A DNA stretch of 64,000 bases from Acidobacteriota bacterium (GCA_902812365.1 CADDZC010000003.1:1-64000); one strand, 5' to 3'; numbered from the stretch's first letter, positions 1 through 64,000 are shown. The notes: a model not told the origin generated them from the sequence alone. A program made the numbers and translations.

Positions 1-1127
<1,127 letters not shown>

Positions 1128-1147
1128 GCGATACCCGCCTTCCCAAC

Positions 1148-1570
1148 CTACCCCCGCAGGGACAGGCTTTTACTCCTCCGAAATTGATTGAGTTTCACGT
1201 CCAGGGTCCCGCGAAGCAGCTTCAGCTCCGCCGTTAATTGCCCCCTGAGCTCCGGGTCGTTCGCCAGCTCCAGCACCGGCAGATGTAGGTCCGCAATGTC
1301 CATGTGGACGTTGCGAATGTCCGCCAGCAGGTTCCGCAGATAAGCCGCGTCGTTCTGCATCGGGTGGATCAACTCGTGCGAGGCCTTCTCCCGCAAATCA
1401 TTCCAATCGACTCGTACAAACGGATGCTTGCGGCTCACCCCGCGAATGACCTCCTCCGAAATGCGTGGCCGCCGTCCCAGGCAGGCCAGATGGATTTGCT
1501 CCACCCGACCTCCCCTCCGCACGTTGTGGACCAAATAGTACGAGTTGCCGCGCTTGCGAATAAAAGCCAT
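1148..1570 (-). CDS. Conserved-looking hypothetical protein, 140 aa
   Basis: Starts MAFIRKRGNSYYLVHNVRRG, with a GGAGG-type ribosome site directly before the ATG at 1570. The open frame continues upstream to 1867, but that part looks non-coding. The N-terminal 35 residues (FIRKR..SYYLVHNVRRGGRVEQIHLACLG) resemble the short N-terminal segment seen at the start of some IS-type transposases and their relatives. The rest is helical and Leu/Asn-rich with no catalytic motif that I recognise. It lies 20 bp upstream of the AAA+ gene on the same strand and could be co-transcribed with it. Function unknown; a domesticated fragment of a mobile element is one guess. Confidence 0.6.
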   Translation of the reverse strand: MAFIRKRGNSYYLVHNVRRGGRVEQIHLACLGRRPRISEEVIRGVSRKHPFVRVDWNDLREKASHELIHPMQNDAAYLRNLLADIRNVHMDIADLHLPVLELANDPELRGQLTAELKLLRGTLDVKLNQFRRSKSLSLRG

Positions 1571-1693
1571 CCTCCGCTCTCTTCCCCCTCTTGGACTTTC
1601 TGCCTTTCCGTGGTGGATGCTGCCATCACTACAACCTTCTGTCTCCCTTTCGTCTCTTGCCCATCTGAACTTGAACCGTTTGGGGCGGCTCCC

Positions 1694-1717
1694 TGTAGTG
1701 GAATATTTTCCACTACA
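1694..1717. repeat. 24-bp palindrome with perfect 10-bp arms
   Basis: TGTAGTGGAA, a 4-base AT centre (TATT), then TTCCACTACA. It sits in the 404-bp gap 1571-1974, about 125 bp upstream of the start codon of the 140-aa gene on the minus strand. Size and symmetry fit a dimeric regulator operator or a recombinase site. The rest of this gap holds a second imperfect palindrome at 1933-1949 and no convincing ORF. Confidence 0.6.
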
Positions 1718-1932
1718 CCCGGTAGGACGGCAAGAAAAAAGTTTGAGTTGCGTGGATAAAAATTTTCTTGCCATTTTGGTACTTGCCTGCCGGATCCCGT
1801 ACACGGTTTCGTGCATCGAACCGGGCCGAGGATGGCATAAGGGCGGCGTGTGCGAGGGCGCGGCCAAAAGGCCGTTGGGTAAGCGCCGGCCACAGAACGG
1901 AAACTGTTTTCCCTGGTGGCCAAGCCATCATT

Positions 1933-1949
1933 ACTTTGTCCGATAAAGT
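1933..1949. repeat. 17-nt imperfect palindrome ACTTTGTCCGATAAAGT
   Basis: Seven of eight base pairs match around a central base. It lies just downstream of the stop codon of the minus-strand 158-aa gene. It could be an operator or part of an intergenic element. No polyT tract follows on either strand, so a terminator is unlikely. Confidence 0.35.
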
Positions 1950-1974
1950 CGCCGGCTGCTCCGGCTCCGCCCGG

Positions 1975-2451
1975 TCAATTCCCTTCCTCCGGCCCCCGGG
2001 GCTCAACGCGGCGCTCGAGCGGACCTTCCAGGCCAATGACCGCCGAAATCCGCCGCACCACTTCCGCCTGATCAAAAGGCCGGCCCTGCGCCGCCGCTTT
2101 CTCGACGACGGTCAAAATGGTCTTGATCCGGTTCTGCTCGGCGGCGCGCCGACGCGCCAGCCGCTCGGTGACGCGGCCGAGCTGATGGGCCCGGTCCATC
2201 ATCTTCTGCAAGGCCGCCTCGAGCTGAACCCGGCGCTCGCGCTCGGCTTGCAGCCGGAGCAGGTCTTCGCGCTCGGCCGATTCCTCGACCAGCCCTTTCA
2301 GCAGCAACGCCTCGAGCAGCGCGCCGGCGTCGCCGGAAGGCTCGGCGCGGAACTGCTCGAGCAGCTTCTTGACCTTCGGGCGCACCGCCGCCACCCGCGG
2401 CCCCACCGAGGCAGAGACTTGGCCACTGGCGATCTCAGGTTGTTCGTCCAT
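1975..2451 (-). CDS. Hypothetical coiled-coil protein, 158 aa
   Basis: The ATG at 2451 is preceded by GGAG at 6-bp spacing; a GTG one codon upstream is the alternative. The middle (about residues 40-115) is rich in Glu/Arg/Gln/Leu with heptad-like spacing, which suggests a coiled coil. There is no signal peptide or catalytic motif that I recognise. It lies between the composite repeat at 2518-2766 and the palindromes at 1694 and 1933, on the same strand as the 352-aa gene upstream. Function unknown. Confidence 0.55.
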   Translation of the reverse strand: MDEQPEIASGQVSASVGPRVAAVRPKVKKLLEQFRAEPSGDAGALLEALLLKGLVEESAEREDLLRLQAERERRVQLEAALQKMMDRAHQLGRVTERLARRRAAEQNRIKTILTVVEKAAAQGRPFDQAEVVRRISAVIGLEGPLERRVEPRGPEEGN

Positions 2452-2517
2452 CACATGCTCCTCTGGGACTCCGGGCCGCGCGGCGGCTGGCTCCGTTCCC
2501 TTAAATTTTACTAACTC

Positions 2518-2766
2518 ACGTATTTTCAGAAACCTAGTGGCTTTCCGCGGGCGGCGGCCGGAAGCTCTTACGTATTTTCAACAACTTACAGCCAATTCCG
2601 AGCCCGCTTTTTCGACTAACTTTATTGTTTTCATTAATCTAGTGGCTTTCCGCGACACCCTCTACGTATTTTCAACAACTTAGCGGCTTCGTTTTTGAGG
2701 CGAAGCCGCTAGGTTGCTTGTTTTCAATAACCTAGTGGCTTCGTCCCTCCAAAATAAAGATGTTTT
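2518..2766. repeat. Composite repeat, copy A (five degenerate units about 52 bp apart)
   Basis: Five units with consensus TTTTCAAYAACYTAGYGGCT. The TTTTCA boxes end at 2528, 2580, 2633, 2674 and 2726, giving spacings of 52, 53, 41 and 52 bp. The fourth unit contains a perfect 10-bp inverted repeat, AGCGGCTTCG (2682-2691) and CGAAGCCGCT (2701-2710), with a 9-nt loop. A second copy at 58986-59245 keeps the last three spacings exactly and much of the sequence. The element covers the 3' end of the 352-aa gene, so its stop codon (2680-2682) and last residues are repeat-derived. Confidence 0.8.
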
Positions 2767-3738
2767 CGCCGAGCCCTCTTTTTCCCCTTCCCGCTCTGGG
2801 CGAGCAGGTCTTTCGGCAGTGCCGGCGAGAGGATCCGGAAACGGTTCGGCCGGCGGCGGCTCGGGGTCTGCTGCCCCCGATTTGCGCGCCTGCCGCATCG
2901 CAAAAAAGATCCGGTAAGCCCGCTCGAGTTGCCGGCTCAGCGCGTTCCCCTCGAAGATCAGCGGCCGGTCGTCCCAGCCGGCCGCCAGCGTGGCGTTGCG
3001 GCGGGCCGGAGAGATCTCGACGTGAGCCTGAAAATAAACATCCTGGGCGGTCAGCAAGTCGCGCTCCTCTTCGTAAAGCGCCTTGAGCAGCGACAAGTGG
3101 GCGGTTTCGTCGAGCGAGCCCTGGCGGGAGCTTTCGGCGCAGGCGTGGAGATGGTTCAAGATGGTGTTGCCGCGAACGTTCGGAGATTTCCCGTAAATCA
3201 GTTGCACCAGGGGCGTGTAATCGAGAGTGAAATCTTTTTTCTGAATGCTGCCGATCAAGGTGCCGACGTATTCGAGCAACTGGCTGAACTTGGCGGGAGA
3301 GTCGGGCCGGTTAATCAAGCCGGTCTCCATCAGCTCGTCGCGGCTGGCGGCGCAATTGCGGCTGTTGGCGGCCAGCCACTGCCGCTCGCGCTCGAGGCGC
3401 ATCTCCTCTTGCTTGTAGGCCAGCTTCCACAGCCGGGTGTAATGATTGCGGCGGTCTTCCCAGTGCAGCCAGGCGATGCGCTCAAGCTGGAGCCGCTCGG
3501 CGGCGTTGGCGGGCTGGTAGGATTCGGTCAGCTCGTCGAGCAAGCGGCGGAAATCCTCGGGGTCCTCGCCGAGGGCGTTCATGGCGGCTTCGGGCGAGTG
3601 GGCGTAGCGGCCGTGATCGAGCGCGTTCAGGGCGGCGCGCGCCTTGCCCGCCGGGGTGCGCGGCCCGGTGGAGCGGCGGGCGTTCTGGCGGTTGGCTTCA
3701 ATCTGTTTTTCGGAACTGATGCGGCGGATGAGCGGCAT
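2680..3738 (-). CDS. STGPRTP-motif hypothetical protein, 352 aa
   Basis: Starts MPLIRRISSEKQIEANRQNA after a strong AGGAAGG site (ATG at 3738; the open frame begins at 3774). The N terminus contains NARRSTGPRTPAGKARAALNAL, a signature I associate with a large, often multicopy family of uncharacterised bacterial proteins. Residues about 60-150 are charged and helical. The last 28 or so residues (about KTSLFWRDEATRLLKTS onward) are encoded by composite repeat copy A, so the C terminus may vary between copies. No enzymatic motif is visible. Multicopy behaviour is from memory of the family; function unknown. Confidence 0.7.
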   Translation of the reverse strand: MPLIRRISSEKQIEANRQNARRSTGPRTPAGKARAALNALDHGRYAHSPEAAMNALGEDPEDFRRLLDELTESYQPANAAERLQLERIAWLHWEDRRNHYTRLWKLAYKQEEMRLERERQWLAANSRNCAASRDELMETGLINRPDSPAKFSQLLEYVGTLIGSIQKKDFTLDYTPLVQLIYGKSPNVRGNTILNHLHACAESSRQGSLDETAHLSLLKALYEEERDLLTAQDVYFQAHVEISPARRNATLAAGWDDRPLIFEGNALSRQLERAYRIFFAMRQARKSGAADPEPPPAEPFPDPLAGTAERPARPEREGEKEGSAKTSLFWRDEATRLLKTSNLAASPQKRSR

Positions 3739-3848
3739 GGTGCCTTCCTCGATCAATGGGTGTGGCGGCGGCACCGGGCGGTGACGGCGGCCGCCAAGCT
3801 TCAGCTTGGCAGGTTTTGGTGAGACGATGGGGACGGATGGGAATTGTG

Positions 3849-3877
3849 AGACTAAATTTTTTCAATTGTGGTATCAA
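3849..3877 (-). promoter_or_regulatory. Possible promoter for the 352-aa gene
   Basis: On the minus strand: TTGATA (3877-3872), a 17-bp spacer, then TAGTCT (3854-3849). The -10 box is weak. It leaves a leader of about 105 nt containing the hairpin GCCAAGC-TTCA-GCTTGGC near 3800. The rest of the 348-bp gap 3739-4086 shows nothing I can name. Confidence 0.3.
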
Positions 3878-4086
3878 TAGGTTAGGCTGTTGAAAAGTCG
3901 CTGGCCGAGCGCCCCGGGCACAAAAGTGTGGAGATTTTCCCCAATCCGCCGGCTGCCCAGCCCCGATTACAACGGGCCGCAAGGCAGGTTATTCTCGGCT
4001 CTTGCGGCCCCGCCCAGGGGACGGAATTGTCCCGAGGGTTTACACGCGGGCGGCCTTCCCTTATGCTGCGAGCGGGTTTCGAACCG

Positions 4087-5061
4087 ATGAGCGCAGACCG
4101 GCAAATCTGGCCGGCCGTTCCGACCCGAGTCCCGGCCTCGCCGCCCCGCCAGCCGTCGCTCCGCCATGGGCTCGAGTATGCGGCGGCGGCGGCGGTGCTG
4201 AAGATTCTGGGGTGGCTGCCGCGCGGGGCGGCGCGGGCCGTCGGCCGGGTGCTGGCGGGACTCAGTTACTGGTTCTGGCCGCGGCTGCGGCGCGTGGGGT
4301 TGTTCAACCTGGCGCTGGTTTTTCCGGAGTGGCCGGCGCGCCGCCGCCGCCGCGTGCTCTTCCGGGCGTTCCAAAACTGGGGGAGAATGCTCGCCGACTT
4401 CGCCCGCTTTCCCCGCCTGGATCGCGCCCGCATCGAGGAGATGATCACCTACGACGGCTTTGAGCATTACGCGCGGGCGCACGCGCAGGGCAAGGGGGTG
4501 ATCTTCCTGACCGCCCACTTCGGCAACTGGGAGCTGAGCTCATTCGCCCACAGTGCCTATGGTTATCCGCTGGGCTTCACGGTGCGCGGCCTGGATAATC
4601 CGCTGCTCGACGCGCTGATTACCCGGTACCGGACGGCGAGCGGGGGCCGACCCATCGAGAAGAACGATTTCGCGCGCCGCGCCTGGCGCGCCCTGAAGGA
4701 CGGGGAGGCGGTGGGCATCCTGATCGATACCAACATGGCCGCCTCCGAGGGCGTGTTCGTGGACTTTTTAGGGCGCGCCGCCTGCACCACCACCGCCCCA
4801 GCACGCCTGGCGCGCAAGACAGGGGCTCCGCTGGTGCTGGGCCTGGCGCTGTGGGACAGCCGCGCCGGGCGCTACCGGCTGCGCTTCGAGCCGATCGAAT
4901 GGCTGAGCCGCGACGACGCGGCGGAGGAGATTCGAGTCAACACGGCCAACTTCAACCGGCGGCTCGAATCCTATATCCGGCAGTACCCGGACCAGTGGCT
5001 GTGGGTGCATCGGCGCTGGAAGACTCGACCGCCGGGCGAGCCGCCGCTCTATCCGTTCTGA
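4087..5061 (+). CDS. Lipid A biosynthesis acyltransferase (LpxL/HtrB family)
   Basis: Transfers a secondary acyl chain to a lipid A precursor at the cytoplasmic face of the inner membrane. The 324-aa product has a hydrophobic N-terminal segment (about 31-65) and the family motif HFGNWE at 144-149, which is the HX4E acyltransferase catalytic pair. Later family features are GVFVDFLG and a C-terminal QYPDQWLWVHRRWK, typical of LpxL-like enzymes. Start chosen at ATG 4087; ATG 4063 and 3928 are in frame, but none has a clear ribosome site. lpxD follows 33 bp downstream, which supports a lipid A role. Which acyl position it modifies cannot be told. Confidence 0.88.
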   Translation: MSADRQIWPAVPTRVPASPPRQPSLRHGLEYAAAAAVLKILGWLPRGAARAVGRVLAGLSYWFWPRLRRVGLFNLALVFPEWPARRRRRVLFRAFQNWGRMLADFARFPRLDRARIEEMITYDGFEHYARAHAQGKGVIFLTAHFGNWELSSFAHSAYGYPLGFTVRGLDNPLLDALITRYRTASGGRPIEKNDFARRAWRALKDGEAVGILIDTNMAASEGVFVDFLGRAACTTTAPARLARKTGAPLVLGLALWDSRAGRYRLRFEPIEWLSRDDAAEEIRVNTANFNRRLESYIRQYPDQWLWVHRRWKTRPPGEPPLYPF

Positions 5062-5094
5062 GCGGCGCCGCGAGCCGGCGTGAAGGACCGAGGG

Positions 5095-6087
5095 ATGACC
5101 GCGAGAGAGATCGCCGCGATGCTGGGCGGAGAGCTGTCGGGGGAGGGCGAGCGCCGGGTGGCGGGCGTCGCCGGGCTCGACTCGGCCGGCCCCGACGACC
5201 TGGCGTACGCCGAGGGAGCGCGCGCCCTGGCCGAGGCCGCTCGCTCGCGCGCCGGCTGTCTTCTGATTCCCGAGGGGGCGCGGCTGGCGGGACGAACCAC
5301 GATCGCCGTCAAGCGCCCCAAGCTGGCCCTGATTCGGGTGGCCGAGGCGCTCTATCCGGCGCCCGCCGTGATCCCGGGCATCCACCCGACGGCGGTCGTG
5401 GCCCCGGACGCCGAGGTCGCGGCGAGCGCGAGCGTCGGCCCGGGCGTGGTCATCGCCAGCCGCGCGCGGGTGGGAGCCGAAACCAGCTTGGGGGCGGGCG
5501 TCGTGCTGGGCGAGGGCGTGGAGGTGGGCTCGCACTGCCGGCTTCATCCGCGCGTGACGGTGTACGCCGGGGCGCGCCTGGGCGACCGGGTGACGCTGCA
5601 CGCCGGGGTGGTGATCGGGTCGGACGGCTTCGGCTACGTCCTCGACGAGGGGCGACATCGAAAATTCCCGCAACTGGGAGCGGTGGTGATCGAGAACGAT
5701 GTCGAGATCGGCGCCAACTCGACGGTCGATCGGGGCTCGCTCGGCACGACCGTAATCGGCGAAGGCACCAAGATCGACAACTTAGTGCAAATCGCCCACA
5801 ACGTGAAGATCGGCAAACATTGCATCCTGGCCGCCCAGACGGGCGTCTCGGGCAGCGTGGAGATTGGGGACTACGTGGTGATGGCTGGGCAGGTGGGCAT
5901 CGGCGAGCGCGCCCGCATCGAGGATCACGCCGTCATCGGCGGGCAGGCCGGAATCCTGCCGGGCAAGGTGGTGCGGGCGGGGAGCGTCCTGTGGGGGACG
6001 CCGGCCAGACCGCTCGCGGTCTTCAAGCGGATGCACGCGGTCTGGACTCGGTTGCCGGATTGGATCGAGAGGCGGGGAAAATCATGA
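5095..6087 (+). CDS. lpxD: UDP-3-O-acylglucosamine N-acyltransferase
   Basis: Third step of lipid A synthesis: adds the N-linked hydroxyacyl chain from acyl-ACP to UDP-3-O-acyl-glucosamine. The 330-aa product has the N-terminal uridine-binding domain (about 1-95) and a long left-handed beta-helix of hexapeptide repeats (about 100-290). It contains [12 protein letters not shown] and the catalytic histidine in [11 protein letters not shown]-terminal helix follows ([20 protein letters not shown]). Start ATG 5095 is preceded by GGACCGAGGG; a GTG at 5080 is an alternative. It is probably co-transcribed with the acyltransferase gene just upstream. Confidence 0.95.
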
Positions 6088-6126
6088 GCGGCGGGAAGGA
6101 ACGGAGAGGAAGCTCGGCGGGCGGCT

Positions 6127-6501
6127 TTAGGGCGGCGGGCCGTGCTGGCGCATTTTCTGTTCCCACTGGCGGACCATTTCATCGTACTTCTTGGCCTGCT
6201 CTGGGGTCAGGATGGCCCGCACTTCATCCTGGCTCTGCCGGCGGAGGGCGTCAAATTGCGGCTGCACCTGCCGGCGCAAGGCCGCGAATTTCTTCGAGGT
6301 ATCGTCGAGAATGCGGTTGAGCTGCTCGACCTGTGCCCCGCTGAGCTTGAGCTGGCGAGTCAGCTCCGCCACCAGGTGGCGGCGCCCGAAGTGCTGCCGC
6401 CAGTGGCCGCCGTACCAGGCGAAGAGGAACAGGCCGGCGGCGCCGACCGCGACGCCCAGCCCGAACGCGAGGACGACGTAAAGATAGATTTTCCGGCTCA
6501 T
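6127..6501 (-). CDS. Spy/CpxP-like periplasmic protein with N-terminal anchor
   Basis: 124 aa. A single hydrophobic segment at about 6-30 (LYVVLAFGLGVAVGAAGLFLFAW) anchors a helical domain that should face the periplasm. LTPEQAKKYDEM is the LTxxQ motif of the Spy/CpxP/heavy-metal-sensor family. Relatives act as small chaperones or stress sensors. The start overlaps the end of the anti-sigma gene by 4 bp (ATGA), so it is translationally coupled as third gene of the sigma/anti-sigma operon. It may therefore be part of, or the output of, an envelope stress response; that role is inferred. Confidence 0.75.
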   Translation of the reverse strand: MSRKIYLYVVLAFGLGVAVGAAGLFLFAWYGGHWRQHFGRRHLVAELTRQLKLSGAQVEQLNRILDDTSKKFAALRRQVQPQFDALRRQSQDEVRAILTPEQAKKYDEMVRQWEQKMRQHGPPP

Positions 6502-6980
6502 CGTCCCCCGCCCCTTTCCGGCCGCTCGGAGACGAACGAGAAGTCATAGCGGGCGTCGAGCGGCTGGCCGGGAAAGACCGGATAGTTCTGGGCGCTGATC
6601 ATCTCCTGCGGGAGCGGATAGGCTTCCGCGCTCCGCGGCGTGCGGATCGGCCCGCTCGAGGGTACGACCAGGCAGACGACCAGGATGAGGACGGCGAGGA
6701 GCGCGGCGTAAATCAATCGCCGCGCTGCGCGCTCCGCCAGCACCTCGCCGGCTTCACCGCGCGCCGCCTCTTCGATCCGCCGCCGGACGCGCGCCGAAAA
6801 GCCCAGGGAGGGCTCAGGCGGCGGCTCGGCGGCCAGGGCCGCCAGGCCCTGGCGCAGCCTCCGCCAATCCCGCTCGGCGGCCTGGCACGCCCGGCAGCCC
6901 GCCACATGGGCGCGGACCGGCTCGGGCCAGTCCTCTTGGTTCGTTTCCAGCAAAAAATCCCAGACGGCTTGGCAGTGCAT
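6498..6980 (-). CDS. Anti-sigma factor with zinc-finger (zf-HC2) domain
   Basis: 160 aa. The N terminus holds the anti-sigma zinc site: MHC near the start and HVAGCRAC about 25 residues later, an HxxxCxxC pattern. A transmembrane helix at about 90-112 (LIYAALLAVLILVVCLVVP) places the rest in the periplasm. The gene starts 3 bp after the ECF sigma gene and overlaps the Spy-like gene. Expected to hold the sigma factor inactive at the membrane until an envelope signal. The signal is not evident from sequence. Confidence 0.88.
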   Translation of the reverse strand: MHCQAVWDFLLETNQEDWPEPVRAHVAGCRACQAAERDWRRLRQGLAALAAEPPPEPSLGFSARVRRRIEEAARGEAGEVLAERAARRLIYAALLAVLILVVCLVVPSSGPIRTPRSAEAYPLPQEMISAQNYPVFPGQPLDARYDFSFVSERPERGGGR

Positions 6981-6983
6981 GGT

Positions 6984-7577
6984 TTACGGCCTCCGACGCC
7001 AGCGTTTCAAATCCTCCAGCATGCGTTTCCGCGCCCGGTGCAGGCGCACCTTCACCGTGCTCTCGCGGAGATTCAGCACTTCGGCGATCTCGCTCACCGA
7101 CATCTGCTCGAGCTCCTTCAAGGTCAGCATCACGCGGTCTTCGGGGGGCGCGCGGCGCAACAGCCTTTCGGCCAAGTCGCGCGCCATTATCCGTTCTTCG
7201 ATCCGCTCGCCGCTGCGGTCGCGGTCGTCCGCTTGGGCGGCGAGCGCCCGCTCCCCTTCCTGGCTCAGGTCCGCGTAGTAGGCCACCCGCGAAGCGCGGG
7301 CGCGGCGCAAATGGTCGTAGCAATGGTTGATGGCCACCCGCGAGATCCAGGTGCCGAACGAGGACTCAAAATTAAACGTGCGGATGGCCAGATAGGCCTT
7401 GACGAAGATTTCCTGAGCCACATCTTCCACATCCGCCCGCCGCGCGATCAGGCGCGACACCAGCCCCACCACGCGCCGCTCGTGGCGCCGCACCAACTCC
7501 TCAAAAGCGTCCCCATCGCCGCGCTGGGCCCGCTTGATCCACCCCACTTCCGGGTCATCCTGTGGCGGGTTCGCCAT
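6984..7577 (-). CDS. ECF-type RNA polymerase sigma factor
   Basis: 197 aa. Region 2 spans about 23-95, with DVAQEIFVKAYLAI and FGTWISRVAINHCYDHLRR. Region 4 spans about 140-190, with VMLTLKELEQMSVSEIAEVLNLRESTVKVRLHRARKRM, a helix-turn-helix that reads -35 elements. It is first in a three-gene operon with its probable anti-sigma factor and a Spy-like protein. The 179-bp region to the divergent XRE gene should contain its promoter, often autoregulated in this family; I could not identify a self-like site. Confidence 0.93.
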   Translation of the reverse strand: MANPPQDDPEVGWIKRAQRGDGDAFEELVRRHERRVVGLVSRLIARRADVEDVAQEIFVKAYLAIRTFNFESSFGTWISRVAINHCYDHLRRARASRVAYYADLSQEGERALAAQADDRDRSGERIEERIMARDLAERLLRRAPPEDRVMLTLKELEQMSVSEIAEVLNLRESTVKVRLHRARKRMLEDLKRWRRRP

Positions 7578-7720
7578 CGGGTTTCCATGGGCGCGCCTTC
7601 CCGCTGTGTACAGACGAGGCTGGCCCTCTCAAGGTTACACGGCCGCGGCGAGAGAAGCGGAGTCTCCCGGCTGCCGGTTTCGCGGCCGCCGGCCGTCATC
7701 GGTTCACGGCAATTTTCTTG

Positions 7721-7750
7721 TTGACTAGATGCATACGTTTATGCCATGAT
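7721..7750 (+). promoter_or_regulatory. Promoter of the XRE gene (leaderless)
   Basis: -35 TTGACT (7721-7726), an 18-bp spacer, and extended -10 TGC-CATGAT (7742-7750). The only good start codon is at 7757, 6 nt beyond the -10 box, where transcription itself should begin. No ribosome site can fit, so the mRNA is predicted to be leaderless. Confidence 0.55.
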
Positions 7751-7756
7751 AGTGCT

Positions 7757-8131
7757 ATGGTGATAGGTAGACGATTAAGGAAGTTGAGAGAAGAGAAAGC
7801 CCTCTCCCAGGGCGATATCGAAAAGCGCACCGGTTTGCTGCGCTGCTACATCTCTCGCGTTGAGAACGGTCACACCGTCCCTTCGCTCGAGACGTTGGAG
7901 CGGCTGGCCTCGGCGCTCGAGGTTCCTCTCTATCAACTTTTCTACGAAGGCGACAATCCCCCGGTGCTGCCCAATTTGAGCGCGCGGGAGAGCACGGACG
8001 AGCTGGCCGCCAACGGCGAAACCGATAAAGAAGTCCGATTTTTTGAGAAAGTCCGGAGGCTTCTGGGTCGGATCGACGAAAAAGACCGGCAACTTCTGCT
8101 CTACATGGCTCAGAAGCTGGCAAGCCGGTAA
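7757..8131 (+). CDS. XRE-family HTH transcriptional regulator
   Basis: 124 aa. Residues about 4-60 form a classic XRE helix-turn-helix (IGRRLRKLREEKALSQGDIEKRTGL..YISRVENGHTVPSLETLERLASALEVPL). The rest, including VRFFEKVRRLLGRIDEKDRQLLLYMAQKLA, is probably a helical dimerisation segment. Start ATG 7757 follows the extended -10 box directly; the longer open frame from 7562 is not needed. Target genes are unknown. Its 3' end converges with guaA. Confidence 0.88.
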   Translation: MVIGRRLRKLREEKALSQGDIEKRTGLLRCYISRVENGHTVPSLETLERLASALEVPLYQLFYEGDNPPVLPNLSARESTDELAANGETDKEVRFFEKVRRLLGRIDEKDRQLLLYMAQKLASR

Positions 8132-8181
8132 GTAGTCCCCGCCGCTCCCGCTGCGCCGCGGCCCGGGCATAGTGTCGCTGT

Positions 8182-9726
8182 TCATTCCCACTCAATGGTT
8201 CCGGGCGGCTTCGACGTGATGTCGTAAACCACGCGGTTGACGCCCTTCACCTCGTTGACGATCCGAGTCGCCAGGCGCTCGAGCACCTCGGGGGGCAGCT
8301 TGGCCCAGTCGGCCGTCATGCCGTCGTCGGATTCGACCGCCCGCACGGCGATCGTCGACGCGTAGGTGCGGGCGTCGCCCATCACGCCCACGCTCGAGAC
8401 CGGCAGCAGGACGGCGAACCACTGCCAGAGCTTGGCGTCAAGTCCGGCGGCGCGGATCTCCTCGGCCACAATGGCGTCGGCCTGGCGAACCATCCGCAGC
8501 CGCTCCTCCGTCACCTCGCCCAGGATGCGCACCGCCAGGCCCGGCCCGGGAAAAGGCTGCCGCTCGACAATTTCACCGCTCAAGCCCAACTCGCGGCCCA
8601 CGCGGCGAACTTCGTCCTTAAACAGTTCCCGCAGCGGCTCGATCAACTGGAACGCCAGATCGCTCGGCAGCCCGCCCACGTTGTGATGGCTTTTGATGGT
8701 GGCCGCCGGCCCCTTGACGGAGACCGACTCGATCACGTCGGGATAGAGCGTGCCCTGCACCAGGAAGCGCAAATCGCCGAGCCCCCGCGCTTCCTCTTCG
8801 AAGACGCGAATGAAGACCTCGCCGATGATCTTGCGCTTGCGCTCGGGGTCGGTCACCCCGCGCAGCCGCTCGAGGAAGCGCGCCGAGCGGTCGACGGCGC
8901 GGACGTTCAAGTGCGCCTGCGCCCGCAGCAGCCCGCTTACCCGCTCGAATTCGTTCTGGCGAAGCAGGCCGTTGTCCACAAAGACGCACGCCAGCCGGTC
9001 GCCGATGGCGCGGGCCACGAGGGTGGCGGCGACGGCCGAATCGACGCCGCCCGACAGCGCGCACAGGGCGCGGTCGGCGGGTCCAACCTGCCGGCGGATC
9101 CGCTCGACGGCCTCCTCAATGAACGCGCGGGGAAACCAGTTGGGCCGAATACCGCCAATCTGAACCACAAAGTTGCGCAGAATGTCGCTGCCGCGGTCGG
9201 TGTGCCGAACCTCGGGATGAAACTCCACGGCATACATCCGGCGGCCGGGATTCTCAATTGCCGCCACGGCATTTTCCGTTCTCCCGGTCACGGAAAATCC
9301 CGGCGGAACCTGTGCGATGTGGTCGCCATGGCTGTTCCAGACCCGCAGCGGCGAGGGCAGGCCAGCCAGGAGCTGGCTGGGGGCGGAAATCTCCATCTGC
9401 GCCAAGCCGTACTCGCGGCGGTCGGCGGGGCGGACGCGGCCGCCCAACTGCTGGGCCATCCACTGCAAGCCGTAACAAATGCCGAGCGTGGGAACGCCCA
9501 TCTGCAGCAGCCGAGGGTCGGCGCGCGGAGCCGCCGGATCGTAAACCGAGGACGGCCCGCCGGACAGAATCAGGGCCAGCGGTTGCAGCCGGGCCAGTTC
9601 ATCGAAGGCGATATCGCACGGCACGATCACGGAATAGACCTGCATCTCGCGGATGCGGCGCGCGATCAGCTGGGTGTATTGGGAGCCAAAATCGAGAATG
9701 ACGACGGGATGGAGGGATGAGGCCAT
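8182..9726 (-). CDS. guaA: GMP synthase (glutamine-hydrolysing)
   Basis: Makes GMP from XMP using ATP and glutamine. The 514-aa product has the class I glutaminase domain with nucleophile Cys in GICYG (C84) and the HPE triad part in [11 protein letters not shown]. It is followed by the ATP pyrophosphatase P-loop SGGVDS and a C-terminal dimerisation domain ending in [11 protein letters not shown], the canonical GuaA tail. Start ATG 9726 ([19 protein letters not shown]) is preferred over the in-frame start at 9777. It lies 88 bp downstream of leuS on the same strand. Confidence 0.97.
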
Positions 9727-9814
9727 GGGCCAGCCAAGCGATCCGGTCCGCAACCGATCCAGCAGCGCCGTTTCCACCGCCGGCGCCGGATTCGCCGATC
9801 CGGGCGCGAATCGA

Positions 9815-12346
9815 TTACTTCACCACAATGTTCACCAACTTCTTCGGCACGATGATGATCTTCGCCACGTTCCGCCCGTTCAAATGGCGGGCGACGGCGT
9901 CGAGCGCGCGCCGGCGAACTTCGTCTTCCAGCGCCTCCACCGCGACCTGAATCCGCGCCCGCACCTTGCCGTTCACCTGCACCGGCAGTTCCAGCTCTTC
10001 GACGGCCGCCAGCGCCGCATCGTGCGCCGGCCATGAAGTTTCGAGCGTGGACGCCGGGTTCCCGAGCGCTTCCCACATCTCGTCGGCAAGGTGAGGGGCA
10101 AAAAGCGACAGAATCAGCACCAGGCGCGAGAGAGCATCCTTGAGCACCGAAGCTCGAATCCTGCCGGCTTCGGCGGCCGGCTCGAGGTCGCTCAACTCGT
10201 TCACAAGCTCCATGGCCATGGCAATATCCGTGTTGAAGTGCCAGCGCTCCTCCATGTCCTCGCTGACGTGCCGAAGGGTTTGATGGACCTTCCGCAACAG
10301 GCGGCGCTCCTCCGGCGCGAGATCGGCGCGCGAAACCTCCCCGACTTCCACACCCTGCAGCCGCTTCGCCTGCTTCGCCACCAGCCGGTAAACGCGATTC
10401 AGAAACCGCCACCCGCCCTCGATGCCCGCGTCGCTCCACTCCAGGTCCTTCTCCGGCGGCGCCGCAAAGAGCATGTACAGCCGCACCGTGTCGGCCCCGT
10501 ACTTCGCGCACATTTCGACCGGATCGACGACGTTGCCCTTCGATTTCGACATCTTGGCCCCGCCGTGGATCACCATGCCTTGCGTGAAGAGGCGGTTTAC
10601 AGGCTCGCTAAAGTCCACCAAACCAATATCTTGCATGACTTTTGTAAAGAATCGCATGTAAATCAGATGCAAGATCGCATGCTCGATCCCTCCAATGTAC
10701 TGATCCACGGGAAACCAGTATCGAACCGCGTCCCGGTTGATCGGGGCGGTGGAAATCTTCGGGTCCGTGTAACGGTAAAAGTACCAGGACGAATCGACGA
10801 ACGTATCCATCGTGTCGGTTTCCCGCCGCGCCGCGCCGCCGCATTTCGGGCAGCTCGTATGCACGAATTCCGGCACCAACGCCAGAGGTGATTGCCCTTT
10901 TCCCGTCAGCGTGACGTTCGACGGCAACAACACCGGCAGGTCCGCTTCGGGGACCGGCACGATGCCGTCCGCCGGACAGTAAATAATGGGAATCGGCGTC
11001 CCCCAATACCGTTGCCGCGAGATGCCCCAGTCTTTCAGGCGATATTGCACCGTTCCCTTCCCAAAGCCTTTCTGCTCGGCGTCCCGGGTCATCCGCGCGA
11101 TCGCCTCTTCCGACACGAGACCGGAATAAGGCCCGGACTCGACCAAGCGCCCGTACTCGGTAAAAGCCGCCGCCAGGGCGGGACTGGCCGCGTTCGCCGC
11201 CGCGGCTCCACCTCCTGCCCGCCCGCCCGCCGGCCCCGCAGAGTCTTTCGGTACAATCACCGTCCGAACCGGCAAGCCGTACGCCCGGCAAAATTCGAAG
11301 TCGCGCTGATCGTGCGCCGGGACGGCCATGACGGCGCCGGTCCCGTATTCCATCAGGACAAAATTCGCCAGCCAGATCGGCACCTCCTCGCCGTTGTAAG
11401 GATTGCGGGCCTTAAAGCCGGTATCGGCACCCTGTTTCTCCAGGTTGACTTCGACCCGGGCTCGCACCACCGACGCCCGGATGCGCTCCGCTTCCGCGCG
11501 CAGCTTTTCCGGCCAGGGCGACCGCACGATCAGCTTCTCCACCAGCGGATGGTCGGGAGCCAGGAACACGGCCGTGCAGCCGTAAATCGTATCGACGCGG
11601 GTGGTGAAAACCCGCACCCGCTCGCCGAGCGCCTCGACGGAAAAATCGATCTCGGTGCCCAGCGACTTACCGATCCAGTTGCGCTGCATGGTGAGCACGC
11701 GTTCCGGCCAACGGACGAGCTCTTTCATGTCGTCGAGCAGGCGCTCGGCGTAAGCGGTAATCTTCAGGAACCACTGCTCGAGCTCCCGCTCGATGACCGG
11801 CGTCTCCTCGTGGCGCCAGCAGCATCCGTCCACCACCTGCTCGTTGGCCAGCACCGTCTCGCACTGCGGGCACCAGTTGACGCGGCTGCGCTTTCGGTAC
11901 GCTAGCCCGCGCTCGTACATCTTGATGAAGAACCACTGGTTCCACCGGTAGTATTCGGGCACGCAGGTGGCCACTTCGCGCCGCCAATCGTAGCTAATCC
12001 CCAGGCGCTTCAGCTGCTCGCGCATCCGGGCGATATAACTGAACGTAAATTCCGACGGATGACGCTGGCTCTTGATGGCCGCGTTTTCGGCGGGCAGGCC
12101 GAAGGCGTCCCAGCCGATCGGATGCAGGACGTTGTATCCTTTCATCCGCTGATAACGCGCCAGAGCGTCGCCAATCGCATAGTTGCGCACGTGCCCCATG
12201 TGAATGTCGCCGGACGGATACGGCAGCATTTCGAGCACGTAATACTTCTGGCGGGAGGGATCGGCTTCGGACTCAAACAGCTTTTCCGCCTCCCAGCGCG
12301 CCTGCCACTTCGCTTCGATCTGTTGGGGATCGTAATTAGAATCCAT
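9815..12346 (-). CDS. leuS: Leucyl-tRNA synthetase
   Basis: Class I aminoacyl-tRNA synthetase charging tRNA-Leu. 843 aa, normal length. The HIGH signature is [11 protein letters not shown] (42-52) and the KMSKS loop is [15 protein letters not shown]1 editing domain with the Thr-rich FTTRVDT motif lies between them. The C-terminal region ends in a [15 protein letters not shown]-type tail. Start ATG 12346 shares its A with the stop codon of nfo (TGATG), so translation is coupled; a start 12 bp further upstream is possible. A Gly/Ala/Pro-rich stretch near residue 390 looks like a variable insertion. Confidence 0.97.
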
Positions 12347-13251
12347 CAAGCCGAGCACCTACTCCCGATCTTGGAGCGGCGATGTGGCAGCGCCGGGAAG
12401 CCGGCCGGCCCGCCCGCGGCCAAGGCTCGCATCATCCGCAAATTGCGCCTGTCATCCCCCGGCCGATCCACGGGTGTCTCGCAGATGAAAGGGAGGGAGG
12501 CCAGTTGCGGGTGGCGCACCAGGCGCCCGAACGCTTCCTTGCCGATCCATCCCTTGCCGATGTGCTCGTGCCGGTCGACGCGCGACCCGAAGGCCGATTT
12601 CGAGTCGTTGGCGTGGATCAGCCGCACGTTTCGAAGGCCCACCGTCTGATCGAGGGCACGAAGGGTTTCCTCCAAGCCCTCCGGCGTGTGGATCGGATAC
12701 CCGGCCGCGAACAGGTGCGCCGTGTCCACACAGGCGCCGACCGGCAGGCCCTTGGCGGCGGCCAGAATTTCCGCCACCTCCTCGAGCCTCCGCCCCAGCG
12801 CCGATCCCTGGCCGGCCGTATTCTCCACCAGGATCTGAAGTCCATTGAGGGGTAAGTCGCGGGCGGCCTCCGCCAGCGAATCCACCAGCGCGGCCCTGGC
12901 GGAGGCCGCTTCGCCACCCCTCGCACTTCCCGGATGGATCACCACGTAATCCGCGCCCAGCGCCAGCGCCCGGCCCAATTCCCGGCGAAAGGCGGCAATC
13001 GACATCCGGCGGATCACCGGCTGGGCCGAGGCGAGATTGAGGAGATAATTGGCGTGAACGGCCACCGGGTTCTGTCCGTATGCGGCGCGCGCCCGCCGAA
13101 ACCGTTCGCAAGCCTCCGGCTCCGGATCCGCCGCCTTCCATCCTCGCGGGTTGGCCGAGAACATTTGAAAAGTGTCGCAGCCGATGCGCCGGGCATGATC
13201 GACGGCGTTCTCGACGCCTCCGGCAATCGAGGTGTGAACCCCCACGCGCAA
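12346..13251 (-). CDS. nfo: Endonuclease IV (AP endonuclease)
   Basis: Cleaves DNA at abasic sites using three zinc ions. The 301-aa product carries every metal-ligand motif of the family: HANYLLN, VIHPGS, LVENTAG, VDTAHLFAAGY, IHANDSK, DRHEHIGKGWIG and ICETP. Start chosen as TTG 13251, which has GGAG 6 bp upstream and gives the typical N terminus RVGVHTSIAGG; the open frame reaches 13428 without a better start. First gene of a coupled nfo-leuS-guaA run. Confidence 0.93.
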   Translation of the reverse strand: MRVGVHTSIAGGVENAVDHARRIGCDTFQMFSANPRGWKAADPEPEACERFRRARAAYGQNPVAVHANYLLNLASAQPVIRRMSIAAFRRELGRALALGADYVVIHPGSARGGEAASARAALVDSLAEAARDLPLNGLQILVENTAGQGSALGRRLEEVAEILAAAKGLPVGACVDTAHLFAAGYPIHTPEGLEETLRALDQTVGLRNVRLIHANDSKSAFGSRVDRHEHIGKGWIGKEAFGRLVRHPQLASLPFICETPVDRPGDDRRNLRMMRALAAGGPAGFPALPHRRSKIGSRCSA

Positions 13252-13458
13252 GTTGTTCTCCAAACGATTAACAAGGCATCGTAACAGAGGGCTCGCGGGC
13301 GAATCAACCCCGGCCAACCCGGAACGGTTCGGGGGCGCGGTCTCGCGCTGGGCCCGGGGGAACCGCGGCTCGTCCCGCGGGCCGTGCCCTTGGTGCCCAT
13401 CCCCGGCGGTGATAGACTCTTCTTTCACCCGACGGGATTAATCAGGAGCGGGGCCGAC

Positions 13459-14493
13459 ATGTTGGTGGTGATGAAGCCGCAGGCCAGCGAAGACGACATC
13501 CGCCGAGTCTGCGAGAAGATCGAGTCGATGGGTTTCCGGCCCCATCCCATACCGGGCGCGCAACGGACGGCCATCGGCATCACCGGCAATCCGGGCTCGC
13601 TGCCCCCCGAGGAATTTGAGGCCTTGCCGGGCGTCGCCGAGGCCATCCCGGTCTCGAAACCGTACAAGCTGGTCAGTCGCGAGGTGAAGGCGGAAGACTC
13701 CCGGGTGCGGGTGGGACCGCCGGGCCGAGAAACGGTGGTTGGCGGGCCGGAGCTGGCGATCATCGCCGGACCGTGCGCGGTCGAGAGCCGCGAGCAGGTG
13801 TTTCTGGCGGCGCAGCGCGTACGCCAGGCCGGCGCCCGGCTGTTTCGCGGCGGCGCCTTCAAGCCTCGAACTTCGCCTTACAGCTTTCAAGGACTGGGTG
13901 AAGAGGGCCTGAAGCTGCTGGCGGAAGTGCGGCAGGAATTCGGCCTCGCCATCGTCAGCGAGACCATCGATCCGGAGAACTGCGACTTGGTGGAGCCGTA
14001 CGTCGACGTGCTGCAGATCGGCGCGCGCAACATGCAGAATTTTTCGCTGCTCAAGCGCGCCGGCCGCGCCCGCAAGCCCGTGCTTCTGAAACGCGGCTTG
14101 TCGGCCACCCTCGAAGAATTTTTGATGGCGGCCGAGTACATCTTATCCGAGGGCAACTACAACGTCATCTTGTGCGAGCGGGGGGTGCGAACCTTCACCG
14201 ACCACACCCGCAACACGCTGGATCTGAGCGTGATTCCGGCGGTCAAAACGCTCTCCCACCTGCCCATCATCGTCGATCCGAGCCACGGCACCGGCAAGCG
14301 CGACAAGGTGTTGCCGATGGCGCGCGCGGCCGTGGCCGCCGGAGCCGACGGCCTGATGATCGAGGTGCATCCGGACGCCGACCGCGCCAAGTCCGACGGT
14401 TTCCAATCGCTCTATCCGGATCAGTTCGAAGCGCTCATGGCCGAGGTCCGGGCCATTGCCCGGGTGCTCGGGCGGACGGTGGGCGACAACTGA
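13459..14493 (+). CDS. aroF: 3-deoxy-7-phosphoheptulonate (DAHP) synthase, AroA/AroG-beta type
   Basis: First enzyme of the shikimate pathway, joining PEP and erythrose 4-phosphate. The 344-aa product has an N-terminal ferredoxin-like domain (about 1-70, [17 protein letters not shown]...) as in the Thermotoga-type enzyme, where it mediates feedback regulation by aromatic amino acids. The barrel carries [44 protein letters not shown] and [14 protein letters not shown] lies 11 bp before ATG 13459. It is divergent from nfo. Confidence 0.94.
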
Positions 14494-14542
14494 ATCTGAG
14501 AACCCGCAACCCAAGCGGGGAAGGGGCGAAGCGGCGTCGAAT

Positions 14543-14601
14543 TTCAAGTGCAACTTGAAGTCGAAGAGAGGCCTTTCATGGCGAATGTCGACGCGTCGAC
14601 A
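14543..14601. repeat. Palindromic element, copy 1 (ACTTGAAGTC box plus TGTCGACGCGTCGACA)
   Basis: TTCAAGT-GCA-ACTTGAA forms an inverted repeat at 14543-14559, giving the ACTTGAAGTC box at 14553-14562. A perfect 16-bp palindrome TGTCGACGCGTCGACA follows at 14586-14601. The second part lies inside codons 4-8 of the YVTN-protein gene. The same pair of motifs occurs at 20576-20635 and 23504-23548. Confidence 0.6.
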
Positions 14602-15858
14602 CGACCCCGAACGCAACCCGCCACAGCCCGCCCCGGGCCGCGATCAGGCCGCCAACTGCTGGCTCGCCGAAAACGCCCGGCCGGCCGGCTCGCGGCTCTC
14701 GGCGGCCTGGCGTTCCTGTCCGCTTGCGCCCACCAGCGGCCGGCTTCTCCCCGGCCCTACCTCGCCTTCGTGGCCAACCAGGGCAGCCATGCCGTGTCGG
14801 TGGTGAACCTCGCCACGTTCCGCGCCGTGACCACCTTGCCGGTGGCGGCGGCGCCGACCCGGCTTGTGGCCCGGCCCGGCAAGGGGGAAATTTGGGTGGT
14901 GGGACGGTCGGGCGAAGCCACGGTGATCGATGTGGCAGCCTTGCGCGTCGCCGCCACGGCGCCGATCGGAAAATCGGCCAGCGACCTGTTTTTTTCCCCG
15001 GACGGGGATCGCTTTTACGCCATCAACGGCGAGACGGGTGCCGTCACGTTTGGGGAAGGCGAGCCGGGCAAGATACCGCGCGCGAGCGGGACAACCCTGA
15101 AGGCGGTCTACCGATACGGTGGCGGAAGCCTGACGCGCGACGGCAAAACGTTAATCCTCTCCGACGCTGCCCGGAATTGCCTGGTGTTCGTCGATACCGG
15201 CGCTCGGAAAATCCTGGGAAGGGTGGCGACGGGCCGGCAGCCCCAAGCGCTCGCGACGCTGCCCGACGGCAGCAAGGTGTTCGTGGCCGAGGGCGCCGAG
15301 GACGCCGTCAGCGTCGTCGACGTGCCCAAGCGGCAGCTGCTGTCGAACCTGGAAATCGGCACGCGGCCGGGGACGATCATCCTGAAGCCGGACGGCGGCG
15401 AGCTCTTCGTCCTGGCCCAGGACGGCGGCATTATGACGATTGTCGACGCCTTTCATGACGACGTGGAGGAGACGTTCCCGATCGGACGCAATCCCGCCGC
15501 CGGCCTCTTCCGCAAAGACTCCGGCACCCTTTACGTCGCCAGCGCCGGGGACGGCTCCGTGACCGCCATCGACGTGGAGAACCGCGCCGTCCTGAACTCG
15601 ACGCAGGTCGGCGGCGCTCCGCGGGCGCTGGCGCTGACGCCCGACGAACGCTTTCTGGTGGCCGCGTGTCCGGATGACGGCAGCATCGCCGTCCTGCGGG
15701 CCGATCCCGCCGAACTGACCACCAAGGACTCGGCGCTGATCACGAAGATCCCGACGGGCGTGGCGCCTGTGGACGTCATCATCCCCAACTCGGGAACGGC
15801 GAGCGACACCCAGCGGTCCGGCCGCCGCTCGGCGTCGCGGTCCCGCCCGGGCGGATGA
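14578..15858 (+). CDS. YVTN-type beta-propeller lipoprotein
   Basis: 426 aa. After a basic N-terminal stretch of unusual length (about 45 residues) comes a hydrophobic segment with lipobox LSAC (LGGLAFLSACAHQ), so the protein is probably a lipoprotein. The rest is built of repeats such as YLAFVANQGSHAVSVVNLATF and VFVAEGAEDAVSVVDVPKRQLL, the YVTN/surface-layer beta-propeller fold. Relatives act in binding or as cytochrome-associated scaffolds; no ligand can be inferred. Start ATG 14578; the DNA around it contains a palindromic repeat that also codes. Confidence 0.75.
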   Translation: MANVDASTRPRTQPATARPGPRSGRQLLARRKRPAGRLAALGGLAFLSACAHQRPASPRPYLAFVANQGSHAVSVVNLATFRAVTTLPVAAAPTRLVARPGKGEIWVVGRSGEATVIDVAALRVAATAPIGKSASDLFFSPDGDRFYAINGETGAVTFGEGEPGKIPRASGTTLKAVYRYGGGSLTRDGKTLILSDAARNCLVFVDTGARKILGRVATGRQPQALATLPDGSKVFVAEGAEDAVSVVDVPKRQLLSNLEIGTRPGTIILKPDGGELFVLAQDGGIMTIVDAFHDDVEETFPIGRNPAAGLFRKDSGTLYVASAGDGSVTAIDVENRAVLNSTQVGGAPRALALTPDERFLVAACPDDGSIAVLRADPAELTTKDSALITKIPTGVAPVDVIIPNSGTASDTQRSGRRSASRSRPGG

Positions 15859-15901
15859 CGCGGCCGCGAACCGGCCGTCCGCTCATCCTGGGGTGGAGAG
15901 T

Positions 15902-18070
15902 CTACCAGTTTTGTAACTCTTTTGTAATCTGAAGAGTAAGCCATCCGTGTTCAGGAATCACTTGAAATGGCAACTCGTCTTTCCAGATGGCAACTTGCAG
16001 GCTGACACTGCTCTGGTCCGTGATACCCAAAAGCTGATAGGCGAAGCGAGCCTCAAAAATTCGCCCGAAGGCCGCGCGGAGGTTGTCGCCCCAATCGGAC
16101 TCGGCCAGCTTCCGCTCGTCGCGCCAAAAATTTAGAGCTGTCACTGCCCCGCCCCGGACCCGAACGTGCAGCCGGGCCCGGCGGTCGCCGTTGAAGTTGA
16201 TCCGGATGCCGAAGTCGGGATGTTCCTGGACGAAGACACGGTTGAAGTCCAGGCGCAAACAGAAGGCCTCTTCGCTGTAGCCGTAATAGACCACGTCGAC
16301 GCCGGTCACCAGGCCGTGCATCGAGCCGGCGCGCTGGGAAGGCGAGTAAACTCCGGCGCCGAGCCATTCGAAGTAGTTCGTCACGACGCCGTCCACTTGG
16401 GGCTCGATCGGGCCGGTGGGCGGCACGTTCAGAGCTTCGCCCCGCGGACGCTTGATCGGCACGGCCAATTCGTCGGGCGGCAGCGTTCCGAGCAGGCGGT
16501 AGACATTGCCCAGGTGCCGGCGGTAGAGCAGGTCGAACTCCTCATCGTTGGCTGTTGAGTGTTCGGGGCCATACCACCAGCACCAGTCGCTGCCCTCGGC
16601 AATCCACAGCTCCTGCTCTGCCAGCCGGCGTTTCGGCTCGGAGACCCCGGGCGCGGCCGAACGTTCGGCGAAAAAATCGCGCGCCTGGGCCAGCAGCTCC
16701 CACGCCCGATTGTCCTCCTCGGAGCCGATCCAAACGTCGAAATTGGCGTTGATCCACGAACCCGGCACCACGTGGGTCAGGCTGCCGCCTTCGGTCACTT
16801 CCAGCGCTTCACTGGCGGTCACGGTTTTCAGCTCCGGGTCGCAGGCCACCCGCCCGTAAAATCGCCGGAGAAACTCGCGGCCGTTCCGCGGATAAAACTC
16901 CCAGGCGTTTTCGCCATCGAGGATGATGGAGACGACGGCGGACCGGCCCGCCGTGGTGCGCCCGGCGGCATGAATTCGCCGGCAAAGATCGGCGGCGGCG
17001 GCATCCGGGTCCATGCGCGAGTAGACAAATCCGATCAGGTCCGACAGTTGATGGTCTCGAAACAGCAGGCTGATCTCGCGGCCGTCGGCCCGAAAGCGAT
17101 GCGGCCGGTAAAGCTCGCGACCGTCACGCAGCGTGCCGTCGCCGTCGCGTTCCAGCCCGATTCCCAGGCTGCGGCCGAGGACGCCCTCGTCGGTGGCCGC
17201 CCAAGCAAATCCTTCCTCGGCGGCGATCTTCAGAACTTCGTCGGAAACGCTTCCCTCGCTCGGCCACAGACCCCGCGGCGGCCGGCCGAACACTCGCTGG
17301 TGAAGCTCGCGGGCGGCCCGCAATTGCGCCCGCGCATCCTCAGGGTGGCGGAACGGAAGACTGGGCAGGGTGATCCCGGGATGCGACTGGGCCGCCACCT
17401 GGGTATCGCACAGCAGAGGGAGGATGGGATGATAGAAAGGCGAAGTGGAAAGCTCGATCTGCCCCCGTTCGCTCGCCGCGCGGTGCTCGTCGAGAACCGC
17501 TCTCATCAATTCGATCTCTTTGCCCTTCAGCAGAGCTTGGTCTGATTCCGAGTATCCCCGCTGCTTTTCAACCAGTGCCCGGATGGCGGGGTCGTTCGCT
17601 AAATAGATTTCGTCGAACCAGGCCAGTTGTGACACCACCTGCAGATCGCGCAGCTCCTCGACGCTGAACAGCGGTGCCATCGCCACACCGAGCTCCCAGG
17701 GTTTGGCCTTCTCATAGAGTTCCCGGAAGCGCGGGTAACGATAAAGCAAATTCTCACGATTAATCTGGAAGGCAAAGTAAAGAAGCCGCTTACGCTCCTC
17801 CGTGCTGAGCTTTTCCGCTGGCTGGAAGGCCAAATCGTAGGCCTCCTCGCGCGCCGCGTCGCGGACGTAATCCTCAAGCTGAACGATCAGCGACGGAACC
17901 AAGTTCACCGTCACGCGCACGCTCGGAAATTCCCGCAACATCGCTGCCATGCCGTAGTAGTCCTTGAGCGCGTGGAGCCGCACCCAAGGCATGGTGTAAG
18001 TGTCATCGTCGAGGTTTTTGTAAAAGGGCTGGTGCTGGTGCCAGAGCAGCATCAGATAAGTGGTCGGCAT
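15902..18070 (-). CDS. Glycoside hydrolase family 57 protein
   Basis: 722 aa. Region 1 LLWHQHQPFY is at residues 8-17. The nucleophile region is GLWPSEGSVS (Glu), and ATDEGVL is the likely acid/base segment. IILDGENAWEFYPRNGREFLRRFYGR and a helical C-terminal domain follow. GH57 enzymes act on alpha-glucans with retention (alpha-amylase, amylopullulanase, branching enzyme). There is no signal peptide, so the enzyme is probably cytoplasmic and acts on stored glycogen-type polymer or maltodextrin. Exact specificity cannot be assigned. Divergent from lptFG. Confidence 0.9.
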   Translation of the reverse strand: MPTTYLMLLWHQHQPFYKNLDDDTYTMPWVRLHALKDYYGMAAMLREFPSVRVTVNLVPSLIVQLEDYVRDAAREEAYDLAFQPAEKLSTEERKRLLYFAFQINRENLLYRYPRFRELYEKAKPWELGVAMAPLFSVEELRDLQVVSQLAWFDEIYLANDPAIRALVEKQRGYSESDQALLKGKEIELMRAVLDEHRAASERGQIELSTSPFYHPILPLLCDTQVAAQSHPGITLPSLPFRHPEDARAQLRAARELHQRVFGRPPRGLWPSEGSVSDEVLKIAAEEGFAWAATDEGVLGRSLGIGLERDGDGTLRDGRELYRPHRFRADGREISLLFRDHQLSDLIGFVYSRMDPDAAAADLCRRIHAAGRTTAGRSAVVSIILDGENAWEFYPRNGREFLRRFYGRVACDPELKTVTASEALEVTEGGSLTHVVPGSWINANFDVWIGSEEDNRAWELLAQARDFFAERSAAPGVSEPKRRLAEQELWIAEGSDWCWWYGPEHSTANDEEFDLLYRRHLGNVYRLLGTLPPDELAVPIKRPRGEALNVPPTGPIEPQVDGVVTNYFEWLGAGVYSPSQRAGSMHGLVTGVDVVYYGYSEEAFCLRLDFNRVFVQEHPDFGIRINFNGDRRARLHVRVRGGAVTALNFWRDERKLAESDWGDNLRAAFGRIFEARFAYQLLGITDQSSVSLQVAIWKDELPFQVIPEHGWLTLQITKELQNW

Positions 18071-18203
18071 AGGCAGAAACGCAAGTCCTTACGGTGTCGG
18101 AGTTAATGTGCTAGGATGAAACCGAGTCGGGGACTCGAGGCCGGGCCGGGAGGATCTCGGCATCGAGCTGTCCGGTTCGAGCTTGCCCCTGTGAGCTTCG
18201 GCC

Positions 18204-20516
18204 TTGCGGATACTCAGCCGCTACGTTTTCAAAGAGGTTGTCGCCCACTCCCTGCTGGGCCTCCTGGTTTTTACGTTCATTCTGTACATCCCCCAGCTCA
18301 GCCGGTTGCTGGAACTGACCGTGCGCCGCAATCTGCCTCCCGAGAGCCTGGCGCTGCTGTTTCTGATCCCCCTGCCCAGCCTTCTCGTGCTGACGCTGCC
18401 CATGGCGGTGCTGGTCGGAACCCTGATCGGCCTGAGCCGCATGGCGGCGGACGGGGAGGTGATCGCAGCGCGGGCCCTGGGCATGGGACTTGGCCAGTTC
18501 ATTCGGCCGGTGATGACCTACGCCGCCGCCGGATGGCTGTTGGCCTCCTGGATGAGCCTGGTCGTCGCCCCGCGCGCGGCGCTGAAGCTGGCCCGGATGG
18601 AAGCGGCCCTGCGCTCGAGCCAGACCAGCTACGAGATCGAGCCGCGCGTCTTCATCGAACAGTTCCCCAACCTGCTCCTGTATGTTGAGGACGTGCAGCG
18701 CGCCCACTCGGAGTGGCGCGGCGTTTTTCTGGCGGCCACGGCCACGCCCGATGCGCCGAAGGTGACATTAGCGGAAAGGGGCGCACTTGTCAACGACGGG
18801 GCGTCCCACCGGCTGACCCTCCATCTGGAGAACGGCACCGAGCACGAAACCGATCCGCAGCATCCGGACCGCTATTCCATCACGTCCTTCACCGTCACGG
18901 ACATTCCCCTCCCCGCCGGCCAGGCCGGCGAGGTCGTCACCGCCCATTCTCCGGCCACTCTGTCGGTGGCGGCGTTGGTTCGCCAGAGCCTTCGCGCCCC
19001 GGGATCCGATGACCGCCGAGCCGCTTTCCTCGAGCTCAATTACCGGCTCGCCCTGCCGGCGGCTACTCTGGTGCTCGCCTGGGTCGGCATTCCGCTGGGG
19101 CTGTTCAGCCGCAAGGGCGGGAAGTCGGTGGGAGTCATGATCACGGTGCTGCTGGTGTTCGTTTACTATATGCTGATGGCGGGCGGCCTCAGCTTTGCCA
19201 AGCAGGGCAAGGTTTCGCCCCTAGCCGGTCTCTGGCTCCCCAATCTGCTGTTCGCGGCCGCCGGCTTTCTGATCTTCAACCACATGCGGGGTGTCCGCGT
19301 GCGCCTGCAATTCATCCAGGACCGGTTGGATGACGCCGCGCGCGCCCTCCAGCACTGGGTTCGGCGGCGCTCAAGCCTGGCCAGTAATGGCCGCGCCGCC
19401 CGGCGACGCGCTCCTGGCCGGCGCTTCCCGCGGATTCTCGACTTGTACGTCATCCGCGGCTGGGCTTTTTACTTCTTGACGCTGCTGGTCGCCTTCAGCG
19501 GCGTCTACATGATCTTTGACTTCTTCCAGCTTCTCGGGGACATCGTGCGCAACCACGCCGGAGCCTGGCTGGTGCTGAATTACTATCGTTTCCTCTCCCC
19601 CCAGGTCTTGTATCTGATGCTTCCGCTGAGCATTCTGGTGGCAACGCTGGTGAACTTCAGCCTGCTCGCTAAGACGAACCAGGTTACCGCCGTCAAGGCC
19701 GTCGGCATCAGTCTGTATCGGCTGTCGGTGCCCGTCCTGGTGCTCGCCGCGCTGCTCGGCGCCGGCATGTTTCTGCTAGCCGAGGACTACTTGCCCGACA
19801 CCAACCAGCGCCAGAACGCGCTGCGGAACGAGATCAAGGGCAAGCCCCCCCAAACCTATCTGCGTCCCGACCGCGAGTGGATATTCGGCCAATCGAGCCG
19901 CATCTACAATTACCGCTTCTTCGATCCTGATCACAACGTTTTCGCCGATCTGTCGGTGTTCGAATTCGACCCCGCGACCTTTGCCATGACCCGGCGCATC
20001 TACGCGCGCCGCGCCTTTTGGGAGGCGCCGATCAACGGGTGGGTGTTGGAAGATGGCTGGGAACGCGACCTGGACGGCTCGAAAGTGACCGCGTACCGGC
20101 GCTTTGCCGTCACCAGTTATCGGGAGCTGACCGAGCCGCCTTCCTACTTCAAGAAGGAGGTCAAGACCTCCGAGCAGATGAGCGTCGGCGAGCTGCGGCG
20201 CTACATTGCCGAATTGCGCCAGAGCGGGTTCGACGTGGTGCAGCTTTCCGTCCAGTGGTATCGCAAATTCGCCTATCCGCTCATGGCCTTGGTGATCGTG
20301 CTGATCGCCATTCCCTTTTCATTCAGCATGGGGCGCAAAGGCGCGCTGACCGGTGTCGCCCTGGCCATCGGCATTGCCATCGTCTACTGGTCGAGCTCGA
20401 GCCTGTTTGAGGCCATGGGCAATCTGGACCAGCTGCCGCCCGCCGTGGCCGCCTGGTCGCCGGACTTGCTGTTTGGGCTGGGTGGAGTCTATCTGATGTT
20501 GAGGATGAGGACCTGA
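18204..20516 (+). CDS. LptF-LptG fused LPS export permease
   Basis: 770 aa containing two complete YjgP/YjgQ-type permease halves in one chain. Half 1 (about 1-380) begins MRILSRYVFKEVVAHSLLGLL. Half 2 (about 412-770) begins RILDLYVIRGWAFYFLTLLVAFSGVYMIFD. Each has about six transmembrane helices interrupted by a periplasmic beta-jellyroll domain. In most Gram-negatives LptF and LptG are separate and form a heterodimer with LptB to pull LPS from the inner membrane. The start is a TTG with no clear ribosome site, chosen because it gives the family N terminus. Confidence 0.9.
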   Translation: MRILSRYVFKEVVAHSLLGLLVFTFILYIPQLSRLLELTVRRNLPPESLALLFLIPLPSLLVLTLPMAVLVGTLIGLSRMAADGEVIAARALGMGLGQFIRPVMTYAAAGWLLASWMSLVVAPRAALKLARMEAALRSSQTSYEIEPRVFIEQFPNLLLYVEDVQRAHSEWRGVFLAATATPDAPKVTLAERGALVNDGASHRLTLHLENGTEHETDPQHPDRYSITSFTVTDIPLPAGQAGEVVTAHSPATLSVAALVRQSLRAPGSDDRRAAFLELNYRLALPAATLVLAWVGIPLGLFSRKGGKSVGVMITVLLVFVYYMLMAGGLSFAKQGKVSPLAGLWLPNLLFAAAGFLIFNHMRGVRVRLQFIQDRLDDAARALQHWVRRRSSLASNGRAARRRAPGRRFPRILDLYVIRGWAFYFLTLLVAFSGVYMIFDFFQLLGDIVRNHAGAWLVLNYYRFLSPQVLYLMLPLSILVATLVNFSLLAKTNQVTAVKAVGISLYRLSVPVLVLAALLGAGMFLLAEDYLPDTNQRQNALRNEIKGKPPQTYLRPDREWIFGQSSRIYNYRFFDPDHNVFADLSVFEFDPATFAMTRRIYARRAFWEAPINGWVLEDGWERDLDGSKVTAYRRFAVTSYRELTEPPSYFKKEVKTSEQMSVGELRRYIAELRQSGFDVVQLSVQWYRKFAYPLMALVIVLIAIPFSFSMGRKGALTGVALAIGIAIVYWSSSSLFEAMGNLDQLPPAVAAWSPDLLFGLGGVYLMLRMRT

Positions 20517-20575
20517 GCCGGTGCGGGCGCCCGGTTTCCGGCTCTTCATCACCGGCCATGACCGCGGGAGTGGCA

Positions 20576-20635
20576 ATGTCGGCGCGCCCACATCGGCCGG
20601 CCCGCGATGAAGTTAAAGCTTTACTTGAAGTCAGA
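20576..20635. repeat. Palindromic element, copy 2
   Basis: ATGTCGGCGCG at 20576-20586, followed by a degraded right arm, then ATGAAGTTAAAGCTTTAC and the ACTTGAAGTC box at 20623-20632. It lies between the convergent ends of lptFG and ppdK. It shares both boxes with copies at 14543-14601 and 23504-23548. Confidence 0.55.
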
Positions 20636-20667
20636 GCCCGCTCCGCCCCAGCCGCCGCCGATGCCTT

Positions 20668-23379
<2,712 letters not shown>

Positions 23380-23503
23380 GTATGCTCCTTCCCAAGATGG
23401 AATGTCGCGCCCGTCCGCTAATCTTCCATGACCGTTCCATTAAGAAAAGCGCCACTCTGAATTCCGAGACCGGATGCCGGCGGTCCCGCACCGCCGGCCG
23501 AGG

Positions 23504-23548
23504 TCATGTCGGCGCGTCGACATGAATTGAAGCTTTACTTGAAGTCGG
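23504..23548. repeat. Palindromic element, copy 3 (best preserved)
   Basis: A 22-bp palindrome with a single mismatched pair spans 23504-23525 (core TGTCGGCGCGTCGACA). Eleven bases later comes the ACTTGAAGTC box at 23537-23546. The box overlaps the stop codon of glyS (23535-23537) and encodes its last residues DFK. Confidence 0.65.
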
Positions 23549-25787
23549 ATCGCCCGGCCCACCTCGGCGATCCTCCCGCCGCTCCGCCGCGGGCTTCCCC
23601 GGTGATCTCGGTCAGATCCGCTAAGCGGGTAAAGACGTCCTGGTTCAGACGGATGAGCAGGCGAAGACGGTTTCTTCGCACCGCGTCGTCTTCGGCCATC
23701 ACCAGCACGCGGTCAAAAAAACCATCGACCTGCGGCCGGATTCTGGCCATCTCCCGAAACGCTTCGGCATAGCGCTGGTGGCGGCCGAGCTCCTCCAGGC
23801 TCTGGAGGAGGCGGCGGTAGGCCGCGTACAGATCCCGTTCCGCCGGTTCGCGGAACCTGGCCGGATCGACCTCTTCCGGCCCGCCCTCGAGGTCTTCCGG
23901 GCGCGCCGATTTCGCCAGGATGTTTCGCGTGCGCTTGGCGGCGGCGGTGAGCGCCAAGAAATCTTCCGTGTCGCGAATCTGCTCAAGGGCTTGGGCCCGC
24001 GCCAAATCGGAAGAAGGGACGAAAGCGTCAAACTCGGCCTGGACCGCCGGGCTGAGAACAGCCCGCACCGTGTCGTACCGGAGCCCGGCGACCTCGCGAA
24101 AATAAAATTCCGCGCGCTCGCGCAGGAAGCTGTCCACGCGCGAGCCGAGGGCGCGGCCCGCCAGGCCGGAAAGAGTCTGCTGCGCGCACTCGACGGCTTG
24201 ATGCGCCGCCTTGCCGAGGCTCAATCCCACCAGACTTTCGACGGCCAGTTTGACGACGCCGTTTCCCGCCCGCCGCAGGCCGAACGGATCGCTTGAACCG
24301 GTGGGCTCGAGCCCGGCGGCGAATCCCGACACCACGCTATCGAGCTTGTCGGCCAAGGAAACCACCGCCCCTGCCAGGCAGCGCGGGCACCTCTCCTCGG
24401 CGGTCTGAGGTCGATAATGGTCATAGATGGCCTGCCACACGGCTTCCGGCTCGCCTTGTTCGGCGGCGTAGAGCCCGCCGACCACGCCCTGAAGCTCGGT
24501 GAACTCGCGGACCATCTGGGTCGTCAAGTCGCACTTGCACAACTGAGCGGCCCGCAGCACGTACAGCGTGTCTTGACGGGTCATTCTTCCCTGCTCTTCG
24601 AGTGTACGGCAAATTTCCCGGGCCAAACTGTCCAGGCGGCGCACTTTGTCCGCATAAGTACCTAGCTTCTCGTGGTACGTCACCCGCTCCAGCATGGGCA
24701 GCCGGTCGCGCAGGGGGATCTTCTGGTCGGCGTTCCAGAAGAACTCGGCGTCGGTAAAGCGGGCGGTCAGGACGCGCTCGTGGCCGCAGCGGATGATGCC
24801 TCGCGCGTCGTTCGCCACGTTGAGGACGGTGATGAACTTCGGCTGGAGCCGCCCGCTCGAATTTTCGACGGCGAAATACTTCTGATGATCGCGCATGACC
24901 GTGATCAGAATCTCGCGCGGCAGCTTGAGGAACTGCTCCTCAAACGCCCCCATGATGGCCACGGGCCACTCGGTGGAGTAAACAATCCAGTCTTCCAGGC
25001 CCGGGTCGGGAACGACCGTCCACCCCGTGCCTTCCAGCAACGCCTGAATATCCGCGCGAACCCGCGCCTGCCGTTTCGCCGGGTCAAACTCCACCCCCCT
25101 TTGCCGGAGTTTTCCCGCGTAGTCCTCGAAATGCGCCACCTCCACGGGGCCCGGGCCAAGCGTGCGGTGGCCGAACGTCAGCCGGCCCGACCGGACCCCG
25201 GCCACTTCGAGCGGGATTACCGAAGCCGCCTCCGCTGCGCCGAACAAGGCCAGAATCCAGCGGATCGGCCTCACCCATCGAGTTTTCGTTGCCTCCCAGT
25301 ACATGCTCTTGGGGAAGCTGAGGCGGGTGATGACGCGCGGCAACAGGCCGGCGAGAACGTCGAGCGCCGGGCGGCCGGGCACGGTCTTGCGGAGGGCGAG
25401 GTATTCGCCCTTCGGAGTCGTGAGGCGATAGAGATCGTCCACCCGAGCTTGGTTCTTGGCGGCGAAGCTGGCGGCGGCGCGGGTGGGCTGACCCTCACGG
25501 TCCAACGCGACGGCGACCGGCGGACCGATCGTCTCCTCCACCTGGTCCGGCTGGCGGTCGCGGAGGCCGGAAGCGCAGGCGACCAGGCGACGCGGCGTTG
25601 AAAAAGTTCGCATCGCCAAAGACTCCGAAGCCGGACCCGCCTCCAACCGCGCCTCCCGCAGCGCCGCCGCCAGTTGCTCTCCAAAGTCCTTTTGCGCCTG
25701 GGCGAGAAAGCGCGCCGGAATCTCTTCACAACCGATTTCAACCAGCAGGGTCCGCCCCGCCGCCTCTTTGTGCTGGCTGAGATTCAC
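23535..25787 (-). CDS. glyS: Glycyl-tRNA synthetase beta subunit
   Basis: Beta chain of the alpha2-beta2 bacterial GlyRS, providing tRNA binding. 750 aa; a normal bacterial GlyS is about 690-720. N terminus [19 protein letters not shown] is the family start; later motifs are [19 protein letters not shown] and [12 protein letters not shown]. The GTG start at 25787 overlaps the glyQ stop by 4 bp (GTGA), giving coupled synthesis of the two subunits. The last residues (SDFK) come from a dispersed palindromic element, so the extreme C terminus is probably not conserved. Confidence 0.96.
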
Positions 25788-26713
25788 GCCGGCTGCTCCT
25801 GCGCCGCCGGTGACAGTCGCTCGACGTAGATTTCAGCCACCTGGCATGCCACTTTGCGGATGCGAGCGATCAACGCGACCCGCTCCGTGACGCTGATGGC
25901 GCCTCGCGCGTCGAGGATGTTAAACAGGTGGGAGCACTTGAGGCACAGTTCGTACACCTTGCGGAGCGGGAAGCGGCGCTTTCCTTCCCCGCTCTTCTCC
26001 GCCCGGGCCGCTCCTATCAGCCGCAACGCCTCGCCTTCGTACAGATCCAGCACGCGGCGACAGGTCTCCGGGTCGGCGGCTTCGAAGTCATAAACCGACA
26101 ACTCGAACTCTTCCGATTTTCGCAGGTCGCCATAGGTCACGCGGTGGTTCCACTGGACTTGATAAACATCTTGAACATTCTGCAAGAAGGCGGCGATGCG
26201 CTCGAGACCGTAAGTCAACTCCACGCTGACCGGATCCAGGTCCAGGCCGCCGCATTGTTGGAAGTAAGTGAATTGCGTAATTTCCAGCCCGTCCAGCATC
26301 ACTTGCCATCCGATGCCCCAAGCGCCGAGCGTCGGGGCCTCCCAGTTATCTTCCTCAAACCGAATGTCGTGCTCGCCGAGATCGATTCCGAGCGCGCCCA
26401 AGCTCTCCAGGTACACATCCTGGATCTGGAAGGGCGGGGGCTTGAGGATGACCTGCATCTGGGTGTGCTTGAGCAAACGGTTGGGATTTTCGCCGTACCG
26501 GCCGTCGGCCGGGCGGCGCGAAGGCTGGACATAGGCCACGCTCCAGGGTTCGGGGCCGAGCACGCGCAGAAACGTCTCCGGGCACATCGTGCCGGCGCCG
26601 ACCTCCAAATCGTACGGGAGAGCGATCACGCACCCTTGGCGGGCCCAGTAGGCGGTCAGGCTCATCACCATGTCCTGAAACGTGAGGCCGGCTTGGTGAC
26701 TCGGTGCGATCAT
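25784..26713 (-). CDS. glyQ: Glycyl-tRNA synthetase alpha subunit
   Basis: Catalytic class II subunit that activates glycine. 309 aa. Diagnostic segments are [62 protein letters not shown] and [35 protein letters not shown]. Overlaps glyS by 4 bp and lies 75 bp downstream of recO. Very secure. Confidence 0.98.
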
Positions 26714-26788
26714 GTCGGCTAACTCAAGAGCACCGGGGCACGCCGTGCGCCGGCTGTCGCCCCATGGGTCCGTGAGGGCGAGCGGCTT

Positions 26789-27532
26789 TCACACACCGGC
26801 GTCGAGCAGCTCCCTGGTAATCAATTTTTTTTCCGCGTGCGCCTCAATCAAGTCCTCCAGAAACCGGCGGGCGGCGGCACAGACCGCTGCCGGCTTCGAG
26901 GTTCCCAGCCACTGCTCGGGCGTGACTCCCCGGGCGCTCTCCGCCAACTCCAGCGCCGACGCAGCCACCGCGCGCGGCGTGGTTGGAGTGCGGCAATCGG
27001 CGCAGCACAAACCTTCCGACGCTGGGCCATAGTAGCCGCCGTCGTCCAGCACCCGGCCACAGGCGGCGCAGCGAGTCAAGTCAGGCAGAAAGCCTTCGAG
27101 GCGTAGCAGCCAGTAATCAAAGTACAGCAGCGGAGCGCCCAACTCACCCGAACGCTTCATGGCGCGCAGCACGCCCAACAGCAACCGAAACGCCCGATCA
27201 TTGGCTTGGCGCTCGGGGAAAAAACGCTCCGCCACCTCGGCCACATACTGCGCCGCTACCTGCATGCGGTAGTCCTTCTGCATGTCGAAGAAGGATTCGA
27301 CCAGTTCGGTCGAGTTGATCCGCACCAAATCCCGGTTTTCGCGCTCATAAAACCACACGCGGATGTAACTCAGAGGTTCGAGCGTGCCGCCATAGCGGGT
27401 GCGAGCGCGCTGGGCGCCCGCGGCCGCAGCCCGCAACCGGCCGAACGGTCGCGTGAAGAGGGAAACGATCTTATCGGCCTCGCCCAGGCGGTAAGTCCTG
27501 AGCACGATCGCCTCACCTTCCCGCAGTGGCAT
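26789..27532 (-). CDS. recO: DNA repair protein RecO
   Basis: Recombination mediator that loads RecA with RecR and anneals strands. 247 aa. It has an N-terminal OB-fold (EAIVLRTYRLGEADKIVSLFTRPFGRLRAAAAGAQR), a helical middle with LLYFDYWLLRLEGFLPDL, and a zinc finger with CAAC and CCADC pairs (about 163-187). It precedes glyQ-glyS, a common genomic pairing. The 292 bp upstream to the P450 gene hold no ORF or motif that I can support. Confidence 0.93.
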   Translation of the reverse strand: MPLREGEAIVLRTYRLGEADKIVSLFTRPFGRLRAAAAGAQRARTRYGGTLEPLSYIRVWFYERENRDLVRINSTELVESFFDMQKDYRMQVAAQYVAEVAERFFPERQANDRAFRLLLGVLRAMKRSGELGAPLLYFDYWLLRLEGFLPDLTRCAACGRVLDDGGYYGPASEGLCCADCRTPTTPRAVAASALELAESARGVTPEQWLGTSKPAAVCAAARRFLEDLIEAHAEKKLITRELLDAGV

Positions 27533-27824
27533 GAGAACGAATCTCGCCGCACCGACAAAGACTCAAATTAGCACAGACGCGAAAGGTGCGGAAAGTGAAA
27601 TGTCAGGCCGAAGGAGCGCGGAGCTGGTGGCGGGCAGAATCGCCAAGCGGGCCGGTATCGCTCGCCGTGGCCTACCGACGTGGACAAGACGAGAAAGGGT
27701 GATTGACCCCGGCCGCTAGAAGCGAGCTGTTGGAGAGGGAAACCCGGGCAAACCTCCGGCGGCTACCGGCCCGCCGTCATCTCCGCGGTCAACCCCGCCA
27801 GCGGAATCGACCCGGAGGCAGCCT

Positions 27825-29195
27825 TCAGGCCGGCCCGGTACCAGCTCCGCGGGCGGCTGCCGGTTCTCGTTTGCGGATGACAACCTTGACCCCGTTCCGC
27901 GGCCGGAGCGTCAGCGAAGGGCTCAGCAGGACGGGGTGATCCGGCACCAGCTCCATCCGATACTGCTGGGCGATGGCCGCGAGCAATAATGGCACTTCCG
28001 CCTTCGCAAAACCATCGCCAATACAGAGGCGAGGTCCGGCGCCAAAGGGGAAGTAAGCGCAGCGGGGCAGCGTTTTCTGAAAATCCCCCTCCCAGCGTTC
28101 GGGGCGAAATTCATCCGGCCGCTCGAAATACCGGGGATCCCGATGCACCGCCCATTGGAACATAGCCACTGTGGAGCCGGCTGGAATCCGATAGCCGCCG
28201 ATCTCGCAGTCTTCGACGGCCTCCCGCACGACGGCGTAGGCGGGCGGGTAAAGTCGCAACGATTCCTTCATTACCATTTCGGTGTAAGGCAGGTTGGGCA
28301 GGTCTTCGAAGGTGGGGTGGCGACCTTCAAGTACTTTGTCGATTTCCTCCGTAAGTCTCTGCATGGCAGGAGGATGCTGAGCCAGCAGGTACCAGGTCCA
28401 CGTGAGCGCCAGGGCCGTCGTTTCATGTCCCGTAAAAAACAGGGTCATCATCTCGTCGCGCAGTTGCGAGGTCGTCATCTCCTGCCCCCCTTCGTCCCGG
28501 GCGTTGAGCAAGGCGGAGAGGATGTCGCCGCTATCCTGCCGGATGGCCTGCTTTCGCCGGATGATGGAATTCACCATCTCGTTCAATCGCCTAATGGCCC
28601 GGCGGTAGCGGAGGTTTCCCGGGGTCGGCAGCCATTCGGGGATCGCATAAAGGCCGAAGCGATCGTCAAACTGCTCGAAAAACACCTTGAGAGCCTCGCC
28701 GATCTCCCGGGTCTCTTCGGCGATGTCCTCGCCAAATAGCACCTGGGCGATGATCTCCATGGTCACGTTCATCATGTCAGCGTGGATATCGCGCACTTCG
28801 CCGTCCCGCCACGTCTCGAGCATACCGGCTACGCGCTTGGCCATGACCCGGCTATAGCGGGCGATCTGGCGATGATGAAAAGCGGGTTGCAACATCCGGC
28901 GCTGCTCGCGCCAGAAACTGCCGTCGCTGGTCAGAATCCCATGCCCGAATAGCGCCTTGCTCTCGCGCAAATACACCGACTTGACGAAGTTCTTCTGGTT
29001 CGTAATCAGTACCGACTCGATATATTCGGGGCGACTGATCACGTAGGCGGGAATATTGACCACTTTCACCCTGAAGATGTCACCGTACTCGCGCACCAGC
29101 CGGGTAAGATAATCCAGCTCGTACTTACGGATTTCTGGCAGGACACCGAGCAAAAAATGTCCCTTGGGACCAGGCGCCTCAGGCAACGCGGGCAT
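27825..29195 (-). CDS. Cytochrome P450 monooxygenase
   Basis: 456 aa heme-thiolate oxygenase. Landmarks are the I-helix oxygen-binding FFTGHETTALAL (in place of the usual AGxDTT), the K-helix ExxR in MKESLRLYPPAY, the PERF-like region FRPERWEG, and the heme loop FPFGAGPRLCIGDGFA with the proximal Cys. The N terminus PGPKGHFLLG is the proline-rich hinge; no clear membrane anchor precedes it. Similar bacterial enzymes often hydroxylate fatty acids or terpenes. No ferredoxin or reductase gene is adjacent, so redox partners must come from elsewhere. Substrate unknown. Confidence 0.93.
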   Translation of the reverse strand: MPALPEAPGPKGHFLLGVLPEIRKYELDYLTRLVREYGDIFRVKVVNIPAYVISRPEYIESVLITNQKNFVKSVYLRESKALFGHGILTSDGSFWREQRRMLQPAFHHRQIARYSRVMAKRVAGMLETWRDGEVRDIHADMMNVTMEIIAQVLFGEDIAEETREIGEALKVFFEQFDDRFGLYAIPEWLPTPGNLRYRRAIRRLNEMVNSIIRRKQAIRQDSGDILSALLNARDEGGQEMTTSQLRDEMMTLFFTGHETTALALTWTWYLLAQHPPAMQRLTEEIDKVLEGRHPTFEDLPNLPYTEMVMKESLRLYPPAYAVVREAVEDCEIGGYRIPAGSTVAMFQWAVHRDPRYFERPDEFRPERWEGDFQKTLPRCAYFPFGAGPRLCIGDGFAKAEVPLLLAAIAQQYRMELVPDHPVLLSPSLTLRPRNGVKVVIRKREPAAARGAGTGPA

Positions 29196-29622
29196 TCACG
29201 AGTCTCCTTTTGTCATTTTGTCATTGCTGTCGCCAAAAGCAAAAATTCTAGCACGAGCGATCAGAATCCCCAAAAACTTCCAGACGCCAGGCTACGGTTC
29301 TATGATGGGACGGCCGCCACAATGGTTTGACCGGCCCGTGGGGTAGCCCTCTTCAAATCCTCCTCGGTCAGCCCAAAAACCGAGCTTACGGGTTCAACGG
29401 TAATGGTTCTGGTCGGGAGATGTGGAAATTCTCCGTCGGGGTGTGGAAATCAGATTATGTTGACAACGGGCACCCCCCAGAAATGTTATCAGACGTGGCT
29501 GTGGAAACAAAGGGGCCTACATTCCCCCAACCCCGTAGAGCGCGTCTCCCGAGCAAATTTCCGTTGTTCGAAACGCAAGTCTGGCAGTAAAGTATCGGCC
29601 GTCTTTCTGATCGAGGGAGCGG
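29196..29622. other. 427-bp intergenic region with a probable promoter
   Basis: Divergent spacer between the P450 gene and the kinase gene. It holds the promoter listed separately at 29460-29489. The octamer TGTGGAAA occurs three times (near 29418, 29443 and 29502) around that promoter, a possible binding-site cluster. No ORF here is convincing. Confidence 0.5.
29460..29489 (+). promoter_or_regulatory. Probable sigma-70 promoter upstream of the PfkB-family kinase
   Basis: TTGACA (29460-29465), 18-bp spacer, TGTTAT (29484-29489). The transcript would have a leader of about 125 nt before the TTG start at 29623. TGTGGAAA repeats flank it. Confidence 0.45.
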
Positions 29623-30582
29623 TTGGCGAAAGTTAAAGCAAAACTTGATGTTGTCGGTCTGGGGTTGAACGCCACCGATACGGTGTTGCTGGTGCGCGAC
29701 TTCCCCGCCCTGGGCGGCAAGGAACGTGTTCTGTCCGTTTCGCGTCAGGCGGGCGGACAGATGACCACGGCCCTGGTCGCTTGCCAGCGGTTAGGATTGC
29801 GAGCCCGCTACATCGGCAAGGTGGGCGACGATGATGCCGGGCGATTTCAGCTCGCCAGCCTGCGCCGAGAGGGCCTCGATTTGCGCTATACCCAGGTGGC
29901 ACCCGACACTCCAAACCAGTTCGGTCACATCATCGTCGACCAGCGCACGGGCGAGCGGACGGTTTTTTGGGACCGTGATCCGCGGTTGGCCGTCCGAGCC
30001 TCCGAGGTGACGCCACCGGCGATCCGTGGAGCTCGGGTCCTGCATGTGGACGGCTGCGACGTCGAGGCCTGCGTTCGCGCTGCGCAGATCGCCCGCCGGG
30101 AAGGCGTGATTGTAGTCGCCGACCTGGATACGGTCTACAAGAAGGTCGAAACCCTCTTCCCGTATATTGATTACCTGATTGCCTCGGCAAATTTTCTGCC
30201 GGCGGTGACCGGCGAAGCTGATCCTTTTCGTGTGCTTGAGTACATCGCTCGCGAATACAAGATGAAAGCCCCCGGTATGACTCTCGGGCGCGATGGAGCG
30301 CTCCTGTACGCCCAAGGCCGCTTTCTCTATTCGCCCGGTTTCGTGGTGGAAACGGTCGATACAACGGGTGCCGGGGATGTATTTCACGGAGCCTTTATTT
30401 ACGGCTTGATCGCCGGCTGGCCGCTTGAGCGCATCTTGAATTTCTCAAATGCCATGGCGGGACTCAACTGCACCGCCTTCGGCGCGCGAGGCGGCATCAG
30501 CACCGAAGCCGAGGCGGAACGGCTGATGGCTACCGGAAAACGCCACGTCAATCCGGCCTACGGCCATCCGGGAGGACCCTAG
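29623..30582 (+). CDS. PfkB-family carbohydrate kinase
   Basis: 319 aa ribokinase-fold sugar or nucleoside kinase. The N-terminal GG motif region is GGQMTTALVACQRLGLRARYIGKVGDDDAGR. The C-terminal signature is DTTGAGDVFHGAFIYGL, with the catalytic Asp in GAGD. Start is a TTG with GAGGGAG just upstream. Substrate cannot be assigned; ribokinase, fructokinase and other sugar kinases share these motifs. The following dehydrogenase is 186 bp downstream on the same strand. Confidence 0.9.
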   Translation: MAKVKAKLDVVGLGLNATDTVLLVRDFPALGGKERVLSVSRQAGGQMTTALVACQRLGLRARYIGKVGDDDAGRFQLASLRREGLDLRYTQVAPDTPNQFGHIIVDQRTGERTVFWDRDPRLAVRASEVTPPAIRGARVLHVDGCDVEACVRAAQIARREGVIVVADLDTVYKKVETLFPYIDYLIASANFLPAVTGEADPFRVLEYIAREYKMKAPGMTLGRDGALLYAQGRFLYSPGFVVETVDTTGAGDVFHGAFIYGLIAGWPLERILNFSNAMAGLNCTAFGARGGISTEAEAERLMATGKRHVNPAYGHPGGP

Positions 30583-30768
30583 GGCCGTGTGCCGGGCCGG
30601 CGGTTTGGGCGCGATCGCAACACCGCAGACGGAACGATTCCCGGGGGAGACAACCTGGTTCACGGCGTGGAAGCGGTGATCGTCCGAGGGAACGGATGGC
30701 AGCGCACTTCAATGGCGCAGATGGTTTCGGGCTGTCTCTTTCTTCGAGAACGGATCATCTAAGGGCAT

Positions 30769-31557
30769 ATGGCCAACTCAGGCTGGGCGTTGATCACAGG
30801 AGCATCAAGCGGGATCGGGGAAGCTTTCGCTCGCCGGCTGGCGGCGCGAGGATGGAGCGTGGTTTTGGTGGCGCGATCTCACGAAAAGCTTGAAGCCTTG
30901 GCTCACGAGTTGATGCAGCGCCATCAAGTTAAGAGCCAGATTCTCAGCCGCGACCTGAGCATCGTGGGAGCGGCACAAGGCGTTGTCCAAGCCCTGGAAG
31001 AGCGTGGAATTGAAATCGAGTTGCTGGTCAACAACGCCGGCTTCGGGGCACGAGGCGAATTCTGGAAACTACCCCTCGATCGCCAGTCGGAGATGCTCCG
31101 CCTCAATATTCACGCCTTGATGGAACTCACCTACTTCCTGGTTCCGGCGATGATCGCAAAGCGACGAGGCGCGATCATCAATGTGTCGTCCACGGCCGGC
31201 TTCCAACCCGTTCCCTACACGACCGTATACGGCGCCAGCAAGGCGTTTGTCACGAGCTTCTCACTGGGCCTGGGAGAGGAGCTGGGCCGATACGGGGTCA
31301 AGGTGGTCACCTTGTGCCCCGGGGGCACCCAAACCAATTTCTTCGCCGCCAGCCAGTACGGCCAGAAGACGCTACCGGGCGGCCTGCAGCCCGCCGTGGA
31401 AGTGGTGGATGCCGCGCTCCGCAAGCTGGATCGAGGCGGGGGACTTGTCGTGCCCCGCTTCTTCAACAAGGCCAGCATCTTCGTCCAGCGGTTCATCCCC
31501 CGAAGCTGGGTGCTGAAGGTCTCGGCCGACCTGTTCCGGCCGCCCGACCTCCGCTAG
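30769..31557 (+). CDS. Short-chain dehydrogenase/reductase
   Basis: 262 aa classical SDR. The NAD(P)-binding TGASSGIG is at residues 10-17, followed by NNAGFG, the catalytic Ser in INVSSTAGFQ, and the YxxxK pair in VYGASKAF. The product matches the DltE/YqjQ-like subgroup that ends with a hydrophobic C-terminal segment (FFNKASIFVQRFIPRSWVLKVSADLF). Arg residues after the first strand favour NADPH. AAGG precedes ATG 30769. Substrate unknown. Confidence 0.9.
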   Translation: MANSGWALITGASSGIGEAFARRLAARGWSVVLVARSHEKLEALAHELMQRHQVKSQILSRDLSIVGAAQGVVQALEERGIEIELLVNNAGFGARGEFWKLPLDRQSEMLRLNIHALMELTYFLVPAMIAKRRGAIINVSSTAGFQPVPYTTVYGASKAFVTSFSLGLGEELGRYGVKVVTLCPGGTQTNFFAASQYGQKTLPGGLQPAVEVVDAALRKLDRGGGLVVPRFFNKASIFVQRFIPRSWVLKVSADLFRPPDLR

Positions 31558-31703
31558 CGGTCGAGGAGGCCATGGAACGCCACGGCGGGGAGGGTCTTCT
31601 GGCATCTCTCCCCAGCCCGCCAGCCTCTGCTATGATTAGGTGTACCTTCGATGCTGAGCCGCAACGGAGCGGGCGGCGCATCGAGGTGGGGGAACGCGAA
31701 AGC

Positions 31704-32105
31704 ATGGCCTCATGGAAACTTAGAGAGCTCGGTTCGATCAGCGCTCTGACAGCGGTTTTTTGGTTGCTGGCCAGCGCCCCGCCGGTTTGCAGTGGCGGCG
31801 TGTCCACCGTTGATTTGACCGTGATCGTCACCGACGCGGTCACGAACCAGCCCATCAATCAGGCCAAACTCACGTTGCAGTTCCGCGAACCGGGGGATGT
31901 ACGCCATTTCAAGCGCCCCAAGTGGGTCTCCTACAGCGCCAAGACCAACCCCCAGGGCCGCTATCGTTTCACCGACATTCCGGTCGGCACGGTGCACCTC
32001 ATTGTTACCGATCCTGATCATCAAACCTTCGGCAAAGACTTTTCGATTGACCAAGCTCATCCCGAGATCACCGTGAAGCTGAAGAAACCTCACCCGCTTC
32101 TGTAA
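31704..32105 (+). CDS. Small secreted carboxypeptidase-regulatory-like domain protein
   Basis: 133 aa. A signal peptide (about 1-30, ALTAVFWLLASAPPVCSG) precedes a single beta-sandwich domain: STVDLTVIVTDAVTNQPINQAKLTLQF...NPQGRYRFTDIPVGTVHLIVTDPDHQTFGKDF. This is the CarboxypepD_reg-like fold that also forms the N terminus of the large receptors in this window, here as a stand-alone exported protein. Start ATG 31704; ATG 31632 is in frame but would bury the signal peptide. Function unknown. Confidence 0.75.
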   Translation: MASWKLRELGSISALTAVFWLLASAPPVCSGGVSTVDLTVIVTDAVTNQPINQAKLTLQFREPGDVRHFKRPKWVSYSAKTNPQGRYRFTDIPVGTVHLIVTDPDHQTFGKDFSIDQAHPEITVKLKKPHPLL

Positions 32106-32293
32106 ATCCTTTCTGCAAGTTCATCCCTAACCAAGGCTTGGTCTCTCCATGGCGATCGGTTGCTTCAGGATGGTGCAAAGAGGACAAAGCCCTTGCGCTA
32201 TGCTTGCTTACCCTCATGAAAGGCTGCTTTTCCACAAGCTTTTCAACAGAACTGTTAAAAAGCCATGGCCGGCATGAGAAGGAACTCATCATC

Positions 32294-32368
32294 GCGGGAA
32301 TAACTCCCGCTATCTATTCGAGTCCCCTGTTGTCCAATTTTGATATGCGCGGCGCGGAGATGCCGCGC
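32294..32368. terminator. Possible bidirectional termination region (two hairpins)
   Basis: GCGGGA-ATAAC-TCCCGC at 32294-32310 and GCGCGGC-8 nt-GCCGCGC at 32347-32368 lie between the convergent genes ending at 32105 and 32380. Neither is followed by a clear T-tract, so intrinsic termination is uncertain. Confidence 0.4.
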
Positions 32369-32379
32369 GCTATAACGCC

Positions 32380-33336
32380 TTACCGGCTACGGCGGGGTGT
32401 CGCTTCCGCGCTCCGGCCAGCGTCGGCGGCTCCCGGCTGAGCCCCCAAGGACGGACCGCCGAAGTAGTTCGGATCCATCCAAACGCCCGCCTTGGCCTTC
32501 AAATCAGCCAGCACGGCTTCCATTTTGTCGTTCTGAAGCTTGGCCTCGATTTCCGGCGAAGCTTCCTTAAAATCGACCTGGCTGTGGCGCACCACCTGGA
32601 TCAGAAAGAGCGCCTGATTGTTCTCGATCGGATCGGAAACCTGACCGTCCTTGAGCGCGAAGATTTTATCCGCGAGCTCCGGGGCCATTTGTTGTCGCTT
32701 TACGGAGCGCGGGGTCGGATCGATGATGACGCTCTGATCGGCCTTGAACTGCTCGGCGAGCTTTTGGGCATCAACGCCGGAATTCAGCGCCTTGCGGATT
32801 TCGTCCGCCCGGCTGTGCGCCTGCTGCACATCCAGCCCCGGGGTGTTGGACCCTTGGGCCTTTTTGCGCACCGTAATCTGACGGATATCAACCTGCTGGA
32901 ACTCGGCCGCGTGCGCCGAGAAATACTGATTCACCTCCTGGGGCGTCACCTTCACCTTCCGCGCCAGGCTCTGGTACTCCTGCTGCGCCAGCGATTGCAT
33001 CCGCTCGAATGCCATCTGCCTCTGAAAGTCGGGGGATTGATCCAAATGATCGCTCTCCGCCTTTTCGGAAAGAACCAGCATCATGGCATAGCGGTCTCCC
33101 AAAGCCCGATTCCCCTGGGCAGCCAGCGCCTGTTGAGACTGGGCGGGCAGACTCTTAATCACAAACTCCAGGTCGCCGGCAGTCACCTGATGACCGCCGA
33201 CTTTTAACACGACCTTATCCGCCGGGGCCGAAGCAGACGGTGGCTGGGCTTTCTGTCCGCAGGCCGGCATGGCCAAGCACAGTCCGAGCACCGGTCCCGC
33301 GAGCCGAGCGGCGTGCTGCACTCGATGGTTCTTCAT
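32380..33336 (-). CDS. Parvulin/SurA-like peptidyl-prolyl isomerase lipoprotein
   Basis: 318 aa. Signal peptide with lipobox LAMPAC (about residues 21-26) marks a lipoprotein. A SurA-N-like helical region (about 40-150: VGGHQVTAGDLEFVIKSLPAQ...KVKVTPQEVNQYFSAHAAEF) precedes a parvulin-like domain (about 150-265: VDIRQITVRKK...FALKDGQVSDPIENNQALFLIQVV). Such proteins aid folding of outer-membrane or exported proteins. GGAGG lies 4 bp before ATG 33336. PPIase activity is inferred from family only. Confidence 0.82.
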   Translation of the reverse strand: MKNHRVQHAARLAGPVLGLCLAMPACGQKAQPPSASAPADKVVLKVGGHQVTAGDLEFVIKSLPAQSQQALAAQGNRALGDRYAMMLVLSEKAESDHLDQSPDFQRQMAFERMQSLAQQEYQSLARKVKVTPQEVNQYFSAHAAEFQQVDIRQITVRKKAQGSNTPGLDVQQAHSRADEIRKALNSGVDAQKLAEQFKADQSVIIDPTPRSVKRQQMAPELADKIFALKDGQVSDPIENNQALFLIQVVRHSQVDFKEASPEIEAKLQNDKMEAVLADLKAKAGVWMDPNYFGGPSLGAQPGAADAGRSAEATPRRSR

Positions 33337-33552
33337 TAATCCTCCCTAAAAGCTTTCGTTCTGCCCACACGATACTGTTTGATCCTATCATGCCGTCGCT
33401 TGAGCATCAGCCACAAATGACGCAGCCCCAACCGGGCAAGAATCCGCGGGCGACTGACAACCCGCCGCTCGGAGGTTGATCCGGACCTCGGGCGGCAGGG
33501 TGTGAGAGCTCCGCGATTTCGACCTGATCGCCGCCAAGGTCGGGACTTCAAC

Positions 33553-35118
33553 TCACGAACTCCAGCGACCGGCAAGCGGGCAAGGCGGATCAGCCAGCGA
33601 CTGGAATCGCATCAGCCGAACCGCGTCCCGATCTTTCAGCGAGGCGAGAGGCATGATGCCCTTTTCTAAAATCCGCAAGGCAACGTCTTCCGTCAACATG
33701 ATCTCCGCGACGGGCGTCACACAGGATTCGCCATCCCGCCGGTAAGCGTGCAGCGGCAGGTCGGCGATCTCATAACCGGCTCCCAGGCGCAGTCCCCAGC
33801 CGAATTCGCGGAAAGCCTGGCCGACCAGCAACGCCAAGGCGAAGGCGGGATTGCCCCACAGGTAGTCCTCATGGCGCGGGGTGCCCGGCATTTCCTCAAA
33901 ATTGAAGCTTTCGATGGCTTCCGTGTCCCGGCCATAAGGAAGCCGCAGCAGAAACCGAGGCAAAGCCAACCCGAGATAGCTCGCCTCCACCCTCGACCGC
34001 AGAGCGGCCCAAGCCCGCGACTCCTCGGAATCGTCAGGGACTCGCCAGTGCTCCGGCTCGGCGATCTCAGCCCACGACCGGCATCCCAAAAGCGAGGGCG
34101 AGGTAGCGGCCAGGAAGGGGGCGCCGGCGGCGCGAGCCAGCTCGCCGAGCCTTCCGAGCAATTCCGCGTCCGCTCGCGTCGCCTCAAACACGTAGTTGCC
34201 CACGACCAAAGCCCACGGATCGGCTCCCGGCGTCGCCGCGGTTTGCTCCACCAGCAGCCGGTAAAGGCCCGCCGAACGGCCGCTGGCGGGCGGGGCGAGA
34301 TCGCGGGCCATCTCTCCCTTGGATATATCAAATACATACAGCTTCAATTCCCTACCCGTCTCCAGCCGTCGGATCAGAAAGAAAAGCGCCCGCCACGCCG
34401 CCTCGAGGTTCTGAAAGTCCGGATGGTGCATCAGCGCCCACATTAAGTCGCCGGCGATGTGGTCGATACGCTCGACAAGTTCGGCCTGCCGAGGGTCGGC
34501 GCCGGGCACCAGATGCGGAGCCACCAGGTCGCGCAGGAAGCGGGCGAAGCCGTCCGCGGCACGGAGAGGACGCTCGGCCGGTGCCGCCCCAGTTTCCTCC
34601 ACAACCTGATCCAGCAGGTTGCCGGTAGTCAGATCCCTCACGTCCGGGGGCTCCGGGGAATCCGGCGAGCTGGGGCGGCCGCCGGCCGGGGTGGGGGGAG
34701 GCGATAATTCCAGCTCTCGCGCGGCCTCCTCGAACGTCCCCGAATCGAGCAGGCGAGCGCGGGCCGCGCGCAACGTGCTAAATAAGTCGAGGCGCGCCCA
34801 TAAAAGGTCCGGATGGAAGTCATCCAGGTCGCGAAAAGAGAGGGTCAAGCCCGGCCCGGAGGACGTCGTCAAGGGCAACCGCAGGGTTGGACTCAAACGG
34901 GCCATGACGGCTTCCAGGTTGTCGCGATCCACCTCAAGCGGCCGTCGCGCGGCCAGCCGGTCGCCGAACTCCAGCATGCCGCGGTTCTCGCGACCGCTGA
35001 AATCACCCAGAAAGATGATGCGAAAAGGCGTGTCGCCGGAGGATCGAGGGGTCGGCCGCGCCGCCCGCGGCTCGACATCGAGGTTAACTTCAACGAGGGA
35101 ACCCCGCGATGATTTCAC
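33553..35118 (-). CDS. Type VI secretion-like contractile sheath protein (TssB- and TssC-like in one chain)
   Basis: 521 aa. The N-terminal part, PFRIIFLGDFSGRENRG...DNLEAVMARLSPTL, resembles TssB/VipA. The rest matches TssC/VipB: HPDFQNLEAAWRALFFLIRR, LYVFDISKGEMARDL, DPWALVVGNYVFEATRADAELLGRLGELARAAGAPFLAATSPSLLG, YLGLALPRFLLRLPYG and DYLWGNPAFALA. TssB and TssC normally are two proteins that interlock to form the sheath. Start is GTG 35118, chosen for its excellent AAGGAGGAG site; the frame stays open to 35427. Divergent from tssK across 252 bp. Confidence 0.85.
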   Translation of the reverse strand: MKSSRGSLVEVNLDVEPRAARPTPRSSGDTPFRIIFLGDFSGRENRGMLEFGDRLAARRPLEVDRDNLEAVMARLSPTLRLPLTTSSGPGLTLSFRDLDDFHPDLLWARLDLFSTLRAARARLLDSGTFEEAARELELSPPPTPAGGRPSSPDSPEPPDVRDLTTGNLLDQVVEETGAAPAERPLRAADGFARFLRDLVAPHLVPGADPRQAELVERIDHIAGDLMWALMHHPDFQNLEAAWRALFFLIRRLETGRELKLYVFDISKGEMARDLAPPASGRSAGLYRLLVEQTAATPGADPWALVVGNYVFEATRADAELLGRLGELARAAGAPFLAATSPSLLGCRSWAEIAEPEHWRVPDDSEESRAWAALRSRVEASYLGLALPRFLLRLPYGRDTEAIESFNFEEMPGTPRHEDYLWGNPAFALALLVGQAFREFGWGLRLGAGYEIADLPLHAYRRDGESCVTPVAEIMLTEDVALRILEKGIMPLASLKDRDAVRLMRFQSLADPPCPLAGRWSS

Positions 35119-35370
35119 GCTACGCTCCTCCTTCCTTCCGCGTCCGCCAAGGGCCGCGACCCTCAGCCTGCTCGACGGGGCGATTGTCTCGCTCCTGAGG
35201 CGCTCACGCAACCCACGCTGGGCTGGACGAACCGGTGGGCGGCTGGGTTCAGGATCCATCCGGCGGGGAATCACAGCTTGGGGCATGTCGATATCAGGCT
35301 GAGAGCTGCGACTCCGCCGGGGTACTGACTTTTGCCTTCGAGCGCGCGTTTCTGGTACTCTGGCGTTGCC

Positions 35371-36726
35371 ATGAAGCGCCTGCAACCCGTCATCTGGTCC
35401 AAGGGCACCCTGCTCAACCCCCAACACTTACAGACCCAGGATCGATTCATCGAAAGCACGCTCCAGTTTCGCCTGGAGGCGCTCACCTATTGTCCTTGGG
35501 GATTTCGAGCGGTCAGCATCGACCAGGAGCAACTGACCGGCGGACATTTTGTGATCTCGACTGCCTCGGGGTTATTCGCCGACGGCTTGCCATTTGACAT
35601 CCCAGAGGCTGATCCGGCTCCGCCGCCAAAGCCCCTGGAGCCTTACTTTGCCTCGAAGCCGGAAAGCGTAGATGTCTATCTGGCGATCCCGCCCTATCGG
35701 GAGCGCAGCCTCAATGTGTCGTTAGCCCGCCAAAACGCCGACACGCGTTATCTTGCGCAAGTAGCGATGATGCGGGACGAGAACACCGGCGCTTCGGAGC
35801 GACCGGTGCGGGTGGCCCAAAAAAACTTTCGCCTGCTAATGGAAGGCGAAAGCCGCCAGGGCACGGTTTCGCTGCGCATCGCCCGCGTGAAGGCGAGCGC
35901 CACCGGAGGCTACGAGCTGGACCCTCAGTTCATCCCGCCGCTCCTGGACATTGCGGCCAGTGATCGCGTCATGTCGATCCTGCGGCGGCTGGTGGGAATC
36001 CTGTCTGCCAAGAGCGGCAGCTTGGCCGGGCTCCGCCGGCAGAAGAATTTGAGCCTCGCGGATTTTACGGCCGCCGATGTCTCTAATTTCTGGCTGCTGT
36101 ACACGGTAAACACTTATTTTCCGCTGCTGAACCACCTTTTCTCGACCCGCCACGGGCATCCGGAAAGTTTGTTCGCGCTCATGACGTCGCTCGGGGGCGC
36201 CCTCACAACGTTCTCAGGGAAGATTCAGGCGCGGGATTTTCCCGCTTACGACCATGACGAGTTGAGCGGTTGTTTCACCGAGCTCGACGAGAAGCTCCGC
36301 GAGCTGCTCGAAACGGTCGTACCCACCCACTGCGTCTCGCTGCCTCTGAAGCTCGTGCGACCCTCGATTTACGCCACCGCCATCGAGAATGACCAGTACC
36401 TGGTCAACACCAAGATGTATTTGGCGGTCGGCTCCGACCTGAAAGCGGGCGATCTCATCAAAAAAGCACCCGTTCTGATCAAGGTCTGCTCGGCCAACTA
36501 TATTGAGGAGCTCGTCAAGCGCGCGGTTTCAGGTGTCCGGCTCACCCACGTCCCGTCGCCGCCGAGTGGCATCCCGGTAAAGCTAAACTATGAGTATTTC
36601 AGCCTCAACCAGTCCGGGGCCGCCTGGGAGGCGGTGGGGCGGGCACGGAATCTGGCGGCTTACGTGCCAGCGGATATCCCCAACCCGCAAATGGAATTGA
36701 TTATTTTATTACCGGAAGCAATCTAG
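35371..36726 (+). CDS. tssK: Type VI secretion baseplate subunit TssK
   Basis: 451 aa, the usual TssK length. The N terminus KRLQPVIWSKGTLLNPQHLQTQDRFIESTLQFRLEAL is the family hallmark. The middle has the helical bundle, and the C-terminal domain holds IKVCSANYIEELVKRAVSGVRLTHVPSPPSGIPVKLNYEYFSL. TssK links the baseplate to the membrane complex. Start ATG 35371 gives the conserved N terminus. No TssE, F, G, J, L, M, Hcp, VgrG or ClpV gene is seen in the window, so the rest of the machine must lie elsewhere. Confidence 0.92.
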   Translation: MKRLQPVIWSKGTLLNPQHLQTQDRFIESTLQFRLEALTYCPWGFRAVSIDQEQLTGGHFVISTASGLFADGLPFDIPEADPAPPPKPLEPYFASKPESVDVYLAIPPYRERSLNVSLARQNADTRYLAQVAMMRDENTGASERPVRVAQKNFRLLMEGESRQGTVSLRIARVKASATGGYELDPQFIPPLLDIAASDRVMSILRRLVGILSAKSGSLAGLRRQKNLSLADFTAADVSNFWLLYTVNTYFPLLNHLFSTRHGHPESLFALMTSLGGALTTFSGKIQARDFPAYDHDELSGCFTELDEKLRELLETVVPTHCVSLPLKLVRPSIYATAIENDQYLVNTKMYLAVGSDLKAGDLIKKAPVLIKVCSANYIEELVKRAVSGVRLTHVPSPPSGIPVKLNYEYFSLNQSGAAWEAVGRARNLAAYVPADIPNPQMELIILLPEAI

Positions 36727-36775
36727 CGGACCGCCGGATGGCGTTATGAGCGCCGGGCAAGGGCGCCGCGATCGA

Positions 36776-37312
36776 CTAAGAAATCGATCGCGGCAACCGA
36801 TGGGCCATCACACGATAGCAAGGGCCAAAACCCGCCACGCCGACGTTGAAAATGCCCTCACCGAGACCGGAGGGGGCATACCCGCCGAGCACGTACTCGC
36901 GTCCGTAACGGCTCTCGAGGTGAAATCCGATGTTGTAACCGTTCGGGCCTTCCAAGATTACCAAACACCCCCACTCCGGCTTCGCATCCACACCCCAGTT
37001 CAACCATGATTCCGCTTCGGGACTGTAAGTGCCTCGCCATCCTGCTTGCTCCATGCACCAATGAACGAACTCCGAGCGCTGGCGGCGGATAAGCCGCGTG
37101 GGCGCACAAAGGTCGGCCGGAGAGTGGCCGTCTGGAGCCACGGCAGGCGGAGATTGGGTGTCGGTGGTGGGAAATCGCTGGGAAGCGGAGGTCCTGGCGA
37201 ACTGCTCGATGGCGTACCTCATCCATGGATGGGACACCAAATCCGCATCAACGTGCATCAGCTTTTCGGCCAACAAGCGGAAGCCGAGCTTGACGGCTTG
37301 CGGATCATTCAA
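36776..37312 (-). CDS. Degenerate TIGR02594/CHAP-like protein next to T6SS genes
   Basis: 178 aa. Residues about 76-170 follow the TIGR02594 cysteine-peptidase/amidase pattern: FVHWCMEQAGWRGT, SWLNWG, PEWGCLVIL, GYNIGFHL, YVLGG and CYRV. The family's nucleophile normally sits in WC[AGS]AFV; here that position is Arg79 (QRSEFV). The expected His of GHVGF is Asn127 (YNIGF). Catalysis is therefore unlikely. There is no signal peptide. Start is TTG 37312 with GGGGAGAG upstream. It converges on tssK, so an effector-derived binding or immunity-type role is possible, but that is inference. Confidence 0.65.
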   Translation of the reverse strand: MNDPQAVKLGFRLLAEKLMHVDADLVSHPWMRYAIEQFARTSASQRFPTTDTQSPPAVAPDGHSPADLCAPTRLIRRQRSEFVHWCMEQAGWRGTYSPEAESWLNWGVDAKPEWGCLVILEGPNGYNIGFHLESRYGREYVLGGYAPSGLGEGIFNVGVAGFGPCYRVMAHRLPRSIS

Positions 37313-37487
37313 ACCATGCTCTCCCCGAGCTCAGTGGCCTGGTGTGATCCTGACCCAGATCCGCCGAAGCGCACCGGCCAACGAACAGCGACACGGTTGT
37401 GGCTGTCGAGTGTTTGGTGACGTTATCGGCGTCTGCGCGGCCAACAGCGCATGGCATGGGGATACCGCGCCCGTTTCCAGGATCCGA

Positions 37488-38996
37488 CTACTTCATCGTG
37501 AGATACAACACGATAGCAACCACAGCCAAGCCCAAGCCGCCTAAGATCAAAGCGACCGGCAACCAAGACGAGGCCGAGCCCGGTCCCGGCGGCGCGGGCT
37601 TCACAGCAGCCGGCGAAGGGATTGCCGGCGGTTTGACCACCGGTGACACCGGGACCGCCGGTGGCACCTTGACAGGAGGCTTCGGAGGCGAGGGTCGGAA
37701 TGTCGACGGCCCGTCGGGCCGCTGCGAACTCGGTACCGGCGGCGGTGGCTGAACGGATGCCGGAACCTTAACGCCAAGCGCGCCACCCTGCGGCACCGGC
37801 GGGGCAGCTCTCGAAGCCTCTAAATCGGGTTTGGAGCCGATTGCGGGGGCCGCGACGGGAGTAGGATGAACAGCCAGGGGCGGTCTCTGCGACGCAATGA
37901 TCGTGCTCGATAAGTCACCCGCCGGTTTCCACTCGGGCGCCGGCGCGCCTCCCTCGCCACGCGAGCCAAAGATGCTCGTGAAGTCACCTGAGGCGGACGA
38001 GCTCGGAAAGGCCGAGCCGGGAAGCTCGGACTCCGGTTTCGCGGGCTGGGGTGCATCGAGTGGCTCGGAACGACCGGCTGATTGCAGGATCTGCGTTAAT
38101 TCACCTGGCCGTTGGGGCTCCGCCTCACGCGCTAAACTGAACGGCGATACCCCCCCTTCGGATGCGGGAGGCTCCGCGAGCGGATGACGAAACAACATGG
38201 TGAACTCACCGGGTTTTGCTTCATTGCTCTTCGGCTGGCTGGTCGGAGCCGGACGCGAGCCCAAACTGTCCGCTGCCGGCGGGGAAGCAAGAGGAGACGA
38301 CTGGAATATTTGGGTGAATTCGCCCGGAGGCGCGCTCGACTTCTCCACCTCAGTCGCCGCTGCCGGCCCCGACGACCGGAACAGCGCGGTAAATTCGCCA
38401 ATCCCTCCCCCGGCGCCGGTAGGCGCCGGTTGAGCCGGCGCCAAAAAAACGGCCTCGTCAGCCCGGGCAGGAGGCGCGATGGAGCTGGGTTCAGGAGCTT
38501 GGCCGGGCGGCGCTTTTACAGGTTCTCGCGGGGCCGAACTTGGGGGACGTCCGAACAACTGGGTGAATTCACCGGTCGGGCCGGCCGGCAGAGTTTCGTC
38601 TTGGCTGGACGTTAAGCCAGCCGTGCCAGTTCCGATGATCGTGTGGGAGGGCGCAACGGCCGAAGGCTTTGAATCGATTCGCGGCCCGATCGGCGGCTTC
38701 GCCTCCGGGCCCAGCGCGTTCAGCCAGTCTTTCAGAGTCTTGAAACCTGGAATCGGGCGCGTGACCAGATGGATCACGCCCTCGTCCTCCACCATTTCGA
38801 GAATCTGGCTCGACCCGCCAGGCGGCGTACTCCGCAAATAGTGCAAAACCTTCCGCATCAACTCCGCCTGACCGGCGCCGGAGTTCAATCGGTGGACCAG
38901 CACGGAGCTGCCAGAGGACGCCTCTCGGGCGGCGTAAGTTTTCACCTCCCCATCGCTGAGCAGCTCACCTAAGGCGTACTTGTCCGACAGTTTCAT
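37488..38996 (-). CDS. Tail-anchored GEFT-motif protein with vestigial kinase N-lobe
   Basis: 502 aa. Residues 1-95 look like a Ser/Thr-kinase N-lobe (YALGELLSDGEVKTYAARE...ILEMVEDEGVIHLVTRPI). The VAIK lysine is replaced (VLVHRL) and no catalytic loop follows. Residues 100-470 are low-complexity Pro/Ala/Ser carrying regularly spaced motifs: GEFTQLFGRP (142), GEFTALFRSS (200), GEFTQIFQSS (225), GEFTMLFRHP (263), GELTQILQSA (298), GDFTSIFGSR (337) and a weaker GDLSSTIIAS (360). A C-terminal transmembrane helix (about 475-499) ends three residues before the stop, so the protein is tail-anchored with the repeats in the cytoplasm. Function unknown; adjacency to tssK suggests a docking or phospho-Thr scaffold. 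Confidence 0.75.
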   Translation of the reverse strand: MKLSDKYALGELLSDGEVKTYAAREASSGSSVLVHRLNSGAGQAELMRKVLHYLRSTPPGGSSQILEMVEDEGVIHLVTRPIPGFKTLKDWLNALGPEAKPPIGPRIDSKPSAVAPSHTIIGTGTAGLTSSQDETLPAGPTGEFTQLFGRPPSSAPREPVKAPPGQAPEPSSIAPPARADEAVFLAPAQPAPTGAGGGIGEFTALFRSSGPAAATEVEKSSAPPGEFTQIFQSSPLASPPAADSLGSRPAPTSQPKSNEAKPGEFTMLFRHPLAEPPASEGGVSPFSLAREAEPQRPGELTQILQSAGRSEPLDAPQPAKPESELPGSAFPSSSASGDFTSIFGSRGEGGAPAPEWKPAGDLSSTIIASQRPPLAVHPTPVAAPAIGSKPDLEASRAAPPVPQGGALGVKVPASVQPPPPVPSSQRPDGPSTFRPSPPKPPVKVPPAVPVSPVVKPPAIPSPAAVKPAPPGPGSASSWLPVALILGGLGLAVVAIVLYLTMK

Positions 38997-39010
38997 GGCT
39001 GAACGGCCTC

Positions 39011-39067
39011 ATGCTGGCACAAGAAGCCGCCGAATTCAAGCTCCCAAGCCATGCCTTGGGCCAGCAT
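39011..39067 (-). promoter_or_regulatory. Long hairpin in the leader of the GEFT-motif gene
   Basis: Outer arms ATGCTGGC (39011-39018) and GCCAGCAT (39060-39067). Inner arms CCCAAG (39043-39048) and CTTGGG (39055-39060). It lies 14 bp upstream of the start codon of the minus-strand gene and could form a cruciform or a structured mRNA leader. The remainder of the 300-bp divergent gap 38997-39296 has no feature I can name. Confidence 0.4.
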
Positions 39068-39296
39068 AGCGAAGAAGTTTTGTCGTCGCAACAAGAGTTT
39101 ACAGTCGGGGCGGAACGATGGAACAATTGGGGGCTGAGACCGCAACCTTGGGGAAGAGCCGCGTGTTTAACGGACGGGGCTGGAATCAACGGCTCGGCGC
39201 TGATGATCACCAGCCAGATTCCGAGCGCGTGCCGCTGGCGCGGAGCGGGCGCCGGCTCAAGGGGCTACATATGTAGCCTCAAGGCAGCCAGACCCG

Positions 39297-40811
39297 ATGG
39301 CGCCGATGATACGAAAAATGGGCTGCCTCCTGGGTACCGTCCTGGTTGGCGGGATGGTGGCAGCGCTCGCCCACCCGCAGGCTTCTGCGCCGTCCCGGCG
39401 CCTGTCAAAAGAAGCCGTTTTAGGGCTCCTGAGAGGCGACGTGGCACCGGTACGGGTGGCCGAGGTCGCCCGCGAGCGCGGCATCAGCTTCGCCGTGACC
39501 CGGGAAGCTGAGGCGGAGCTGCGGCAGGCCGGCGCCGACGACTTCTTGATCGCGGCGCTCCGAGCCCTCGCTCCGGCACCCTCGCTGAAGCCTCGACCTG
39601 GCGAAGCTTCTCTTATCGTTCAAGCACCGTACCCGTTCGCGCGCGTGTTTGTGGACGGCTCATTGGTGGGACTAATAGGCCCCGAGGGTGAACTGAAATT
39701 GACCTCTCTCAAGCCGGGCTGGCACCGCGTACGTCTGACTGTCGACGGGTATTCTCCGGAGGAGAGTCGGATCAACGCCGCGGCTGGTCAGACGGCATCC
39801 GTTGCCATCCGACTCGCTCCACTTCCATCACCGACGGCTGGAAGCGCTTCCGGCGGTCGCGTCTCGCCAGGACTGGCCTCACGGGAGACCCCCGGGCAAG
39901 ATCCGGTCTCTCCTCCGCAGTATATCCTCGAGCGGGTACTGGACGCCCATACCGGGTGGGTCACCGGAGTTGCTTTCAGCCCCCATAGCCGCTATCTCGC
40001 CACGGCGAGCTGGGACAAAACTGTCAAACTCTGGGACGTTGCCGCTGGCCGCGAGGTGGCAACGTTCTCCGACGGGACTACAGGCTACGAAGCGATCGCT
40101 TTTAGTCCCAATGGAGAGCGTCTGGCGGGCGCGACGGCGGCCCGAACCGTGGAGTTATGGGATGTCGCCCGGCGGGCACTGGCCGGACGGTTGGGCGCCG
40201 AACGCCGCCAGTCCGGGTGGATCTATTCGATTGCCTTTAGCCCCGACGGGCAACTCCTGGCCTCGAGTGTCGACGAAAGGACGGTCGACCTGTGGGATGT
40301 TACTACGGGCCGGCCGGTGCGGACGTTCGCCTCGTATCGTAAGCCCGTTGCGTACGCCGCCTTCAGCCCGGACGGGCGATTCCTGGCGAGCCCCGTCAAT
40401 GCCCGGAGCATCGGGCTGTGGGATATCGCCACGGGCCAGCTCGGGCGCATCCTGATCGGCCACTCGAAACCAGTTTACGCGGTTGCCTTCACTTCCGACG
40501 GCAGGCATTTGGCCTCCGGCAGCGCCGACCACACGGTCAAAATCTGGGACCTCACCACAGGCAACGTCGTTCGCACTCTGGTTGGACACCGCGCGGCGGT
40601 GACGACGCTGGCCTTCAGCCCCGAAGGCCGCTATGTGGCATCGGGAAGCAGGGATCAAACCATTCGGCTTTGGGACACGCTCTCCGGCAACGTCATGCAA
40701 ATCCTGACTCCCCACTCCGGCCGCATTTATACGGTGGCTTTCAGTCCCGATGGCACCTACCTGGCTTCTGGCGGCGAGGACGACACCGTCGCGTTGTGGA
40801 AGCGCCAGTAG
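39297..40811 (+). CDS. PEGA-domain and WD40 beta-propeller protein, exported
   Basis: 504 aa. A hydrophobic N terminus (about 8-28) suggests export. Then follow a small helical domain LSKEAVLGLLRGDVAPVRVAEVARERGISF (about 36-95), a PEGA domain with FARVFVDGSLVGLIGPEGELKLTSLKPGWHRVRLTVDGY (about 110-160), and seven WD40 repeats (about 215-504), each ending in a LWD-type motif such as TVKLWD. Seven blades make one closed propeller. PEGA and WD40 both mediate protein contacts, so a scaffold role is likely. Start ATG 39297; ATG 39306 is an alternative. It is divergent from the GEFT-motif gene. Confidence 0.85.
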   Translation: MAPMIRKMGCLLGTVLVGGMVAALAHPQASAPSRRLSKEAVLGLLRGDVAPVRVAEVARERGISFAVTREAEAELRQAGADDFLIAALRALAPAPSLKPRPGEASLIVQAPYPFARVFVDGSLVGLIGPEGELKLTSLKPGWHRVRLTVDGYSPEESRINAAAGQTASVAIRLAPLPSPTAGSASGGRVSPGLASRETPGQDPVSPPQYILERVLDAHTGWVTGVAFSPHSRYLATASWDKTVKLWDVAAGREVATFSDGTTGYEAIAFSPNGERLAGATAARTVELWDVARRALAGRLGAERRQSGWIYSIAFSPDGQLLASSVDERTVDLWDVTTGRPVRTFASYRKPVAYAAFSPDGRFLASPVNARSIGLWDIATGQLGRILIGHSKPVYAVAFTSDGRHLASGSADHTVKIWDLTTGNVVRTLVGHRAAVTTLAFSPEGRYVASGSRDQTIRLWDTLSGNVMQILTPHSGRIYTVAFSPDGTYLASGGEDDTVALWKRQ

Positions 40812-40880
40812 GGCTCGGCGGGGCTTCTTCGTGACGACCGGCCTTCGGAAAAAACTATTTGCATCCGTTCCGAACTGTGA

Positions 40881-40928
40881 GAGAATCCCCTTGACTCAGT
40901 CACGCTGACCCGCAAGAGCCGGATTCTC
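40881..40928. promoter_or_regulatory. Inverted repeats upstream of the APC permease
   Basis: GAGAATCC (40881-40888) and GGATTCTC (40921-40928) are 8-bp arms enclosing a perfect 11-nt palindrome TGACTCAGTCA (40892-40902). The region ends 50 bp before the permease start and could be an operator. Confidence 0.35.
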
Positions 40929-40978
40929 CAACGCGATGCTGGACAGACACCCAGGATTACGCGAGCTGCATAGCGTTT

Positions 40979-43261
40979 ATGGCAAACCACGATAAGGGGA
41001 GTCCCGCCCCGGCCGGGGACGCGCGCCCCCTGCCCCGAGTTTTGCTGGCCACGACGGCCATGCTGACGTTCATTTCCTTTTGGCGCGCGGCGGCCGTCGT
41101 CCTCAATGACCTGGCTTCCTCGGCCTTTTATGCCGGAGGCATTGCCGAGCAATTCATCGGACCCTCCGCTCCCTGGTACATCCTCGCTGTCATGCTGTTT
41201 GCGTACGCCGTCAGCCAGATGTACGTCGAGAGCTGCAGCATGTTCGTGCGCGGCGGCGTCTATCGCGTGGTCAAGGAAGCGATGGGGGGGACTCTTGCCA
41301 AGTTCTCCGTTTCGGCGCTGATGTTCGATTATATTTTGACCGGCCCGATTAGCGGCGTCTCCGCCGGTCAATATTTAGCTGGTTTTGTTAACGAATTCTT
41401 CGACTACGCCTACCGCGCCCATTATTTCAACTCCCGCTTCGCGGTCAACGCCAATACGACGGCGGCCGTTTTCGCCGTGGCGGTCACCCTTTATTTCTGG
41501 TGGCAAAACGTCAAAGGTATCGAAGAATCGAGCGAGAAGGCCGCCCGCATCATGAATTTCACCACCGTCATGGTGGTTCTTATGATCGCCTGGTGCGGCT
41601 ATACGATCTGGACGCGACCCCAATTCCAGCACCTTCCTCCCTGGCCCAAGCCTTCAAACCTCGCGTTCTCGCCGGAGGCGAGAGGCTGGCTCCACCATCT
41701 GCCGGAAGCTATCGGCGTGATTGGCGTTCTCGTCGCTTTTGGCCACTCGGTGCTGGCGATGAGCGGCCTGGAGACCCTGGCTCAGGTGTACCGCGAGATC
41801 GAGCACCCTAAACTGCCCAATCTCAAGAAGACGGCGTTCGTCGTCTTCGTCTACAGCATGCTGTTCACTTCGCTGGTCTCCTTCTTTGCCTTCATGATTA
41901 TCCCCGACCGCTCAGCCCGCCTGGCGTACAAAGATAACCTGATCGCCGGCCTGGCCATGCATGTCGTCGGACCCTTTCCGGCTCGGCTGGCCTTTCACGC
42001 CTTCGTCGTCGTGGTCGGCATCATGATCCTTTCCGGAGCCGTGAATACGGCCATCGTCGGATCCAACGGGGTGTTGAACCGCGTGTCCGAAGACGGCGTG
42101 CTGGCCGACTGGTTCCGGCGCCCTCATCCCCGCTTCGGCACCTCCTACCGGATCATCAATCTGGTGACCGGCCTTCAGCTACTCACCATCGTGTTGAGCC
42201 GCGGCAACGTCATCGTACTGGGCGAAGCCTACGCCTTCGGCGTCATCTGGAGCTTCGCCATGAAGAGCTTGGCCGTCATGGTGCTCCGCTACACGGAGCC
42301 GGGCCCGCGCGAATATCGCGTGCCGATGAATTTTAAATTGTTCGGAGTGGAAATTCCGGTCGGCCTCGGCCTCATTACCCTAACTTTATTCGCCACGGCC
42401 GTCATCAATTTGTTCACCAAGGAAATTGCCACCATCTCGGGCGTGGCCTTCACCATCATTTTTTTCGCCGTCTTCACCTTCTCCGAGCGGATCACCCGCA
42501 AGCGGGGACTGGCGCACGGGGGGCTCGACCAGTTCCATTTGGAATCCGGCGAGCAGCTCTCGCGGCAGACGGTGGGATGTCGACCCGGAAACATCCTGGT
42601 GATGGTCCCCGATTATTACAAGCTCTACCATCTGGACCAGGTGCTGCGGCGCGTCAATGTGGAACGCCAGGACGTGGTGGTGCTGCACGTGCGCATTCTT
42701 TTGCGCGCCGGCTCGGGAGAACACCCGCTGGAACCCGAACAACTCTTTACAATCAATGAGCAAGAACTGTTCAGCCGTGCCCTGAAGATGGCTGAGCAAT
42801 ACGGCAAGACGATCCGGCTGGCGGTCGTGGGAGCCAATGATATTTGGGACGCCATGGTTCGCGCCGCCACCAACCTGGAGTCCTCGACGATCGTGCTCGG
42901 AGCGTCCTCCAAGATGACGCCGGCGGAGGAGGCGCGGCGGGTCGGTGAGGCGTGGGAACGCTTGCCCGCCCCCAAACCCCAGTTTACGCTCCAGATTTAC
43001 ACGCCGAGCGGCGGGGAGTTCATCTCCTACCTCGGGCCGCACGCGCCGCATCTCACGCCCAAAGAGATCGACCTGCTCCATAGCATCTGGCTCGAATTCA
43101 GCGCCGAGCTGGCCCCCGAGGAGCTGCACCACCACGACATCATCCACTTCGCCCTGAATGAACTTCAGGAGGAGATGCACAATGGCCGGCGCCAGGAATT
43201 GCTGGCCAAGCTCCGGCAACACCTGGAAGAGATCAAGAGCCGGCGGGTACCGCACTTGTGA
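40979..43261 (+). CDS. APC-superfamily permease with C-terminal USP-like domain
   Basis: 760 aa. Residues 1-500 hold about 12 transmembrane helices of the amino acid-polyamine-organocation type (AVVLNDLASSAFYAGGIAEQF near helix 1, FGHSVLAMSGLETLAQVYREI in the core). Residues about 515-650 form a cytoplasmic domain resembling universal stress proteins (NILVMVPDYYKLYHLDQVLRRV, VVVLHVRI, STIVLGASS). A further charged tail follows. USP tails on APC carriers are thought to sense nucleotides. Substrate unknown. Palindromes precede the gene at 40881-40928. Confidence 0.85.
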   Translation: MANHDKGSPAPAGDARPLPRVLLATTAMLTFISFWRAAAVVLNDLASSAFYAGGIAEQFIGPSAPWYILAVMLFAYAVSQMYVESCSMFVRGGVYRVVKEAMGGTLAKFSVSALMFDYILTGPISGVSAGQYLAGFVNEFFDYAYRAHYFNSRFAVNANTTAAVFAVAVTLYFWWQNVKGIEESSEKAARIMNFTTVMVVLMIAWCGYTIWTRPQFQHLPPWPKPSNLAFSPEARGWLHHLPEAIGVIGVLVAFGHSVLAMSGLETLAQVYREIEHPKLPNLKKTAFVVFVYSMLFTSLVSFFAFMIIPDRSARLAYKDNLIAGLAMHVVGPFPARLAFHAFVVVVGIMILSGAVNTAIVGSNGVLNRVSEDGVLADWFRRPHPRFGTSYRIINLVTGLQLLTIVLSRGNVIVLGEAYAFGVIWSFAMKSLAVMVLRYTEPGPREYRVPMNFKLFGVEIPVGLGLITLTLFATAVINLFTKEIATISGVAFTIIFFAVFTFSERITRKRGLAHGGLDQFHLESGEQLSRQTVGCRPGNILVMVPDYYKLYHLDQVLRRVNVERQDVVVLHVRILLRAGSGEHPLEPEQLFTINEQELFSRALKMAEQYGKTIRLAVVGANDIWDAMVRAATNLESSTIVLGASSKMTPAEEARRVGEAWERLPAPKPQFTLQIYTPSGGEFISYLGPHAPHLTPKEIDLLHSIWLEFSAELAPEELHHHDIIHFALNELQEEMHNGRRQELLAKLRQHLEEIKSRRVPHL

Positions 43262-43292
43262 ATGCGGGCCACAGGGGCGCCCCCCTACTCTT

Positions 43293-44288
43293 TTAGCCGT
43301 CGCCGCCGATGGCTTCCGCTGCTTCTTGGTGGCGCAGCAATTGCGTCACCGTTACCCCCAGACATATCAACACGACACCCGCCAGCATCAACTTGTTCAC
43401 ATACTGGTGAAGGAACCGATGCGCGAAGAGGGTCGCCATCAACGGGGTCAGCGATGAGACGGCGTAGACGCGCGCGACTTCCATCAACCGGAGTGCCGTA
43501 AAGATGCAGTAAATAGCGACAACGCCCGAAAGCGTCCCGCTCAACAGAAAACTGAGCCAACTGGGCCACGGTGTTTCAACGAGTAATCGCAGCCGCCCGG
43601 CCAGGGCCAGGCCCGCCAGCCCCACAACCAGGCTGGTGACAAACTGGAGCAGGATCGCCGTCGACTGGTGTGCGCCGCGAAGCTGCCCGTCCCGCCACAG
43701 AACTCCCGAAATGCCGTAGGAGACGGCCGAGAGCGCCGCCAAAGGCATGGCCCAGTACCACGCCGGAGACAGCGCGACACCACGGACTTGGCCGAGAATA
43801 AGGGCTAGAAGACCCACGCCGATCAGCGCCCACCCAAACAGCAAGAACCCCCGCAGTCGCTCGCCGAGCATGAACCAAGCGGCCACCGTTCCCCAGACTA
43901 CCCAGGTCTCCAGCACCGGTACGGTAATCACGACGCCGCCCAGACGAATCGCAAAGTAATAGATGAACAGGCCCAAGGTGGAAAGGAAGCCTGCCCAAAG
44001 AAAGGGCAAAATCGCTCGGCGACCGATGTACGCCTTCGATCCCGGCCAGAGCTGGCGGAACGTCCGATTTTTGATCACCAGGGCGATGCCCAGCACGACA
44101 CTCGGCAGCCCGCGCAGAAACGGCCCAACCAGCGGATCGCCGGCCGTGACCGCCATTTGATCGAAAATGTTCGCCGCCGCGTAGCCAAAGACTGCCCCGA
44201 GCGCCCACAGCTCACCCGAGCGACGCGAACCGGCCGGGGCGCCAACCGTTGCCGCCGATTTCCCTGATTTCTTCCCGAGCGTGGCCAT
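43293..44288 (-). CDS. EamA/DMT-superfamily transporter
   Basis: 331 aa with about ten transmembrane helices in two repeated five-helix EamA halves (about 30-170 and 180-320). It includes GVVITVPVLETWVVWGTVAAWFMLGERLRGF and VYAVSSLTPLMATLFAHRFLHQYVNKLMLAGVVLICLGV, the typical loop and helix of each half. Start ATG 44288 (MATLGKKSGKS); the frame extends to 44528 without support. The DMT superfamily includes riboflavin carriers (RibN, ImpX). This gene is divergent from an FMN-riboswitch-controlled receptor, so flavin transport is a reasonable hypothesis, but its sequence alone does not show it. Confidence 0.85.
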   Translation of the reverse strand: MATLGKKSGKSAATVGAPAGSRRSGELWALGAVFGYAAANIFDQMAVTAGDPLVGPFLRGLPSVVLGIALVIKNRTFRQLWPGSKAYIGRRAILPFLWAGFLSTLGLFIYYFAIRLGGVVITVPVLETWVVWGTVAAWFMLGERLRGFLLFGWALIGVGLLALILGQVRGVALSPAWYWAMPLAALSAVSYGISGVLWRDGQLRGAHQSTAILLQFVTSLVVGLAGLALAGRLRLLVETPWPSWLSFLLSGTLSGVVAIYCIFTALRLMEVARVYAVSSLTPLMATLFAHRFLHQYVNKLMLAGVVLICLGVTVTQLLRHQEAAEAIGGDG

Positions 44289-44430
44289 GGTGGAGTGAGC
44301 GATTATAGCCGTGTATGCGAGTTCGTGGGTCGCGTTCGTCACCGCGCGGCGCACGGATTTTCTCCCGTGCTGGGTTGGAAGGTGCGCCGGCAACGATGAT
44401 TGTGCTATATTAACCGAGACAATTCGATGT

Positions 44431-44593
44431 GACCTTCGGGGCAGGGTGAGGGAAGAGGTTTTTCCCAATTCCCGATCGGCGGTACAGCCCGCGAGGGAGG
44501 AAGAACAGGGGCTGATGGCGATGGCCACTGCGATTCATCCCACGATCCGGTGAAACTCCGGGGCCGACGGTACAGTCCGGATGGAAGAAGGTC
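44431..44593 (+). promoter_or_regulatory. FMN riboswitch (RFN element)
   Basis: P1 is a perfect 7-bp helix: GACCTTC (44431-44437) with GAAGGTC (44587-44593). Conserved segments follow in order: GGGGCAGGGTGA (44438-44449), AATTCCCGATCGGCGGT (44467-44483), ACAGCCCGCGAG (44484-44495), a variable P4 arm, GATCCGGTGAAACTCCG (44544-44560), GGGCCGACGGTACAGTCCGG (44561-44580) and ATGGAAGAAGG (44581-44591). These match the RFN consensus closely. An extra 17-nt hairpin interrupts the P2 loop at 44450-44466. An extended -10 box TGC-TATATT lies at 44403-44411. The element precedes a TonB-dependent receptor by 193 nt. Binding of FMN is expected to lower expression; the mechanism (terminator or ribosome-site masking) is not resolved. 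Confidence 0.95.
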
Positions 44594-44786
44594 AGGGGTG
44601 ATTTCGACGCTCGAGAAGCCTCGACGCCGGGACAGCGCGCCCGTGGAGCGCCGGCGGAACGATTTCTCTGGCGTGCCCTCCTTTCTTTCTCTTGCCCCGA
44701 AAAAACAGCTTTGAGCCAGCCGCTCTGGCCGAGGTGTCCGCTGGGATGGCACCGCCGCCGGAGGGCGACCTGGCGTGAGGACTGTC

Positions 44787-47700
44787 ATGACCAATATCAT
44801 CCGACAAGCCTGGCTCGGCGGGTGTCTCGCGGTCTTAGGCGCGGGACTCTCCCCGGCTTCAGGTCAGTCTTGGAACAGCAGTTTGGAGGGCGTCGTTTTT
44901 GATCCTTCCGGTGCGGCTGTCCCTGCGGCTTTGGTTGAGTTGCGTAATGAGGCCACCGGTCAGACGCGCCGGACCCTCGCCGCCGCCGACGGCGCTTACA
45001 GCTTTCCGCTGTTGCCCGTCGGCACCTATGATTTGCGCGTCGAGAAACCAGGTTTTACCCCGCAATTCGAGCGAGGCTTGGTTCTCGAGGTCGGCGAAGC
45101 GGCGCGCGTCAACGTGACTCTGCTGCTCGCGCATCGCCACACGGCCATCAGCGTGGAAGCGCGTCCCGCGCTGGTGGACACCGGTTCACCGGCGATCGGC
45201 GAGGAGATCGGCAACCGGCGGGTCAACCAGCTTCCCCTCAACGGCCGCCAGTTCTCCCAACTGGCCCTTCTCGCCGCCGGCACCGTGCCTCCCTACCCGA
45301 ACGGCGCGACGCAGCAATTTAACACCCCAGCCCTGGGGCTGGGATTCTCCGTCAACGGCCAACGCTCGGAGCGCAATAATTTCACCCTGGACGGCGTCAG
45401 CATCACGGAGCCCTTTGCATATAGCCTCACCGTCAACCCGTCGGTGGATGCTATCCGCGAGTTTCGCGTGGTCGAGAATTCTTACTCCGCCGCCCAGGGC
45501 GTCACCTCCGGCGCCCAGGTGGAGATCGCCACGCGGTCGGGCACAAATCGGTTCGCCGGCACGGCCTATGAGTTTCTGCGCAACAGTGCGCTCGATGCTC
45601 GGAACTTTTTCGACGCTCCCAGCCGCCCCGTCCCGCCTTACCATCAGAACCAGTTTGGCGGTAGCCTGGGCGGGCCGATTCAACGGGATCGGTCGTTTTT
45701 CTTTGCCAATTACGAGGGCCTGCGAATCCACCAAAGTATAACCAACACGACGCTGTTGCCTTCGATCGCTTTGCGAAATGGCGACTTCAGCGGCCTCAAT
45801 CCGCTCACGGGAAGGCCATTTCCGCCCCTGATCGATCCGGCGACGGGCCGGCCGTTTGCGGGCAACCAGATTCCCCTGTCGCGGATCGATCCTCTGTCGA
45901 ACGCCATCCTGGCGCGCATCCCCTTGCCCAACCAACCCGGTGCCGGGCCGGAGGAAAATAATACGATCAACGTCGGTGATCGAAAAGTCAGCTCCGACCA
46001 GTTCACCCTTCGGATTGATCATCAGTTGACGCCCAGCCACGAACTTTTTGCCCGCTTCCTGCTTTTCAATAGCGCTCAGCTTTTCCCCTTTGTGCCCAAT
46101 TCGTTTGCCCAGAACCCCTCAGCTCCGCCGGGTTTCGGAACCAACAAGGACGACAGCGGGCGAAATCTGGCTCTGGGTCTGACGAGTACGCTTCGGCCCA
46201 CGCTCGTCAATGACTGTCGCTTTGGCTACAACTACTATTTCGGAACCAAAGAAGCCCAGAACATTCACTCCGGGTTTTTGGAAAGCCACGGTATCCGGCG
46301 GGTGCCCGGGGCGACCAACGACGGCATTCCGGCTATCAACGTGCCCGGTTATGCGGACCTCGGCGACAGTGACATCTTCCAGCCGCAACTTCGCCGAGAC
46401 AATACGTTCCAATTTACGGACGCCCTGGTTTGGGTGAAGGGTCGCCATACCCTCCAGTTCGGTGGCGACGTGCGACGGTTCCGGTTGTTTTATCTCGTCG
46501 AAGACTTCGGCCAGGGTCTGTTTTCCTTTAGCGACGGACCGAGTTCGGTTTCAGGAACAGCCTTTGCAGATTTCCTTCTCGGGCGGCCGTTTCTTTCCTT
46601 CGCCCAGGCCGGCAATTCGGGCGGAAATGATCGACTCGACTACCTCGGGCTGTATGTGACGGATGAATTTCACGCCACCCGCCGCCTGACGCTCAGCTAC
46701 GGGTTGCGGGAAGAATTCTATTCACCGCCCACCAATGCCGACGGGCGCGCCTCGATTCTGGATCCGAGCGACGCCTTGCGCTTCATCGTGAGAAACGACC
46801 GCGGGCAGGCGCAGAGTCTAATCCAGACCCCGCTCATCGCAGGACTTCAGCAGCGGTTTGGACTTGAGTTTATGACCTCGCAGCAGGCCGGGTTGCCCCC
46901 GTCCTTGATCCGGCCCGATTGGTCCAACTGGGCGCCCCGCTTCGGCTGGGCCTATGACCTCCGCGGGGACGGCCGAACGTCGTGGCGCGGCGGATTCGGT
47001 GTGTTCAATTCGCTCGGCGAACTCGATTACGCCGCTGAAACCCGCCTCAGCCCACCCCTCACCGAATTTCTCTTCGGTCTCGATCTTTGCCGTTTCTTCG
47101 GGCCGGGCGCCTGCGGCCAGCCGTACGCCCCGCCGCCGTTGACCTATGCTCTAGCCTACCAGTTGGGCAACCAGCCTCCGGATGCGGTTTCTTCGCCTCC
47201 CAATCTTCGTAACGGGTACGCTTACGAGTATAGCCTCGCGATCGAGCATGAGCTGACACCCCACACCGTCGTGTCCGTAGCCTATTCGGGCTCCGACGCC
47301 CACAAATTGCCCCGCCGCGCGCTTCAGAACCAAGGCATACCCAACCTGCCGGGGCTGCGTCGAGGATACCATCCGCAACCGGGGCCCAATCAGTTCATCC
47401 GGGCTACGGACGTCAATTCCAATTACAATGGCTTGATTGTGCGGCTTGAGCGGCGGTTCGAGCCCGGGCTCTCCTTGACGACGAGCTATACGTGGGGTAA
47501 ATCGATCGATACCGCCTCTGGGTTGCAAGGGACGAACCAGCCTCAGGATAACTACAATCTGCGGGCTGAACGCGGCTTGTCTGATTTTGACATTCGCCAC
47601 CGGTTGGTCCTGTCAAGCACGTGGGATCTGCCTTTCGGGGCTGGGCGGCGTTGGCTGGCGGCTCCGTGGTCTAAACTGGCCGCGGGCTGGAAGTTCGCTA

Positions 47701-48149
47701 ATATTGTCACCTTCCAAACCGGCGAGCCCCTCACGGCTATCCTCCCGACAGCCTTGAGCGGCACCGATTCCAACGGCACTGATCGCCCTGATCTTATTGG
47801 TAACCCTCGACTTCCAGCCAACCAACGAAACCCCAACCGTTGGTTTAACACCGCTGTTTTCGTGCCGCCCCCGGTCTACCATGATGTTTTCGGTGCCTTC
47901 AGCATCCCCGGCAACGAGGGACGGAACGTCATCACCGGCCCCGGCCTCGCCGATTGGGACTTGAGTCTGGCTCGGGATATCCGCCTCGCAGAAAGCACGG
48001 TCCTGACCCTCCGCGGCGACGTGTTTAACGCCACCAATCATCCCAACTTCGATCGCCCCGGTCTCATTGTCGGCACTTCCAACTTCGGCAAGATCAGTTC
48101 GGCGGAGAACTCACGGCAAGTGCAACTGTCGCTCCGCCTCAGTTGGTGA
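44787..48149 (+). CDS. TonB-dependent receptor (Oar-like), FMN-riboswitch controlled
   Basis: 1120 aa outer-membrane protein. A signal peptide (about 1-26) precedes a carboxypeptidase-regulatory-like domain (SLEGVVFDPSGAAVPAALVELRN...LPVGTYDLRVEKPGF, about 30-110). The plug comes next (RRVNQLPLNGRQFSQLALLAAGT...NGQRSERNNFTLDGVSI), then a long beta-barrel ending in QVQLSLRLSW with a terminal aromatic residue, needed for BAM insertion. Start ATG 44787; a GTG at 44775 is possible. The RFN element upstream predicts repression by FMN, hence a role in uptake of riboflavin or a flavin-containing compound. The receptor class alone does not define a ligand. hemX starts 65 bp downstream. Confidence 0.93.
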   Translation: MTNIIRQAWLGGCLAVLGAGLSPASGQSWNSSLEGVVFDPSGAAVPAALVELRNEATGQTRRTLAAADGAYSFPLLPVGTYDLRVEKPGFTPQFERGLVLEVGEAARVNVTLLLAHRHTAISVEARPALVDTGSPAIGEEIGNRRVNQLPLNGRQFSQLALLAAGTVPPYPNGATQQFNTPALGLGFSVNGQRSERNNFTLDGVSITEPFAYSLTVNPSVDAIREFRVVENSYSAAQGVTSGAQVEIATRSGTNRFAGTAYEFLRNSALDARNFFDAPSRPVPPYHQNQFGGSLGGPIQRDRSFFFANYEGLRIHQSITNTTLLPSIALRNGDFSGLNPLTGRPFPPLIDPATGRPFAGNQIPLSRIDPLSNAILARIPLPNQPGAGPEENNTINVGDRKVSSDQFTLRIDHQLTPSHELFARFLLFNSAQLFPFVPNSFAQNPSAPPGFGTNKDDSGRNLALGLTSTLRPTLVNDCRFGYNYYFGTKEAQNIHSGFLESHGIRRVPGATNDGIPAINVPGYADLGDSDIFQPQLRRDNTFQFTDALVWVKGRHTLQFGGDVRRFRLFYLVEDFGQGLFSFSDGPSSVSGTAFADFLLGRPFLSFAQAGNSGGNDRLDYLGLYVTDEFHATRRLTLSYGLREEFYSPPTNADGRASILDPSDALRFIVRNDRGQAQSLIQTPLIAGLQQRFGLEFMTSQQAGLPPSLIRPDWSNWAPRFGWAYDLRGDGRTSWRGGFGVFNSLGELDYAAETRLSPPLTEFLFGLDLCRFFGPGACGQPYAPPPLTYALAYQLGNQPPDAVSSPPNLRNGYAYEYSLAIEHELTPHTVVSVAYSGSDAHKLPRRALQNQGIPNLPGLRRGYHPQPGPNQFIRATDVNSNYNGLIVRLERRFEPGLSLTTSYTWGKSIDTASGLQGTNQPQDNYNLRAERGLSDFDIRHRLVLSSTWDLPFGAGRRWLAAPWSKLAAGWKFANIVTFQTGEPLTAILPTALSGTDSNGTDRPDLIGNPRLPANQRNPNRWFNTAVFVPPPVYHDVFGAFSIPGNEGRNVITGPGLADWDLSLARDIRLAESTVLTLRGDVFNATNHPNFDRPGLIVGTSNFGKISSAENSRQVQLSLRLSW

Positions 48150-48213
48150 CTCAGAGCCTCCGAATCGGGGTAATATATTCAGGCGAGGTCGTTTTCATGA
48201 TCGGGGAGTGAGC

Positions 48214-49044
48214 ATGCAATCGGCTCTGCTGTGGTGCGCCCTCGGTTTCTACGGATTGGGCATTTTGTTGGCCCTGCCCTCGATGATGCGGCGGAGACCT
48301 TCCCTCCCCTCATCTACCTTGGCAGCCGTTGCGGTCGGTCTGGCTTGGCACGCCATAGCCCTCCTCACCCTGGCTCGAGCCGTGCATCGCTTGCCGGCCA
48401 TCGACGTGGAAAGCGCGATCTCGCTTTTAGCGTTTGGCGTAACCCTCGCCTTTTTTGTGACTTACTTGCGCTACCGCATTACCTCGCTGGGCATTTTCAT
48501 GCTCCCGTTCTCCTTTTTCCTCACCCTGCTCGCCGCTTCACCCCGGGGTCGCCCGGCAGACTTTCGGCCTTTCTCCAACACTTGGATCGTCATCCACGTC
48601 TCCGCCATGATCGCGGGCTATACGGCGCTATTCTTAACTTTTGTCGCTGCGATCATGTACCTGATCCAGGAGCGCGAGCTCAAATCGAAAGCCCCGCGAG
48701 CCTTCTATTACCGCCTTCCGTCCCTCGAAGTTTGTGATCAACTTTATTATCGGTCGCTGGTTCTGGGGCTCTTCTTGCTAACCCTCGGTATTCTGACGGG
48801 CTTCGTCTGGGCCAGCCGGGCATGGCGCGGCCCCTGGGAGCTGGACCCCAAGATTCTGGCTTCGCTGGCGGTTTGGATCATTTACCTCGTATTGTTTTCG
48901 ACCCGGTACAGCGGCAACTGGCGCGGCCGGCGGTTGGCCTACGGCGCCATCCTCGGATTTGCTGTCATCATGGTGACCTTTCTCGGGGTGACGTTTGTGA
49001 GCCGCCAGCATGGATTCCTGCCGATGTCGGGGAGAATGCCATGA
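48214..49044 (+). CDS. HemX/CcsA-like cytochrome c assembly family membrane protein
   Basis: 276 aa with about eight transmembrane helices. The segment WRGPWELDPKILASLAVWIIYLVL matches the tryptophan-rich DPK heme-handling motif of the CcsA/CcmC family. Its position directly before hemA-hemC-hemD fits HemX, which modulates HemA levels in other bacteria; a role in cytochrome c maturation is the alternative. Start ATG 48214 is preceded by GGGGAG. A TAATAT box at 48171-48176 may be a separate promoter after the receptor gene. Confidence 0.82.
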   Translation: MQSALLWCALGFYGLGILLALPSMMRRRPSLPSSTLAAVAVGLAWHAIALLTLARAVHRLPAIDVESAISLLAFGVTLAFFVTYLRYRITSLGIFMLPFSFFLTLLAASPRGRPADFRPFSNTWIVIHVSAMIAGYTALFLTFVAAIMYLIQERELKSKAPRAFYYRLPSLEVCDQLYYRSLVLGLFLLTLGILTGFVWASRAWRGPWELDPKILASLAVWIIYLVLFSTRYSGNWRGRRLAYGAILGFAVIMVTFLGVTFVSRQHGFLPMSGRMP

Positions 49045-49147
49045 TGAGGGTCGCTGTGAACTGGGACGCCATGAAGAGTTGCCCGGCAAGGGGGCGCGAC
49101 CGCGCCGCGGGCGTTCCGCCGAGCCGCAGGGCCGCTTTGGACTTGGT

Positions 49148-50413
49148 ATGAATCTCGTTCTGGTAGGTATTAGTCACCGCACCGCGCCAGTTGAAGTCCG
49201 AGAGCGGATGAACATTCAAGATCGCTATCTCGGCGGGGCGCTCGCGGAGTTGGTCCGCCGCGAGGGCATACAGGAAGGGCTTATTCTTTGCACTTGCAAC
49301 CGCGTGGAGCTCGCGGCGAGCGCCGACGAGGGGGTCGAGGCGCAGCGCGCCATCCGGCAATTCCTGTCCGATTTCCACCATTGCGACCTTTCCGCTTACG
49401 AGTCCTATTTTTACTGGTATCGAAATCGCGAAGTCGTCCGACATCTGTTTCGCGTGGCATCGAGCTTGGATTCCATGATCGTTGGCGAGCCTCAAATTCT
49501 CGGTCAGGTCAAGCAGGCCTACGCGGCGGCCCGCGACGCTGGAGCCTTGAAGGGGACGCTCAACGAGGTGATGCAGCAGGCCATGGCGGTGGCGCGAAGG
49601 GTCCGGCGGGAAACCGCGCTGGGAACGGCGGCGATGACCGTTTCCTATGCCGCCGTCGAGTTGGCCAGAAAGATTTTCGGCAGCCTGGCCGGCAAGACCG
49701 TCTTTATCATCGGTGCCGGCAAGATGAGCGAATTGGCCGCCAGGAATCTGCTCGGCGCGGGGGCGACTGCCATTTTCGTGGCCAATCGCACCTATGATCG
49801 GGCTGTGGAACTGGCCCGGGCGTTCCAGGGCACGGCCATTCGATTTGACGAACTGCTCCCGTATGTGGCGAAAGCCGACATCGTCATCAGTTCCACCGGC
49901 TCGCCGCACTTTGTCATCACTCGCCAGCAGGCCGAGCGACTGCTGGCCGCCCGCAAGAATCGGCCCATCTTCTTCGTCGATATCGCCGTGCCCCGCGACA
50001 TCGATCCTTCCATCAACGAAATGGAGAATGCGTTCGTCTATGACATCGACGATCTGGGCCAAGTCGTCGAAGCCAATAAAAAGCAGCGCCAGCATGAAGC
50101 CGCCTGGGCCGAGGAGATCATCGAACAAGAAGTCGAGCGTTCCATGTGCCGCCTGGCCTCCCGTGATCTCGCGCCCACCATCGTGGCCATCGAGGAGCGC
50201 TTGATACAGATTCGCGACAGCGAGATGGAGCGCTTCCGCGGGCGCCTCGCCACGCTCACGCCGGACCAACGCCAAGCCGTCGAGGCCTTGACCCAAGGCA
50301 TCCTGAACAAAGTCTTGCACGGGCCGCTGCGGGAACTGAAGAGTGTGGCCGGAAGTCCGGAGCACGGCAAGCTCGTCCAGCTCGTGCGGCGGATTTTTGG
50401 TGTCGGAGAGTGA
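49148..50413 (+). CDS. hemA: Glutamyl-tRNA reductase
   Basis: Reduces Glu-tRNA to glutamate-1-semialdehyde, the first committed step of C5-pathway tetrapyrrole synthesis. 421 aa. The catalytic Cys lies in LILCTCNRVE (about residue 49). SLDSMIVGEPQILGQVKQAY is the signature helix, GAGKMSELAARNL the NADPH-binding loop, and the C-terminal dimerisation helix ends the protein. Start ATG 49148 gives MNLVLVGISHRTAPVEVRE, the family N terminus. It is followed by hemC at 18 bp and hemD. Confidence 0.96.
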   Translation: MNLVLVGISHRTAPVEVRERMNIQDRYLGGALAELVRREGIQEGLILCTCNRVELAASADEGVEAQRAIRQFLSDFHHCDLSAYESYFYWYRNREVVRHLFRVASSLDSMIVGEPQILGQVKQAYAAARDAGALKGTLNEVMQQAMAVARRVRRETALGTAAMTVSYAAVELARKIFGSLAGKTVFIIGAGKMSELAARNLLGAGATAIFVANRTYDRAVELARAFQGTAIRFDELLPYVAKADIVISSTGSPHFVITRQQAERLLAARKNRPIFFVDIAVPRDIDPSINEMENAFVYDIDDLGQVVEANKKQRQHEAAWAEEIIEQEVERSMCRLASRDLAPTIVAIEERLIQIRDSEMERFRGRLATLTPDQRQAVEALTQGILNKVLHGPLRELKSVAGSPEHGKLVQLVRRIFGVGE

Positions 50414-50431
50414 CGCGGGAAGTCGCGGCGT

Positions 50432-51355
50432 ATGCAATTGACCATCGGCTCGCGCGGCAGCAAACTGGCATTGTGGCAGGCGCAATGGGTGCGTAGCCGC
50501 TTGCTGGCGGCCGGCCATTCGGTCCAGATTGAGGTCATCAGAACCAGCGGCGACCGGCTGCCCGCCTCCTCCCTGGTCGGTTCGGGCATCAAAGGCCTGT
50601 TTATCAAGGAGATTGAAGAAGCCCTCCGGGAGGGTAAAATCGATATCGCCGTTCACAGTTGTAAGGACCTGCCGACCGAACAACCGCCGGGCTTGGTCGT
50701 GGCCGCAGTCCCCGAGCGCGGCGACGCCCGCGATGTTTTGATCAGCCGCGACGGCCGCGGCTACCAGGAGCTCCGAGCCGGCTCCGTCGTCGCCACCGGC
50801 AGCCCGCGAAGGCAGGCGCAGCTCCTGGATTGGCGCCGCGACGTGAAGTTGGTCGCGATTCGGGGCAACGTGGACACGCGCCTGCAAAAGCTCGATCGCG
50901 GCGAGTGTGACGCGCTGGTAGTAGCCGCCGCCGGAATGAGCCGCCTGGGCCTGGCGGAGCGAATCACGGCGTACTTCGATCCGGATGAACTTTGCCCGGC
51001 CGTCGGCCAGGGAGCGTTGGCGATCGAGATTCGGCAGGACGACGCGGCGGCCGAGCGTGCCGTCCAACCGCTCGACCATGAGACGACGCATCGCGCCGTA
51101 CGGGCGGAGCGAGCCCTGTTGCGAGAATTGGGCGGAGGATGCTCCGTGCCCGTGGCCGCCCACGCCGTCGCCGAGGGCCACTCTCTTTATTTGCGGGCCG
51201 TGGTGGCCAGCCCGGACGGCCGGCGGCTGATTCGAACCGCCGGCAACGGCCCGATTGGGAAGCCGGAGGAGCTGGGCGGGAGGCTGGCGGCGGACCTGCT
51301 GAGGCAAGGAGCCCGCCGGATTCTGGAGGAGGTCGCCTCGCTTCATCAGGCCTGA
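50432..51355 (+). CDS. hemC: Hydroxymethylbilane synthase (porphobilinogen deaminase)
   Basis: Polymerises four porphobilinogens to hydroxymethylbilane. 307 aa. Motifs are IGSRGSKLALWQA at the start, HSCKDLPTE with the active-site Asp, ATGSPRRQAQLL, RGNVDTRLQKL, and the dipyrromethane-binding Cys in ELGGGCSVPVAA. It begins 18 bp after hemA, so the two are almost surely one transcript. Confidence 0.97.
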   Translation: MQLTIGSRGSKLALWQAQWVRSRLLAAGHSVQIEVIRTSGDRLPASSLVGSGIKGLFIKEIEEALREGKIDIAVHSCKDLPTEQPPGLVVAAVPERGDARDVLISRDGRGYQELRAGSVVATGSPRRQAQLLDWRRDVKLVAIRGNVDTRLQKLDRGECDALVVAAAGMSRLGLAERITAYFDPDELCPAVGQGALAIEIRQDDAAAERAVQPLDHETTHRAVRAERALLRELGGGCSVPVAAHAVAEGHSLYLRAVVASPDGRRLIRTAGNGPIGKPEELGGRLAADLLRQGARRILEEVASLHQA

Positions 51356-51407
51356 CGCTTTCCGAACCGGGTCCCGGCGGCCGGCCGCCAACTTTGGCCT
51401 CAAAGGG

Positions 51408-52256
51408 ATGAGTAAAGCTGACCAGGTCGATGCGCGTGAACGGCCGCTCGAAGGGTGGCGGATTGTGGTGACGCGGGCCCGCGAGCAGGCACGCGTCTTG
51501 AGCGACGCGCTGCGCCAGCTCGGGGCCGAGCCAGTCGAAATCCCCGCGATCGAAATCCGCGACCCTCCATCCTGGGAGCCGATGGATAACGCCATCGCCC
51601 GCCTGAAGGAATTTCATTTTCTGCTTCTGACCTCGGCGAACGGAGTCCGCAAGTTTCTCGGGCGGCTGCGCCTGGGCAACCGGGATATTGGCGATCTCTC
51701 CCATCTCGAAGTCGGAGCGATCGGGCCGGCGACGGCAGCGGAGCTGACCCAGCGCGGCGTGCGAGTGGCGTTCGTGCCGCGGGAGTATCGCGCCGAAGGG
51801 CTGCTCGCCGCGCTCGAGGGGCGCGATGTGCAAGGCCGGGCCTTTCTGATTCCTCGCGCCCGGGTGGCCCGCGATTTGGTTCCGCGCGTCCTCCGCGAGC
51901 GGGGAGCAACCGTGGAAGTGGTGCCGGCTTACGAGACCGTGACTCCGGTCTTTGCGCCCGGAGAGCTCGAACGCTTGCTGTCTCCCCCGCCCCACATGCT
52001 GACGTTTACCAGCTCGTCGGCCGCCGCGCACTTCTTCTCCTTGCTGGCCCGGCACCGGCTCGCCGATCGCGTCTCCGCCTCGGCCATCTCTTCCATCGGA
52101 CCGGTGACCTCGGCCGCGCTGCGCGAACTCGGCCTGACCGTGGACCTCGAGGCGCGCGACTTCACCATTCGCGGCCTGGTGGAAGCGATTCTGCAATACC
52201 GTCGCCGCCTTGCCACCCCTCAGCCGCACTCCGCAGCCAGGAGCCTGGGGCCTTAG
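51408..52256 (+). CDS. hemD: Uroporphyrinogen-III synthase
   Basis: Cyclises hydroxymethylbilane with inversion of ring D. 282 aa with the expected two alternating alpha/beta lobes: RIVVTRAREQARVLSDALRQLGAEPVEIPAIEI at the start, FHFLLLTSANGVRKFL, VGAIGPATAAELTQRGV, TFTSSSAAAHFF and SSIGPVTSAALRELGLTVDLEA. Sequence is poorly conserved in this family; position after hemA-hemC settles the call. Its stop overlaps the 3' end of the convergent peptidase gene by 4 bp. Confidence 0.93.
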   Translation: MSKADQVDARERPLEGWRIVVTRAREQARVLSDALRQLGAEPVEIPAIEIRDPPSWEPMDNAIARLKEFHFLLLTSANGVRKFLGRLRLGNRDIGDLSHLEVGAIGPATAAELTQRGVRVAFVPREYRAEGLLAALEGRDVQGRAFLIPRARVARDLVPRVLRERGATVEVVPAYETVTPVFAPGELERLLSPPPHMLTFTSSSAAAHFFSLLARHRLADRVSASAISSIGPVTSAALRELGLTVDLEARDFTIRGLVEAILQYRRRLATPQPHSAARSLGP

Positions 52257-53131
52257 AAGGAAGAAAACTTCAGCCAGGCGTCCATCAGGTCCTGGCCTCG
52301 GAAGACCCAGGTGCGTCCGTCCAATTGCTCTACGCCCGGGCGGGGGGCGAACTGACGATGGGCGTTGGTGGTGAACTCCACCTTCACTTCCACCGGACCC
52401 GGCAGCGAGTACGGCGCGACCTCGCCGGCGTGGACCATCGCTTCGAGCGCCTGGCGGCGGATCAGCTCGCAGGCGGCCGCGTGCGGCATCATGAATCCGG
52501 CGCTCGCACTGGCAGCGGACTTGACCTCCGCACAACGCCCGCGGGGCACCAGATCGCGGAATTCCTCGCAGGCGGCGCGATCGCCCGAAAGCATGATGGC
52601 CGGAATGCCCAAGGCGCCGGCCAGCATCACCCGCCCACCGATCTCGCCGACGGCTTTGCCGTTGACCCAGATGTTCTCAATGTCCCAGCTGTAGGAATGC
52701 GCCAGAATGGCATTTTTCGCTCCCGCCATGGCGTGCAGCCCGATGAAAACCAGCGCCGTGTAAGTTGAATCCAACTCCAGGGTAGGAGAGATAGGCTGGC
52801 CGAGCAGCAGCCGAACCTTGGGACTGTCAAAGTCCGCCACCGAGAGATTCTGCCCTCCGTAGTGCCCGTCATAGACAACGATGTCGGTGGCGCCGCCGGC
52901 GATCAATCCGCCTACAGCCGCCTTGGTTTCCTCAGTCAGGAGCTTTCGCGATTCTTCATAGCGAGGACTCTGGTGCGGAATGCATTGCAGATCGAAATTG
53001 AAGATGCCATCCACGCCCTCAAGATCGGTCACCACGTAGACTTTCGCCCGCCGCTGGCCGTGAGCGAGCGCCGCCGCCACCAGGAGCGACAAGGCGCCGC
53101 TGGCAGCTCCCTTGAGAATTCTGCTCGGCAT
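52253..53131 (-). CDS. M55-family (DppA-like) metallopeptidase, exported
   Basis: 292 aa. A signal peptide (about 1-25, GALSLLVAAALAHGQ) precedes the M55 D-aminopeptidase fold: VTDLEGVDGIF (zinc ligands Asp and Glu), YDGHYGGQN, GLHAMAGAKNAILAHS and MLSGDRAACEEF. DppA of Bacillus is a cytoplasmic, self-compartmentalising D-Ala dipeptide hydrolase; export here would place the activity in the periplasm, where cell-wall D-amino-acid peptides occur. Start ATG 53131 has GGGAGA upstream. It follows argS by 31 bp on the same strand. Confidence 0.85.
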   Translation of the reverse strand: MPSRILKGAASGALSLLVAAALAHGQRRAKVYVVTDLEGVDGIFNFDLQCIPHQSPRYEESRKLLTEETKAAVGGLIAGGATDIVVYDGHYGGQNLSVADFDSPKVRLLLGQPISPTLELDSTYTALVFIGLHAMAGAKNAILAHSYSWDIENIWVNGKAVGEIGGRVMLAGALGIPAIMLSGDRAACEEFRDLVPRGRCAEVKSAASASAGFMMPHAAACELIRRQALEAMVHAGEVAPYSLPGPVEVKVEFTTNAHRQFAPRPGVEQLDGRTWVFRGQDLMDAWLKFSSF

Positions 53132-53162
53132 AGCGTCATCTCCCGCGCCGCCAGACTCAGCG

Positions 53163-55247
53163 TCACATCCGCTCCGGAACCTCGATGCCCAGCAGCTCGA
53201 GCGACCGCGCGAGCGTCCGGCTGACGATGTCGACCACGAAAAGCAGGAACCGCTGCCGCGCCGCGTCGGGTTCCGCAAGAATCCGGTGCCGGTGGTAGAA
53301 ATTGTTGAAGGCTTGGGCCAGGCGAAAGGCGTATTTGGCCACCGTGGCCGGCTCCTCGCCCGCAATCGCCTGCTCGACGATCATTTCCAGTTGGGCCGAC
53401 CCAAGCACCAGCTCCCAAAAGTCGCCGCCCGACTCGCCGCTCAGAAAGGTGCGGAGCTGCTCGAGCGGAACCTCCAGGGGCCGTGCCTCGGAAAACTCGG
53501 GGTGGGCATCCCGAAATTTGCGGAAAATGTTGCGGGCCCGCACCACACTGTATTGCAAGTAGGGTCCGGTCTCGCCCTCGAACGCCAGGGCCTCCTGGAA
53601 ATCGAACGTAATGATCGAGCGCCGCGTATATTTCAACAGGAAATACCGGAGGGCGGCGACGGCGATCTGGCCGGCGCTGGCCTCCTGCTCCGCCCGATCC
53701 TCGGTCATGGCGCGCGCCTGGACCTCGTCCCGCGCTCGCCTCATCAGCAGGTCAATCAGATCGTCGGCCTTCACCCCCGAACCCTTGCGCCCGGAGACTT
53801 CCACGTAGTCGCGGACCCGGTCCTCCTCCGTCACCTCCATGCCTAGGTCTGCCGCCGCGCGAAGCGAAAGGTTCACAACCTGATAGGCGAAGTGATGCAG
53901 ATTGTCGGCCTGCGCCGAGTAGCCCAAGGCGCGCAGGGCCGCGGCCACCACACCTTGCAAATACGCCTGGCGCGTGTCGATGACGACGTAGGCCGCCGAC
54001 GCCCGCCCAAACGCCGGAGCGCGCCCGTCGCGCCGATCCTCGACTGCGGTCCGCCAAATCACATGACCGTCCGGGCAGGTGTGAAACGGCTCGTAGCCGA
54101 AATCCTCCCCCAGCAACCCGAATTTCCACAAGTGGTAAGCGATGTCTTTGCCGACGTAGGTCACCGTGCCGTTCGACCGCACGATGATTTTGATGTCTTC
54201 TTCCGCTTCCTCCTCGCCGGGGCCGGAGTCCGCTGCCGTCTCTTCGCCCGGCGAGCGCCCGTTTCCCGCCAGGCTCATGACCCAGCAGCCGCGATTTTTG
54301 CCCGCGTCTTCGTAGCGCAAGGCGCCGCGGCTCTTCAGCAGCTCGAAGGCGCGGCTCCAAAAGTTGAGCCGCAGAATCTCGCTCTCGCGAACGAGCAGAT
54401 CGTAGTCAATGTTCAATCGCCGCATGGTGGCGAGGTGGAGGCGGACGATGGCGGTGGAAACGGCTTCGGCGACGGCCGCCGGTTCGCCGCGTCCTTCCTC
54501 GATGTCCTTGAGAGCGGCGGCGCGCCACGCCAGGGACTCGGGATGGCCGTCGTACCACTGAAAGACCCGCGCGTAGAGGTCCCAGCAATAGTAGTCGAAG
54601 CGCAGGCTGGGATCGTCGATGAGCCGGCGCACCTCCGCCAGGCTTTTCTTCTCCAGATGAATGAAACCCACCACCACGTCGGCCACCTGGACCCCGGTAT
54701 TGTCGATGTAGTTCTGCACTTCGACGGGGCGGCCGCGGTAGCGCAGCAGGCGCGCGAACGTGTCGCCCAAAACGGCGTTGCGCAGGTGACCGATGTGGGC
54801 GGCTTTGTTGGGATTGATGCTGGTGTGTTCGACGAGGATCTTCGCCGCCCGGGCGGCCGCCTCCGCACTCTCCGCCCCCGCGGATATCCCCTCCGCCGCC
54901 CTCGACCGGCCCTCCCCGGTTTCACTCGCGCGGTGCCGGAAGACGGCCTGAGCCAGCAGGGCCCGGTCCAGGTGAAAATTGAGATACCCGGCCCCGGCCA
55001 CGCTGACGCGCTCGATGCCATCAAGCGGCACCAAGCGAGGCGCCAGTTGCTCGGCAATCTGGCGCGGCGACTGGCGAAGCGCCCGGGCGAGCTCAAAACA
55101 CGAGGCAATCGAAAGTTCGCCCAAACGGGAGCTGGGCGGGTATCCGAGAACCGGCTCGGCGAGCTCGATGCCGAAGAGTTGTCGGACGGCTTGAACAAAC
55201 CTCTCTCGAACCGCCTGCTGAATTTCCAGGTACAAACGCTCTCTCAC
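53163..55247 (-). CDS. argS: Arginyl-tRNA synthetase
   Basis: Class I synthetase for tRNA-Arg. 694 aa, longer than the usual 550-600. The HIGH signature is in SINPNKAAHIGHLRN. The KMSKS equivalent is degenerate, VSGRKGSGVKADDL, as in many ArgS. QNYIDNTGVQVADVV and the C-terminal DALR anticodon domain (ENFFYHRHRIL-like NNFYHRHRIL) are present. Extra length comes from acidic, Glu-rich insertions near residues 105-125 and 340-360. Coupled downstream to the M55 peptidase gene. Confidence 0.96.
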   Translation of the reverse strand: MRERLYLEIQQAVRERFVQAVRQLFGIELAEPVLGYPPSSRLGELSIASCFELARALRQSPRQIAEQLAPRLVPLDGIERVSVAGAGYLNFHLDRALLAQAVFRHRASETGEGRSRAAEGISAGAESAEAAARAAKILVEHTSINPNKAAHIGHLRNAVLGDTFARLLRYRGRPVEVQNYIDNTGVQVADVVVGFIHLEKKSLAEVRRLIDDPSLRFDYYCWDLYARVFQWYDGHPESLAWRAAALKDIEEGRGEPAAVAEAVSTAIVRLHLATMRRLNIDYDLLVRESEILRLNFWSRAFELLKSRGALRYEDAGKNRGCWVMSLAGNGRSPGEETAADSGPGEEEAEEDIKIIVRSNGTVTYVGKDIAYHLWKFGLLGEDFGYEPFHTCPDGHVIWRTAVEDRRDGRAPAFGRASAAYVVIDTRQAYLQGVVAAALRALGYSAQADNLHHFAYQVVNLSLRAAADLGMEVTEEDRVRDYVEVSGRKGSGVKADDLIDLLMRRARDEVQARAMTEDRAEQEASAGQIAVAALRYFLLKYTRRSIITFDFQEALAFEGETGPYLQYSVVRARNIFRKFRDAHPEFSEARPLEVPLEQLRTFLSGESGGDFWELVLGSAQLEMIVEQAIAGEEPATVAKYAFRLAQAFNNFYHRHRILAEPDAARQRFLLFVVDIVSRTLARSLELLGIEVPERM

Positions 55248-55386
55248 TGATCCGTGGAGTTACTCCGGCCCATCCGGCGATTATAGCCGAAGCGCCCGTT
55301 TCTGGGTCCTCGCGGAACCCGATGGCTGGGCCGGCCGCAGACCCGGCGAGCCGTTCCCGCGGCCGAATGATGACGCTGCGGCGGCC

Positions 55387-58300
55387 TCAGAAGTAGAACT
55401 TCAACCCGAACTGGATATTGCGGGCGCCCTGCGAGCTCAGCACCTCGCCGAACTGGGAGCTGACGACGGAGCGGTTGGGCGCATTAAAGATCGGGGTGTT
55501 GGTCAAGTTGAGGAATTCGGCGCGAAACTCGAAGCGCTTGGCTTCGGTCACGGGGAATTCCTTCTCGACGCCCAGATCGAAGTCGCGTAGCCCCGGCCCC
55601 ACCACCGTGTTGTTGCCGCAGGTTCCGAAACCGCTCAAAGGTTGCGCGAAGGAGGCGGTGTTGAACCACGTGGTTCCCAGTCCGACACCGTGATTGCCGC
55701 CAGCCGGCCCGATGCAGTTGGCGCGGGGCCCGCGCGAGTTGGTGCCCGACTTGTCACGCGCCGTAATGGTGACCGGAAAGCCGGTGTGGAGGCTCAAGAT
55801 TCCGCTCACCTGCCAGTTCCCGAAGATGCCGTTGGCGGCCGGATTCCAGTGGCTGCCCCAGCGTTTCTTGCTGCCGAAGGGCAACTCATAGATGTAAGAG
55901 GTGACGAAGTTATGGGTGGCGTCAAAGTAGGCACGGCCCCATTCGGCTCGGGAATCGTAAAGGTTCTGCCAATAGGCGGAATTCGAGGCCGACTGGCCGC
56001 CATCGCCGTAGTAGCCGATGGAATTAGTCATGGTCTTCGACCAGGTGTAGGAGACCTGGAATTGCAAGCCTTGGGTGTATTGTTTGGTCAGGCTGGCCTG
56101 CAAGGCGTCGTAACGCTGTTTCCCGTTCGACTCGGTGCCGGAAATCTGCTGAATCACTGCCAGCGCCGGATTCCCGGCCAGATAGGGGCTGGGGCACGGA
56201 GCGGGCGACGAAGCGGGGCATTGATCGATGCCGGGCAGCCGCTTTTGGAAATAGGGCATCGGCACCATGAGGTGGGTCCCGTGTTGGCCGACGTAGCCGA
56301 TCGAGAACAGGGTCTCGCCGGGTAACTGATGCTCGGCGGAAAAGTTCCACTGCTGCACCTTGGACGGCCGGACGTTGGGATCCCACAGGCGGATCAGGGC
56401 ATTGGCGAAGGGGTTGCTTTTGGGAACCAGTACCGACAGGCCTTGATCCGTGGTCGAGCCGGGGAAGGTGAGATTGGCGTAATTGGTATCGAATTCCTCG
56501 TTAAACGGAGGGTTGAGAGGCAGGCGGAGGTTAGTTCCCGTGCCTTCCAGGAAGGAGGAGATGGTGTAGGCGCCGCGGAAGACGGTTTTGTTGCCCAGGA
56601 ACGCGGGAGTCCAGGCGAAGCCGAAGCGCGGCTGGAAATCGGCATGGTACGAGTTATAGAGGGCGCGACTGTTGCCATTCTGACCGGGGAATTCCTGCAC
56701 GCCGCTGAACGGCGAAAAGTTGGTCTGCCGGTCGTGGACCTCATACCACGGGGTGTGGTCCTCCCAGCGCAAGCCCAGGTTGAGCGTCACGTGATCGGTC
56801 GCTCGCCAGTCGTCCTGGAAATAGGCGCCGATCACGTTGTCGCGCTGCCCCCAGGTCCCGGTGTTAACGCCGCGTCCGATGTGCTCCGGTAGACCGAGGA
56901 AGAAATCGGCTTCGGCTAGTCCCGTGAACTGGCCATCGAAGGCCAAAAAGCCGGTACGGCCGTTATTACCCGCATAGAAGATATTGAGCTGCTGCCGGAT
57001 ATACTGCGCGCCGGTCTTCATGATGTGGCGGCCACGGGTGATGATCAAGGTGTCTTCGTATTCAAACTCGTTGTTGACGAAGTTCTGCTGAGTGCCGATG
57101 TTGGCGCTGCCGATCGAGCTGGCCAGGCCGTTCGGGAATTGGATGGACATCAGGCCGGGACCGCGATCGTTGCCGTTCTGAATCCCCAGGCTCTGCGCGA
57201 TGTTGCCTTCGCCTTTGTCCAGTCCGCCGTTATGGAGCACGACGCGGTTGAAGCCGATGCGGGCGTCATTGACCAGCGTCGGGCTGACGGCGCGGGTCCA
57301 GTCGGCGACCGCGCCGCGGAACGGCGCATCGTTGAAGCTGTTGAAGAACAGCGGAAACGAGTTGAAGCCCGGATTATGCTGGTTGCTCATCGAGAAGCGG
57401 CCGAAGATGCTGTCTTTCTCCGAAGGCTTCGCGTCCACCCTCACGTCACCCTGATCGGTGTTGATCGCGCTGTGGGAGGTGTTCAGGGCATTGTTGAACA
57501 GGTTGCCGTTGATCGGCTCCGGATAGAGGCTGGACGAAAACAGCTTGGCGGCCACGGGATCGATCATGCTGGGGTCGATCTTGTTGTTGGGAAACGGCTG
57601 CGGGCTGGCGCCGGGCGGGAGCGGTTGACAGGGTCCGGAAAACGAGGCGCACGGGTTCATCAGTTGGACTTTTTTGACTCCGGGAGGCGGATTCAAGAAA
57701 GCGGAAAAGTCGCCCTGCCGCTCGGCGGGCGTGAAGACGGTGAGGAAGCCGGTGACGGGCGGATTATCGAACCGCTCGCCTTGGTAGTCTCCAAAATAGA
57801 AAAGCTTGTCTTTCTTTAGGGGGCCGCCGATGGTTCCCCCGAACATGTTCCAGCGCACGGCGGGTTTCGTCAAATGTTGCCAATTGCGCGACCAATTGTT
57901 GGCGTTCAAAACGTCGTTGCGAATGAACTCAAACGCATCCCCGTGAATCTGATTGGTTCCCGATTTGATGGTGGTGTTGATGACGCCGCCCTCGAAGTTG
58001 CCGAACTCGGCCGGCGCGTTGTTGGTGATCATATTAAATTCCTGGATGGCGTCGACATTGGGTTCGTAGGCGGTCAGGTTGTCCGATATCTGGTTATTGT
58101 CCATACCATCCAACAGAAAGTTGTTCGCTTCCTTGCGGTTACCGTTCACATAGGGACGGCCGCCGCCGCTGGTGCGCATGCCGCTGTTCATACTCGAGGG
58201 GTCGGGGGTGATGACTCCCGGGGCGAGCAGCGTCAGTTGCACAAAATTGCGCGTGGCCAGCGGCAATTCGGTGTTGGTGAGCGAGTTGGTGACGTAGCCG

Positions 58301-58740
58301 ATCTGCATGGTGTCGGTCTGGAGCAGCGGAGGAGCGGCCGTCACCTCCACGGTCTGGGTCACCGCTCCCACCTTGAGCTGGAAATCCAACCGGGCGGTCT
58401 GGTTGATCTGCAGCGGAACGGCGGTTTGTACCGCGGTCTGAAAACCTTGAGCCTCCACGCGGACGTCGTAGGTGCCGACGGGAATGCGAGGCAAAGTATA
58501 AAAGCCAGCGCTATTCGTTTGCGTCGACCACGCGGTGCCTCGTAGCACGTCGGTGGCGGTTACTCGGGCGTTGGGAATCGGGGCACCGGAAGGATCGGTC
58601 ACCGTCCCGGTGATGCCGGCGGTAATTTCCTGTCCCTGGGCCGGCACGGGAGCGATAACGCCCACCCCGGCCGCGAAAGCTAAAACCATAGCCAAGAAAC
58701 AGATACAGGCTTCGAAGCTAGCCACTTTCTGGCGTCGCAT
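55387..58740 (-). CDS. TonB-dependent receptor (Oar-like), second copy
   Basis: 1117 aa. Signal peptide (about 12-36, CFLAMVLAFAAGVGVIAPVPAQGQ), a carboxypeptidase-regulatory-like domain (AGITGTVTDPSGAPIPNARVTATDV...TYDVRVEAQGFQ), a plug with LPLATRNFVQLTLLAPGV and RKEANNFLLDGMDNNQISDN, and a barrel ending in NIQFGLKFYF. A very strong GGAGGAGG site precedes the start. The mRNA leader contains two stable hairpins at 58794-58850. Ligand unknown; no specific transport gene is next to it. Confidence 0.93.
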   Translation of the reverse strand: MRRQKVASFEACICFLAMVLAFAAGVGVIAPVPAQGQEITAGITGTVTDPSGAPIPNARVTATDVLRGTAWSTQTNSAGFYTLPRIPVGTYDVRVEAQGFQTAVQTAVPLQINQTARLDFQLKVGAVTQTVEVTAAPPLLQTDTMQIGYVTNSLTNTELPLATRNFVQLTLLAPGVITPDPSSMNSGMRTSGGGRPYVNGNRKEANNFLLDGMDNNQISDNLTAYEPNVDAIQEFNMITNNAPAEFGNFEGGVINTTIKSGTNQIHGDAFEFIRNDVLNANNWSRNWQHLTKPAVRWNMFGGTIGGPLKKDKLFYFGDYQGERFDNPPVTGFLTVFTPAERQGDFSAFLNPPPGVKKVQLMNPCASFSGPCQPLPPGASPQPFPNNKIDPSMIDPVAAKLFSSSLYPEPINGNLFNNALNTSHSAINTDQGDVRVDAKPSEKDSIFGRFSMSNQHNPGFNSFPLFFNSFNDAPFRGAVADWTRAVSPTLVNDARIGFNRVVLHNGGLDKGEGNIAQSLGIQNGNDRGPGLMSIQFPNGLASSIGSANIGTQQNFVNNEFEYEDTLIITRGRHIMKTGAQYIRQQLNIFYAGNNGRTGFLAFDGQFTGLAEADFFLGLPEHIGRGVNTGTWGQRDNVIGAYFQDDWRATDHVTLNLGLRWEDHTPWYEVHDRQTNFSPFSGVQEFPGQNGNSRALYNSYHADFQPRFGFAWTPAFLGNKTVFRGAYTISSFLEGTGTNLRLPLNPPFNEEFDTNYANLTFPGSTTDQGLSVLVPKSNPFANALIRLWDPNVRPSKVQQWNFSAEHQLPGETLFSIGYVGQHGTHLMVPMPYFQKRLPGIDQCPASSPAPCPSPYLAGNPALAVIQQISGTESNGKQRYDALQASLTKQYTQGLQFQVSYTWSKTMTNSIGYYGDGGQSASNSAYWQNLYDSRAEWGRAYFDATHNFVTSYIYELPFGSKKRWGSHWNPAANGIFGNWQVSGILSLHTGFPVTITARDKSGTNSRGPRANCIGPAGGNHGVGLGTTWFNTASFAQPLSGFGTCGNNTVVGPGLRDFDLGVEKEFPVTEAKRFEFRAEFLNLTNTPIFNAPNRSVVSSQFGEVLSSQGARNIQFGLKFYF

Positions 58741-58793
58741 GACCTCCTCCCTTTTGAGAAGCGGTAAGACCCTGTCCGGACGCTGAGAAATAG

Positions 58794-58850
58794 GGGCAGT
58801 AATAAGACTCTACCCTGAGGCTGGTGGTGAATCGCGTCACCCCGAGCCTC
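58794..58850 (-). promoter_or_regulatory. Structured leader of the second receptor gene (two hairpins)
   Basis: Read on the minus strand: hairpin 1 is GAGGCT...AGCCTC (58850-58817) with inner GGTGA/TCACC pairing. Hairpin 2 is GGGTAG-10 nt-CTGCCC (58815-58794), closed with one G-U pair. They end 53 nt before the start codon. No riboswitch class that I know is matched. The neighbouring stretch 58860-58985 shows nothing else clear. Confidence 0.4.
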
Positions 58851-58985
58851 TAATTTTATACGGGCAAGTATATCACAAGCGGAAAATGCGGGCGTGACGG
58901 CGGACTTTCGAGCACTCCGCGAACCGGAGTCTGCTAGCTCGCGTCCGGCCTGACTCGCGTATTGCTGGCGGTGACAAACGATCTT

Positions 58986-59245
58986 GTTTGTTTTCATCAA
59001 CCTAGTGGCTTCCACGCGAGCGCTCATCGAAGGGCCGCAGACTGCCCGCGTAATTTCAACGCGTTACAAACATCGCTGGCCCACCGTTTTCGCGTATCTG
59101 CCTTATTTTCATATACCTAGTGGCTTTCCGTGACACCCTCGACGGGTTTTCAATAACTTAGCGGCTTCGTTTTTGCAGCGAAGCCACTAGGTTACTTATT
59201 TTCAACAACATAGTGGCTTCGTTCCCCCACATAAAGATGTTTTGA
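58986..59245. repeat. Composite repeat, copy B
   Basis: Five TTTTCA-type units ending at 58996, 59058, 59111, 59152 and 59204 (spacings 62, 53, 41 and 52). The hairpin unit is AGCGGCTTCG...CGAAGCCACT, with one mismatch relative to copy A at 2518-2766. Right-hand sequence (CACATAAAGATGTTTT) also matches copy A. Units 3-5 are the best conserved part. Confidence 0.8.
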
Positions 59246-59446
59246 TCCCCCTCGCCACCAGCCTGACATCGGCCTAGTCTGAAAGCTCCACGGAAGCACG
59301 GTCAATATAGTCTTCCTAGTAAAATCCTTCCGCGAACAAACCTCGGCCGGTCTATTTTTCAATGACTTGCGCCTAGCAGGCGACTTAGGGAAAGCGGCGG
59401 GACGGGTATAGCGGCTCGAGTCGTGGATGAGAATTGGGCTAGTCAT
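59192..59446 (-). CDS. Doubtful small ORF ending in composite repeat copy B
   Basis: 84 aa from ATG 59446 to a stop within the repeat. Sequence (MTSPILIHDSSRYTRPAAF...) matches no family I recognise and is rich in Ser/Arg/Lys. It is listed only because a good promoter lies immediately upstream and because, like the 352-aa gene, it runs into the composite repeat. It may be the decayed remnant of a similar gene, or non-coding. Confidence 0.2.
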   Translation of the reverse strand: MTSPILIHDSSRYTRPAAFPKSPARRKSLKNRPAEVCSRKDFTRKTILTVLPWSFQTRPMSGWWRGGSKHLYVGERSHYVVENK

Positions 59447-59482
59447 GTCAGAATATATTATCGACCTGACATCGATTGTCAA
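59446..59482 (-). promoter_or_regulatory. Strong minus-strand promoter with overlapping operator-like repeat
   Basis: TTGACA (59482-59477), 16-bp spacer, TAATAT (59460-59455). An inverted repeat TGTCAG (59446-59451) and CTGACA (59466-59471) brackets the -10 box with a 14-bp gap, as expected for a repressor site. The first ATG begins 8 nt beyond the -10 box, so any product would be leaderless. The gap 59483-59679 shows nothing else. Confidence 0.5.
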
Positions 59483-59679
59483 CAATTTTTAATCCCCCGG
59501 CGGCTTCCCCGCCCTAGTTTCACCCCGGCACTTCCGGCCGTACCCACTCCGCGACATCTCAGGTATACTAAGCTTCCGAGGGGAAACCCGCTGTGACGCC
59601 GGCAGCGCGAAGGCGGGCGGGGTCGCTGGTCTCAAGGTCTTGCGGTTAGCCCACGTTCCGAAGGAGAGGCCGACAATTC

Positions 59680-60432
59680 ATGTCCAAAACCGCGCCCCTG
59701 GTCCTGGCGCTGCTCGCAGCGCCCGCTCTATGGCTTTTGTCCTGCCACCGCCAGATTCCGCCCCCCGTGACCCCCGCGCCCGTCACCGAAGCTCCCCCGG
59801 CGCCGAGCGCGCCTTCCTGCACGCTGACGGCGGAGCCGGCCATGGTCGAGCAGGGCAAGTCCGTGACCCTCAGTTGGACCACCCAGTCCGCAACCCAGAT
59901 TGTACTCGAGCCGGGACTGGGCCCCCAGCAAGCCCAAGGCTCCACCTCGGTGACGCCCGGCGGCTCCACCACCTACAGTCTCCACATCAGCGGCCCGGGA
60001 GGCCAGACGACCTGTAGCGCCCGCGTCACCGTGAGCGTGCCCGAACAACCAGCCGCCTCGGTGCGCGAAGAGAACCTCGGCCCGGGTCCGGCCGGTGTCC
60101 AGTCGGAGCTCAAGGATGCATTTTTCGATTACGACAAGTCGGATATCCGCCCCGATGCCGCCGAAGCCCTCACCTCCGACGCCAAGCTCCTCAATGCCCA
60201 TCCGAACATTCAATTCGTGATCGAGGGTTACTGCGACCAGCGCGGCAGCGAGGAATACAACCTTGGGCTGGGCCAGCGGCGCGCCGACGCGGCGCGGGCG
60301 TTTCTCGCGAACCTCGGGGTCAGCCCCGACCGCATGTCCACCATTTCTTACGGAAAGGACCGGCTGATCTGCACCGAGGCCACCGAGGACTGTTATCAGA
60401 AGAATCGGCGCGTGCATCTGAGGGTGAAGTAG
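59680..60432 (+). CDS. OmpA/Pal-family lipoprotein with Ig-like domain
   Basis: 250 aa. Lipobox LLSC (about residues 19-22) indicates an outer-membrane lipoprotein. A proline-rich linker and an Ig-like domain (CTLTAEPAMVEQGKSVTLSWTTQSATQIVLEPG, about 47-125) precede the OmpA domain (about 140-250: FFDYDKSDIRPDAAEAL, IEGYCDQRGSEEYNLGLGQRRADAARAFL). The latter holds the Asp/Arg pair that binds diaminopimelate in peptidoglycan. It resembles Pal with an added Ig-like module, but no tol genes are adjacent. AAGGAGAGG lies before ATG 59680. Confidence 0.9.
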   Translation: MSKTAPLVLALLAAPALWLLSCHRQIPPPVTPAPVTEAPPAPSAPSCTLTAEPAMVEQGKSVTLSWTTQSATQIVLEPGLGPQQAQGSTSVTPGGSTTYSLHISGPGGQTTCSARVTVSVPEQPAASVREENLGPGPAGVQSELKDAFFDYDKSDIRPDAAEALTSDAKLLNAHPNIQFVIEGYCDQRGSEEYNLGLGQRRADAARAFLANLGVSPDRMSTISYGKDRLICTEATEDCYQKNRRVHLRVK

Positions 60433-60457
60433 CATTGGGGAACCGGAGGAGAGAGTC

Positions 60458-60946
60458 ATGAACCCGCTGGATTTTTTCCGCCAACTTTTCGAGTACGATT
60501 ACTGGGGCAACCGCGAGGCGCTGGCCAGCGTGCGAGCCTTGAGCGGCGCGGCGGACCGGCCCCTGAAGCTTCTCAACCACATCGTCGGAGCGGAGCGCAT
60601 CTGGCTGGGGCGCTTCGAGCCTTCGGGCGCGCCCGGCGGCGACCCCTGGCCGGCGCTCCCGCTCCCCAACTGCGCGGCGGCCATCGAAGAACTCTATCTG
60701 GGCTGGCGCCGGCTTCTCGCCGGCTTCACCGCCGAGCGCCTCTCCGAGGCGCTGTCCTATCGCAGCACCCAGGGCCGGGAATTCAAGACTCCGGTGCGCG
60801 ATGTGCTGCTGCACCTGGTGATGCACTCGGCTTACCATCGCGGCCAGATCGCCGCCGCGGTGCGGGAAGCCGGAGGCCGGCCGGCAGCCACCGACTACAT
60901 CGTCTGGGTGCGCCAAGCCCAGGCCGCCACCGCGGAAAGCCGATGA
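60458..60946 (+). CDS. DinB-family protein
   Basis: 162 aa four-helix-bundle protein. Metal ligands expected for the DinB/YfiT fold are present: His in LLNHIVGAERIW (about 42) and two His in VMHSAYHRGQI (about 122 and 126). Members are damage-inducible or thiol S-transferase-like with unknown substrates. GGAGGAGAG precedes the ATG, and the stop overlaps the pyrE start by 4 bp. Confidence 0.9.
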   Translation: MNPLDFFRQLFEYDYWGNREALASVRALSGAADRPLKLLNHIVGAERIWLGRFEPSGAPGGDPWPALPLPNCAAAIEELYLGWRRLLAGFTAERLSEALSYRSTQGREFKTPVRDVLLHLVMHSAYHRGQIAAAVREAGGRPAATDYIVWVRQAQAATAESR

Positions 60947-61524
60947 CGCCCGAGCAAATCCTGGCCCTCCTGCGAGATCACTCGGCCCTGCTTGAGGGCC
61001 ACTTCGTTCTCTCCTCCGGTCTCCACAGCGACCGCTACATCCAGTGCGCGCTGGCGCTCCAGCACCCGCCGGTGGCGGAACGGCTCGGGGCGGAACTGGC
61101 CGCCCGGATGCAGCCCTGGGGCGCGACGGTGGTGGTGGCGCCGGCGCTCGGCGGGGTGCTGGTGGCCCACGAAGTGGCCCGCGCGCTGGGCGTCCGCGCC
61201 CTGTTTGCCGAACGGCAGGAGGGCGTGATGACGCTGCGGCGGGGCTTCACGCTTTCACCCGGCGAGCCGGCCCTGGTGGTGGAAGATGTCATCACCACCG
61301 GCCTTTCGACGCGCGAAACCATCGAGAGCGTGGAGCGGGCGGGCGGGCGCGTGGTGGGCGTCGGAGCTCTCGTCGATCGCAGCGGGGGCGGGGTGGATTG
61401 GAAGATCCCGCACGCCGCCTTGGTGACCCTGGCCGTGAAGAACTACGCGCCGGCAGAGTGTCCGCTGTGCCGGTCAGGCCTGCCGGCGTCGAAGCCCGGC
61501 AGCCGCACGGTGGCGGCGCGCTAA
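60943..61524 (+). CDS. pyrE: Orotate phosphoribosyltransferase
   Basis: Makes OMP from orotate and PRPP in pyrimidine synthesis. 193 aa. N terminus LLEGHFVLSSGLHSDRYIQCAL is the family's orotate-binding region, and VLVVEDVITTGLSTRETIE-type LVVEDVITTGLST is the PRPP-binding motif. ATGA overlap with the DinB-family gene indicates coupled translation. A C-terminal CPLCRSG pair of cysteines is an extra seen in some relatives. Confidence 0.95.
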   Translation: MTPEQILALLRDHSALLEGHFVLSSGLHSDRYIQCALALQHPPVAERLGAELAARMQPWGATVVVAPALGGVLVAHEVARALGVRALFAERQEGVMTLRRGFTLSPGEPALVVEDVITTGLSTRETIESVERAGGRVVGVGALVDRSGGGVDWKIPHAALVTLAVKNYAPAECPLCRSGLPASKPGSRTVAAR

Positions 61525-61581
61525 TTCCCTCCGCTAAGAAGCGGATGGACGCCGCTCTGCACGGCCCCGGCTCAAGACCCC

Positions 61582-62652
61582 TCACTCCAACCGCCGGACG
61601 GAATTGCGCACGACCAGTTCGGTGCGCACCAGACGCTTGACGGCCCGAGCCCCCGGCTGGCGCAGCTTCTCGAGCAACAGCTTCATGAGGGCGCGGCCGA
61701 TCTCTTCTTTGTGCACCCGCACCGTGGTCAGCGTCGGGTCGGTCAGGAGCGCCTCTTCCCGATCATCGAATCCCACCAAGCTGATCTGTTCGGGGACGCG
61801 GACCCCGGCCCGTGCCAGGGCCTGCCAGAGGCCGTACGCCACTTCGTCGTTGCCCGCCACAACTGCCGTCGGACGGGGAACGGCGGCGATGATCCGCGCC
61901 GTCATGCGCTCTCCATATTCGCGAAAGCCGCCGCCGTGCGACTCGGTGAAGCTCAGGGGTGGCAGATTGGCGGCCCGCATGGCGCTGAGGTATCCCTTCT
62001 CGCGGTCGCGCATCCAGGGATAGGAGACGTCGCCAACGAAAGCGATCAACCGGTGGCCTTGCTCGATCAGGTAACGGGTGGCCTCCGCCTCCGCCTTGGC
62101 GCCGTCGAAGCAGACCTGATCAAACGACCGCAGCCGGCCGTCGGCAATCACGTTGTTCCCAAACACGACGTACGGCAGATGAATGGCGCGAACGCGCTCG
62201 AGAAAATTCGGGTAAATGGTGCCGGCCAGAATCAAGCCGTCCACCCAGCCGCGCTCTTCCAGGATGGGCGGCAAGGGAATGGATTCAGGGGGCGTTTTCT
62301 CGCTGTAGTGGAGAGCGGCAAAAACCACGTGTTGCTTGAGGGCGCTGGCGTAGTTCTCAACGCCTTGGAGAATCCGGGCGTGAAACGAATGAAGAAAATC
62401 GCGGTTGCTGAGGAGAAAACAGACCATCCCGGCGCGATGGCGCAGGATGCGCCGGGCGCCGGCATTGGGACGAAATCCCGAGTGGCGGATGACGGCCAGC
62501 ACCCAGTCCCGGGTGAGCGGATTAACCTTGGCGCCGCCGTTCAAGACGCGAGATACGGTGCCCACCCCGACTCCGGCGAGACGGGCCACATCGCGGATCG
62601 TGATCGGCTTGGGCGAACCTCTTCTGACCTCCGAATCTCTCTGACCCAACAT
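61582..62652 (-). CDS. LacI-family transcriptional regulator
   Basis: 356 aa. Helix-turn-helix ITIRDVARLAGVGVGTVSRVLNG (about 17-39) with the hinge, then a periplasmic-binding-protein-like effector domain (about 75-356) including VVAGNDEVAYGLWQALARAGVRVPEQISLVGFDD. Members sense sugars or nucleosides. It lies 148 bp downstream of a TonB-dependent receptor gene on the same strand, so control of that receptor or a linked sugar locus beyond the window is plausible. Confidence 0.93.
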   Translation of the reverse strand: MLGQRDSEVRRGSPKPITIRDVARLAGVGVGTVSRVLNGGAKVNPLTRDWVLAVIRHSGFRPNAGARRILRHRAGMVCFLLSNRDFLHSFHARILQGVENYASALKQHVVFAALHYSEKTPPESIPLPPILEERGWVDGLILAGTIYPNFLERVRAIHLPYVVFGNNVIADGRLRSFDQVCFDGAKAEAEATRYLIEQGHRLIAFVGDVSYPWMRDREKGYLSAMRAANLPPLSFTESHGGGFREYGERMTARIIAAVPRPTAVVAGNDEVAYGLWQALARAGVRVPEQISLVGFDDREEALLTDPTLTTVRVHKEEIGRALMKLLLEKLRQPGARAVKRLVRTELVVRNSVRRLE

Positions 62653-62800
62653 GAACCCCGTACGATTCCCCGCTTCCGGAAGCCGGGCGCCGCGCCGCCG
62701 GCGGCTCCGCCGCCCCCGGCTTACGATACCACAGCTTTTCGGCCGGCGTTCGGGCCGGGACGGCCTCCGGTCGAAAGGCGGCGAAGAGCCGCCCGAACCT

Positions 62801-64000
62801 CTAAAAGCTCAGGCGGGCGCTGAACTCAAACTGCCGCTGGTCGATACCGTCGCGGGCCAAGTTCGTGGTCGACGTGATTTGACCGAAGGAACCGCTGGAG
62901 CAGCCGGTGGCGGCGCTGTAGCTGCCGCAATAGCCGCCCGGATTGGAGAAGTGCGGCGTATTGGTGAAATTCATGCTCTCAATCCGAAACTGCAGGTTGA
63001 AGCGCTCGGAGAGCTTGAAGTTCCGGTAAAGGCCGGCATCCAGATTGAAAACGCCGGGCCCGTGCAGCGGATAAAACGGCGACGTGCCGAAGCGCTGATC
63101 GGTCGCGCTGAGCGGCGATCCGGTGACGCCGGCGAACGCGGTGGTGTCAAACCAGGTTGTGCCCGGGCCCACCTGACCGGTGATCCGGACGGGCGACTTC
63201 ACCAGGTCCGGGCGCTGGGTGTTGCCGCTGGCGTTCAGCGAGGAGCCGTCCGCCGACACGCCGACCACCGGCCCGGAGATGACCGACAGCAGCCCGCTAA
63301 TCTCCCAGCCGCCCAAAATCTTAGAGCCGATCCCGGTGCTGGCCCAGCGCTTGCCCGACCCAAAGGGCGAATCCGCAATGAAAACCGCCTCGAAGTTCTG
63401 GGGACGATCGATGGGCGAAAGGCCCCGATTCAGATAGGAGAAGCTGGGGACTTGGATGGCAGGGCTGTTCTTCTCGTTTTCCACCCCCGCCATGCCAATC
63501 GTCTTGGACCACGTGTAGCTCACTTGCACCTGGTAGCCCTGGGCGAAGTAGTGCATCAGCGAGGCCTGCAGGGAATCGTAATGATTATTGGTGATGGGCG
63601 TAATGATCGACGTTACCGCCGTCCGGTTTCCATAGGCGGCGTTGTAGAAGGGCAGGCTGGCATTGCCACCGCAGGTCCCCGGGACGCAGCCCGGCGGCAA
63701 AATGGGGCTGCCCACGTTCAGGTTGAGGATCCCGAGCTGGTTGACGGTCCGGGAAGCGACGTAGCCGGCTTGCGCCAGCCACCCGCCGCTCAACTGTTTT
63801 TCGAGGGTGAAATTCCAGGACTGGATGTAGCCGCGTTTGATCGAATCCCCCGGCGTGGCCACGGCCACGTTGGGCGGCAAAGGAATTTCAGGCGTCGTCA
63901 AGCTCGGAATGGCCGGGAGCGGGATTCCGACGGGCAGCACTTGGCCCACCGGCGAGTTCGCCAGGCTCGTGCCGTCCAGAACGCCGGCCGCCAGCAGCGA
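62801..64000 (-). CDS. TonB-dependent receptor (Oar-like), third copy, 5' part outside window
   Basis: C-terminal 399 residues of a large receptor; the frame is open through base 64000. It shows barrel strands typical of the two complete receptors here (WNFTLEKQLSGGWLAQAGYVASR, YDSLQASLMHYFAQGYQVQVSYTWSKTI, FNLQFRIESMNFTNTPHFSNPGG) and ends QFEFSARLSF with a terminal Phe. Next to a LacI regulator, which suggests a carbohydrate ligand; this is inference. Confidence 0.9.
   Translation of the reverse strand, partial: SLLAAGVLDGTSLANSPVGQVLPVGIPLPAIPSLTTPEIPLPPNVAVATPGDSIKRGYIQSWNFTLEKQLSGGWLAQAGYVASRTVNQLGILNLNVGSPILPPGCVPGTCGGNASLPFYNAAYGNRTAVTSIITPITNNHYDSLQASLMHYFAQGYQVQVSYTWSKTIGMAGVENEKNSPAIQVPSFSYLNRGLSPIDRPQNFEAVFIADSPFGSGKRWASTGIGSKILGGWEISGLLSVISGPVVGVSADGSSLNASGNTQRPDLVKSPVRITGQVGPGTTWFDTTAFAGVTGSPLSATDQRFGTSPFYPLHGPGVFNLDAGLYRNFKLSERFNLQFRIESMNFTNTPHFSNPGGYCGSYSAATGCSSGSFGQITSTTNLARDGIDQRQFEFSARLSF

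Follow-up and report, generated by a model that had tools for sequence, protein, structure and literature searches.

What does a TonB-dependent outer-membrane receptor take up when its gene stands behind an FMN riboswitch? Such an arrangement was noticed in a stretch of an Acidobacteriota genome that was analysed over its whole length of 64 kb, here called the window. Genes other than rib genes under FMN riboswitch control have been taken to encode riboflavin transporters, and for several inner-membrane carriers complementation has borne this out (PMC4418817).

A complete FMN riboswitch precedes an Oar-type receptor gene

A scan of the 64-kb window against Rfam 15 (cmscan) gave one match above gathering, the FMN riboswitch RF00050. 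It covers model positions 1-138, i.e. the complete aptamer, with an E-value of 2.3e-20 and 94.1 bits against a gathering cut-off of 66.2 bits, and no second copy exists in the 3.5-Mb genome. The FMN aptamer that the initial annotation had placed upstream of the receptor is therefore real, and its description of the locus is accurate apart from the aptamer bounds, which were drawn a few bases too short. The P1 stem had been called perfectly paired, and indeed TGACCTTC and GAAGGTCA form 8 of 8 pairs with zero mismatches; among relatives the outer P1 pairs covary, the outer pair being G-C or A-T. The features of the locus are as follows.

40979 to 43261, plus strand: amino-acid permease, conserved neighbour (PF13520, synteny)
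43293 to 44291, minus strand: divergent EamA-type permease, candidate inner-membrane riboflavin carrier (PF00892, co-occurrence, synteny)
44428 to 44596, plus strand: FMN riboswitch aptamer (RF00050; 94.1 bits, complete model, single genome copy)
44430 to 44437, plus strand: 5' strand of the P1 stem, TGACCTTC, pairing with 44587-44594 (covariance match, fold)
44587 to 44594, plus strand: 3' strand of the P1 stem, GAAGGTCA (covariance match, fold, relatives)
44693 to 44701, plus strand: anti-aptamer segment TGCCCCGAA, complementary to 44435-44443, TTCGGGGCA (fold, conservation, matching change)
44760 to 44765, plus strand: candidate Shine-Dalgarno sequence GGAGGG for GTG 44775, the alternative start being ATG 44787 (inferred from sequence)
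44787 to 48149, plus strand: Oar-type TonB-dependent outer-membrane receptor, 1120 aa (PF13620, PF25183, orthologues, fold match)
44880 to 45122, plus strand: CarboxypepD_reg domain, receptor residues 32-112 (PF13620)
45528 to 48125, plus strand: outer-membrane barrel domain, receptor residues 248-1113 (PF25183, OMP_b-brl_4)

The receptor is the next gene on the same strand after the aptamer. It starts 178-190 nt behind the aptamer end, depending on whether GTG 44775 (1124 aa) or ATG 44787 (1120 aa) is used, and its stop codon ends at 48149; GGAGGG lies nine bases 5' of the GTG. The protein matches PF25183 (E 2e-222) and PF13620, both far over the Pfam cut-offs, and NCBIfam holds no specific name for it. 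An N-terminal regulatory-like domain followed by plug and barrel is also the layout of Oar from Myxococcus xanthus. The AlphaFold model of the receptor is of moderate quality (pLDDT 61, pTM 0.60), and in Foldseek searches it matches TonB-dependent transporters of the PDB including YddB, Cir, FepA, PqqU and BtuB, the best quoted value being that of YddB (E 2e-23), with many transporters similar. As far as a model of this confidence can tell, the protein has the plugged-barrel fold of TonB-dependent transporters, and the earlier description as an Oar-like TonB-dependent receptor of 1120 aa agrees with the Pfam domains and the structural match. A TonB-box-like stretch, TAISVEA, was spotted after the N-terminal domain by eye only.

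Downstream of the receptor follow a ccsA-like gene (Pfam) and hemA, hemC and hemD (named from reading the translations), and, as had been stated, no riboflavin synthesis gene. On the other side, the EamA gene matches PF00892 and reaches the cut-off of no NCBIfam model; as it is transcribed away from the riboswitch, the riboswitch does not control it. The amino-acid permease is not thought to be part of an uptake system.

The leader carries a candidate expression platform

Between aptamer and receptor, TGCCCCGAA is perfectly complementary to TTCGGGGCA in the 5' strand of the aptamer, and when the leader is folded without constraints, the minimum-energy structure includes this pairing. Most leaders of the family have comparable complementary motifs: summed over 25 leaders, the longest complement reaches 206, while the maximum in 200 dinucleotide shuffles was 166. 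In rib-type aptamers with CTTCAGGGC the motif mostly reads CCTGA instead of CCCGA, a matching change on both strands. Several receptor leaders have a GAGG-like site and a TTG codon immediately behind the motif, and this position suggests translational control in these leaders. For the leader in the window, folds with either P1 or the anti-aptamer pairing forced have identical predicted accessibility of the start region, so that folding revealed no switch of the ribosome-binding site and gives no support to simple sequestration of this site in this genome. Scans of 44200-44900 found neither an intrinsic terminator nor a sigma-70 promoter.

Receptor and riboflavin pathway do not occur together in the family

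We examined 39 genomes of the family to which the window's genome belongs. Orthologues of the receptor with 66-77% identity are present in 19 of them, 18 found by search and one (G027) as a 199-residue fragment at a contig end, and every other receptor in these genomes is at most about 40% identical to that of the window. Oar-type receptors are very numerous in the family genomes. The nearest named relatives (66-76%) come from soil and peat Acidobacteriota drafts labelled gp13 or Terriglobia, mostly metagenome-assembled. The remaining matches in a collection with one genome per species have at most 34% identity, where the search needs short exact peptide matches and may miss relatives.

Profile searches with models that recognise RibE, RibH and RibAB in control genomes and 15 relatives found none of these enzymes in the window's genome. 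Lumazine synthase (PF00885), DHBP synthase (PF00926) and riboflavin synthase (PF00677) are confined to these same 15 of the 39 family genomes. Flavokinase (RibF, PF01687) is encoded by 34 of the 39 genomes, that of the window among them. Since RibE, RibH and RibAB are missing and RibF is kept, the organism is predicted to be a riboflavin auxotroph that can still convert riboflavin to FMN. A hidden rib pathway can be ruled out, as the three enzyme families are missing in 19 of 19 receptor genomes and the models work in the controls and the 15 relatives. Incomplete assembly does not explain the loss either; receptor genomes that are up to 98% complete still have no pathway. Of 61 genomes sampled across the class, 59 have RibAB; the two exceptions are G003 and the window's genome, each of which carries the receptor.

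None of the 15 genomes with the pathway has a receptor orthologue, and receptor and pathway coexist in 0 of 39. The five genomes with neither are 58-80% complete. The EamA permease follows the receptor: its orthologues (54-71% identity) are found in 18 of the 19 receptor genomes but in none of the 15 rib genomes, and also in G007 and G035, two incomplete genomes that have neither receptor nor pathway. The elements usually follow the order amino-acid permease, EamA (minus strand), riboswitch and receptor, and EamA adjoins the riboswitch-receptor pair in most loci. A PnuC/RibM-type carrier can be ruled out as the inner-membrane partner, because PF04973 is absent from all 39 genomes. The EamA permease is the best candidate for this partner, a transport role that is inferred from its distribution and position.

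The same riboswitch heads receptor genes and rib operons

The pair of aptamer and receptor is conserved in orthologues: of 16 receptor loci with a readable leader, 15 have a complete FMN aptamer ahead of the receptor. Orthologues without the aptamer had been named as a finding that would refute the initial reading, and the only one is that of G019, in which an inserted pair of short reading frames disrupts the leader. By eye, these frames are VapBC-like. A motif search showed that the weak Rfam matches in several relatives (40-58 bits) are complete aptamers whose variable stems are longer; degenerate aptamers are ruled out here, the cores being intact.

In 10 of the rib genomes an FMN riboswitch stands ahead of the rib genes, in the order ribE, ribH, ribAB, ribD (in G016 and G028 a contig break divides the operon). 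In the rib genome G016 the amino-acid permease lies directly upstream of the riboswitch and ribE, and in the receptor genomes permease, EamA, riboswitch and receptor follow each other. From this gene order it looks as if the regulated cargo was exchanged in place at one locus, the order of events being inferred. Among 396 sampled genomes of the phylum, only six outside the family have an FMN riboswitch above the cut-off. Five of these (G405, G429, G134, G189 and G465) have a RibB/RibAB-type gene near it, the sixth (G283) is unresolved, and no riboswitch-receptor arrangement was found in the sampled genomes outside the family. Hence, the arrangement is so far confined to the family.

Few transitions separate the two states

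On the rpoB tree the rib state occupies three places, namely a large clade whose rib operons are under riboswitch control, the single genome G016, and a clade nested among the receptor genomes (G005, G014, G021 and G030) in which the rib operons have no detectable aptamer. At least three changes are required, two of them forced by well-supported branches. The swap between receptor and pathway thus comprises only two to three independent transitions. The perfect anticorrelation rests on these few events, and we assign no probability to it. RibAB of the nested clade shares 72-76% identity with that of the large rib clade; in comparisons with other families of the class the value is mostly about 45%, and 68% for one family. 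The rib genes of the nested clade therefore look inherited within the family, and a horizontal regain is unsupported. In genus g12 (G011 and G024) the receptor groups with that of genus g3 and EamA with that of the window's genome, and the riboswitch-receptor pair and EamA lie on separate contigs. Judged from these groupings, the pair may have been transferred to g12 as a unit.

A proposed route of flavin import and its alternatives

We consider it highly probable that this locus replaces riboflavin synthesis by FMN-repressed, TonB-driven import of riboflavin or a close flavin; the FMN response and its direction, the ligand, the TonB dependence, the role of EamA and the evolutionary order are inferred. 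For riboflavin itself as the ligand our confidence is somewhat lower. At low cellular FMN the leader would adopt the anti-aptamer fold and the receptor would be made. With energy from TonB, it would move riboflavin or a close flavin to the periplasm, from where the EamA permease would probably take it through the inner membrane and RibF would turn imported riboflavin into FMN and FAD. High FMN would bind the aptamer and shut off receptor production. In relatives the riboswitch heads ribE-ribH-ribAB-ribD, and in the receptor lineages, where the operon is gone, it would govern the importer. The initial inference from an FMN-regulated receptor to flavin import gains support from features that can be read from the genomes directly: the conserved pair of aptamer and receptor, the missing RibE, RibH and RibAB, the retained RibF, the co-occurrence of EamA, the mutual exclusion with the rib operon and the rib-operon riboswitch in sister genomes. 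The auxotrophy, the cargo swap and the linked EamA permease were absent from that annotation.

Riboflavin is small enough for porins, whose exclusion limit is about 600 Da (PMC11677807), so that an energised receptor is not obviously needed. Diffusion of riboflavin through porins is possible, and the role of the receptor would then be scavenging at low concentration. FMN and FAD are larger than riboflavin, charged and less able to cross porins. Their poor passage would better justify an energised receptor, and a receptor whose substrate is not free riboflavin but another flavin (for instance FMN, FAD, a flavin-peptide or a carrier-bound flavin), with processing in the periplasm before inner-membrane uptake, remains conceivable though unlikely; RibN has been reported to import FMN besides riboflavin (PMC4418817). 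However, the conserved locus has no periplasmic phosphatase- or peptidase-like gene, and RibF takes riboflavin directly.

We think it improbable that the ligand is no flavin at all, for example iron or a peptide, with the riboswitch merely reporting redox state or growth, or having been captured by chance upon loss of the rib operon. The abundant Oar-type receptors of the family genomes have no assigned ligands, and a riboswitch left over from operon loss could end up ahead of any gene. Yet the link between aptamer and receptor has outlasted divergence to 66-77% identity with the aptamer cores intact, and in genus g12 riboswitch and receptor are still linked apart from the EamA locus. Moreover, the host depends on imported flavin, and the receptor is restricted to genomes without the pathway, as is EamA. 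Export can be given very little credence. The Oar protein of Myxococcus, whose domain layout the receptor shares, is a TonB-dependent transporter needed for secretion of the protease PopC (PMC6434023; PMC11658791), and the receptor could likewise serve to secrete, for example, a protein that frees environmental flavins, but no conserved secreted enzyme adjoins it in relatives, where its neighbours are the EamA permease and the amino-acid permease.

Relation to known systems

Flavin import through the receptor would extend what is known of FMN riboswitch targets. The non-biosynthetic targets listed in a survey that covered 842 FMN riboswitches from 1133 genomes are RibU, RibM, ImpX, RibN, RfuABCD, RibXY, RibZ, RibV and two oddities, with no mention of TonB or the outer membrane (PMC4418817). 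Both are also unmentioned in a second survey, in which RibXY replaces the missing rib operon of Roseiflexus castenholzii (PMC3766115), and riboflavin does not come up in a review of TonB-dependent transporters from 2024 (PMC11658791). Cobalamin and TPP riboswitches ahead of TonB receptors are known (PMC5756330; PMC10409787). For an FMN riboswitch and a TonB receptor on one gene we found no report in the open-access literature searched, which is no proof of absence, and, as the initial annotation had it, no characterised Oar-like receptor is known to have such a ligand. All riboflavin transporters in these surveys reside in the cytoplasmic membrane, and an FMN-regulated outer-membrane receptor would be new. 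We regard it as likely, with more reserve than for flavin import as such, that this is the first TonB-dependent outer-membrane receptor for vitamin B2, derived from an exchange of rib operon and importer behind the same FMN riboswitch in an auxotrophic lineage of uncultured soil Acidobacteriota. If true, this would mean that riboflavin levels can fall low enough to make energised uptake worthwhile, a ligand would be assigned to one of the many Oar-type receptors of Acidobacteriota that lack one, and riboflavin would suggest itself as a supplement when soil bacteria of this family are cultivated. With rib-type and receptor-type relatives forming natural pairs, the hypothesis can be put to a direct test.

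RibU, RibM/PnuX, RibN, ImpX, RibXY and RibZ share with the locus an FMN riboswitch ahead of a transporter gene, and RibXY of R. castenholzii also substitutes for a missing rib operon (PMC4418817; PMC3766115). In contrast to these cytoplasmic-membrane proteins, the regulated gene described here encodes an outer-membrane receptor, and the candidate inner carrier is separate and divergent. PqqU/YncD of E. coli sets a precedent, as it takes up a small redox cofactor in a TonB-dependent manner. It matches the receptor in fold (E 2.1e-20) and differs from it in sequence (about 9% identity), subfamily and ligand. Oar of M. xanthus is likewise a large TonB-dependent transporter; it differs by its role in protease secretion, and an FMN riboswitch is unreported for it (PMC6434023). 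The btuB-type receptors with a cobalamin riboswitch and the predicted thiamine receptors with a TPP riboswitch differ from the window's locus in riboswitch and vitamin, and BtuB is unrelated to the Oar-type receptor beyond the common fold (about 8% identity), but in these systems a vitamin-derived cofactor represses an outer-membrane TonB-dependent receptor via a leader riboswitch (PMC11162775; PMC5756330; PMC10409787), just as FMN would do here.

Gene neighborhood of the receptor

In the window, the Oar-type TonB-dependent receptor behind the FMN riboswitch is followed on the same strand, after a gap of about 64 nt, by a ccsA-like gene and putative heme synthesis genes, and the amino-acid permease gene on its other side is itself preceded by a further reading frame:

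39297-40811, + strand, 504-aa secreted-looking protein, upstream of the amino-acid permease
48211-52256, + strand, ccsA-like gene, then putative hemA, hemC and hemD (hem names assigned by reading of the sequence)

A terminator-like site was looked for in the gap between receptor and ccsA-like gene and none was found. In none of the other searched members of the family do the ccsA-like and hem genes lie close to the receptor, hence any read-through FMN control of heme synthesis would be restricted to the genome of the window. In the 504-aa protein, WD40 repeats were read in the C-terminal half.

Variation among relatives

In genus g12 (genomes G011 and G024), the riboswitch-receptor pair and the EamA permease lie on separate contigs (loci L198, on G011:C156, L126 and L047) and the receptor tree conflicts with the EamA tree, which together suggests that the pair has moved. 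At the riboflavin synthesis (rib) operons of G005, G021, G014, G026 and G030 (loci L128, L129, L130, L131 and L132), an FMN aptamer is not detectable; since those of their sister genera do carry it, riboswitch control is inferred, from sequence comparison, to be lost at these five operons.

The G003 receptor (L032, 6579-9735) is split into two overlapping frames with a break near residue 220, either a sequencing error or a genuine frameshift. The sole receptor orthologue lacking the FMN aptamer is at L123 (G019:C375), 1000-2300. Two short reading frames interrupt its receptor leader, and this pair looks like a VapBC toxin-antitoxin unit.
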